Origin: Candidatus Fonsibacter sp.
Lineage (GTDB): Bacteria > Pseudomonadota > Alphaproteobacteria > Pelagibacterales > Pelagibacteraceae
Reading direction: 5' to 3'
DNA length: 42,892 nucleotides
NCBI GenBank assembly: GCA_018882565.1
Contig: VERQ01000002.1
Location: 1 to 42,892 of the forward strand
The position numbers and the translations under genes are program-made. Below the pieces are notes generated by a model. It had not been told where the DNA came from. It made no database searches and saw nothing but the letters and a program-made list of their open reading frames with translations. Below, in pieces: positions 1 through 42,892 of this stretch; within the stretch, counting starts at the first letter, position 1, and the number at the start of each line of letters is the position of its first letter.

Positions 1-1
1 G

Positions 2-559
2 TTTTGTGGCGATCATTTGAAAATTCACAACAAGACCAACGATAATTCGTGTGATTGGAAAAGATGCAAACAGCCAGGAGAATTTAAAGCTCCTTCAAAA
101 GCTGTGGGTGAATATAAATGGTTCTGCTCAGAACATATAAAAATTTATAACTACGAGTGGGATTTTTTCTCTGAAATGTCACAAGACAAAATTGAAGAGT
201 TTATTCATTCAGATATTACATGGCACAAACCAACCTCCAAACTTGGTTCAAAAGACAATTTTTTTAATAAAGTATGGAGAAATATTTTAGAAGAACAAGA
301 TATCTTTCCTGCAGATTATTTTAAGCAATTTGAAAAAAAAACAATTTATAGCTCAAAAGAAATAGAGGCTTTAAAAAAACTAGATTTAAAAAGTAATGTA
401 AAATGGAGCGAAATTAGAGAGCAATTTAAAAAACTTGTAAAAAAATATCACCCAGATACAAATTCTGGAGACAAAAAATTTGAGAATAAATTAAAAGAAA
501 TAACAATTGCTTATACTCTTTTAAGGAATAATCAAAAAAACGTAAATCATGGAAAATAA
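2..559 (+). CDS. J-domain (DnaJ-like) protein, 5' end cut by window
   Basis: The reading frame is open from base 2, so the true start lies upstream; the TTG at 17 is only the first possible start inside the window. The N-terminal half carries cysteines (CDW...RC, then FCSEH) in a pattern seen in alphaproteobacterial J-domain proteins encoded next to cobS. The C-terminal ~70 residues form a J domain with the HPD tripeptide (KKYHPDTNSG), which stimulates the ATPase of an Hsp70 partner. The end overlaps cobS by 11 bases, so the two are probably translated together. Family assignment is firm; the client of this co-chaperone is unknown, but its position suggests a role in assembling the CobS/CobT complex. 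Confidence 0.85.
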   Translation, partial: FCGDHLKIHNKTNDNSCDWKRCKQPGEFKAPSKAVGEYKWFCSEHIKIYNYEWDFFSEMSQDKIEEFIHSDITWHKPTSKLGSKDNFFNKVWRNILEEQDIFPADYFKQFEKKTIYSSKEIEALKKLDLKSNVKWSEIREQFKKLVKKYHPDTNSGDKKFENKLKEITIAYTLLRNNQKNVNHGK

Positions 560-1544
560 TATTTTTGAAACCGCACCCGATTTAAAAATTTCTGTAAAAC
601 AAGTTTTTAATATTGATACGGATATGACGGTTGAGGGTTTTTCAAAAAAAAATCAATTTGTTCCTGAACTTGATAGTGCTTATAAATTTGACCGCGACAC
701 AACTCTTGCAATTCTTGCCGGTTTCGTTTTTAACAAAAGAGTCTTAATTCAAGGCTTTCATGGCACAGGAAAATCAACACACATTGAACAAGTTGCAGCA
801 AGACTAAATTGGCCCTGCATAAGAATAAATTTAGATAGTCACATAAGTAGAATTGATCTTTTAGGAAAAGATGCAATCGTAATAAAAGATAACAAACAGG
901 TTACGGAATTTAGAGAAGGAATCTTGCCTTGGGCACTACAAAATCCGGTGGCATTAGTATTTGATGAATACGACGCTGGTAGACCAGATGTCATGTTTGT
1001 TATCCAAAGATTACTTGAGAGCGAAGGAAAACTAACTTTGCTTGATAAAAATAAAGTCATTAAACAGAATAAATATTTTAGATTATTTGCAACAGCAAAT
1101 ACAATTGGTCTTGGTGATACTTCTGGACTTTATCATGGAACGCAACAAATTAACCAGGGACAGATGGATCGATGGAATATTGTAACGACACTTAATTATC
1201 TAAAACAAGAGAATGAACTTGAAATTATATTATCAAAATGCCCTCATTTAAATAATGCTGAGGGGAAAAAAGTTGCACAAAAAATGATTCAAGTTGCTGA
1301 TCTAACAAGATCTGGTCTTGCTAATGGAGACATTTCAACGGTGATGAGCCCTAGAACAGTAATGACATGGGCGGATAATTATAAAATTTTTAATGATATT
1401 GGTTATTCTTTTAGAATATCATTTTTAAATCGTTGTGATGAACTGGAAAGAGCAATTATCGCGGAATATTTTCAAAGATGTTTTGCTAAAGAACTTACAG
1501 AAACATCTGCAAGTGTAAAAATAAATCTTAAAAATGGAAAATGA
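549..1544 (+). CDS. cobS: CobS-type AAA+ ATPase (cobaltochelatase subunit)
   Basis: This 331-residue AAA+ ATPase has the length and sequence of CobS, the motor subunit of the aerobic cobaltochelatase that with CobT and CobN inserts cobalt into hydrogenobyrinate diamide. The Walker A loop GFHGTGKST is at residues 69-77 and a Walker B-like segment LVFDEYD follows near residue 136. The C-terminal part includes the MSPRT segment typical of the MoxR/CobS branch. It overlaps the J-domain gene upstream and cobT downstream by 11 bases each. No cobN or other cobalamin gene is in the window, so the metal-chelation role is family knowledge, not shown by context. Confidence 0.9.
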
Positions 1545-3324
1545 AAAACAGGCTGAAAATTTTAAGATAGCCATCTCATCAACCATCAAGGCATTAGCAA
1601 AAAAACAAGATCTTAATATTCTATTCTCAGACGCACCTGCTAAAGAAAGTAACGTTATTAACCTTCCCAAGATTAGTTTTGATTCTATAGATGAATATCA
1701 AAATATTAGGGCTCTTGCAGATTCTGAAGCTTTAAAAATAAAATATAGTAATTCAGAACTTTTAAAAAAATTTGAACCAAGAGGAATGATTGCAAAAAAT
1801 ATTTATAAAAGCGCTGAAAAAATTCGTTATGAAAAACTAGGATCAGATAATTTTGCAGGAATAAATTTAAACTTTAAAAATTACTATCAAAAGAAATTTA
1901 AAGAACAAAATGAAGATACTTATAATAGCATTGAAAAAGCCTTTGATATTATTTTAGCAAACCACCTACTTAATCTGGATTTAAACATTGAAGAAAAGAA
2001 AAGTTTAATAAATTGGAATAAAATTATTGATGCCCAAATTAAAGATAAATTAGATTTATTAAAAAAAAATATTTCTAATCAAGAAAAATTCTCTACTATT
2101 TTAAACTCTATTATTCTGGATTTAAAATTAGAAGAAAAACTAAGTCCTAATGACAGTGATAATGATAATGAACAAAAGAACGAAAATAAACTTAAAGATC
2201 AGAATGATAATGAGATTAACCAAGATAAAAATTCTAATAAACAAGACTTTAATATTGAGAGCATAATTCCTGATGTTGAAATTGATGCAAATGAAAGTGA
2301 GCAAGAATCTTTAATTGAAGATGAAAATAGCTCAAACGATGAAATAAAATCTTCTAATATTAAAAAGAGTAACAGCGAAGTTAAATACAAAATTTTTACA
2401 AATAAATTTGATAAAATTATTAATGCTGAAGAAATGGTTGATCCTAGTGAAATGATTAAATTTAGAGAAAATTTAGATAATCAACTAAAATCTTTTCACA
2501 ACTTTATTTCGAGACTTGCAAATAAATTACAAAGAAAACTACTCGCATTTCAAAATAGATCTTGGGAGTTTGATCTTGAAGAAGGAATGCTTGATACGGC
2601 AAAACTAACTAGAGTTATCATCGATCCCCATAATTCCCTTTCTTATAAGAAGGAAAAGAATACAAATTTTAAAGATACGGTAGTAACTTTGTTAATCGAT
2701 AATTCAGGATCAATGCGAGGCAGACCTATCTCTATAGCAGCTATTTGTGCTGATATTTTATCCCGCACACTAGAAAGATGTTCAGTAAAAGTTGAGGTAT
2801 TAGGATTTACAACATTAAATTGGAAGGGTGGAAAAAGTAGAGAACTGTGGTTAAAAAATAAAATAAATAATCCTGGAAGATTAAATGATTTGTCACACAT
2901 TATTTATAAATCTGCCGATACACCATGGAGAAGAGGAAAAAACAATTTAGGATTAATGTTAAAAGAGGGAATCTTAAAAGAAAATATTGATGGAGAAGCA
3001 ATCTTATGGGCTTACCAAAGATTAAAAAAAAGAAGCGAGGAAAGAAAAATTTTAATGGTAATTTCTGATGGCGCTCCTGTTGATGATTCAACTCTTTCTG
3101 TAAATCCAGGAAACTATTTGGAAAAGCACTTAAAAAATACTGTAAAATGGATTGAGAATAAAAAAGATGTTGAAATTAATGCAATTGGAATTGGTCATGA
3201 CGTCACAAACTATTATAGCAAAGCTTTAAAGATTGCAGACGTACAAGAGTTGGGGGACGCTTTAATCGACCAGCTTGCAGATTTATTTATTGAAGAACCA
3301 AAAAGAAAAAAAACAATTAACTAA
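1534..3324 (+). CDS. cobT: CobT-type VWA protein (cobaltochelatase subunit)
   Basis: The 596-residue protein has three parts. An N-terminal CobT domain spans about residues 1-200. A low-complexity acidic, Asn-rich linker covers about 205-285 and contains many D/E/N/S residues. A C-terminal von Willebrand A domain has the metal-binding MIDAS motif DNSGS at residues 389-393. CobT forms a ring complex with CobS and acts with CobN in aerobic cobalt insertion. Slightly shorter than the classical ~630-residue protein. The end overlaps the convergent transporter gene by 8 bases. With no CobN visible here, a MoxR/VWA-like chaperone function is an alternative. Confidence 0.9.
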
Positions 3325-3865
3325 ATCTAGCAATTGCAATTCTAAATGGCAGTAACATTGCAAGATCTACAAACAATTTAACAGCTAAATCTCCAGCTGC
3401 TAATATAATCCAAGGAGAATCTGTCCCATAAAAAGCTATACTAAAAAATACTACGGTATCTAATACTGAGCCAAGAATTGAAGAAACGAGCGGCGGAATA
3501 AACCACAGTTTATTTCTTAAAACATTAAATACTCTAATATCTAAAAATTGCCCTGCTAAAAAAGCAACTCCAGATGCAATAACTATTCTTAAAACGATTA
3601 AATTAAATCCTTCAAAAGTTAAAATAAATGAAAAAATAATCCCAAGTATAAATCCAAAAATAACAATCTTTTTAGCAAATTGGTTGCCAAAAAATCTATT
3701 AGCAAGGTCAGTAACTAAAAAAGTAACTGGATATGTAAAAGCACCCCAAGTTAAGATTTCTTGCAGTCCGAAATATGGAAAAGGAAATTGTACTAAATAA
3801 TTTGAAGAACAGATAACAATAGCCATAATGGCCGAATATAAAAATATCTTTTTTGAATATACCAA
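3317..3865 (-). CDS. VUT-family queuosine precursor transporter
   Basis: This 182-residue hydrophobic protein has about six predicted membrane segments and belongs to the VUT/DUF165 (YhhQ-like) family. The conserved pieces are [17 protein letters not shown] near residue 45 and the [10 protein letters not shown] / [10 protein letters not shown] segments near the end. YhhQ members import preQ0/preQ1 for the tRNA modification queuosine. It starts 5 bases after the rpmB stop, so it is probably cotranscribed with rpmB from the promoter upstream of rpmB. Family assignment is strong; substrate is inferred. Confidence 0.8.
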
Positions 3866-3870
3866 GAAAA

Positions 3871-4212
3871 CTAATTAACTTTAGCTTTTGTTTCTTTTTT
3901 AGCTTTAATTTCTTTTTTAGGTTTTTTAACGTGAGGAACTATTGTTAGCAGAAGTTTTCTTATTTTTTTAACTCTAGGTGATAAATTTTTATTTTTAGCT
4001 CTTAATAAAAATTCATCAATACCTCCTCTAAAGTCTACGGCCTTAATTGCACGAGTACAAATTTTAATACGAATATCACGATTTAATTTTTCACTTTTAA
4101 AAGAAACTTTTTTAAGATTTGGGAAGAATCTTCTTTTAGTTTTGTTATTAGCATGACTGACGTTATGACCTGTTTGTGGTCTCTTACCTGTCAGTTCGCA
4201 AAGTTTAGACAT
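3871..4212 (-). CDS. rpmB: 50S ribosomal protein L28
   Basis: The N-terminus (CELTGKRPQTGHNVSHANNKTKR) is characteristic of L28, which binds 23S rRNA in the large subunit. At 113 residues it is longer than the ~78-residue E. coli protein; the extra length is a C-terminal tail of about 20 residues made mostly of Lys, Ala and Glu, as in many alphaproteobacterial L28 proteins. An AGGAG ribosome-binding site (complement of 4218-4222) lies 5 bases before the ATG, one of the few clear Shine-Dalgarno sequences in the window. Confidence 0.95.
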   Translation of the reverse strand: MSKLCELTGKRPQTGHNVSHANNKTKRRFFPNLKKVSFKSEKLNRDIRIKICTRAIKAVDFRGGIDEFLLRAKNKNLSPRVKKIRKLLLTIVPHVKKPKKEIKAKKETKAKVN

Positions 4213-4217
4213 ATTTT

Positions 4218-4257
4218 CTCCTGCAAGGGATATAGTTAGATGATGAATTTACGTCAA
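4218..4257 (-). promoter_or_regulatory. Predicted sigma-70 promoter and RBS of rpmB
   Basis: On the minus strand, TTGACG (4252-4257) and TATATC (4229-4234) are separated by exactly 17 bases. Initiation would be expected about 7 bases later, near 4222, giving a leader of only ~10 bases that begins at or within the AGGAG ribosome-binding site. The rest of the 137-base gap to the divergent permease gene holds only a weak hairpin at 4299-4314. Confidence 0.6.
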
Positions 4258-4349
4258 GATATTTCTTATAAATCCTAGATTATTTGTAGCAATTGATTTC
4301 TTGTTTTTACAAGATTAGTCAAATAATTATTAGTTAACCTAAAATTTTC

Positions 4350-5408
4350 ATGTTCCAAGTTTACCTTCCAATCGTAGAGGTTCATGTAAACATTTTATAT
4401 TTGTTATCAATCAGCGGCTTTATAGGTTTCTTAAGCGGTTTGCTTGGTATTGGAGGTGGATTTTTAATGACACCTGTTTTAATTTTTTTTGGTATCCCCC
4501 CAATGCATGCCATAGCAAACGGATCTAACAATATTTTAGCATCTTCTGTTTCTGGAACATTTGCACATTGGTACAAAAAACAAGTGGATGTTAAGATGGG
4601 TTTTTATATCTTAAGTGGAGGATTTTTTGGTGCCACTATTGGTATTTATTTTATTAAATTGTTAATTCAAATTGGAAAGATTAACACCATAACTTCAATC
4701 TTATATTTTGTATTATTAACTAGTTTTGGACTTTTAATGTTCATTGAAAGTCTAGCGGAGTATCGCAGAATAAAAGATAAAAAATTTATAAGACGAAAAT
4801 TTCGTAAGCACACATGGATACATGGACTTCCTTTTAAAGTTAGAATGAATTCTTCAAGACTTTATATCAGCATTATTCCACCAATATTTTTTGGATTCTT
4901 AACTGGAATCATTTCATCGATGATGGGTGTTGGTGGAGCATTTATTTTAATTCCAGTGATGATTTATGTTCTTGGAATGCCTTCTAAGCTTGTTCCAGGA
5001 ACATCTTTGTTTGTGATGATTTTTGTTATGACATTTGTAACTTTCTTTCATGCTATCACTAATCATAATATTGATCTTATTTTAGTTTCTATTCTTATGC
5101 TGGGATCTGTAATTGGAGTTCAATTAGGAACTAGACTTGGAATGAATTTGAAGAATGAAGAACTTAGAATTTTAATGTCAATTATCATTACTATTTTTGG
5201 ATTAAAGTTTGGTTATTCTCTATTCGTAGAAGAATTAAAGTTTAGAATTTTTAGAAAAATAGAAAGTCAAGATCACTTAAATTTCTTTCAGGATTTTATT
5301 TATCAATTTGTAAATACCAGCCCAATATTATATGCATTAACTGCTGTGGGACTTGCTATATTAATTGGATACTTCAGTTCTTTCATTTTTAAAAAACTAA
5401 AATATTAA
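4350..5408 (+). CDS. TSUP-family (TauE/SafE) membrane permease
   Basis: The 352-residue protein carries two copies of the TauE/SafE half: one from residue ~15 (SGLLGIGGGFLMTPVLI) and a second from ~180 (SSMMGVGGAFILIPVMI), each with about four membrane helices. This internal duplication is the mark of the TSUP family, which moves sulfite, sulfoacetate, sulfolactate and related organosulfur anions. A charged cytoplasmic loop (about residues 130-165) separates the halves. The DUF3429-like gene follows after 2 bases. The substrate cannot be told from sequence; sulfite export is the usual guess. Confidence 0.85.
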   Translation: MFQVYLPIVEVHVNILYLLSISGFIGFLSGLLGIGGGFLMTPVLIFFGIPPMHAIANGSNNILASSVSGTFAHWYKKQVDVKMGFYILSGGFFGATIGIYFIKLLIQIGKINTITSILYFVLLTSFGLLMFIESLAEYRRIKDKKFIRRKFRKHTWIHGLPFKVRMNSSRLYISIIPPIFFGFLTGIISSMMGVGGAFILIPVMIYVLGMPSKLVPGTSLFVMIFVMTFVTFFHAITNHNIDLILVSILMLGSVIGVQLGTRLGMNLKNEELRILMSIIITIFGLKFGYSLFVEELKFRIFRKIESQDHLNFFQDFIYQFVNTSPILYALTAVGLAILIGYFSSFIFKKLKY

Positions 5409-5410
5409 TT

Positions 5411-5860
5411 ATGCCAATGGAAAAAAAAAAATTAGCAACAATATTAGGATATCTTGGTCTCATTCCTTTTTTTACATTTACAATTATTTTTTTTATTTCA
5501 AATTTTAACAACTATGTTGTCGATGTTTATTTATTCTATGCAAATATAATTCTAGCTTTTCTTTGTGGCAGTCATTGGAGTAAAATTCTGAATAGTAATA
5601 TTTCCAACAACAGAAATTTACTATTAACTTTAAGCGTTTTTATTCCGGTTTTTTCGTTTGTTTTAGATTTTTTTTCAAATCAAGATATAAAAATTGCAAT
5701 CTATATAATCTTATTCTTTGCAACTAATTTTATAGATGGAAAAATATTTTCTGAAACTAGTAATGTTTGGTATTTAAATCTTAGGAAGCGACTAACCTTT
5801 TTAGTAATTTTGACTTTGGTAATTAATTTATTCGCTGTCAACGCCTACCGCTTTTTGTAA
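5411..5860 (+). CDS. Small membrane protein, DUF3429-like
   Basis: This 149-residue protein has about five hydrophobic segments. The pattern GYLGLIPF near residue 13 followed by a segment ending LCGSHWSK near residue 57 resembles DUF3429 membrane proteins, whose function is unknown. It begins 2 bases after the permease gene and should be in the same transcript. Its last 33 bases overlap the 3' end of pyrD on the other strand. I assign the family with moderate confidence and no function. Confidence 0.65.
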   Translation: MPMEKKKLATILGYLGLIPFFTFTIIFFISNFNNYVVDVYLFYANIILAFLCGSHWSKILNSNISNNRNLLLTLSVFIPVFSFVLDFFSNQDIKIAIYIILFFATNFIDGKIFSETSNVWYLNLRKRLTFLVILTLVINLFAVNAYRFL

Positions 5861-6874
5861 AGAAGAGAATCCATCTCTTCTCAATAGCTCAGCCAACTCC
5901 TGCTTAATAGCCGCTACAACAAAAGGTCCTTTGTAAACTAAGCCTGTATAAAGCTGCAATAAAGAGGCCCCAGCTCTTATTTTTTCATAAGCAGAAATTC
6001 CTGAGTCGATTCCTCCTACGCCAATTATTGGAACTTTTCCTTTAGTACTTTTAAAAAATTTTTTAATAATTAAATTAGAAATGTCTTTAATAGGCGATCC
6101 TGACAGTCCGCCTTTTTCATTTTTTTGTTTATTAATTAAATTTTCTCTTAGTTTTACTGATGTGTTAGTTAAAACTAATCCATCTAAATTAAATTCTAAA
6201 ATATTTTTACAAATCATATCAATATCGTCATCATTAATGTCAGGGGATATTTTTAGAACGATTGGTGTTTTGCTATTTAAAGTTTTTTTTATATTTAAAA
6301 TTTCACTTAACAATTTTTTTAAATTTTCTTGTTCATGAAAATTTCTTAAATTTTCAGTGTTAGGTGATGAAATATTTATACATATATAACTACATAAATT
6401 ATGAAAATTTTTAAAACACTCTACATAATCATCAATACGGGATGCACTGTCTTTATTCGGTCCTATATTAATTCCTAGAATTCCCTCTACTTTTTTAGTT
6501 TCAATTCTACTTTTAACTTTGACTAGACCCTGACTTGGAAAACCTAAACGATTAATAATCGCATCATCTTCTATTAATCTGAAAACTCTTGGTTTTGAAT
6601 TTCCTTCTTGTGGTTTTGGAGTAATAGTTCCAACTTCTGCAAAACCAAATCCAAGTGCAAACATTTTATCATATACTTCTGCATTTTTATCAAATCCGGC
6701 TGCTAGACCTATTGGGTTTAAAAATTCTTTTCCTAAAACAGTAATTTTTAAAATCTCATTATCTTTTGATGGGAAAAGCGGAATATAAAGATTCTTTAGA
6801 AATTGAATGGCTAAGGAATGAGCAAGTTCAGGATCAAGCTTATTAATTAAAGAATTAATAATCTGATAATTCAT
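5828..6874 (-). CDS. pyrD: Dihydroorotate dehydrogenase (quinone), class 2
   Basis: PyrD oxidises dihydroorotate to orotate in pyrimidine synthesis and passes electrons to ubiquinone at the inner membrane. At 348 residues with an N-terminal amphipathic helical region (residues 1-40) it is the membrane-linked class 2 form. Visible motifs are LNPIGLAAGFDKNAE for the FMN region, NISSPNTENLR containing the class 2 catalytic serine, and GVGGIDSG for phosphate binding. It is the last gene of the minus-strand run, 8 bases after lysS. Its 3' end overlaps the convergent membrane-protein gene by 33 bases. Confidence 0.95.
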   Translation of the reverse strand: MNYQIINSLINKLDPELAHSLAIQFLKNLYIPLFPSKDNEILKITVLGKEFLNPIGLAAGFDKNAEVYDKMFALGFGFAEVGTITPKPQEGNSKPRVFRLIEDDAIINRLGFPSQGLVKVKSRIETKKVEGILGINIGPNKDSASRIDDYVECFKNFHNLCSYICINISSPNTENLRNFHEQENLKKLLSEILNIKKTLNSKTPIVLKISPDINDDDIDMICKNILEFNLDGLVLTNTSVKLRENLINKQKNEKGGLSGSPIKDISNLIIKKFFKSTKGKVPIIGVGGIDSGISAYEKIRAGASLLQLYTGLVYKGPFVVAAIKQELAELLRRDGFSSLQKAVGVDSE

Positions 6875-6882
6875 TTTTATAA

Positions 6883-8451
6883 TTAATCATTAATAGACTT
6901 ATTAATTAAATTAACTGTTTCTTTAATACCATAAAAACTTATAAATGATCCCATTCTCGGTCCTTGCTCATCTCCAAAAAGCACTTCATAAATCATTTTA
7001 AACCACTCTCTTAATCTCTCTTTTGAATAATGAGTTTTACCAACAGAATAAACTATGGTTTGCATTTCTTCTGGCTGCAAAGCGGGACTCATTTTAGAAA
7101 TTTGTTCAGCAAGATCTTGTAATGCTTTTTTCTCAGTTGGGTCTGGTTTTCTAAATTTTTTGTTAACTTTCACAATGTCATTAAAATAATTAATGGCATT
7201 TAAGATCAGCTTTGCAAGAATAGGGTGATTTTCTTTAATTAAATTCGGACTAAAATTCTTAATAAATTTCCAAATAACTTCTTCTTTGTCTGTATTACTA
7301 ACGCTCACTAAGTTTAGCAAAATATTAAAGGAGATAATTATTTCTTCTTTTGGTGGATTACCGTTATGAACATGCCAAACAGGATTTCCTAATTTTTCTT
7401 TTGCCTCTTGTTTGTCAAATTTTTCTAGGAAAGAAAGATATTCATCAACTGCTTTTGGGATAACTTGGAAATATAATTTTTTAGCTCTTGTTGGATTTTG
7501 ATACATATACAGAGACAAACTTTCTGGAGACGCATACTTAAGCCATTGTTCAATTGTAATTCCATTACCTTTTGATTTAGAAATCTTTTCTCCATTCTCG
7601 TCTAAAAATAACTCATAAGCAAATCCAGCTGGTGGCACTCCTCCTAAAATTTTACAAATTTTACTTGAAAGTTCTGCGCTTGGAATTAAGTCTTTCCCAT
7701 ACATTTCAAAATCAACTCCAAGAGCAAACCAGCGCATAGCCCAGTCTACTTTCCACTGCAATTTACATGCTCCTCCTGTAATTTTTGTTTCAACTTTTTT
7801 ATTTCCATTTTGATAAATAATAGTTTTATTATCTAAATTTTTCTCAATTATAGCGACCTCTAATACTTTTCCTGTCTCGGGACATATGGGTAAAAATGGA
7901 CTGTAAGTTTTTCTTCTTTCTGGACCAAGTGTTGGCAAAACAACAGCCATAATTTTATCATAATTTTTTAACACTGCAGTTAGAGCATCATCAAATTCAC
8001 CTTTAGTGTAAAGTTCAGTTGAACTTTTAAATTCATATCTAAAATTAAATTCATCCAAAAATTTTTTTAGCATATTGTTATTATGCTCTCCAAAACTCTT
8101 AAATTTTTTAAACGGATCAGGAATTGCTGTTAATGGCTTATTTAAATTATCTTCTAAAATTGATTTATTTGGAATGTTTTCTGGAACCTTTCTAAGTCCA
8201 TCCATGTCATCAGAAAATGTGAATAATTTAACCGGTATACTAGATAATCTTTGGAAAGCATTCATAACCATGGTTGTTCTGCAAACCTCTCCGAAGGTTC
8301 CAATATGAGGCAGTCCACTTGGTCCGTAACCGGTTTGAAATAAAACGTAACCTTTTTTCTCTATTATTTTTAATCTTTTTTTTAATATCTCTCTGGATTC
8401 AGTAAAGGGCCAAGCTTCTGAATCTTCAAAAAACTTTTTATCAATTAACAT
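6883..8451 (-). CDS. lysS: Lysyl-tRNA synthetase, class I
   Basis: This 522-residue enzyme charges tRNA-Lys. It is the class I form with the Rossmann-fold signatures PHIG at residues 48-51 and KISKS at 289-293, not the class II LysRS of E. coli. Class I LysRS is normal in alphaproteobacteria, archaea and spirochaetes. The insert with scattered cysteines (residues ~175-235) sits where the family has its metal/CP region. The start overlaps the end of the AmgK-like gene by 11 bases, suggesting translational coupling. Confidence 0.95.
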   Translation of the reverse strand: MLIDKKFFEDSEAWPFTESREILKKRLKIIEKKGYVLFQTGYGPSGLPHIGTFGEVCRTTMVMNAFQRLSSIPVKLFTFSDDMDGLRKVPENIPNKSILEDNLNKPLTAIPDPFKKFKSFGEHNNNMLKKFLDEFNFRYEFKSSTELYTKGEFDDALTAVLKNYDKIMAVVLPTLGPERRKTYSPFLPICPETGKVLEVAIIEKNLDNKTIIYQNGNKKVETKITGGACKLQWKVDWAMRWFALGVDFEMYGKDLIPSAELSSKICKILGGVPPAGFAYELFLDENGEKISKSKGNGITIEQWLKYASPESLSLYMYQNPTRAKKLYFQVIPKAVDEYLSFLEKFDKQEAKEKLGNPVWHVHNGNPPKEEIIISFNILLNLVSVSNTDKEEVIWKFIKNFSPNLIKENHPILAKLILNAINYFNDIVKVNKKFRKPDPTEKKALQDLAEQISKMSPALQPEEMQTIVYSVGKTHYSKERLREWFKMIYEVLFGDEQGPRMGSFISFYGIKETVNLINKSIND

Positions 8452-9445
8452 TGTTGGATCTTAATTTAATTTGCTGATTAATGATAATTCTTACCTCATT
8501 AAATATTGGATCTTCTAACCTTTTATTAAGTATTGTCCAAGTGTAAGGAATTAATTTTAAATATCTGCTTTTCTTATCTCGCTTAAAAAGCCTTGAAAAT
8601 ATTCCAATAATTTTCATAGCTCTTTGCACTGAGAGAATAGAAAATTCTTTCTTAAATTGTTGAATATTAAAATACTTTTCTTTCTTCATTAATAATAAAT
8701 AATAGTTCAATAACTTTTGCTTCAACGCAGGGCTAGTTTTAATCCTAACATCATCTATTAGGGAAAGTATATCGTAAGCTCTTGAGCCAATCAAAGCATC
8801 TTGGGAGTCAATGATACCAATTTTATTTTTTGCTCCTTCTTTATACTCCATCATATTCGAGACGTGAAAGTCTCTATGAACAAAATAGTTATTCTTAATA
8901 AAATTATTCTTTAATATTGAAAGTAATAATTTTCTTAATTTTTTAATCTTAAAATTATTTTTTATTTTTAGTATATGAGGCAAATACCAAATAAAAAATA
9001 GGTCTATTTCTTTTTTTAAAATTTTAAAATCATATTTTTTAAATCGGAATATCTTATTTTTAAAATTTATTTTTTGTAACTTAATTAAATATTTAATTAA
9101 TGATTTATAAATACTAAATTTGTCTTTAGATTTTTTGATTAACTTAAGATAAGTTTTATCGCCAAAATCCTGTAATAAAGCCAATCCATTTTTGTAATCA
9201 CAATCTAATACTTTTGGTGCACTAATGCCTCGTTTTCTTAAAAACTTATTTATGAGAACATAATTTAAAATATTAGACTTTTTTTCTTGTTCTGCAGAGG
9301 TAAGAATAAAAGATTTATTTTTTTGATAAATTCTAAAATATTTTCGAAAAGAAGCATCTCCTTTTATTTCTTTAATTTTATAATTTTCTAAATAATTTTT
9401 ATTAAGAAAAATTTTAATTATTTTTAATCTATTTTTGTTAATCAT
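8441..9445 (-). CDS. amgK: AmgK-like sugar kinase (APH-fold phosphotransferase)
   Basis: This aminoglycoside-phosphotransferase-fold protein has the catalytic HRDFHVSNMM loop and the following metal-binding IIDSQDA segment. AmgK phosphorylates the anomeric carbon of N-acetylmuramate or N-acetylglucosamine in cell-wall recycling. The assignment rests on position: in many alphaproteobacteria this kinase is next to, or fused with, TsaE. I place the start at the ATG at 9445, giving 334 residues and an 8-base overlap with the tsaE stop; a longer frame from 9478 would overlap tsaE by 41 bases. The protein is very rich in Lys, Ile and Asn. The usual partner MurU is not in the window, so another substrate is possible. 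Confidence 0.7.
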   Translation of the reverse strand: MINKNRLKIIKIFLNKNYLENYKIKEIKGDASFRKYFRIYQKNKSFILTSAEQEKKSNILNYVLINKFLRKRGISAPKVLDCDYKNGLALLQDFGDKTYLKLIKKSKDKFSIYKSLIKYLIKLQKINFKNKIFRFKKYDFKILKKEIDLFFIWYLPHILKIKNNFKIKKLRKLLLSILKNNFIKNNYFVHRDFHVSNMMEYKEGAKNKIGIIDSQDALIGSRAYDILSLIDDVRIKTSPALKQKLLNYYLLLMKKEKYFNIQQFKKEFSILSVQRAMKIIGIFSRLFKRDKKSRYLKLIPYTWTILNKRLEDPIFNEVRIIINQQIKLRSNNVN

Positions 9446-9893
9446 TAATATTAAAGCCTTGCCACTTTCCTTTTCCATTAAACTCTAGAGATCTAAGATC
9501 TTTATTAGGATCATAAGTAAATTTAATTTGCAAAAAATCATTCAATGAATTCATAGCAATTTCAGGCCACTCAATAATATTTATAAAATCTTTTGCTGTA
9601 TCGAATAATCCTATGTTTAAAATTTCCTTTTCTTTTTTTAATCTATAAAAATCATAATGAGCAACTTTCATACCTTTTCCTAAATCATAATATTGAACTA
9701 TATTGAAAGTAGGGCTTACAATTTCTTCTAAAGGACGTTGATTTTTTTGCTGTAAAAAATGTATTAAAAATCTAGTAAATGTTGTCTTGCCAGCACCTAA
9801 ATTTCCACTGAGTAATACAAAATCGTTTGGTTTTAAATTAATTGAGATAGCTTCGGCGACTTTTTTTGTGGAATCTAAAGATTTTAATTCCAT
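9438..9893 (-). CDS. tsaE: TsaE ATPase for tRNA t6A37 modification
   Basis: TsaE is the small ATPase that with TsaB and TsaD adds threonylcarbamoyl to A37 of tRNAs reading ANN codons. At 151 residues it has the usual length, with the P-loop GNLGAGKTT at residues 30-38 and the family segment SPTFNIVQYY followed by AHYDFYRL. The closing GKGKWQGFNIND tail is short. It is 10 bases downstream of ahcY and overlaps the kinase gene downstream. Confidence 0.92.
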   Translation of the reverse strand: MELKSLDSTKKVAEAISINLKPNDFVLLSGNLGAGKTTFTRFLIHFLQQKNQRPLEEIVSPTFNIVQYYDLGKGMKVAHYDFYRLKKEKEILNIGLFDTAKDFINIIEWPEIAMNSLNDFLQIKFTYDPNKDLRSLEFNGKGKWQGFNIND

Positions 9894-9903
9894 TTAATTG
9901 AAA

Positions 9904-11193
9904 TTAATAACGATATGTATCTGGTTTAAAAGGTCCTTTTTCAGAAACGCTAATATAATCAGCTTGTTCTTTGCTTAATTTAGTAAGTTTTGCACCCACT
10001 TTTGCAAGATGTAACATTGCAACTTTTTCATCTAAATGTTTTGGCAAAACATAGACTTTGTTCTGATATTTTCCATTGCTGTTCCATAATTCTATTTGCG
10101 CAATAACTTGATTTGTAAAAGAAGCACTCATAACAAAACTAGGATGTCCTGTTGCACAACCAAGATTCACCAATCTACCTTCTGCTAATAAAATAATTCT
10201 TTTTTTATCTGGAAATTCAATTTCATGAACTTGTGGTTTTACTTCATTCCATTTGTAATTTTTTAACGCACTTACCTGAATTTCATTATCAAAATGTCCA
10301 ATATTACAAAGGATTGACCTATCTTTCATTTTTCTCATGTGTTCGATAGTAACAATGTCCTTATTTCCTGTTGCTGTCACAACAATGTCAGCTGAGGATA
10401 TAACCTCATCCATTAATACAACTTGATACCCTTCCATTGCCGCTTGCAATGCACAAATTGGATCTGTTTCAGTAATTAAAACTCTAGCGCCACTTTGTCT
10501 AAGTGATGCTGCACTCCCTTTTCCAACATCTCCAAATCCAGCAACTATAGCAACCTTTCCTGACATCATGACATCCGTTGCTCTTCTAATTGAATCTACT
10601 AAACTTTCTCTACAGCCATACAAATTATCGAATTTAGATTTAGTTACTGAATCGTTAACGTTAATTGCTGGAATTAATAATTTATTTTCTTTCTCTAATT
10701 TGTTTAAAGCTTTAACTCCAGTAGTAGTCTCTTCAGAAACTCCTTTAATATTTTTTAATAAGTCTTTATATTTATCGTGCAGCAACATTGTTAGATCTCC
10801 ACCATCGTCCAAAATAAGATTTGGTTTCCAATCTTTCTTTCCATTAATAGTTTGTTCAATGCACCACCAGTACTCTTCTTCTGTCTCGCCCTTCCAAGCA
10901 AATACCGGAATTCCTTTTGCAGCAATTGCAGCTGCGGCATGATCTTGTGTTGAAAATATATTACAAGATGACCATCTAACCTCTGCTCCTAGAGCCACTA
11001 ATGTTTCAATCAAAACTGCAGTCTGAATTGTCATGTGAAGACAGCCAATTATTCTTGCGCCTTTTAAAGGTTTGCTAGACTGATATTCAGCTCTAATTGC
11101 CATTAAGCCTGGCATTTCTGTTTCTGCTAGAGAAATTTCTTTATTACCAAACTCTGCTAGTTTTAAATCTTTTACTTTAAAATCTTGTGTCAT
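9904..11193 (-). CDS. ahcY: Adenosylhomocysteinase
   Basis: This 429-residue cytoplasmic enzyme hydrolyses S-adenosylhomocysteine to adenosine and homocysteine, removing the inhibitory product of methyl transfer. It shows the NAD-binding loop [11 protein letters not shown], the substrate segment [12 protein letters not shown] and the invariant C-terminus PDTYRY. The 53-base gap to the upstream chvG gene is too short for a SAM- or SAH-sensing riboswitch and shows no convincing promoter. Confidence 0.97.
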
Positions 11194-11246
11194 TTAAAAA
11201 GTTAATTAACAATAAAACTTGGGTATATCAATTTTATTTATGAACT

Positions 11247-12782
11247 TTAATCTGCTATTGGCAAATCAATCTCAACTACTGCACCCCTTCTTCCTTCTTG
11301 GTTTAAATTATACGCTTTAATGTGACCTTTGTGAGATTCGACTATATTTTTAACTATATTTAATCCTAATCCAGAATGCAGGCCAAACATTTCCTTTGGC
11401 CTATTACTGTAAAATCTTTCAAAAACTTTTCCGATATTACTTTCATTAAATCCAGGTCCTTCATCAGTAATAATTATTTTTGCATAATTATTTTTACTCT
11501 CAATATTTATTCTTAGCGTACTTTTTTCAGGACTAAATGAAATAGAATTTTCTAATATATTAGAAATAACTTGCTCAATTCTACTTTCAAAACCAATGAC
11601 AAATGTTTTTTTCTTGATTAAATTATTAATCTCTATTGAAATATTTTTTTTAGTATTATCGATAACTTGCTGATATTCATCCGCAACTTTTTTTACAAGT
11701 TTAATTAAATCAAATCTGGTTAATTGCAATTTAGCTTCTAATGCCTCTCCTTTGAGCATATTAGAATAGTCTGTTATTAATCTTTCAATCCTCACAACAT
11801 CGTCATTTAAAATTCCAAGCAACTTAGCTTTTTTTTCTGAATCTTTTGCATTAGGTAATAATTCTGATGCTGCTTTCAATGATGCTAACGGATTTCTAAT
11901 TTCATGAGTAAGATCAGATGCAAATCTTTCTGCAAATTCAATTCTTTTATATAAATTATCTGTCATTCCTGAAAGCGATTTTGATAAATTACCAATTTCA
12001 TCTCGTCTTAGATTAATTCTATTAATAATTTTATTGTCAGGGTGATCAGAGCTTGCGGATGTTGCGTAACGTCCTAAAATTCTAATTGGTTTAATAATGT
12101 TTGCATTTAAAAAAATTGAAAAAATTAAGATGATCGCAGCAACACTTAATGCAGTTCTGATAACAAAGTTTTTTCTTTCGATAACAGCATTTTCAATATC
12201 ATTAGAATCTTCCGAGATAACAATAAAGCCTTTGTTTTCCCCATTTAAAGTTAGAGAAGATAAACTAACAACAACAAAATTATTTCTGATCTTTCTTGAA
12301 AAAGTTAAAACCTTATCAGATCCTAATATACTTAAATTATCATTAATAATTTTATTAAGTAAATTTTCTTCTTGTCGAGTAGTTAGATCGGGTGTGTCTG
12401 GTATATTGTCAGTTGTTAATTTTCTTTCTTGAACATCTGGCACTTTATAAAAAGGTTTAGCATTTATATCTAGGGAGTGAGCATCTACTATGATTTGTTT
12501 TTTTAGATCATAAATTCTAATTTGATTAATATTAGGTAATAAATATTTGTAACTTGCTAAAAAATTTTTAAGATTATCCCTCTTGTAAGGAATACCCTGT
12601 AATTCCATGTTTAAAGCAATGTTCTTAATAAGTTTGGTATGTTCTTTTTTTTTGTTACCAACAAGCTCAGGTTCAATCGACTGAAGATATGAAAAAGTTG
12701 CAAGAATTAAAATTGAAAAGAAAAGTAAATTTATAAATAGAAATCTCGCTAATAAAGATTTTAAATTAACAGAAAATTTCAT
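11247..12782 (-). CDS. chvG: ChvG/ExoS-type sensor histidine kinase
   Basis: The 511-residue inner-membrane kinase has a membrane segment at residues ~12-32, a periplasmic sensing region of about 170 residues, a second membrane helix near 205-228, a HAMP linker and then the H-box. The phospho-acceptor histidine is residue 293 in LTHEIRNPLASL. The ATP-binding lobe includes the N-box (NILENSISFS) and GLGLNIVKNIVE. ChvG with ChvI senses acid or envelope stress in alphaproteobacteria. It lies 5 bases after chvI. In relatives a HPr-kinase/PTS gene set often separates chvG from ahcY; here it is missing. Confidence 0.88.
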   Translation of the reverse strand: MKFSVNLKSLLARFLFINLLFFSILILATFSYLQSIEPELVGNKKKEHTKLIKNIALNMELQGIPYKRDNLKNFLASYKYLLPNINQIRIYDLKKQIIVDAHSLDINAKPFYKVPDVQERKLTTDNIPDTPDLTTRQEENLLNKIINDNLSILGSDKVLTFSRKIRNNFVVVSLSSLTLNGENKGFIVISEDSNDIENAVIERKNFVIRTALSVAAIILIFSIFLNANIIKPIRILGRYATSASSDHPDNKIINRINLRRDEIGNLSKSLSGMTDNLYKRIEFAERFASDLTHEIRNPLASLKAASELLPNAKDSEKKAKLLGILNDDVVRIERLITDYSNMLKGEALEAKLQLTRFDLIKLVKKVADEYQQVIDNTKKNISIEINNLIKKKTFVIGFESRIEQVISNILENSISFSPEKSTLRINIESKNNYAKIIITDEGPGFNESNIGKVFERFYSNRPKEMFGLHSGLGLNIVKNIVESHKGHIKAYNLNQEGRRGAVVEIDLPIAD

Positions 12783-12787
12783 TCTAT

Positions 12788-13489
12788 TTAACTAACATTC
12801 CAGCGATAGCCACTTCCATATCTTGTCTCAATTGCTGAAAATTTAGGATCAATTTTTTTAAATTTTTTTCTTATTCGTTTAACATGACTGTCTATAGTCC
12901 TGTCTTCAATGTCATTATCCTGCTTATAGGCAATATTCATTAGGTAGGCTCTTTCTTTAACAACTCCTGGCCTTTTTGCTAATTCATAAATAATCTTAAA
13001 TTCAGTTGTGGTTAATTTGTCAGGCAAAGTCTTTCCTCCCCACTCACATTCTAATTGCTCGGAGTCTAAGGTTAATCTTCCAACGGTTAAAACATTTTTT
13101 GGTTGTGAAGCTGTCTTAGGTTCTAGCTTTCTAAATTGAACACGAATTCTCTCTATTAGTACTTTAATTGAAAAGCCTCCAGACTTTTTAACATAATCAT
13201 CGGCCCCTAGTTTTAATCCTAACAATTCATCCACTTCATCGTCTTTGGAAGTTAACAAAATGACAGGCATAGAAGATTTTTTTCTTAATTTTTCTAGTAA
13301 TTCTTCGCCGTTCATTTTAGGCATTTTTAAATCTATAACTGCAAGATCAGGAGGATTACGCGTCATTCCGATGTATGCGCTTTCACCATCAAGGTAAGTC
13401 TGAACTTTAAATCCCTCATTCTCAAGCGCCATTGAAACGCTTGTTAAAATATTTCTATCATCATCGACCAGGGCGATTGTTTTATTCAT
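12788..13489 (-). CDS. chvI: ChvI-type OmpR-family response regulator
   Basis: This 233-residue regulator has a receiver domain (residues 1-120) with acidic pocket D9-D11, the phosphorylated aspartate D53 (AVIDLKMP) and K103-region LTSKDDE switch. A winged-helix DNA-binding domain follows (about 135-233), ending RIRKKFKKIDPKFSAIETRYGSG in family style. It precedes chvG by 5 bases, forming one operon. An AT-rich TATAAA element just upstream of the start (39-base gap to polA) could be its -10, but no good -35 is seen. Confidence 0.9.
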   Translation of the reverse strand: MNKTIALVDDDRNILTSVSMALENEGFKVQTYLDGESAYIGMTRNPPDLAVIDLKMPKMNGEELLEKLRKKSSMPVILLTSKDDEVDELLGLKLGADDYVKKSGGFSIKVLIERIRVQFRKLEPKTASQPKNVLTVGRLTLDSEQLECEWGGKTLPDKLTTTEFKIIYELAKRPGVVKERAYLMNIAYKQDNDIEDRTIDSHVKRIRKKFKKIDPKFSAIETRYGSGYRWNVS

Positions 13490-13528
13490 ATAAATTATTT
13501 TATAATAATATTTGTATAATCAAAAGTT

Positions 13529-16324
13529 TTAATGCGCAGTTGTCCAATTTAATCCTTCTTTAATATCTACGCTTAAAGGAATGGAAAATTTATAGTCAGG
13601 TTCTGACGCTTTTGACATTATTTCGACAATATCAGTTTTTGATTTTTTAATATTATCAGCAGAAGATTCGAATACTAACTCATCATGAATCTGCAAAAGC
13701 ATTTTGCATTTTAAATCTTGATCTTGAATTTTTTGATCTATCTTTATCATTGCAAGCCTTAAAAGATCAGCTGCAGTTCCTTGTATTGGAGCATTAATAG
13801 ACGCTCTTTCTTGAAAAGTTCTTAAAGTATGGTTTTTGTCATTAATATTTGGAAAGTTACATTTTCTACCAAATATTGTTTTCACATAACCATATTTTCT
13901 ACAATTTTTTAATGTTTCATTCATATAATCTTTTATTTCTGGAAATTTCTTAAAATAAGATTTTAAAAAAGATTCTGCTTCAGTATTAGAAACTGAGATT
14001 TGTTTAGCAAGACCGTATGATGAGATTCCATAAATAATTCCAAAATTTATTGCCTTTGCTTTTCTTCTCATTTCTTCATTAATTTCATTTTGTTTTACCT
14101 CAAAGATTTGAGCTGCTGTAATATTATGAATGTCTTCTGAATTTAAAAAACCTTTCTTAAGTTCTTTAACATCGGCCATGTGCGCAAGTATTCTCATTTC
14201 AATTTGACTGTAATCAGCTGAAATTAAAAAATTACCTTTCTCTGCTATAAATGCAGAACGTATCTCTTTTCCTTCTGCAGATTTAATTGGAATATTTTGA
14301 ATATTTGGATCGCTAGAAGCAAGTCTACCTGTATTGGTGGCGGCAAGTAAAAATGATGTATGAATTCTTTTAGTTTTTGGATCAATAAATTCTTGTAAAC
14401 TATCGGTATAAGTATTCTTTAATTTAGATTTTTGTCTCCAATCTAGAATAAATTGAGGTAATTCATGTCCTTGGAAAGCCAAGTCTTCTAAAATATTAAC
14501 ATTGGTTGCGTAATTGCCTTTTTTGGTCTTCTTAGTGCCAACAATTTTTAGCTTTTTATAAAGAATATCGCCAAGTTGTTTTGTGGATGCAATATTAAAC
14601 TCCTCACCGGCAAGTTCATAAATTTTTTTTTCTAGAACTTTTAAATCTTTCTCAAATTTTAATGACAAGTTTTTTAAAATTTTTTCATCAATTTTTATTC
14701 CGTTTTCCTCCATCTGTGACAAAACTTCAATCATTGGCTTTTCAAGCTCTTGATAAACCTTCAATACTTCTTCTTTAAAAATTCTATTATTAAAAAAATT
14801 ATATAATCTTAAAGTAACATCAGCATCCTCAGCCGCATATTCTGTTGCCTTATCAATATGAACCTTATCAAAAGTAACTTGTGATTTTCCTATACCAGCA
14901 ACATCTTTAAACGAAATCGTCTTATGATTTAAATGAATCTCAGAAAGTAAATCCATGCCATGACGATTTATTCCAGCATCCAATACATAAGACATTAACA
15001 TCGTGTCTTCTATTGAATTTAAATGAATTCCATATTTTTTTAATATTCGAAAATCATATTTAATATTGTGTCCAATTATTTTTATACTTTTGTCCTCAAG
15101 AAAAGGTTTGATTTTTTTAATAACAGCATCAGTATTTAACTGAGATTTAATTTGTTTATCTTCTTTGTTGGAATGATTTAATGGCACGTAATAAGCGTCA
15201 CCTTGTTTTACACATAAAGAAATGCCAACTAAATCAGCTTGTCTAATATTTAAAGAATTTGTCTCAACGTCAACAACGACGTAACCTTTTTTTTCAGCCT
15301 CTTCTAAGATTTTTTCTAGCTCAGATAATTTAAATACTGTTTTATAATTTTCTCTAGAAACATTCTCGCTTGTAGTAACGTTCTCTTTTGTTTCTTCTAA
15401 AATAATATCTTTTTTATCAGTCTGTCCTCCATAGGCTTTTTCAATTCTTTCCAAAAGTCTCGTGAATTCCATTTTTTTTAAAAATGAAATAATTTTACCT
15501 TTATCTAAATCCTTAACTATAAAATCTTCAATTTTTTCAACTGTAGGAACATCGTCTTTTAGCGTGACTAATTTTTTACTTATAAGTGCATTATCTTTAT
15601 TGTCAGAAATTGTCTGTCTTCGTTTTGGTTGTTTAATTTTATCTACATTTTTTAATAAGTTTTCTACTGAGCCAAATTCATTAATTAACTCTGCTGCAGT
15701 CTTAACTCCTATGCTTGGAACGCCAGGTATATTATCTGAACTATCACCCGCCAATGCTTGTACTTCAATAACTTTATCAGGGGTTACGCCAAATTTTTCC
15801 TTAACCTCTTCAATGCCAATATCTTTATTTTTCATTGAATCAAAAAGTGTTGTTTGATCATCAATTAATTGCATTAAATCTTTGTCGGATGAAATAATCT
15901 TAACTCTTGTGTTTTTTTTTAAAGCTTCTTTTTTATATGTAGCTATCAAATCATCAGCTTCATAATTTTCCATCTCTATACTAGGTAAATTAAAAGCTTT
16001 TACAGCTTCACGTATAAAACTAAATTGAGGTATTAAATCTTCTGGGGTTTCGTTTCTATTTGCTTTGTATTCTGGATAAATACTGTTTCTAAAATTCTTT
16101 CTGGCGCTATCAAAGATAACAGCTATGTGAGTTGGTTTTTCATGACCATTTTTTGATTTTGCATCTTCTAGAAATTTATAAAGCATATTACAAAATCCGC
16201 TGACCGCTCCTACTGGCATTCCATCACTTTTTCTTGTAAGTGGTGGAAGAGCGTAAAAGGCTCTAAAAATGTAACCAGAGCCATCAATTAGATAAAGAAG
16301 GTTTGTTTTTTTAGAATTGGTCAT
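13529..16324 (-). CDS. polA: DNA polymerase I
   Basis: PolA fills gaps and removes RNA primers during replication and repair. All three domains are present in 931 residues. The 5' nuclease covers about 1-295 (YEADDLIAT). The 3'-5' exonuclease covers about 325-515, with its catalytic acidic residues retained (VVDVETNSL, GHNIKYDF, YAAEDADV). The polymerase covers about 530-931 (TNTGRLASSDPNIQNIP, ADYSQIEMR, KAINFGIIYG, QIHDELVFE). The proofreading site therefore looks active. It is transcribed away from the ABC ATPase gene across a 48-base gap. Confidence 0.97.
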   Translation of the reverse strand: MTNSKKTNLLYLIDGSGYIFRAFYALPPLTRKSDGMPVGAVSGFCNMLYKFLEDAKSKNGHEKPTHIAVIFDSARKNFRNSIYPEYKANRNETPEDLIPQFSFIREAVKAFNLPSIEMENYEADDLIATYKKEALKKNTRVKIISSDKDLMQLIDDQTTLFDSMKNKDIGIEEVKEKFGVTPDKVIEVQALAGDSSDNIPGVPSIGVKTAAELINEFGSVENLLKNVDKIKQPKRRQTISDNKDNALISKKLVTLKDDVPTVEKIEDFIVKDLDKGKIISFLKKMEFTRLLERIEKAYGGQTDKKDIILEETKENVTTSENVSRENYKTVFKLSELEKILEEAEKKGYVVVDVETNSLNIRQADLVGISLCVKQGDAYYVPLNHSNKEDKQIKSQLNTDAVIKKIKPFLEDKSIKIIGHNIKYDFRILKKYGIHLNSIEDTMLMSYVLDAGINRHGMDLLSEIHLNHKTISFKDVAGIGKSQVTFDKVHIDKATEYAAEDADVTLRLYNFFNNRIFKEEVLKVYQELEKPMIEVLSQMEENGIKIDEKILKNLSLKFEKDLKVLEKKIYELAGEEFNIASTKQLGDILYKKLKIVGTKKTKKGNYATNVNILEDLAFQGHELPQFILDWRQKSKLKNTYTDSLQEFIDPKTKRIHTSFLLAATNTGRLASSDPNIQNIPIKSAEGKEIRSAFIAEKGNFLISADYSQIEMRILAHMADVKELKKGFLNSEDIHNITAAQIFEVKQNEINEEMRRKAKAINFGIIYGISSYGLAKQISVSNTEAESFLKSYFKKFPEIKDYMNETLKNCRKYGYVKTIFGRKCNFPNINDKNHTLRTFQERASINAPIQGTAADLLRLAMIKIDQKIQDQDLKCKMLLQIHDELVFESSADNIKKSKTDIVEIMSKASEPDYKFSIPLSVDIKEGLNWTTAH

Positions 16325-16372
16325 TAAATAAATATTATCTTATAAATACAAAAATTATATTACATAATATTA

Positions 16373-17305
16373 ATGGAAAATTTTTTAGCACTAGAAATTA
16401 CTAATCTTTCAAAAGAATTTAAGACAAAACAAAATACAATCCATGCTTTAAAAAACATTAGTTTAAATGTTAATAAAGGAGAAATATTTGGTTTATTAGG
16501 TCCAAATGGCGCTGGCAAATCTACATTTATAAATATTCTTGCAGGGACAGTTATAAAATCTTCTGGTTCAGTAAAGGTATGGAATTTTGATCTAGATAAA
16601 AATCCTAGAGAGGTAAGAAGTTCTATTGGAATAGTCCCTCAAGAAACAAATCTTGATCCATTTTTTTCTCCAAGAAAATTGCTCGAAATTCAAGCTGGAA
16701 TGTATGGAATAAAAGAAAGTGAAAGAATTACAGATAAAATTTTAGAGATCACTATGCTTAAAGACAAAGCAGATTCCTATGCTCGAAGTTTATCTGGAGG
16801 AATGAAGCGAAGATTATTAGTTGCAAAAGCACTTGTTCACCGCCCTCCTATTTTAATTCTGGATGAGCCTACAGCTGGCGTTGATGTAGATCTTAGACAA
16901 CAACTTTTAGAAAACATTCAACAGCTTAACAAACAAGGTGTAACTATTATTTTAACAACACACTATCTGCAAGAAGCCCAACAATTATGTGACCGTATTG
17001 CAATTATTAATAATGGCGAACTAATAGCATTGGATAAAACTGAAAATTTACTAAATAATATACTAACAAAAAAAATAATTTTTAAATTAAAAATTCCTAA
17101 AAATATTGGGGAAAAACTGAAGTCTGGTCTTACAATTAATTACCCTAAACCTGACCTTATTAGCGTTACCTACAATAAAAATGAGAATAAAATTGAAGAA
17201 ATCATATCCGAAGTTAAAGAAAAAAATATTGAAATTTTGGACATTTTAACAGAAGATGCAGACTTAGAAGATGTTTTTTTAAAACTGACAAAAAAAAATG
17301 CTTAA
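16373..17305 (+). CDS. ABC transporter ATPase, ABC-2/YadG-like
   Basis: This 310-residue ATPase has Walker A GPNGAGKST, signature LSGGMKRRL, Walker B LILDEPTAG and an H-loop histidine in TTHYLQEA. The ~80-residue C-terminal extension and overall sequence match the YadG/NatA group that works with ABC-2-type membrane partners, not the energy-coupling ATPases of ECF vitamin importers. No ABC-2 permease gene is in the window, so its partner must be encoded elsewhere. It overlaps bioY by 8 bases. The divergent gap to polA is only 48 bases and must hold both promoters. Confidence 0.85.
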   Translation: MENFLALEITNLSKEFKTKQNTIHALKNISLNVNKGEIFGLLGPNGAGKSTFINILAGTVIKSSGSVKVWNFDLDKNPREVRSSIGIVPQETNLDPFFSPRKLLEIQAGMYGIKESERITDKILEITMLKDKADSYARSLSGGMKRRLLVAKALVHRPPILILDEPTAGVDVDLRQQLLENIQQLNKQGVTIILTTHYLQEAQQLCDRIAIINNGELIALDKTENLLNNILTKKIIFKLKIPKNIGEKLKSGLTINYPKPDLISVTYNKNENKIEEIISEVKEKNIEILDILTEDADLEDVFLKLTKKNA

Positions 17306-17870
17306 TAACAAAATTCAAAATAAAAAACTTTTTTTATTAAAAGAAATTATGTGGTTGTTACCCATAATTATTTTTGCAACTTTTATCATTACTTTATCTG
17401 CAAAAACTAAAGTTCCGTTTTATCCTGTGCCAATGACTATGCAAACGTTCGTAATCATGGCGATTGGTGTTGCTTTTGGAAAAAAAGTAGGTCTTTTAAT
17501 AATGTTAACTTATTTTTTAGAAGGCTTGTTTGGTCTTCCGGTATTTGCTGGCACTCCAGAAAAGGGGATTGGATTAAGTTATATACTTGGACCAACTTGC
17601 GGGTACTTAATGGGATATTTTATTACTGTTTATCTTTCTGGAAATATCAAAGATGAAGATAAAATTCTAACAAGAATTACAAAATTAATAATCGCAATTA
17701 TCCCAACTTATTTATTGGGAGTTATGTGGCTTGGTACGATATTTGGTTGGAATGATTCTATTATCAAGTTAGGAGTGGCCCCTTTTATATTTGCCGAATT
17801 ATTTAAAATAACTTTGCTTGCATTGTTAACTCCACATATTTTTAAGTTAAAAAAATATATAAAATCTTAA
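17298..17870 (+). CDS. bioY: BioY biotin transporter
   Basis: This 190-residue protein has about six membrane helices and the BioY signatures PVPMTMQTFVI near residue 45, GLPVFAGTPEKG near 78 and LGPTCGYLMGY near 98. BioY is the biotin-binding S component of an ECF importer and in many bacteria acts alone, without BioM and BioN. Neither is seen here. The family pattern GPTGGYL has a cysteine in place of the first Gly after Thr. It is translationally coupled to the ABC ATPase upstream. Confidence 0.9.
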   Translation: MLNNKIQNKKLFLLKEIMWLLPIIIFATFIITLSAKTKVPFYPVPMTMQTFVIMAIGVAFGKKVGLLIMLTYFLEGLFGLPVFAGTPEKGIGLSYILGPTCGYLMGYFITVYLSGNIKDEDKILTRITKLIIAIIPTYLLGVMWLGTIFGWNDSIIKLGVAPFIFAELFKITLLALLTPHIFKLKKYIKS

Positions 17871-17891
17871 ATTCTTTATATCTAATTATAA

Positions 17892-18317
17892 ATGTTCAAA
17901 AACCTTTTAGGTTCTTGGTATTTAAAAAAAAAAATATCAAATGGCTTTTTGGGCGAAGGGTTGGTGTCTTTAAAATCTAAAACATTAAATAATTTTTATT
18001 ACGAAGAAAAAAGCCTACTTCATAAAAAAGGCAATAGTGAAGCAATAGCTGGTTATCAAAAGTTTGATATCGTTGAAAATAGGAATGTTATAAAATTTTA
18101 CTTTTTGCTTGGTGATAAAAAAAATAAAATTTATCAAAAATTTAATAACAACTTCAAAGAGAATCTTGTTTCTTGGTACTTTTGTAAAAAAGATACCTAC
18201 AAAACATACTTAAGAGTAATAAATAATAATTTGTTTAAAATAGATCACTTAATAACTGGTCCAAATAAAAGAATGTTAATACAGAACACTTATTTTAGAT
18301 CTTGTAAGAATAATTAG
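17892..18317 (+). CDS. DUF6314-like protein of unknown function
   Basis: A soluble 141-residue protein with alternating strand-like segments, suggesting a small beta-barrel. The order of landmarks (LLGSWYLKKKI at the start, a central EEKSLL and IKFYF, then ITGPNKRMLIQNTYFR at the end) matches DUF6314 proteins of alphaproteobacteria, whose role is not known. It lies 21 bases after bioY and ends exactly one base before the stop of the opposing regA gene. Family assignment is by pattern only. Confidence 0.6.
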   Translation: MFKNLLGSWYLKKKISNGFLGEGLVSLKSKTLNNFYYEEKSLLHKKGNSEAIAGYQKFDIVENRNVIKFYFLLGDKKNKIYQKFNNNFKENLVSWYFCKKDTYKTYLRVINNNLFKIDHLITGPNKRMLIQNTYFRSCKNN

Positions 18318-18884
18318 TTATTTTGGAGATCTTTTCGAAAGTATTCTTTGAAGGGTTCTTCTGTGCATTTTAAGTCTTCTGGCCGTCTCAGAAACATTTC
18401 GGTCGCATAATTCAAATACTCTCTGAATATGCTCCCATTTTACCCTATCAGCCGACATTGGATTCTCTGGAGGAACTGCCTTCTTATCTTTATCTGCCAA
18501 TAAAGCGGCCTCTAAATCCTCGGCGTCTGCTGGCTTAGCAAGGTAGTCTATGGCTCCCGATTTAACCGCCGCAACAGCCGTTGGAATGTTTCCATAGCCA
18601 GTTAAAACTATAATTCTGCTGTCGGCTTTAACCTTGTGGATCTCTTTAACAACATCCAGACCACTCCCATCATTCAATCTGAGGTCTATAATGGCAAAAC
18701 TTGGAGCCGCAGATTTAACTTTTTGGTTAGCCTCTGCGACGCTAGAGGCCGAAGTAACTAAAAAACCTTTATTTTCCATGGCTTTTGAAAGCCTGTTTCG
18801 AAATGGGTCGTCATCGTCCACTATGAGCAAAGATTTGTTCTCGAACTGTCCTAGATTCAATTTTGAGGTTAAAATTTTATTCAT
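18318..18884 (-). CDS. regA: RegA/PrrA/ActR redox response regulator
   Basis: This 188-residue regulator is nearly the full length of RegA. The receiver domain (residues ~17-130) has the acidic cluster D23-D26 and phospho-acceptor D67 in IIDLRLNDGSG. A short proline linker (PPENP, near 137) leads to a Fis-type helix-turn-helix (DRNVSETARRLKMHRRTLQR). RegA with kinase RegB controls respiration, carbon and energy genes in response to redox state. Its kinase gene is about 4.3 kb away beyond the polyamine operon. By hand count 211 of 480 bases (18361-18840) are G or C, 44%, against 18-35% in three neighbouring 60-base lines. Confidence 0.93.
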   Translation of the reverse strand: MNKILTSKLNLGQFENKSLLIVDDDDPFRNRLSKAMENKGFLVTSASSVAEANQKVKSAAPSFAIIDLRLNDGSGLDVVKEIHKVKADSRIIVLTGYGNIPTAVAAVKSGAIDYLAKPADAEDLEAALLADKDKKAVPPENPMSADRVKWEHIQRVFELCDRNVSETARRLKMHRRTLQRILSKRSPK

Positions 18885-18893
18885 TGAGACCCA

Positions 18894-18922
18894 AGTATAG
18901 TCCTTCTGTAAGCCGATCTCAA
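18894..18922 (-). promoter_or_regulatory. Predicted sigma-70 promoter of regA
   Basis: On the minus strand TTGAGA (18917-18922) and TATACT (18894-18899) are separated by 17 bases. Only 9 bases separate the -10 from the regA ATG, so transcription should start about 3 bases before the ATG. There is no Shine-Dalgarno sequence, so the mRNA is predicted to be nearly leaderless. Confidence 0.6.
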
Positions 18923-18929
18923 GCTAAGG

Positions 18930-18940
18930 TCACAGTGTGA
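18930..18940. promoter_or_regulatory. Palindrome in regA-polyamine intergenic region, possible operator
   Basis: TCACAGTGTGA is a perfect 11-base inverted repeat placed 8 bases upstream of the regA -35, within the 169-base divergent gap. It could bind a dimeric regulator of regA, the polyamine operon or both. Repeats of this size also occur by chance in tens of places in a window this long, so only its location makes it notable. The rest of the gap toward the polyamine operon is AT-rich, with TTTACA at 18970-18975 but no good -10 partner. Confidence 0.25.
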
Positions 18941-19053
18941 AAAAATTTTTTCTTACCTAAAATAAATACTTTACAGAAATTAAAAATAGCATTAATTCCC
19001 GACTCAATTGGTTAATTAATAATAATTTTTTTAACAAAAGGACATAACAAGAA

Positions 19054-20244
19054 TTGAAAAAATTTAATTCTGTTTCTGACTTAGTCAGAGATCTTCAGCC
19101 AGTAAATCCTGTATATTGCATTCGACCAGAAAGTATAAAACTGGCTTGTAATTTTTTTGTAAATAATTTTCCGGGGAAACCCCTATACGCTGTAAAAACA
19201 AATCCTCACAAAAGTGTTATCAAACACATCTATCAAAATGGAATCACAAATTTTGATGTAGCCTCTCTAGAAGAAATCAAATTAGTTAATTCGATTGCAA
19301 AAGATGCAAAACTTTATTTCATGCACACAGTAAAAAATAGAAAGAGTATCGAAGAAGCATATTTTAATTATGGGGTGAGAGATTTTTCTTTTGATACAAA
19401 AGATGAATTAATTAAAATTTTTGAAGCAACTAAGGATGCAAAAGATTTAACTTTATATTTAAGAATATTTGTTTCTAATGAACATTCTGAAATTGATCTT
19501 TCAAAAAAATTCGGAGCTTCTACTACCGAAGCTATTGGATTGATAAAATTAGTAAGACCGCTTGTTAAAAAACTTGGAGTAAGTTTCCACGTTGGTTCAC
19601 AGTGTATGCATCCTGTGTCTTACTCAAAAGGAATTAAAGAAATTGGAAATATAATTACAAAATCAGGAATTACTCCTGACATTATAAATGTAGGCGGAGG
19701 ATTTCCGTCTAAGTATCCAGATCTATATCCTCAGCCATTAGAAAATTACATGGAAGAAATTAAAAAAGCAGTAAACAAATTAAATTTACCTAAACAACCA
19801 GAATTAATTTGCGAACCAGGTAGAGCTATTGTTGCAGAAAGTGGTTCTACTATTGTTAAAGTGGAACTTAGAAAAAAACAAAGTCTTTATATTAATGATG
19901 GAACTTACGGATCTTTATTTGATGCTGGGTTTCCAAATTTTATTTTTCCAACAAAAGTTATCGATACTGGAAAAGATTTAAGCAGACGTTTAACTCCTTT
20001 TAATTTCTACGGCCCAACGTGCGATAGTATGGATTTTATGAAAGGTCCTTACATGTTGCCAAATAATTTAAAAGAAGGCGATTATATAGAGATTGGACAA
20101 TTAGGAAGTTACGGTTTAACTTTCAGAACTAAATTTAACGGCTTTTACTCAGATGACATTTTCGAAATCGAAGATAAACCAATAATGTCTGTTTATCAAA
20201 ATGAACAAGATGAGGAATACAAAAGCAATTATCTTGTTGCTTAA
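19054..20244 (+). CDS. Fold-III PLP amino acid decarboxylase (ornithine decarboxylase type)
   Basis: The 396-residue protein belongs to the alanine-racemase-fold decarboxylases (ODC, ODC/LDC, DAPDC). PLP lysine is K48 (YAVKTNP), the ring-stacking histidine H179 (HVGSQ), the phosphate loop is GGGFP, then EPGR, and the second active-site segment GPTCD has C323 as in eukaryotic-type ODC. Ornithine to putrescine is the likely reaction; lysine or arginine cannot be excluded. The start is a TTG at 19054: a stop codon lies three codons upstream and no earlier start exists. AGGA at ~19039 is a distant ribosome site. Its stop overlaps the next start (TAATG). Confidence 0.85.
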   Translation: MKKFNSVSDLVRDLQPVNPVYCIRPESIKLACNFFVNNFPGKPLYAVKTNPHKSVIKHIYQNGITNFDVASLEEIKLVNSIAKDAKLYFMHTVKNRKSIEEAYFNYGVRDFSFDTKDELIKIFEATKDAKDLTLYLRIFVSNEHSEIDLSKKFGASTTEAIGLIKLVRPLVKKLGVSFHVGSQCMHPVSYSKGIKEIGNIITKSGITPDIINVGGGFPSKYPDLYPQPLENYMEEIKKAVNKLNLPKQPELICEPGRAIVAESGSTIVKVELRKKQSLYINDGTYGSLFDAGFPNFIFPTKVIDTGKDLSRRLTPFNFYGPTCDSMDFMKGPYMLPNNLKEGDYIEIGQLGSYGLTFRTKFNGFYSDDIFEIEDKPIMSVYQNEQDEEYKSNYLVA

Positions 20245-21290
20245 TGAACAAATCCTCAAATTCAACTATAGGTCACAACAAATCTAGCTTTTTAGATAAA
20301 GCAATCGAGCACATAGATATTACCTCTTTTGATGCAAGGCCCATCATAGATGCTATGGCTAAGATGTCTTTTACATCTAGAGAAACAGCCAATGCAGCTC
20401 AAATCTATAACGAAATGTTAAACGATAAAAACTGCACTGTTTTCTTAACTTTAGCAGGATCAACTTCTGCTGCGGGATGTATGAAAGTTTATGCCGATCT
20501 AGTTAAAAACAACATGGTTGATGCTATAGTTTCAACAGGAGCATCTATTGTTGATATGGATTTCTTTGAAGCGCTAGGCTTTAAACATTACCAAGGATCT
20601 CAATTCCAAAACGATAATGTATTAAGAGAACATTATATCGATAGAATATATGACACCTACATTGATGAAGACCAACTACAAGCGTGCGATAAGACAGTTG
20701 GCGAAATAGCAGATCAATTAGAACCTAGACCTTATACTTCTCGTGAATTCATAAGAGAAATGGGAAAATATTTAACAAAACATTCAAAGAAGAAAGAATC
20801 TTTAATTCAACTTGCTTACGAAAACGATGTGCCAATATTCTGTCCTGCTTTTACAGATTCTAGTGCTGGATTTGGTTTAGTAATGCATCAAGAAAGAAAT
20901 CCTAAAAAACATTTAACAATTGACTCTATAAGAGATTTTAGAGAACTTACTGAAATTAAAATTAAATCAAAAACTTCAGGTTTATTAATGATCGGTGGTG
21001 GCGTTCCTAAAAACTATATTCAAGACACGGTTATATGTGCTGAGCTTTTAGGAAAAGAAGTTGATATGCATAAATACGCTATACAAATTACTGTTGCTGA
21101 CGTTAGAGATGGAGCGTGTAGTTCTTCTACATTAAAAGAAGCAAGCTCATGGGGAAAAGTAGATACAGCAAGAGAGCAAATGGTTTTCGCTGAAGCAACT
21201 AGCGTTATACCTCTTATAGCAAGCGATGCATTTCATAGAGGCTACTGGAAAAATAGACCTAAAAGGAGTTTTTCTAAATTATTCAAATAA
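20244..21290 (+). CDS. Bacterial deoxyhypusine synthase-like protein
   Basis: This 348-residue protein is clearly of the deoxyhypusine synthase (DHS) family. It keeps the catalytic lysine K256 (GGGVPKNYI, equivalent to K329 of human DHS) and the active-site histidine H215 (MHQERNP). The eukaryotic NAD/spermidine motif TAGG.EED is replaced by TGASIVDMDF, as in the bacterial branch. Bacteria lack eIF5A, so the enzyme probably moves an aminobutyl group onto a diamine, making homospermidine or a relative. It is coupled to the decarboxylase upstream by a 1-base overlap and followed 3 bases later by aguB. Polyamine function is well supported by context; the exact product is not. Confidence 0.85.
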   Translation: MNKSSNSTIGHNKSSFLDKAIEHIDITSFDARPIIDAMAKMSFTSRETANAAQIYNEMLNDKNCTVFLTLAGSTSAAGCMKVYADLVKNNMVDAIVSTGASIVDMDFFEALGFKHYQGSQFQNDNVLREHYIDRIYDTYIDEDQLQACDKTVGEIADQLEPRPYTSREFIREMGKYLTKHSKKKESLIQLAYENDVPIFCPAFTDSSAGFGLVMHQERNPKKHLTIDSIRDFRELTEIKIKSKTSGLLMIGGGVPKNYIQDTVICAELLGKEVDMHKYAIQITVADVRDGACSSSTLKEASSWGKVDTAREQMVFAEATSVIPLIASDAFHRGYWKNRPKRSFSKLFK

Positions 21291-21293
21291 ACA

Positions 21294-22175
21294 ATGTCTT
21301 CACTAACTAAAGTAGCTTTGGTGCAGATGAAGATGGACGCTGATCCAAAAAAAAATCTCTCTAAAGCCATTGAAAAAATAAAATTAGCGAAAAAGAAAGG
21401 TGCACAAATTGTTTGTTTGCCTGAACTATTTCTAACGCATTATTTTTGCCAAGAAGAAAATCACGATAACTTTGCAATAGCAGAGAAGATACCTGGAAAA
21501 ACTACAAATGCATTATGCGAGTTAGCAAAAAAAATAAGCGTAATAATAATTGTTCCACTTTTTGAAAAGAAAGTTTCAGGCCTTTATCATAACTCATGCG
21601 TTGTGATTGATGAAAAAGGAAAGATTTTTGGTCACTATAGAAAAATGCACATTCCTGATGATCCTCAATATTATGAAAAATTTTATTTCACACCAGGTGA
21701 TTTAGGTTTTAAAAGTTTCAACACTAAGCACGGTACGATTGGAACTTTAATATGCTGGGATCAATGGTTTCCAGAAGCAGCACGTTTAACGGCTCTAAAA
21801 GGTGCAGAAATCATATTTTATCCAACAGCAATAGGCTGGCATTTACGTGAAAAGAAAGAATTTGGTAAATCACAATTAAATGCATGGCTTACAATTCAAA
21901 GATCGCACGCGATAGCAAATGGGGTATTTGTAGTTTCTGTTAACAGAGTAGGTATTGAAGGAAAAAAAGATAAATCTATCGAATTTTGGGGTAATTCAAT
22001 TGTATTTGACCCTAATGGAAATATTATTGCAGAAGCTAGCAATGACAAGGAAGAGATAATTATCTGTAATATTGATCTAAGCAAAGTTGAAAAAGTAAGA
22101 CAACATTGGCCATTCTTAAGAGATAGAAGAATTGATCAATACCATGGTCTATTAAAAAATCCTTCCGATGAATGA
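21294..22175 (+). CDS. aguB: N-carbamoylputrescine amidase
   Basis: This 293-residue nitrilase-family enzyme has the catalytic triad E44 (CLPELF), K117 (RKMHIPDD) and C154 (ICWDQWFPEAAR). The segments around the cysteine and HLREKKEFG match AguB, which splits N-carbamoylputrescine into putrescine, CO2 and ammonia. It overlaps the agmatine deiminase gene by 8 bases (ATGAATGA), which supports the assignment because the two enzymes act in sequence. Confidence 0.93.
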   Translation: MSSLTKVALVQMKMDADPKKNLSKAIEKIKLAKKKGAQIVCLPELFLTHYFCQEENHDNFAIAEKIPGKTTNALCELAKKISVIIIVPLFEKKVSGLYHNSCVVIDEKGKIFGHYRKMHIPDDPQYYEKFYFTPGDLGFKSFNTKHGTIGTLICWDQWFPEAARLTALKGAEIIFYPTAIGWHLREKKEFGKSQLNAWLTIQRSHAIANGVFVVSVNRVGIEGKKDKSIEFWGNSIVFDPNGNIIAEASNDKEEIIICNIDLSKVEKVRQHWPFLRDRRIDQYHGLLKNPSDE

Positions 22176-23238
22176 AAATCTGGCATCCTTGGGTTATAGA
22201 ATGCCGGCAGAGTGGGAAAAGCAAAGCTCCACATGGTTAGCATGGCCACATAATAAAAATGACTGGCCTGATAAATTTGAAAATATTCCATCAACTTTCG
22301 CTAAAATAGCTTCAGCGTTATCTAAGGTTCAAAAAGTTGATATTTTAATTCAATCAAAAGCAGTTAAAAAAAATATTAAGAAAATCTTAATTAAAGAAAA
22401 AACAAATCTAAATAAGGTTAATTTTCATGTCATTAAGACAAATAGAGTTTGGACTAGAGATACGGGACCTATTTTTCTTGTAAATGATCTTTTGAAAAAA
22501 AAGATTATGACTAATTTTCATTTCAATGCGTGGGCAAAATATAAAGATTATAATTTTGACAATAATATAAAGCCACAAATAGCAAAAATTAAAAATATAG
22601 AATTGATAGATATAAAAGCAAAAATTAAAAATAAAGTTAAAGATATTATATTGGAAGGTGGTGCGATTGACGTAAATGGAAAAGGAACTTTAATTGCAAC
22701 AAAAGAATGCTTATTAAGTAAAATTCAAGAAAGAAATCCTGGGCTAAGTAGAGAAAAATTAGAAATAATCTTAAGCGAAAGTCTAAATATCAAAAATTTT
22801 ATATGGCTTAATAAAGGTATTGTTGGTGATGATACACACGGTCATATCGATGACATCACAAGATTTTTTGAAGATGATAAAATATTTACAGCAATGGAAT
22901 ATAAAAAAAATGATGAAAATTATTCAGCTTTAAATGAAAATTTAAAAATCTTAAAAAAATCTAGAAATCATTTAGGCAAACAAAATACAATTGTAGAAAT
23001 ACCAATGCCATCACCTTTAATTATAGACGATACAAGAGTGCCTGCTAGCTACTTAAATTTTTATATAGCTAATAAAATTGTACTATTACCAATCTTTGAA
23101 GATAAAAATGATGATAAAGCTTTTCAAATTTTAGAAAGACATTTTAAAGACAGAAAAATTATACCAATTAACTGTCGTGATCTTATTTGGGGATTTGGAG
23201 CAATTCATTGCATGACCCAACAAGAGCCAGCTATATAA
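22168..23238 (+). CDS. aguA: Agmatine deiminase
   Basis: AguA converts agmatine to N-carbamoylputrescine and ammonia. The 356-residue protein shows the family N-terminus RMPAEWEKQSSTWLAWPH, the RDTGPIF segment, the histidines H224 and H226 in DDTHGHIDD and the nucleophile C348 in AIHCMTQQEPA. It is the last gene of the polyamine operon, and its stop overlaps the end of regB by 8 bases. No arginine decarboxylase (speA) is in the window, so agmatine must come from elsewhere in the genome or from outside. Confidence 0.95.
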   Translation: MNENLASLGYRMPAEWEKQSSTWLAWPHNKNDWPDKFENIPSTFAKIASALSKVQKVDILIQSKAVKKNIKKILIKEKTNLNKVNFHVIKTNRVWTRDTGPIFLVNDLLKKKIMTNFHFNAWAKYKDYNFDNNIKPQIAKIKNIELIDIKAKIKNKVKDIILEGGAIDVNGKGTLIATKECLLSKIQERNPGLSREKLEIILSESLNIKNFIWLNKGIVGDDTHGHIDDITRFFEDDKIFTAMEYKKNDENYSALNENLKILKKSRNHLGKQNTIVEIPMPSPLIIDDTRVPASYLNFYIANKIVLLPIFEDKNDDKAFQILERHFKDRKIIPINCRDLIWGFGAIHCMTQQEPAI

Positions 23239-24523
23239 GTTTTAAATTAACTAAATCTTTTTTTTGCCAGAATATGTCAACTGCAGCACCTTTATTTTCT
23301 AAATTATAGAAATTAATAGTAGCAGATAATCTTTCTAAAAAAACTTTTGCTATAAAAATGCCAAGGCCCATTCCTTCTTTATTGTTATCGAGATCTCTTT
23401 TATTAATATAAGGCTCTCCTAAAAATCCTAATATTTGTTTTGAAAAACCTACACCATCATCTTCAATTTTTATTCTCAACTCATCTTCATTTGATAATAA
23501 AAAAATCTCAATTTTATTTGAAGAAAATTTTAAAGCATTATCAATAATATTCTTAAGACTATAAATAATCTCAATTTTTTTGGTAATTAAATAATCTTTT
23601 CTATAAGCTTCTGAATTAATAATAATTTTTTTCTTACTTAGATCTTTAAATGAATCAACAATTTCATGAACGATAATTTTAAATGACGCTTTATCAAAAA
23701 ATTTATCCTCTTTTTCCGTATAAGGATTTTTTGATATCTGCTTTAATATATCGCTGCATCTTTTAGATTGGGAAATAAGCAAATCTAAATCTTGATTAAA
23801 CTTCTTATTTACTCCTATTTCTTTTTTTAACTCTTTAGCAACTAACGATATCGTATTCAAAGGAGTTCCTAACTCATGAGCCGCTGCTGCTGCAAGGCCT
23901 CCTAAAGATTTTAATTCTTGCTCCCTTAAAAAGATCTGTTGCAAAACGTTAAAAGCATCATTTCTTTGTGCGCTTTCCATCGCTAATCTTTGTGAATAAA
24001 TAGCTAAAAATATTATCGCCGTACATAATGCTAATGCTGATCCTAAAATATAAAACTTTGGAAATAGGTAATTATTTTCAAGTCCAGGTAATTCAAAATA
24101 AAAGAATGATAATATAATAATTAATACGATTGATAAAAAACCTATAAGAACACTACTTCTTAGATTTAAAAATCCTGCAGCAATTGTAATTGGTGCAACA
24201 ATTAATATTGAAAAGGGATTGGTTAACCCACCAGTTAAAAATAACAATCCGAATAGCTGAAATAAATCATAGAGAATGCTAAAAGTGGCTTGTTTATTGG
24301 ATAATAAGTCCGTTTTTTTTGATCTCAGTTTAAGGAAAATATTAAGAAAAAAAGAAAACAAAACTAATAAATAACAATACCCAATATTAAAACTAAAATT
24401 TAAATAAAAATATACAATCGATATTGTTGTAAACTGTCCAAGAATCGCAACCCAACGAATGTTGATTAGTGTTAAAAGTTTTATCTGATTATCATTTAGC
24501 TCTGGTAGTTTTGCTAAATTCAT
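23231..24523 (-). CDS. regB: RegB/PrrB redox sensor histidine kinase
   Basis: The 430-residue kinase has about six membrane helices in its first 180 residues. It contains the RegB ubiquinone-binding heptad GGLTNPF (residues 98-104), the H-box with phospho-acceptor H216 (AAHELGTPLNT) and, shortly after, C256 in RCSDIL, at the place of the redox-active cysteine of RegB. The ATP-binding lobe includes GMGLGIFIAKVF. All redox-sensing features known for the family are therefore kept. It starts 4 bases after gyrB and so is likely cotranscribed with it; its partner regA is a separate gene about 4.3 kb away. Confidence 0.93.
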   Translation of the reverse strand: MNLAKLPELNDNQIKLLTLINIRWVAILGQFTTISIVYFYLNFSFNIGYCYLLVLFSFFLNIFLKLRSKKTDLLSNKQATFSILYDLFQLFGLLFLTGGLTNPFSILIVAPITIAAGFLNLRSSVLIGFLSIVLIIILSFFYFELPGLENNYLFPKFYILGSALALCTAIIFLAIYSQRLAMESAQRNDAFNVLQQIFLREQELKSLGGLAAAAAHELGTPLNTISLVAKELKKEIGVNKKFNQDLDLLISQSKRCSDILKQISKNPYTEKEDKFFDKASFKIIVHEIVDSFKDLSKKKIIINSEAYRKDYLITKKIEIIYSLKNIIDNALKFSSNKIEIFLLSNEDELRIKIEDDGVGFSKQILGFLGEPYINKRDLDNNKEGMGLGIFIAKVFLERLSATINFYNLENKGAAVDIFWQKKDLVNLKLI

Positions 24524-24527
24524 TAAA

Positions 24528-27080
<2,553 letters not shown>

Positions 27081-27142
27081 TTATGAATTTTTTTTGAAGC
27101 CTTTTATAACATTTTTTATCCCTAATTAGGACAAGGTAATTG

Positions 27143-28222
27143 CTATAATTTTACAAAAAATGCTTTATTTTCAATAGTTTGGAACGGTTGTACGTTAGTT
27201 CCTGTATACCAAGTTTGCATCCCGATTTTTGCAATTTCATCGAAAAAAAGTTCAAGGTTTTTACCGTCAATGTGGGATGCAATTTCATCAAATAAAAGTA
27301 TCGAATTTATATTTTTTGATTTCATTAACAAAATAAATGCCAATATTAATGATATTAATATTTTTTTTTGCTCACCCGTTGAGCAAAGGTCAGAATTTAA
27401 TTTAGTTTCCTCATTAAAAAATTCAAAAATATCAAACTGTGGACCTACACTATTTCTTTTTATGATTTGATCAATCTCACGTTTTTCAAAATATTTATTT
27501 TCAAAAAATGTATGGAAGTCTTTTTCGCTAATATTTTGATCTAAATTATAAGAGTTCTTAATATTTAATTTAATTTTTAAAAAATTATTTAATTTTTTTG
27601 AAATAATATTATTAACATCTTTAATAAACGCTCTTCTATAAGTAAAAATATTCCACAATTCATTTATCATTTTCTTTTCTAAAATATTCAACCATTGTAA
27701 GTCTTGATTTTCTTTTAATAATTGAATTCTCTCTTCTGAAAGTTTTTTAAAGTTACTTAAATTTTTTTTATAATCTAAATTGTAATTAGAAATAATTTTG
27801 TCTAGAAATTTTTTTTTAATACTATCTCCTTCGTACATAATTTTATCCATTTGAGGAGTTAACCAAATAAAATTTATATCCTTAAAGACTTCAGCTAAGG
27901 AAGATTTGTTATTATCAATATTTAAATATTTTTTTACTTTATTTTCTTTTGATTCAAAAATTACGTCAACTTTGTAATCTTTTTTTTCATAACTAATTGT
28001 TGTGGAAATAATTGTTTTATCTTTAGAATCTTTTTTTATACAGTCCTCTATTAATGTTCCCCTAATTCCTTTTTTATCGGCAATGAGTGATATAGCCTCT
28101 AATACATTAGTTTTGCCACTACCATTTGGACCAATAATGCAAATGATCGGATGATTAGTTTTGAGCTCGGTAAAAGAATGAGATCTAAAATTCTGTAATT
28201 TTATATCTTTAATTAGGAACAT
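27143..28222 (-). CDS. recF: RecF recombination/repair ATPase
   Basis: RecF is an SMC-like ATPase that loads RecA at gapped DNA and damaged forks. The 359-residue protein has Walker A GPNGSGKTN near residue 32, the ABC-type signature CSTGEQKKI and Walker B LLFDEIASH. It sits in the classical dnaA-dnaN-recF-gyrB order, 4 bases after dnaN. Confidence 0.95.
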   Translation of the reverse strand: MFLIKDIKLQNFRSHSFTELKTNHPIICIIGPNGSGKTNVLEAISLIADKKGIRGTLIEDCIKKDSKDKTIISTTISYEKKDYKVDVIFESKENKVKKYLNIDNNKSSLAEVFKDINFIWLTPQMDKIMYEGDSIKKKFLDKIISNYNLDYKKNLSNFKKLSEERIQLLKENQDLQWLNILEKKMINELWNIFTYRRAFIKDVNNIISKKLNNFLKIKLNIKNSYNLDQNISEKDFHTFFENKYFEKREIDQIIKRNSVGPQFDIFEFFNEETKLNSDLCSTGEQKKILISLILAFILLMKSKNINSILLFDEIASHIDGKNLELFFDEIAKIGMQTWYTGTNVQPFQTIENKAFFVKL

Positions 28223-28226
28223 TTAA

Positions 28227-29342
28227 TCATGCCACTCTCATTGGCATGATAACATGTAAACTATTAATATCTGCAGGATCGTGAATTAATACCGGAGATG
28301 ACGGATCTTTAGCATAAATCATCATATTTTTATCTTCAATAACACCGCCTACATCAATTAAATATTTAGAATTAAAACCAATTTCTAAATCTGGGCCGCT
28401 GTAACTTAAAATAATTTCTTCAACACCGTCACCTGCGCTAGGATCATTAACTAACAATTTTAAAATATCTTTATTCACAACAAGTTTTAAAGTCCCCTTA
28501 CGATCAGATGACAATGAGTTAATCCTATCAATAGTAGAAATAAATGATGATAAGTTGACTGTTATCTTGTTGCTATTATCCGTTGGTATTACTTTTGAAT
28601 AATCTGGGAATCTACCATCAATAACTTTAGAAATTAAAGTTATATCATTTATTGTAAATCTTATTTTAGTTTTGCTTGCAGTGATCTTAATTTCTGAATT
28701 CTCTTCCTGAAGTATAGTAACTAGCTCAAATAATGTTTTTTTAGGTAAAATAACAGCTTCAAAAGCCACATCTTTATCTAATACTAATCTGCTTTTTGAT
28801 AATCTGTGCCCATCAGTTGCAACTGCTGAAAGATATAATTGATTATTCTCATTTGTTTTATGCAGGTAAATTCCATTTAAATAATGCCTAGTTTCATCGT
28901 TTGAAATTGCAAACTTAGTCTTATTAAGTAATTTTAAAAATACTGATGAACTAATTGCAAGAGCTTCTCCTTCAACATCGTCTTGAGTAATTGGAAAATC
29001 TTTCGGCGGTAAACATTTTAAATTAAAATTTGATTTTGCTGAAATTAAAGAAAGCTGACCTTCAGTTTTTTGGGAAATTAGTATTTCTGAGCCTGATGGT
29101 AATTTTCTAACTAAATCATAGATAACTTGTGCTGTTGTAGTTGTTGAACCCTCAGTAATAATTTCGCCTTTAATAACTTCAATAATAATAATATCTAAAT
29201 CTGTAGCAGAGATTGTAATTTTGCCATTAGAAGCATCTAATAAAACGTTAGCTAATATTGGAATAGTATTTTTTTTCTCAACTATTCCTTGGATATGTGA
29301 GAGGCTTTTAAGAAAAAGATCTCTATTTAACTTTAGTTCCAT
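28227..29342 (-). CDS. dnaN: DNA polymerase III beta clamp
   Basis: The 371-residue sliding clamp has the expected length and three-domain layout. Visible landmarks are PILANVLLDA near the N-terminus, TDGHRLSK in the middle domain and the C-terminal VIMPMRV, which forms part of the partner-binding pocket. Its ATG overlaps the last base of the dnaA stop codon (TAATG), so dnaA and dnaN are translationally coupled. Confidence 0.97.
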   Translation of the reverse strand: MELKLNRDLFLKSLSHIQGIVEKKNTIPILANVLLDASNGKITISATDLDIIIIEVIKGEIITEGSTTTTAQVIYDLVRKLPSGSEILISQKTEGQLSLISAKSNFNLKCLPPKDFPITQDDVEGEALAISSSVFLKLLNKTKFAISNDETRHYLNGIYLHKTNENNQLYLSAVATDGHRLSKSRLVLDKDVAFEAVILPKKTLFELVTILQEENSEIKITASKTKIRFTINDITLISKVIDGRFPDYSKVIPTDNSNKITVNLSSFISTIDRINSLSSDRKGTLKLVVNKDILKLLVNDPSAGDGVEEIILSYSGPDLEIGFNSKYLIDVGGVIEDKNMMIYAKDPSSPVLIHDPADINSLHVIMPMRVA

Positions 29343-30736
29343 TAAACAGTTTTTGTTAATTTTTGATTAAGATCCTTAACTTCATTTTCAAAGTTTTTAT
29401 CTTGAATCATTAACTCTTCTACTTTTTTAATCGCATGAATAACAGTTGTGTGATCTCTGCCAGAAAATCTTCTGCCAATATCAGGTAAAGATTTTGTAGT
29501 CATTTTCTTAGATAAATACATTGCAATTTGTCTTGGTCTTGCAACAGATCTTGATCTTCTTGATGACATAAAATCATGCATCGAAATATTATAATAAGAA
29601 ACTACAGTTTTTTGTATATCTTCTATAGTGATATTGGTCTCAATTTTATTCAAAGAATCTCGTAAAATACTCTTTGCTTCTGCCACAGAGATCTTTCTAT
29701 TATTTATATTTAGATAAGCCGCTATTCTATTAAATGCACCTATCATTTCTCTAACGCTAAGTTTTAATTCATTGGCTATAAAATTAATAACCTCATCATC
29801 AATAGCAATATTTCTTTCTGAAGCATGAAATTCTTTTAAACATCTTTGTTTTAAAATTTTAACTCTTTGTTCAAAATCAGGACTTTGAATATCAACAACT
29901 AGACCGCCTGACAGTCTAGATTTAATTCTATCTTGTATTCTATCAAGTTCATTTGGTGGCCTGTCACAAGAAATAACTATTTGTGAACCCGATTCTATTA
30001 ATGCATTAAAAGTGTGGAAGAATTCTTCTTGAGTTACATCTTTTCCGCTTACAAATTGTATATCATCTATAATTAAAACTTTTGCACTTCTAAAAATATC
30101 TTTAAATTTTACAACATCGTTATTTTTTATAGATCTAACAAATTGGTACATGAACCTTTCTGCAGACACATAAATAACTTTGTCTATTTTTTTTAATAAC
30201 TTATTTCCAATAGCATTTAAAAGGTGAGTCTTTCCTAAACCAACTCCACCATAAATATAAAGCGGATTATATTTATTTAAATTATCAATAATTCTATTAG
30301 CTGCTGTAAAGGCAAGTTCATTGCTTTTCCCAACTATAAAATTATCAAAAACTAATCTTTCATCAATTTTTGAAAGTCCATAACTGCCACTATCTTGAAT
30401 GAAATCTTTTTTTTCAAAATCAATTACGTTTGATTTGCTGTTGCTCTTTGTTTCAACTCTTTCTGATATCTGAAACTCTATACGAGTAATATTTGCGTCT
30501 TGTTTCTTATATAAATCTAAAATTTTGTCAGCATAATGAGCAACGATCCAATCACGAATAAATCGCGTTTTTACGTTTAGAACTAAAGTATTAAAATTTA
30601 TCTTAGTGAAACTAATATTTTGTAACCAACTTGTGTAGACATCTTTACCGTAAAGTCCTAGCAGAGATTGTTGTAGTGAATCCCATCTCGCTTTATCGTT
30701 ACTAAAATTATCTTTAAGACTTGTTTGGTTTGTCAT
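29342..30736 (-). CDS. dnaA: Replication initiator DnaA
   Basis: DnaA opens the replication origin. The 464-residue protein has all domains: N-terminal interaction domain I, a short linker, AAA+ domain III with Walker A GGVGLGKTH and Walker B LIIDDIQ, and DNA-binding domain IV with the signature GRDHTTVIHA. It heads the dnaA-dnaN-recF-gyrB-regB series. The 156 bases upstream contain no cluster of DnaA boxes, so this is probably not the replication origin, and no strong promoter is evident there. Confidence 0.97.
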   Translation of the reverse strand: MTNQTSLKDNFSNDKARWDSLQQSLLGLYGKDVYTSWLQNISFTKINFNTLVLNVKTRFIRDWIVAHYADKILDLYKKQDANITRIEFQISERVETKSNSKSNVIDFEKKDFIQDSGSYGLSKIDERLVFDNFIVGKSNELAFTAANRIIDNLNKYNPLYIYGGVGLGKTHLLNAIGNKLLKKIDKVIYVSAERFMYQFVRSIKNNDVVKFKDIFRSAKVLIIDDIQFVSGKDVTQEEFFHTFNALIESGSQIVISCDRPPNELDRIQDRIKSRLSGGLVVDIQSPDFEQRVKILKQRCLKEFHASERNIAIDDEVINFIANELKLSVREMIGAFNRIAAYLNINNRKISVAEAKSILRDSLNKIETNITIEDIQKTVVSYYNISMHDFMSSRRSRSVARPRQIAMYLSKKMTTKSLPDIGRRFSGRDHTTVIHAIKKVEELMIQDKNFENEVKDLNQKLTKTV

Positions 30737-30849
30737 TTGAACTTACTTTAAAAAAAGAAGTGTGTTTTATTTTTTTAAATCTGTAAATACAAGAAAAGAA
30801 TTTAATATTTTTAATTTTCAACTTGAGAGTTTAAACTTTTTAGTTGTCG

Positions 30850-30882
30850 AGAAAAAAATAATTATCAACTTAAGATTGATAA
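30850..30882 (-). terminator. Possible intrinsic terminator of rpsT
   Basis: Reading the minus strand, TTATCAA and TTGATAA (arms at 30876-30882 and 30862-30868) form a 7-base-pair stem with a 7-base loop, beginning 10 bases after the rpsT stop and followed by TTATTTTTTT. Geometry fits a rho-independent terminator, but the stem is nearly all A-T and so weak. The arms also resemble a DnaA box (TTATCAAC, 7 of 9 bases including the next). Confidence 0.4.
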
Positions 30883-30892
30883 AATATTTTTT

Positions 30893-31153
30893 TTACAACT
30901 TAGAGATTTGTTTTGAGATGCGAGAAACTTTTCTTGAGACTGTAGTTCTTTTTAAAGAGCCTTTTTTAGAAGCTTTCATAACCTGAGATTGAAAAGTAGA
31001 AAATAATTTCAAAGCTTTTGCTTTGTCTTTAGATTTAATTGCTTCTTCGATGATCTTTACTGCAGCTTTGTATTTTCCAACTCTAATTTTATTAACTTGA
31101 GTTCTTTTTTTAATTTTTTTTACTGCGCGAATAGCAGAGACTGTGTTTGCCAT
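30893..31153 (-). CDS. rpsT: 30S ribosomal protein S20
   Basis: This 86-residue basic helical protein (MANTVSAIRAVKKIKKR, then KKGSLKRTTVSRKVSR) is S20, an early-binding 16S rRNA protein. Its position upstream of dnaA on the same strand is a common alphaproteobacterial arrangement. It has no Shine-Dalgarno sequence but a good promoter just upstream. Confidence 0.95.
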   Translation of the reverse strand: MANTVSAIRAVKKIKKRTQVNKIRVGKYKAAVKIIEEAIKSKDKAKALKLFSTFQSQVMKASKKGSLKRTTVSRKVSRISKQISKL

Positions 31154-31164
31154 ATTTTTAGGGA

Positions 31165-31195
31165 ATTATATATAAGTTGGAGATATTAGGGTCAA
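31165..31195 (-). promoter_or_regulatory. Predicted sigma-70 promoter of rpsT
   Basis: On the minus strand TTGACC (31190-31195) is followed after 17 bases by TATATA (31167-31172) or after 19 by a perfect TATAAT (31165-31170). The start codon at 31153 is 11-13 bases beyond, so the leader should be only about 5 bases, without a ribosome-binding site. Confidence 0.6.
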
Positions 31196-31199
31196 TTAC

Positions 31200-32063
31200 T
31201 TAATTTTGGCATTCATTACAAAAAAAACTTGCTCTGCCTTGGGATACAACCCTTAATATTAGGCCTGAACATCCTGCTCTGAGACATTTTAAATCTTCCC
31301 TATCATAAACTTTAAATTCATTTTGGAAGCGACCTTTTTCACCAACTGAAGACTTAAAGTCTTTTATGCTTGAACCGCCCAATTTTAGGGCCATTTTAAG
31401 AACTTTGCCAATAGAAGAGTGAAGTCTGCCAACATCTATTAAGCTTAATTTAGCAGAAATTTTATTAGGTTTTATCTTTGCTAAAAAAAGAATTTCATTT
31501 GCATAAATATTGCCGATCCCAGAAATAAAACGCTGGTCCATTAATAAAGTTTTTATCGTTCTTTGTGTGCCTTTAGTTTTAAATATTAAATAATCTTTCT
31601 TTAAATCTTTACTAAGCGGCTCGGGTCCCAGTTTACTTAAAAATTTATTAACGTGTAATTTAGAAATTTTATCTAATAAAAAAAAACCAAATCTTCTAGG
31701 ATCATTATAAATCACCCTTAAATCATTAGAAAATAAAAATTCTAAATGATTATGCTTTGAAGAAAATTCATTAGAATAATAACTGGTCTTTAAAAAATCT
31801 TTAGAATAATTATTTTTTATTATAAATTTACCCGACATTCCTAAATGAGCGATCATTACATAATCATTCTTTAGATAAATCAAAATATATTTAGATCTTC
31901 TTAAAACCTTAATAATCTTTTGACTGGTTAAATTTTTTTTAAAATTTGCAGGAATTTTAAATCTTAAATTAGGATTATTTATTTTTATATTTTTGATAAC
32001 TTTATTCTCAATAAATTTTAATAAAGTTCTTCGGGTTACTTCTACTTCTGGTAATTCTGGCAT
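31200..32063 (-). CDS. mutM: Formamidopyrimidine-DNA glycosylase
   Basis: MutM (Fpg) removes 8-oxoguanine and ring-opened purines from DNA. The 287-residue protein begins with the catalytic PELPEVE (P2 nucleophile, E3). It continues with the DNA-intercalating and NDPRRFGF segments, the helix-two-turn-helix DQRFISGIGNIYANE, and a zinc finger with cysteines in CLRAGC and CNEC. The first cysteine pair is spaced by four residues, as in many alphaproteobacterial MutM proteins. It diverges from ubiE across 42 bases. Confidence 0.95.
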   Translation of the reverse strand: MPELPEVEVTRRTLLKFIENKVIKNIKINNPNLRFKIPANFKKNLTSQKIIKVLRRSKYILIYLKNDYVMIAHLGMSGKFIIKNNYSKDFLKTSYYSNEFSSKHNHLEFLFSNDLRVIYNDPRRFGFFLLDKISKLHVNKFLSKLGPEPLSKDLKKDYLIFKTKGTQRTIKTLLMDQRFISGIGNIYANEILFLAKIKPNKISAKLSLIDVGRLHSSIGKVLKMALKLGGSSIKDFKSSVGEKGRFQNEFKVYDREDLKCLRAGCSGLILRVVSQGRASFFCNECQN

Positions 32064-32070
32064 TAACTAT

Positions 32071-32099
32071 ATGACTATTGATTGCAAATGTTCTATATT
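32071..32099 (+). promoter_or_regulatory. Weak promoter candidate for ubiE
   Basis: ATGACT (32071-32076) and TATATT (32094-32099) are 17 bases apart, and only 6 bases separate the -10 from the ubiE ATG, which would place the transcript start at or next to the start codon. The -35 match is 4 of 6, so this is a suggestion only. Confidence 0.3.
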
Positions 32100-32105
32100 T
32101 AAAGA

Positions 32106-32819
32106 ATGCAAGATACTAATACAAAACAAAATTCAAAAAAAGACTTTGTAAATACCGTTTTCAATTCTGTCTTTAAAAAATATGACTTGATGAATGACAT
32201 CATGTCATTTGGTATTCACCGCCTATGGAAAAGTAATTTAATCGACTGGATGCAGCCTAAACTAAATTCAAAATTAATTGATATGGCGGCTGGAACTGGA
32301 GACATGACAAAGCTTTTTATTGAACGTACCAACTTGACTGGTCAGGCGACGATGGTTGATCAAAATATTGAAATGTTAAATGAAGGTAAAAAAAAACTTG
32401 AGCATTATAAAAATATTAATTCTTTATGTGCTAGCGCAGAGCAAGTTCCTCTAAAAGATTCTAGTTTTGATTACTACATCATTAGTTTTGGTATAAGAAA
32501 TGTAACGGATATAAAAAAAACACTCAGTGAGGCCTATCGATTACTTAAACCAGGTGGAAGATTTATGTGCTTAGAGTTTTCAAAAATTAATAATGAAATT
32601 ATCGACAAGTTTTATTCAATATACTCAAGTTTTATTCCTCACATCGGGCAAGCGGTTGCTGGCGATAAAAAGCCTTATGAGTATTTAATACAAAGCATCA
32701 AAGATTTTTATAACCAAGAACAATTATTAAATCTTATGAAAGAGGCTAAGTTTATAAATACAGAATATAGAAACCTAACAACTGGAGTTGCGGCAATCCA
32801 CTCTGGATGGAAAATATAA
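32106..32819 (+). CDS. ubiE: Ubiquinone/menaquinone C-methyltransferase UbiE
   Basis: UbiE methylates the ring carbon of the 2-polyprenyl-6-methoxybenzoquinol intermediate using S-adenosylmethionine. The 237-residue protein has the family start FNSVFKKYDLMNDIMSFG, SAM motif DMAAGTGDM and the SFGIRNVTD and LKPGGRFMCLEFSK segments. It is the first gene of a run with ubiB, 9 bases apart. No ribosome-binding site is visible. Confidence 0.96.
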   Translation: MQDTNTKQNSKKDFVNTVFNSVFKKYDLMNDIMSFGIHRLWKSNLIDWMQPKLNSKLIDMAAGTGDMTKLFIERTNLTGQATMVDQNIEMLNEGKKKLEHYKNINSLCASAEQVPLKDSSFDYYIISFGIRNVTDIKKTLSEAYRLLKPGGRFMCLEFSKINNEIIDKFYSIYSSFIPHIGQAVAGDKKPYEYLIQSIKDFYNQEQLLNLMKEAKFINTEYRNLTTGVAAIHSGWKI

Positions 32820-32828
32820 TAACCTAAA

Positions 32829-34397
32829 ATGGTATCTAATTTTTTTACTCTTATTAAAATTGGCAGAGCTTTAGCAAAGTCTAATAGTTTATCTATTTTT
32901 GAAGAATTTTATAAACCACCTTTATCTATTAAAGTTTTAATAAAGATATTTGGCTTTACTACTTTTAATAAAGACTCTGCAAACAAAAGTGCTGGTGAAA
33001 GATTAAAAAATGCTTTTTTAACTTTAGGTCCTGCTTTTATAAAATTGGGTCAATTTCTTGCAACTCGTCCTGATATTGTTGGTGAAGAATTTGCAAAAGA
33101 ATTACAGCAACTACAAGATCAAATGCCAGCTTTTGACATCTCCCAGTCAAAAGAAGCTTTGCGTAAAGAATTGTGTGAAGAAAAATATCAACAAATTACT
33201 TATTTAAGCAAACCCATTGCCGCTGCATCCATTGCTCAAGTTCACTTTGCTAAAATTATTAATAATGAAAAAAAAGAAATCGACGTTGCTATTAAAATAC
33301 TAAGACCGAATATAGAAAAAATTTTTAACAAAGAATTAGATGCTTTAAGATTTTTAGCATCGGTTATTGAATTTAGCGTTAAGAAAAGTCGCAGATTAAA
33401 ATTAGTAAAAATTATAGATCTGCTTAAAGAAATCACCAACATTGAAATGGATCTAAGATATGAAGCAGCATCTGCAAGTGAACTTAAAAAAAATACTGCT
33501 CAAGATGAAGGCTTTAAAGTTCCATCTATATTTTGGGATTTCACATCACAAAGAGTTTTAACTATTGAAAAAGTAGAAGGTATTTCAATTAAAGATAAAG
33601 AATTACTTATCAAAAATAAAATTGATTTAAAAAAAATATCAAGATTACTTATACAAAATTTTTTACGCCAAGCAGTAGGCGATGGTTTTTTCCATGGCGA
33701 CATGCACCAAGGCAATCTGTTTGTCGATAAGAATGAAAATATTGTCCCTGTAGATTTTGGAATTATGGGTCGTCTGGATATTGCAAATAGAAAGTATTTA
33801 GCCGAGATATTATATGGTTTTATTAACCGTGATTACGAAAAGGTCGCAAAAGTCCATTTTATTGCTGGTTTAGTGCCAAATACGGAGTCTTTAGACCAAT
33901 TCACTCAGGCTCTAAGAACTATTGGTGAGCCTATTTTTGGGCAGTCTTCTAAGAATATTTCTGCGGGCAAATTACTAGCTAGACTTTTTGAAGTAACAGA
34001 AAAATTTAATATGGTCACCCAACCACAATTATTATTGTTACAAAAAACAATGGTGGTGGTCGAAGGAGTTGCAAGATCATTAGATGAAGACGCAAATATT
34101 TGGGAAATTTCAAAACCAGTATTGCAAGGTTGGTTGAACAACGAGATTGGTCCTAAAAATAGAATAGATAAAATATTAAAAACGACAACCGAACTTTTAG
34201 ATAAACTTCCTGAATTACCCGAGATGATTAATCGGGCTAACAAAGCTATGGAACTTTTAAGTTCATATGAATTTATAAAAAATCAAAACCAAAGTAACGA
34301 ATATGAAATTAAACAAAAGTCTTCAAAATTAAAAAAGACTTATCTAATTATAGGTTTATTAATTATTGTAATTATATTGTTAATAGTATTCAAATAG
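32829..34397 (+). CDS. ubiB: UbiB atypical kinase/ATPase for ubiquinone synthesis
   Basis: UbiB is a membrane-bound protein-kinase-like ATPase that supports the ubiquinone biosynthetic complex. The 522-residue protein has the KxGQ motif (FIKLGQFLATRPDI, near residue 75), the Ala-rich nucleotide loop AAASIAQVHFA, the catalytic GDMHQGNLF and VDFGIMG segments. A single C-terminal membrane helix (YLIIGLLIIVIILLIVF) anchors it. It lies between ubiE and coaBC, 9 and 4 bases away. Confidence 0.95.
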   Translation: MVSNFFTLIKIGRALAKSNSLSIFEEFYKPPLSIKVLIKIFGFTTFNKDSANKSAGERLKNAFLTLGPAFIKLGQFLATRPDIVGEEFAKELQQLQDQMPAFDISQSKEALRKELCEEKYQQITYLSKPIAAASIAQVHFAKIINNEKKEIDVAIKILRPNIEKIFNKELDALRFLASVIEFSVKKSRRLKLVKIIDLLKEITNIEMDLRYEAASASELKKNTAQDEGFKVPSIFWDFTSQRVLTIEKVEGISIKDKELLIKNKIDLKKISRLLIQNFLRQAVGDGFFHGDMHQGNLFVDKNENIVPVDFGIMGRLDIANRKYLAEILYGFINRDYEKVAKVHFIAGLVPNTESLDQFTQALRTIGEPIFGQSSKNISAGKLLARLFEVTEKFNMVTQPQLLLLQKTMVVVEGVARSLDEDANIWEISKPVLQGWLNNEIGPKNRIDKILKTTTELLDKLPELPEMINRANKAMELLSSYEFIKNQNQSNEYEIKQKSSKLKKTYLIIGLLIIVIILLIVFK

Positions 34398-34401
34398 CGC
34401 G

Positions 34402-35625
34402 ATGCTAAATTCAATTGAGAATAAGAAAATTTTAATCGTTATTGGTGGCGGAATAGCTGCTTATAAGGTTCTTGATGTTATTAGAGAGCTTAGAAAAAAT
34501 AACTGTGAAGTTAAAACTATTCTAACTAATTCTGGAAAAGAATTTGTAACGCCATTATCAATTTCTGCTCTTTCTAAAAATAAAGTTTTTGAAAACCTAT
34601 TCGATCCTAATAATGAAGGTGAAATGGATCATATCGCGCTATCTAGATGGTGTGATTTAATACTCGTTGCGCCAACAACTGCAAATCTAATGGCAAATTT
34701 TGCACATGGCGAAGCTAAAGATTTTGCAACAACAGTTATCATGGCCTCTAACAAGCCTATTTTTCTTGCACCAGCAATGAATGTTGAGATGTGGAATAAT
34801 CAGGCGACTCAAGAAAATTTTCAAAAGCTTATTCAATTTAAATATAAATTTATTGGACCCGCTGTTGGTGAAATGGCGTGTGGAGAAGTAGGGGTTGGTA
34901 AAATGTCATCTCCAGAGGAAATTATTCTAACTATCAAAAATTATTTTCTTTCAAAGAATTTATTCAATAGTAAAAATTTAAAAGCATTAGTGACTGCAGG
35001 ATCAACACGAGAATATATTGATCCAGTAAGATTTTTATCAAATGAATCTTCTGGAAAACAAGGGTTTGAAATTGCAAAGTCATTAAATGATATCGGCTTT
35101 AAAACAAAATTAGTTATTGGTCCAAATTCTCTAGATATTAAAAATCAGGAAAATCTTGAAGTAATTAATGTCACAACTGCAAAACAAATGTTTGAAGCTT
35201 GTAAAGATAATTTACCAGTAGATGTTGCGGTTTGCACGGCTGCGGTTTCTGATTTTAAAGTCAAAAATTACAATGAAGAAAAAATAAAAAAAGAAGGATT
35301 AGAAGATTTTAATTTAGAGCTTGAAAAAAATATCGATATTTTATCTTTCATCGCTAGCCAAAATATTAATCGGCCAAGATTAGTAGTTGGTTTTGCTGCA
35401 GAAACTAAAAACATCATCGAAAATGCACAAAAGAAAATCCAAAATAAACACTGCGATTGGATTGTAGCTAATAATGTAGCCGATAAATCTATTGGTTTTA
35501 ATTCAGATTATAATGAGGTTTTTTTAATTTCTAAAAACAAAGAAGTTGAAAAATTTAATAAAACGACAAAATCAGAAATCGCAAAAAAACTATCTAATAA
35601 AATTCTTCACGCTCTTATTCAATAA
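34402..35625 (+). CDS. coaBC: Bifunctional phosphopantothenoylcysteine decarboxylase/synthetase
   Basis: CoaBC (Dfp) carries out two consecutive steps of coenzyme A synthesis. The N-terminal flavin decarboxylase (residues 1-190) has the MDHIALSRW histidine, PAMNVEMW and the cysteine of [10 protein letters not shown]. The C-terminal synthetase (about 195-407) starts with [17 protein letters not shown] and contains the nucleotide and AAVSDF segments. At 407 residues it has the normal length. Its stop overlaps the dut start by one base (TAATG). Confidence 0.95.
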
Positions 35626-36065
35626 TGGTTAAAATTTTAGTTAAAAAAATTAATTATAAACATAAAGATCTGCCTAAATATGAAACTGTGGGCTCTTCTG
35701 GTTTAGATTTAATCGCTAATATTGATAAGGAAATAATTTTAAAGCCTAATGAAAGAACTTTAGTGCCGACGGGCCTATCCGTTGCAATCCCTGAAAATTA
35801 CGAAATACAAGTAAGACCAAGATCAGGACTTGCAGCAAAAAATGGTATTAGCGTTTTAAATACGCCCGGAACTGTGGACGCTGATTATAGAGGAGAAATT
35901 AAAGTCATCTTGATAAACTTAAGTTTAGAAAATTTTAAAATTGAACCGGGACAAAGAATTGCTCAGATGGTGCTTTGCCCTGTTGTAAAAGCTGAATTAG
36001 TTGAAGTTGATACACTTCCTGAATCAGTTCGTGGAAGCGGTGGATTTGGTTCAACGGGCCGATAA
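35625..36065 (+). CDS. dut: dUTP diphosphatase
   Basis: Trimeric dUTPase hydrolyses dUTP to dUMP, keeping uracil out of DNA and feeding dTMP synthesis. All five motifs are visible in 146 residues: [14 protein letters not shown], the active-site [18 protein letters not shown] and the C-terminal [11 protein letters not shown] that closes over the substrate. coaBC-dut coupling is common in proteobacteria. Confidence 0.97.
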
Positions 36066-36071
36066 ATATTC

Positions 36072-36824
36072 ATGAAACTTAGCTATGACGATGTCAAAAG
36101 ATACATTGCTCATATCAATTTAAAAAAAATTGGCAGTTTTGGTCAAAAGAAAATCATTGATAAGAAAGTTCTCATTATTGGTGTTGGTGGATTAGGCTCG
36201 CCTGTTGCACTCTATCTTGCATCATCTGGAATTAATAACATCGGAATCGTTGATCATGACAAAATTGATATTTCAAATTTACACAGACAAATTTTATTTA
36301 ATGAAGAAGATGTTAATAAATTTAAAGTTGATATTGCTGAAAAAAGATTAAAAAAAATTAATTCTAAAATAAAAATTAATAAATTTAAAACTAAAATCGA
36401 TAGTAAAAATATAAATAAAATTACAAAAGGTTATGATCTCATCATTGATGGGACTGACAGTTTTAAATCAAAATTATTAATTAACGATTATTGTTATAAA
36501 AATAAAAAAATTTTAATTTGTGGAGCCATAAGTAAGTTTGATGGTCACGTTTTTGTTTTTAATTTTAAAAAGAAAAGCTCTCCTTGTCTTAGATGTTTTA
36601 TGCCAGAAATTCCAAGTACTGACATGATGGATTGTCAAAGTGAGGGGGTTTTATCTACCCTTGCAGGAATGATTGGAACAATCATGGCTAATGAGGCTAT
36701 TCGTGAAATATTAAATTTTGAAAACTCTTTATGTGGGAATATTTTAATAATTAATGCTGAGAATCTTTTGATTAAAAAAATTAAATTAAATAAAAACAAA
36801 AACTGCATTAAGAAGATTAAATGA
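36072..36824 (+). CDS. ThiF/MoeB/HesA-family adenylyltransferase
   Basis: This E1-like enzyme should adenylate the C-terminus of a small sulfur-carrier protein (ThiS- or MoaD-like). The 250-residue protein has the nucleotide loop GVGGLGSPVA, the arginine finger segment NLHRQILF, DGTDSF, the zinc pair CLRC and the cysteine of DCQSEGVLSTLAG. The C-terminal zinc pair is incomplete: only one cysteine (NCIKKIK) remains five residues from the end. The carrier protein is not in the window, so thiamine and molybdopterin roles cannot be separated. It overlaps the SH3 gene by 4 bases. Confidence 0.85.
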   Translation: MKLSYDDVKRYIAHINLKKIGSFGQKKIIDKKVLIIGVGGLGSPVALYLASSGINNIGIVDHDKIDISNLHRQILFNEEDVNKFKVDIAEKRLKKINSKIKINKFKTKIDSKNINKITKGYDLIIDGTDSFKSKLLINDYCYKNKKILICGAISKFDGHVFVFNFKKKSSPCLRCFMPEIPSTDMMDCQSEGVLSTLAGMIGTIMANEAIREILNFENSLCGNILIINAENLLIKKIKLNKNKNCIKKIK

Positions 36825-37300
36825 AGTTTAAAAAAATTATTGTTATTTTATCTTTTATTATTTTTACAGGTGCAGATTTACTAGCACAAAAAGTTATCAC
36901 TAAAAAATATCTGAGCATTAGAACCAGTGTTGCAAATCTTAGAATCGGACCCTCGCCTGCTCATCCTATTGCATTCGTTTATGAAAAAAAGAATATGCCA
37001 GTTGAAGTAATTGATGAGTTTGAAGTATGGAGAAAAGTTAAAGATTATCAAGGCGATATCGGTTGGATTCATTTAAGTCAACTATCTAGAAAAAGAACTC
37101 TATTAACTACAAAGGATGGAATTGTTCTTTTTAAAAATGCGACGATCTATTCAAAACCAATTATTAAGATTGGAAATCTAGAAGCCGCTGTTATTAAAAA
37201 ATGCATTCCAAATTGGTGTTTGGTTGAAATTCAAAAATATAAAGGTTGGATACAAACCGATCACGTTTGGGGCTTAGAAAATAAAGAGATTATCAATTAA
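36821..37300 (+). CDS. Secreted bacterial SH3-domain protein
   Basis: This 159-residue protein has a signal peptide (MKFKKIIVILSFIIFTG..., likely cleaved after LLAQ or nearby) followed by two bacterial SH3-like repeats at about residues 30-88 (ANLRIGPSPAHP...GDIGWIHLSQLS) and 92-152 (ending KGWIQTDHVWGL). Such proteins act in the periplasm, usually binding peptidoglycan or partner proteins. Similar SH3 proteins are common in alphaproteobacteria; the function is unknown. Confidence 0.8.
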   Translation: MKFKKIIVILSFIIFTGADLLAQKVITKKYLSIRTSVANLRIGPSPAHPIAFVYEKKNMPVEVIDEFEVWRKVKDYQGDIGWIHLSQLSRKRTLLTTKDGIVLFKNATIYSKPIIKIGNLEAAVIKKCIPNWCLVEIQKYKGWIQTDHVWGLENKEIIN

Positions 37301-37302
37301 AT

Positions 37303-37331
37303 TTGTCAAATCCTGTATTAAACTGTAAATT
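37303..37331 (+). promoter_or_regulatory. Predicted sigma-70 promoter of fabA-fabB-fabI
   Basis: TTGTCA (37303-37308) and TAAATT (37326-37331) are 17 bases apart in the 71-base gap before fabA. Transcription would start near 37338 and give a leader of about 34 bases. No ribosome-binding site is seen before fabA. Confidence 0.55.
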
Positions 37332-37371
37332 AATAACTAATTATCAATAATTTTAATTCTCTAACGATTTC

Positions 37372-37878
37372 ATGAAACAACAAAATCAATACAGTTACCA
37401 AGATCTACTTGATTGCGCTGAAGGAAAAATGTTTGGACCTGGTAATGCAAAATTACCTGCGCCGCCGATGTTGATGTTTGATCGAATTACTTCGATCACG
37501 GCTGAAGGTGGATTATTTAATAAAGGTGAAATTTTAGCAGAATTAGACATCAAAGATAATTTGTGGTTTTTCGAATGTCATTTTAAAGGGGATCCTGTGA
37601 TGCCTGGATGTTTAGGATTAGATGCGATGTGGCAACTGTTAGGATTTTATCTTGGTTGGTTAGGAAATCCTGGTCATGGTCGAGCACTGGGTGTGAATGA
37701 AGTAAAATTTACAGGCGAAGTTGTAAAACAAGTAAAACTTGTAAAATATGTCATTAATATCAAAAGATTATTAAGAAAAGGCGAAACTTGTGTTGGCTTG
37801 GCTGATGGTTTAGTCTTTGCGGACAATAAAGAAATATATAACGCTAAAAATCTTAAAGTTGGTTTATTTAAAAGCTAA
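37372..37878 (+). CDS. fabA: 3-hydroxydecanoyl-ACP dehydratase/isomerase
   Basis: FabA dehydrates 3-hydroxyacyl-ACP and isomerises the trans-2 C10 product to cis-3, the branch point to unsaturated fatty acids. The 168-residue protein has catalytic H70 ([13 protein letters not shown]) and D84 ([10 protein letters not shown]), at the same numbers as in E. coli. It leads the fabA-fabB-fabI operon. Confidence 0.97.
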
Positions 37879-37887
37879 GGAGAATTG

Positions 37888-39102
37888 ATGCGAAGAGTAG
37901 TAATCACAGGTTCTGGAATTGTATCGTGTATTGGTAATAATAAAAAAGAAGTTTTAGATTCTCTACTAAATACTAAATCTGGAATAACTTTTTCTGAAGA
38001 ATACAAAAAATATAATTTTAAAAGTCAAATTTGTGGCGTTCCTAATATTAAGTACGAAGACTTAATTGATAGAAAAGTTTTAAGATTTATGGGCGATGGT
38101 TCTGCCTATGCTTATCTTTCAATGAAAGAAGCTATTGAAGAATCGGGTCTTACTGAAAAAGAAATTAGCCATGAGAAAACTGGAATTATTATAGGATCAG
38201 GTGGTCCTTCAATTAAAAACGTTATGTTCGCAATCGATTCGACAAGAGCGTCGGGTCCTAAAAAAATGGGTCCTTTTATTGTTCCAAGAACAATGGCTAG
38301 TACATGTTCTGCAACACTTGCAACGCCATTTAAGATTAAAGGAGTTAACTATTCAATTAGTTCTGCTTGTGCAACGAGTGCACATTGTATTGGTAACGCC
38401 ATGGAACTTATTCAATTTGGAAAACAAGATATTGTTTTTGCAGGTGGTGGTGAAGAAATAGACTGGAGTCTTTCGGCAATGTTTGATGCGATGACTGCAT
38501 TATCTTCAAAATATAATGATACGCCACAAACAGCTTCTAGACCTTACGATTCAAGTAGAGATGGGTTTGTAATCGCAGGAGGAGGCGGTGTTATCGTTTT
38601 AGAAGAATATGAGCATGCAAAAGCGAGAGGTGCTAAAATTCTGGCCGAAATTACGGGTTATGGGGCTACTTCTGATGGTTATGATATGGTTGCGCCTTCC
38701 GGTGAAGGAGCTGTTAGATGTATGAAAATGTCTATGCAAAATTTAAGAAATTCAAAAGTAGATTATGTTAACACTCACGGAACTTCTACTCCTGTAGGCG
38801 ATACAAAAGAAATTGAAGCAATGAAAGAAGTTTTTAAAGATAAAGTTCCTCCTTTTAGTTCAACAAAATCAATTACGGGACATTCACTTGGCGCAACATC
38901 AGTTCAAGAAGCAATTTACTGTCTATTAATGATGAAAAATAAATTTATCGCAGCATCGGCAAACGTGAAAGATTTAGATGAAAAAGTAAAAGGATTGCCC
39001 ATTGTAACTGAAGTTAAAAAAAATGTAGATTTAAATTGTGTAATGTCTAATAGTTTTGGTTTCGGTGGAACGAATGCAACTCTAGTATTTGAAAGTATCT
39101 AA
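37888..39102 (+). CDS. fabB: Beta-ketoacyl-ACP synthase I
   Basis: FabB elongates the cis-3-decenoyl-ACP made by FabA. The condensing-enzyme triad is complete: C161 (SSACATSAH), H297 ([11 protein letters not shown]) and H332 (TGHSLGAT). I start at the ATG at 37888 instead of the TTG just before it, because an AGGAG site (37878-37882) is spaced 5 bases from this ATG. The resulting protein is 404 residues. It starts 9 bases after fabA and runs into fabI. Confidence 0.97.
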
Positions 39103-39103
39103 T

Positions 39104-39892
39104 ATGAAATTGATGCAAGGTAAAAAAGGATTGATCATGGGTGTTGCGAACGACCGCTCCATTGCGTGGGGTATTGCAAAAAAATTAAGTGAACACGGAG
39201 CTGAACTTGCATTCACATATGTAGGTGATGCTTTAAAAAAAAGAGTTATTCCTCTTGCAGAATCTTTAGGTTCGAAATTTACATTAGATTGTAATGTAGA
39301 AAAGAAAGAAGAAATTGTTAAAACTTTCTCAGATATAAAAGATAAATGGGGACATTTAGACTTTGTAGTTCACGCAATTGCTTTTTCAGATAAGTCAGAA
39401 TTATCAGGACAATATTTAAATACATCTAGAGAAAATTTTTCAAACAGTATGTTAATTTCTTGTTTTTCTTTTACAGAGGTTTGCAGAGAAGCTGCTAAAA
39501 TAATGAAACCAGGTTCAAGCTTTATTACTTTAACTTATTGTGCTGATAAAGTTATTCCAAATTATAACGTTATGGGAGTTTGTAAAGCTGCCCTTGAAAC
39601 AAGTGTTAAATATTTATCCGTAGATCTTGGATCAAATGGAATTAGAGTAAATGCTATTAGCGCAGGTCCGATTAAAACTTTAGCAGCCTCAGCAATTGGT
39701 GATGCTAAATTTTTATATAAATGGAATGAAAACCATTCTCCACTAAAGAGAAACGTTGATATTAATGACGTAGGTGGAGCTGCAGTTTATCTATTAAGCG
39801 ATCTTGCAGCAGGTGTTACAGGCGAAATTCACTATGTGGATGCGGGTTATAATATCGTTGGAATGCCTAACCCAAAAAATATGCAGGCTTAA
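39104..39892 (+). CDS. fabI: Enoyl-ACP reductase (NADH), FabI
   Basis: FabI reduces trans-2-enoyl-ACP in the last step of each fatty-acid elongation cycle. The short-chain dehydrogenase has the FabI nucleotide segment GVANDRSIAWGIAK and the active-site Y154 and K161 (NYNVMGVCK), spaced by six residues as in FabI. I start at the ATG at 39104, one base after the fabB stop, giving 262 residues; a TTG at 39089 would overlap fabB. The stop directly abuts the pnp stop on the other strand. Confidence 0.96.
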   Translation: MKLMQGKKGLIMGVANDRSIAWGIAKKLSEHGAELAFTYVGDALKKRVIPLAESLGSKFTLDCNVEKKEEIVKTFSDIKDKWGHLDFVVHAIAFSDKSELSGQYLNTSRENFSNSMLISCFSFTEVCREAAKIMKPGSSFITLTYCADKVIPNYNVMGVCKAALETSVKYLSVDLGSNGIRVNAISAGPIKTLAASAIGDAKFLYKWNENHSPLKRNVDINDVGGAAVYLLSDLAAGVTGEIHYVDAGYNIVGMPNPKNMQA

Positions 39893-41968
39893 CTAACTAT
39901 CTAAAGCTTGTTTAATTGAAAGTTTAACTTTTCCTTTATCAAATCCTAAAACTTTAACTTTAACTTCATCACCTTCTTTTACAACGTCACTTACTTTTTC
40001 CACTCTTTTCGCTGCAAGTTCAGAGATATGAACTAGACCATCTTGTTTTCCTAAGAAATTTACAAAAGCTCCAAATTCCATAATTTTAACAACTTTTCCT
40101 ATATAAATTTTTCCAACTTCTGCTTTTGCAATAATACTTTTTACCATTTCTAAAGCTTTATTTCTTGAAGCTTCATCGGGTGCAGCAATAGTTACAATTC
40201 CATCATCGCTAATATCAACTTTAGCGCCCGATAATTCGACGATCTCTCTTATTGTTACTCCACCTTTTCCGATAATGGCTGCGATATCTTTTTTATCGAC
40301 AGTTACTTTTTCCATTTTTGGGGTGTGTTTAGATAAATCTTTTCTTGAAGTTTTAAGCGCTTTATTCATCTCACCTAAAATATGAATTCTTCCATCTTTT
40401 GCTTGTGACAATGCTTTGTCCATAATTTCAAATGTAATTCCTGTAATCTTAATATCCATTTGTAGAGAAGTAATTCCATCCTCTGTTCCTGCAACTTTAA
40501 AATCCATATCTCCTAAATGATCTTCATCTCCTAAGATGTCAGATAGCACTGAGTAATCGGCTCCTTCTTTAATTAAACCCATTGCAATTCCTGCAACTGG
40601 CTTTTTAATTGGAACTCCAGCGTCCATTAACGCAAGGGATGCTCCACAAACAGTTGCCATAGATGATGAACCATTTGACTCTGTAATTTCTGAAACAATT
40701 CTAAATGTGTAAGGGAATTCTTCTTTTTTAGGTAAAATTGAATTAACAGCTCTCCACGCTAATTTACCATGGCCGATTTCACGTCTTCCTGTTCCAACTC
40801 TACCAACTTCTCCAACTGAAAATGGAGGAAAGTTATAGTGCAACATAAATCTAGATCTTTGTAATCCATCTAAGCTTTCAATTCTTTGTTCATCTTCTGA
40901 AGTTCCAAGTGTTGTAACAACAATTGCTTGTGTTTCACCCCTTGTAAATAAAGCTGAACCGTGAGTTCTAGGTAGCACACCTACTTCACACTTAATTGGC
41001 CTAATATCTGCAAGTCCTCTTCCATCAATTCTTTTCTTTTCTTTAAGAATTTTTGTTCTAACGATTTCTTTTTCAATATCTTTAAACTGAGATTCAACGT
41101 CCATTGTGCTAAATTCTTCTGAATCTGTATAAAGTGCTAATGATTTTTCTTTTGCTAAATTAATTAATCCGCTTCTTTTCTTTTTATCTGGCTCTGAAAA
41201 CGCTGCCACTAAATCATTTTTAACATTTTTTAATAAATTATTTTTTACATCTTTCAGATCTTTTGTCTCTACAACCCATGTTTCTTTTTTACATTCTGCT
41301 GCAAATTCATTTATCATTTTGATCACTGGTCCAAATTGTTCATGACCAAATTTAACTGCATCTAACATTACTTTTTCAGTTAATCCTGAAGCCTCAGACT
41401 CCACCATCAAAACTGCATCTTTAGTTCCTGCAACCACTAACTCTAATTGAGAATCTTTTAATTGTTCTTTTGTTGGGTTTAAAACAAAACTGTTGTTAAT
41501 GTAGCCAACTTTAGAAGCTGCAACTGGTCCCATAAAAGGAATTCCTGAAATAGCTAATGCTGCTGAAGCTGCAATTAAAGATAATATTTCTGGATCATTG
41601 TCTTTCTCGTATGAAAGAACTGTCGGTAGAACTTGAACTTCATTTCTAAAGCCTTCTGGAAATAAAGGTCTAATTGGTCTGTCAATTAATCGGGAAATTA
41701 AAGTTTCGCTCTCTGTTGGTCTTGCTTCTCTTTTGAAATATCCACCTGGAATTTTTCCTGAAGCGTAATATTTTTCTTGGTAATTTACTGTAAGTGGGAA
41801 AAAATCTATATCTGGTTTTGCTTTCTTTGCACCAACAACCGTTGCTAAAATAACTGTGTCACCTGATGTTAATATAACCGCGCCATCTGCTTGACGAGCA
41901 ATTTTTCCTGACTCAATAGATAGTTTTTTACCACCCCAAACAATCTCTTTTCTTACTATTTTAAACAT
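39893..41968 (-). CDS. pnp: Polyribonucleotide nucleotidyltransferase
   Basis: PNPase degrades RNA from the 3' end by phosphorolysis. The 691-residue protein has two RNase PH-like domains (the first with [11 protein letters not shown] and [11 protein letters not shown]; the second with RRAIVT-like TRGETQAIV and [14 protein letters not shown]), then a KH domain ([15 protein letters not shown]) and a C-terminal S1 domain ([19 protein letters not shown]). It is 6 bases downstream of rpsO, the usual rpsO-pnp order. Confidence 0.97.
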
Positions 41969-41974
41969 TAAAAT

Positions 41975-42244
41975 TTATTTTCTGATATTCAGCTTTTCTA
42001 AGATCTTCTTATAATTGGTTGCGTTTGTTTTGCTGAGATAATCTAATAGTTTTTTTCTTCTATTCACCAATGTCGTTAATCCTGTGTAGGAATGCTTATC
42101 TTTTTTATTTTTTGCAAAATGTTCAGTTAAGTATCTAATTCGCTCAGTTAAGATAGCGATTTGCACTTCTGAAGAGCCAACGTCTTTAGCGTGCAGTTTT
42201 AAATCTTTGAAAACACTTTCTTTATTTAAAATTTTTTTTGTCAT
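41975..42244 (-). CDS. rpsO: 30S ribosomal protein S15
   Basis: The 89-residue protein has the S15 landmarks GSSEVQIAILTERI, HxxD-like HSYTGLTTLVNRRKKLLDYL and the final basic helix. S15 binds the central domain of 16S rRNA. It lies 3 bases after truB and 6 before pnp. Confidence 0.97.
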   Translation of the reverse strand: MTKKILNKESVFKDLKLHAKDVGSSEVQIAILTERIRYLTEHFAKNKKDKHSYTGLTTLVNRRKKLLDYLSKTNATNYKKILEKLNIRK

Positions 42245-42247
42245 TTT

Positions 42248-42892
42248 TTAATTAAATACTCTCCTTGGATAAAAAAAACCGGACTTAAGGTATCCGAGAG
42301 CAAGTGGCTTTTCTAAAGCCGCTGTGTAAATATTGTCTAAACTAACCTTTCCAAATTCATTAACCAAACTAACTTTCATTCCATTCTTTATTAAATTAAT
42401 TCTTTCATCATTTAATTTAATGCTAGGTATATGTATTAAAGCACTCTGAATATCAAGCACATATTTTAAAAAATTAGCAGTGCTTTCTTTTTCTATTAAT
42501 TTTTCAAGGCTATTTGAGTTCTTAATTTTAAAATTTCCATATCTAGTTCTAACTAATTGTGTGACATGAGCAAATCCGCCAAAGGATTTTGCAATGTCTC
42601 TTGCTAGACTTCTAATATAAGTACCGGTTCCACATTTTATGTAAAAAAGACTTTTATTATTTTCATGCTTTAATAATCTAATATTTTTTATAAGAACTTT
42701 TCTCTCTTCCATATCAAATTCCAAATTATTTCTTGCAAGTTCATAAGATCTTTTGCCATTAATTTTTACAGCAGAAAATTTTGGTGGCATTTGCATCTGC
42801 CAGCCAATAAATTTTTTTAAAATGTTTTGAACTTCCTTTTTTTCTGGATAAATTTTGTTTTCATTTATAACTTTACCCTCTAAGTCCAAGGT
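42248..42892 (-). CDS. truB: tRNA pseudouridine-55 synthase, 5' end cut by window
   Basis: TruB makes pseudouridine 55 in the T loop of tRNAs. The visible C-terminal part begins in the TLDLEGKV segment and contains PPKFSAVKINGKRSYELAR, CGTGTYIRSLARDIA and the C-terminal PUA-like end. The N-terminal part with the catalytic aspartate lies beyond the window edge, so the TTG at 42889 is not the start. It leads truB-rpsO-pnp, as in most proteobacteria. Confidence 0.93.
   Translation of the reverse strand, partial: TLDLEGKVINENKIYPEKKEVQNILKKFIGWQMQMPPKFSAVKINGKRSYELARNNLEFDMEERKVLIKNIRLLKHENNKSLFYIKCGTGTYIRSLARDIAKSFGGFAHVTQLVRTRYGNFKIKNSNSLEKLIEKESTANFLKYVLDIQSALIHIPSIKLNDERINLIKNGMKVSLVNEFGKVSLDNIYTAALEKPLALGYLKSGFFYPRRVFN

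Follow-up and report, generated by a model that had tools for sequence, protein, structure and literature searches.

The gene of the redox response regulator RegA in Candidatus Fonsibacter, an AT-rich bacterium of the SAR11 group, is of a known kind but is a genuine outlier in composition, and on the evidence it is native. It lies in the window, which is the whole stretch of 42,892 nucleotides that was analysed and represents one contig of a 981-kb assembly (101 contigs, 89% complete). The G+C excess of this gene is real, gene-bounded and genus-wide, it is found at G- and C-ending codons alike, and it is held despite ordinary turnover of synonymous sites. We favor the view that the GC-rich island consists of the native regA gene and its predicted core promoter. 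The literature searched (titles, abstract openings, and passages of PMC13198564 and PMC7318151) contained no description of a GC-rich regA in SAR11.

Hereafter, g1 is the genus of the window and f1 its family, g2 to g14 are the other genera of f1, and f2 is the other family of the order. G-numbers (G002, G003 and so on) are genomes of relatives, and L-numbers are contigs or loci (for example, L296 is G002:C52).

Identity of regA and regB

The RegA protein matched the NCBIfam equivalog model NF033791 with 309.6 bits (cut-off 250). It includes a receiver domain (Pfam Response_reg PF00072, 86.1 bits), and after it a Fis-type helix-turn-helix that was barely over its cut-off (PF02954, 22.1 bits versus 22). 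Its closest named records, 94-96% identical, come from SAR11 single cells and metagenome bins (SCGC AAA280-P20, Pelagibacterales bins). The features discussed here are listed in Table 1.

Table 1. Positions of the features in the window
Feature	Position	Strand	Remarks
Second response regulator	12788..13489	-	GC3 0.266, obs/exp 1.36, mildly raised
DUF6314 gene	17892..18317	+	Pfam PF19834; GC 0.239; convergent, its stop codon abuts that of regA
regA, ActR/PrrA/RegA family redox response regulator	18318..18884	-	188 aa; GC 0.416, GC3 0.378
Maximum-likelihood GC-rich segment	18354..18935		43.0% versus 27.1% outside, likelihood ratio 47
Predicted sigma-70-type promoter of regA	18894..18922	-	TTGAGA, 17 nt, TATACT; 10/12 consensus matches
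Palindrome TCACAGTGTGA	18930..18940		5′ edge of the island; occurs once in the whole assembly
regB, cognate sensor kinase	23231..24523	-	NF033792, 436.2 bits over cut-off 350, match 23252-24496

The window's regA shares with the ActR/PrrA/RegA regulators of Alphaproteobacteria the family model, the receiver and Fis-type helix-turn-helix domains, and a RegB encoded in the same window. However, it differs from them in three respects: its synonymous GC is twice the genomic expectation, its promoter is probably leaderless, and regB is not adjacent but 4.3 kb away. Redox-dependent phosphorylation and DNA binding are ascribed to this RegA only as the predicted function of its family. In addition, a row of polyamine genes stands beside regA (20244-23238), in which the 1,9-bis(guanidino)-5-aza-nonane synthase scored over its cut-off and the aguB-like and aguA-like genes scored below theirs.

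Extent and edges of the GC-rich segment

Segmentation by maximum likelihood over positions 17501-19600 yielded a single segment, whose edges within 2 lnL were 18315-18384 on the left and 18818-18947 on the right. The segment corresponds to regA and its promoter and is sharply bounded. The AT-rich DUF6314 gene marks its sharp 3′ edge; the mean GC of 30-base bins in the 11 g1 loci fell from 0.27-0.49 before the regA stop to 0.20-0.26 over the 120 bases that follow.

A preliminary description of this DNA had reported a GC island at regA and its promoter, and the best-fit segment agrees with it. Its counts were exact on recount, both the 44% G+C of 18361-18840 (211/480) and the 9 G/C third positions among the 19 codons of GYGNIPTAVAAVKSGAIDY, and the 52% that it gave for individual lines is the value of the top 60-base line in regA. 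Six other lines outside regA, among the 714 lines of the window, reached 48-50%. Single 60-base lines are unremarkable, and it is the 580-base GC-rich run that is special. When 480-base sliding windows were compared over a 222-kb sample of the same genome (223 ORFs, also used as the own-genome background below), apart from the contig of the window only L044 had equally GC-rich ones, and most of these lay within or close to a solute-symporter gene.

Promoter and palindrome

Three sigma-70 consensus sites with 10/12 matches were found versus 1.9 expected, so the predicted promoter is weak evidence alone. The pattern TTGWG...TATA was retained in 10 of the 11 g1 sequences as read from the alignment, with G005 as the exception. 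Since the second hexamer, TATACT, ends 9 nt before the regA ATG, we infer that the regA transcript would be leaderless or nearly so if this promoter is used.

The core promoter region and its flanks upstream of the ATG (18885-18940) have a GC content of 46%. In the 60 bases upstream of regA, mean GC was 0.40-0.46 in g1 versus 0.24-0.32 in g2 and the other f1 genera. This upstream stretch appears to be separate from the coding excess and to represent a conserved, predicted promoter. The palindrome at the 5′ edge was rejected as a conserved operator, because it is altered in most g1 relatives. Meanwhile, a TGTAAAG-centred motif lies at 18950-19000, in the divergent intergenic region of regA and ODC. 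By eye, it is also present upstream of regA in several other genera of the family, and it is possibly a shared operator.

GC3 excess within the genome

The abundance of G/C at third positions was corrected for amino acids (obs/exp GC3), and for the regA count the expectation was taken from the codon usage of the window. There were 71 G/C third positions in regA against 34.9 expected (z 7.3). With a ratio of 2.05, regA ranked first among the 223 ORFs of its own genome, about 6 SD from the rest (mean 1.01, SD 0.17), and it was also first by fourfold GC. The first and second codon positions supply part of the GC, as they do in conserved proteins, and the anomaly is in the third positions.

A value of regA within the normal spread of the genome, or comparable values in other conserved regulators, would have spoken against the preliminary description. 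Neither was found: regA is outside the spread, and the genome's other response regulators had ratios of 1.05, 0.78, 1.01 and 1.36. Together with the ordinary regB, which serves as a negative control (GC3 0.177, obs/exp 1.03), this range rejects raised GC3 as a general property of regulators.

In samples of other genomes, regA ranked 4th of 407 ORFs in G003 (g1), 3rd of 381 in G013 (g2) and 20th of 403 in G015 (g4) by obs/exp GC3. The two ORFs above it in G013 resemble the antisense of rRNA (judged by eye). Its ranks by fourfold GC were 32, 4 and 58 in the same genomes, and thus, in genomes other than its own, the signal stands out best when all degenerate sites are combined. In addition, mnmG-like and parA-like genes of G013 (named by eye; L199, 6731-8602 and 9252-10052) had raised GC3 and fourfold GC.

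Distribution across relatives

To describe the distribution, the obs/exp GC3 of regA was compared with that of the ORFs of its own locus. As the preliminary description had suggested, the GC of regA was followed into related genomes: it ranked first in all 11 g1 loci (1.45-2.01) and in all 3 g2 loci (1.56-1.75). Ratios were milder elsewhere in the family, at 1.09-1.39 in 16 loci of other f1 genera. The ratios in 10 loci of f2 were 0.94-1.55, with one high value (G058). Among 79 named genome contigs (one of 80 was dropped because it had too few other ORFs), the median was 1.18 and regA was first in 26; judged by their 94-96% identity, four of these contigs are from g1. Class-wide regA loci, which are mostly GC-rich, entered the comparison as GC of regA versus its flanks only. 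Thus there is a mild family-wide tendency with two strong cases, g1 and g2.

In the polA tree, g2 grouped with g3 and g6, and g1 grouped with g7, g9 and g12, in which regA is mild, so that g1 and g2 are not sisters. Because they stand apart and the neighbours of g1 are mild, the simplest reading is that the strong state has two separate origins.

RegA was over its cut-off in 52 of the 61 genomes, and many of the misses were in incomplete genomes. Two of the 13 g1 genomes (G002 and G012) had no RegA over the cut-off. The g1 regA loci share the same neighbouring genes. In G002 (g1, 96% complete), neither RegA nor RegB exceeded its cut-off and the pair is absent together. On L296 the sites of the two genes are empty and separated by about 4 kb, 8253-8783 with ABC and ODC genes as flanks and 12970-12978 with aguA and a homologue of 24528; bioY and DUF6314 had no match at this locus. 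This looks like a joint loss of the regA/regB pair.

Native or imported

The RegA sequences of the g1 crown had a mean identity of 75.2% to 92 other sequences of the family, versus a mean of 64.3% and a maximum of 70.2% to 28 outgroup alphaproteobacteria. In a tree without f2, the 33 RegA rows of the family formed a clade apart from 28 other alphaproteobacteria with a support of 99.7, and g1 was grouped with g7, g9 and g12 with a weak support of 72. In a 50-row tree with f2, all 22 SAR11 rows fell together (98/92). Furthermore, the GARP/FYMINK ratio of RegA is not raised in g1 (0.95 versus 1.08 in other genera). Identity, synteny and amino-acid composition favor a native RegA.

Like the compositionally deviant genes that are taken as horizontal transfers, regA has a GC3 far outside the spread of its genome. 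However, unlike such genes, it is native by similarity and clade support, syntenic and genus-wide. Among the marks of recent transfer, only atypical composition was found; its nearest relatives are not outside the host lineage, and patchiness or an odd location was not seen. A recent import of regA was rejected by the identity and the clade, and by an excess that is genus-wide and also occurs in the non-sister g2.

Recombination from a higher-GC donor had been proposed in the preliminary description. As a recent event this proposal fails, and what is left of it is an ancient one, in which the ancestor of g1, and in a separate event that of g2, received regA and its promoter from a relative of higher GC in place of its own, with incomplete amelioration since then. 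The sharply edged unit of gene plus promoter would suit such a history. In addition, the RegA alignment is short, and AU tests rejected neither the constraint of g1 with the outgroups (p = 0.36 and 0.68) nor that of g1 with g2 (p = 0.46 and 0.40). The second value of each pair comes from an alignment in which the named sequences were thinned to 3, and at 0.68 the constrained tree was better than the quick free one. However, the identities, the clade support and the unraised GARP/FYMINK of g1 all point the other way, two events are required, and no donor with a GC3 near 0.6 is among the sampled relatives, the highest regA GC3 in the family being 0.40. Taking these points together with the rate data below, we consider an ancient replacement unlikely, though it deserves to be kept in mind.

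Synonymous evolution and the cause of the excess

Fourfold divergence to full-length g1 relatives was alike in regA (0.24-0.67) and polA (0.23-0.56), so the synonymous sites of regA are not frozen. Between genera, fourfold divergence of regA was 0.60-0.85. This is near saturation, and the memory of an old GC state should therefore be faint.

A two-state likelihood fit was carried out on g1, by which a steady state and a decay are not separable. An own equilibrium GC of 0.30 for regA gave lnL -510.6. Background composition (-522.6 to -528.3) was rejected by 12-18 lnL. A decay that starts at a root GC3 of 0.58-0.64 (-511.2 to -511.7) fitted about as well as the steady state, as an ancient replacement would predict. 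The parsimony per-site rates were also the same in regA and polA (W to S 0.67/0.70, S to W 1.25/1.31) and at face value suit decay. However, parsimony is biased at skewed composition, giving equilibrium GC of 0.28-0.35 for genes at 0.14-0.22, and it was replaced by the likelihood fit; for ODC its result, from 23 usable sites, is uninformative, since G006 contributes a piece with only 36 codons of that gene.

The twofold codons of g1 regA were C-ending in 0.416 and G-ending in 0.378, versus 0.192 and 0.172 in the background. The symporter gene, which is likely highly expressed, had 0.542 and 0.260, so that its rise is mainly in C. This solute-symporter-like gene (named by eye; L044, 16399-18309) has a high GC3 of 0.329 and an ordinary fourfold GC of 0.173, a pattern that marks translational selection in favor of twofold codons ending in C. 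The C-ending codons of regA are raised as in translationally selected, highly expressed genes of AT-rich genomes, and such selection could account for them, as it would in other SAR11 genes with a raised GC3. However, in regA the excess extends to G-ending and fourfold codons, unlike in the symporter gene, and this explanation is highly improbable.

The least probable explanation of all is that an RNA fold, an antisense gene or embedded binding sites constrain the sequence. The preliminary description had suggested selection on RNA structure, but folding energies were no better than those of synonymous shuffles: when 21 genes of g1, g2, g3, g4 and g7 were folded and each was compared with 60 codon shuffles, no extra mRNA structure was revealed, and the sense-strand z values of g1 ranged from -1.65 to 1.34, centred near zero. 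There was also no Rfam match in the window. In 8 of the 11 g1 genes one antisense frame runs for 95 codons without a stop, and in a ninth for 112, which would suit an overlapping gene. However, these lengths do not pass the 112 codons that mark the 95th percentile of the shuffled genes, and with 300 codon shuffles for each of 14 genes of g1 and g2, antisense and alternative frames were generally no longer than in the shuffles. Furthermore, g1 and g2 share no GC-ending positions (within-amino-acid r = 0.04, P = 0.36). The synonymous divergence, the structure and the antisense frame are thus all without the marks of a structured or overlapping coding constraint.

Since no fold, antisense frame or shared positions were found, a diffuse gene-wide cause is left, and we infer either weak selection on the message or a gene-bounded bias. 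A rival explanation is GC-biased gene conversion, with regA lying in a local recombination hotspot. SAR11 is highly recombining, G and C rise strand-symmetrically, and there is no site-specific constraint, all of which would be consistent with conversion. However, the excess ends with the stop codon and leaves the adjoining gene unaffected, regB and the other neighbours are normal, and the amino-acid composition is unshifted. We therefore regard conversion as improbable.

Codon selection, which had also been named in the preliminary description, is by elimination the leading reading, in the form of selection on wobble composition without a preference for positions. Tentatively, and with nearly as much belief as doubt, we propose that regA is under a diffuse, sustained, gene-specific push toward GC wobble bases in g1 and independently in g2. 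Under this push, regA would evolve to a higher synonymous G+C equilibrium than the rest of the genome in each of the two genera. The push would be weak and would act on the wobble composition of the regA message, for example via the stability or elongation rate of a regulator mRNA that would be leaderless and present in few copies, and its target would not be particular sites, folds or hidden frames. The narrower claim, that sustained gene-specific selection for G/C-ending codons without site preference has acted independently in two SAR11 genera and outside classical codon optimisation, is possible but rather doubtful.

Implications

Compositional outliers are often read as imports. However, regA is a 6-SD outlier and yet native on the evidence, and a similar outlier exists in a second genus. 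If the excess is a decaying import, regA would warn how long a compositional signal can last. If the push is sustained, regA would be a clean natural case for control of synonymous composition by something other than mutation and tRNA supply in very AT-rich genomes.
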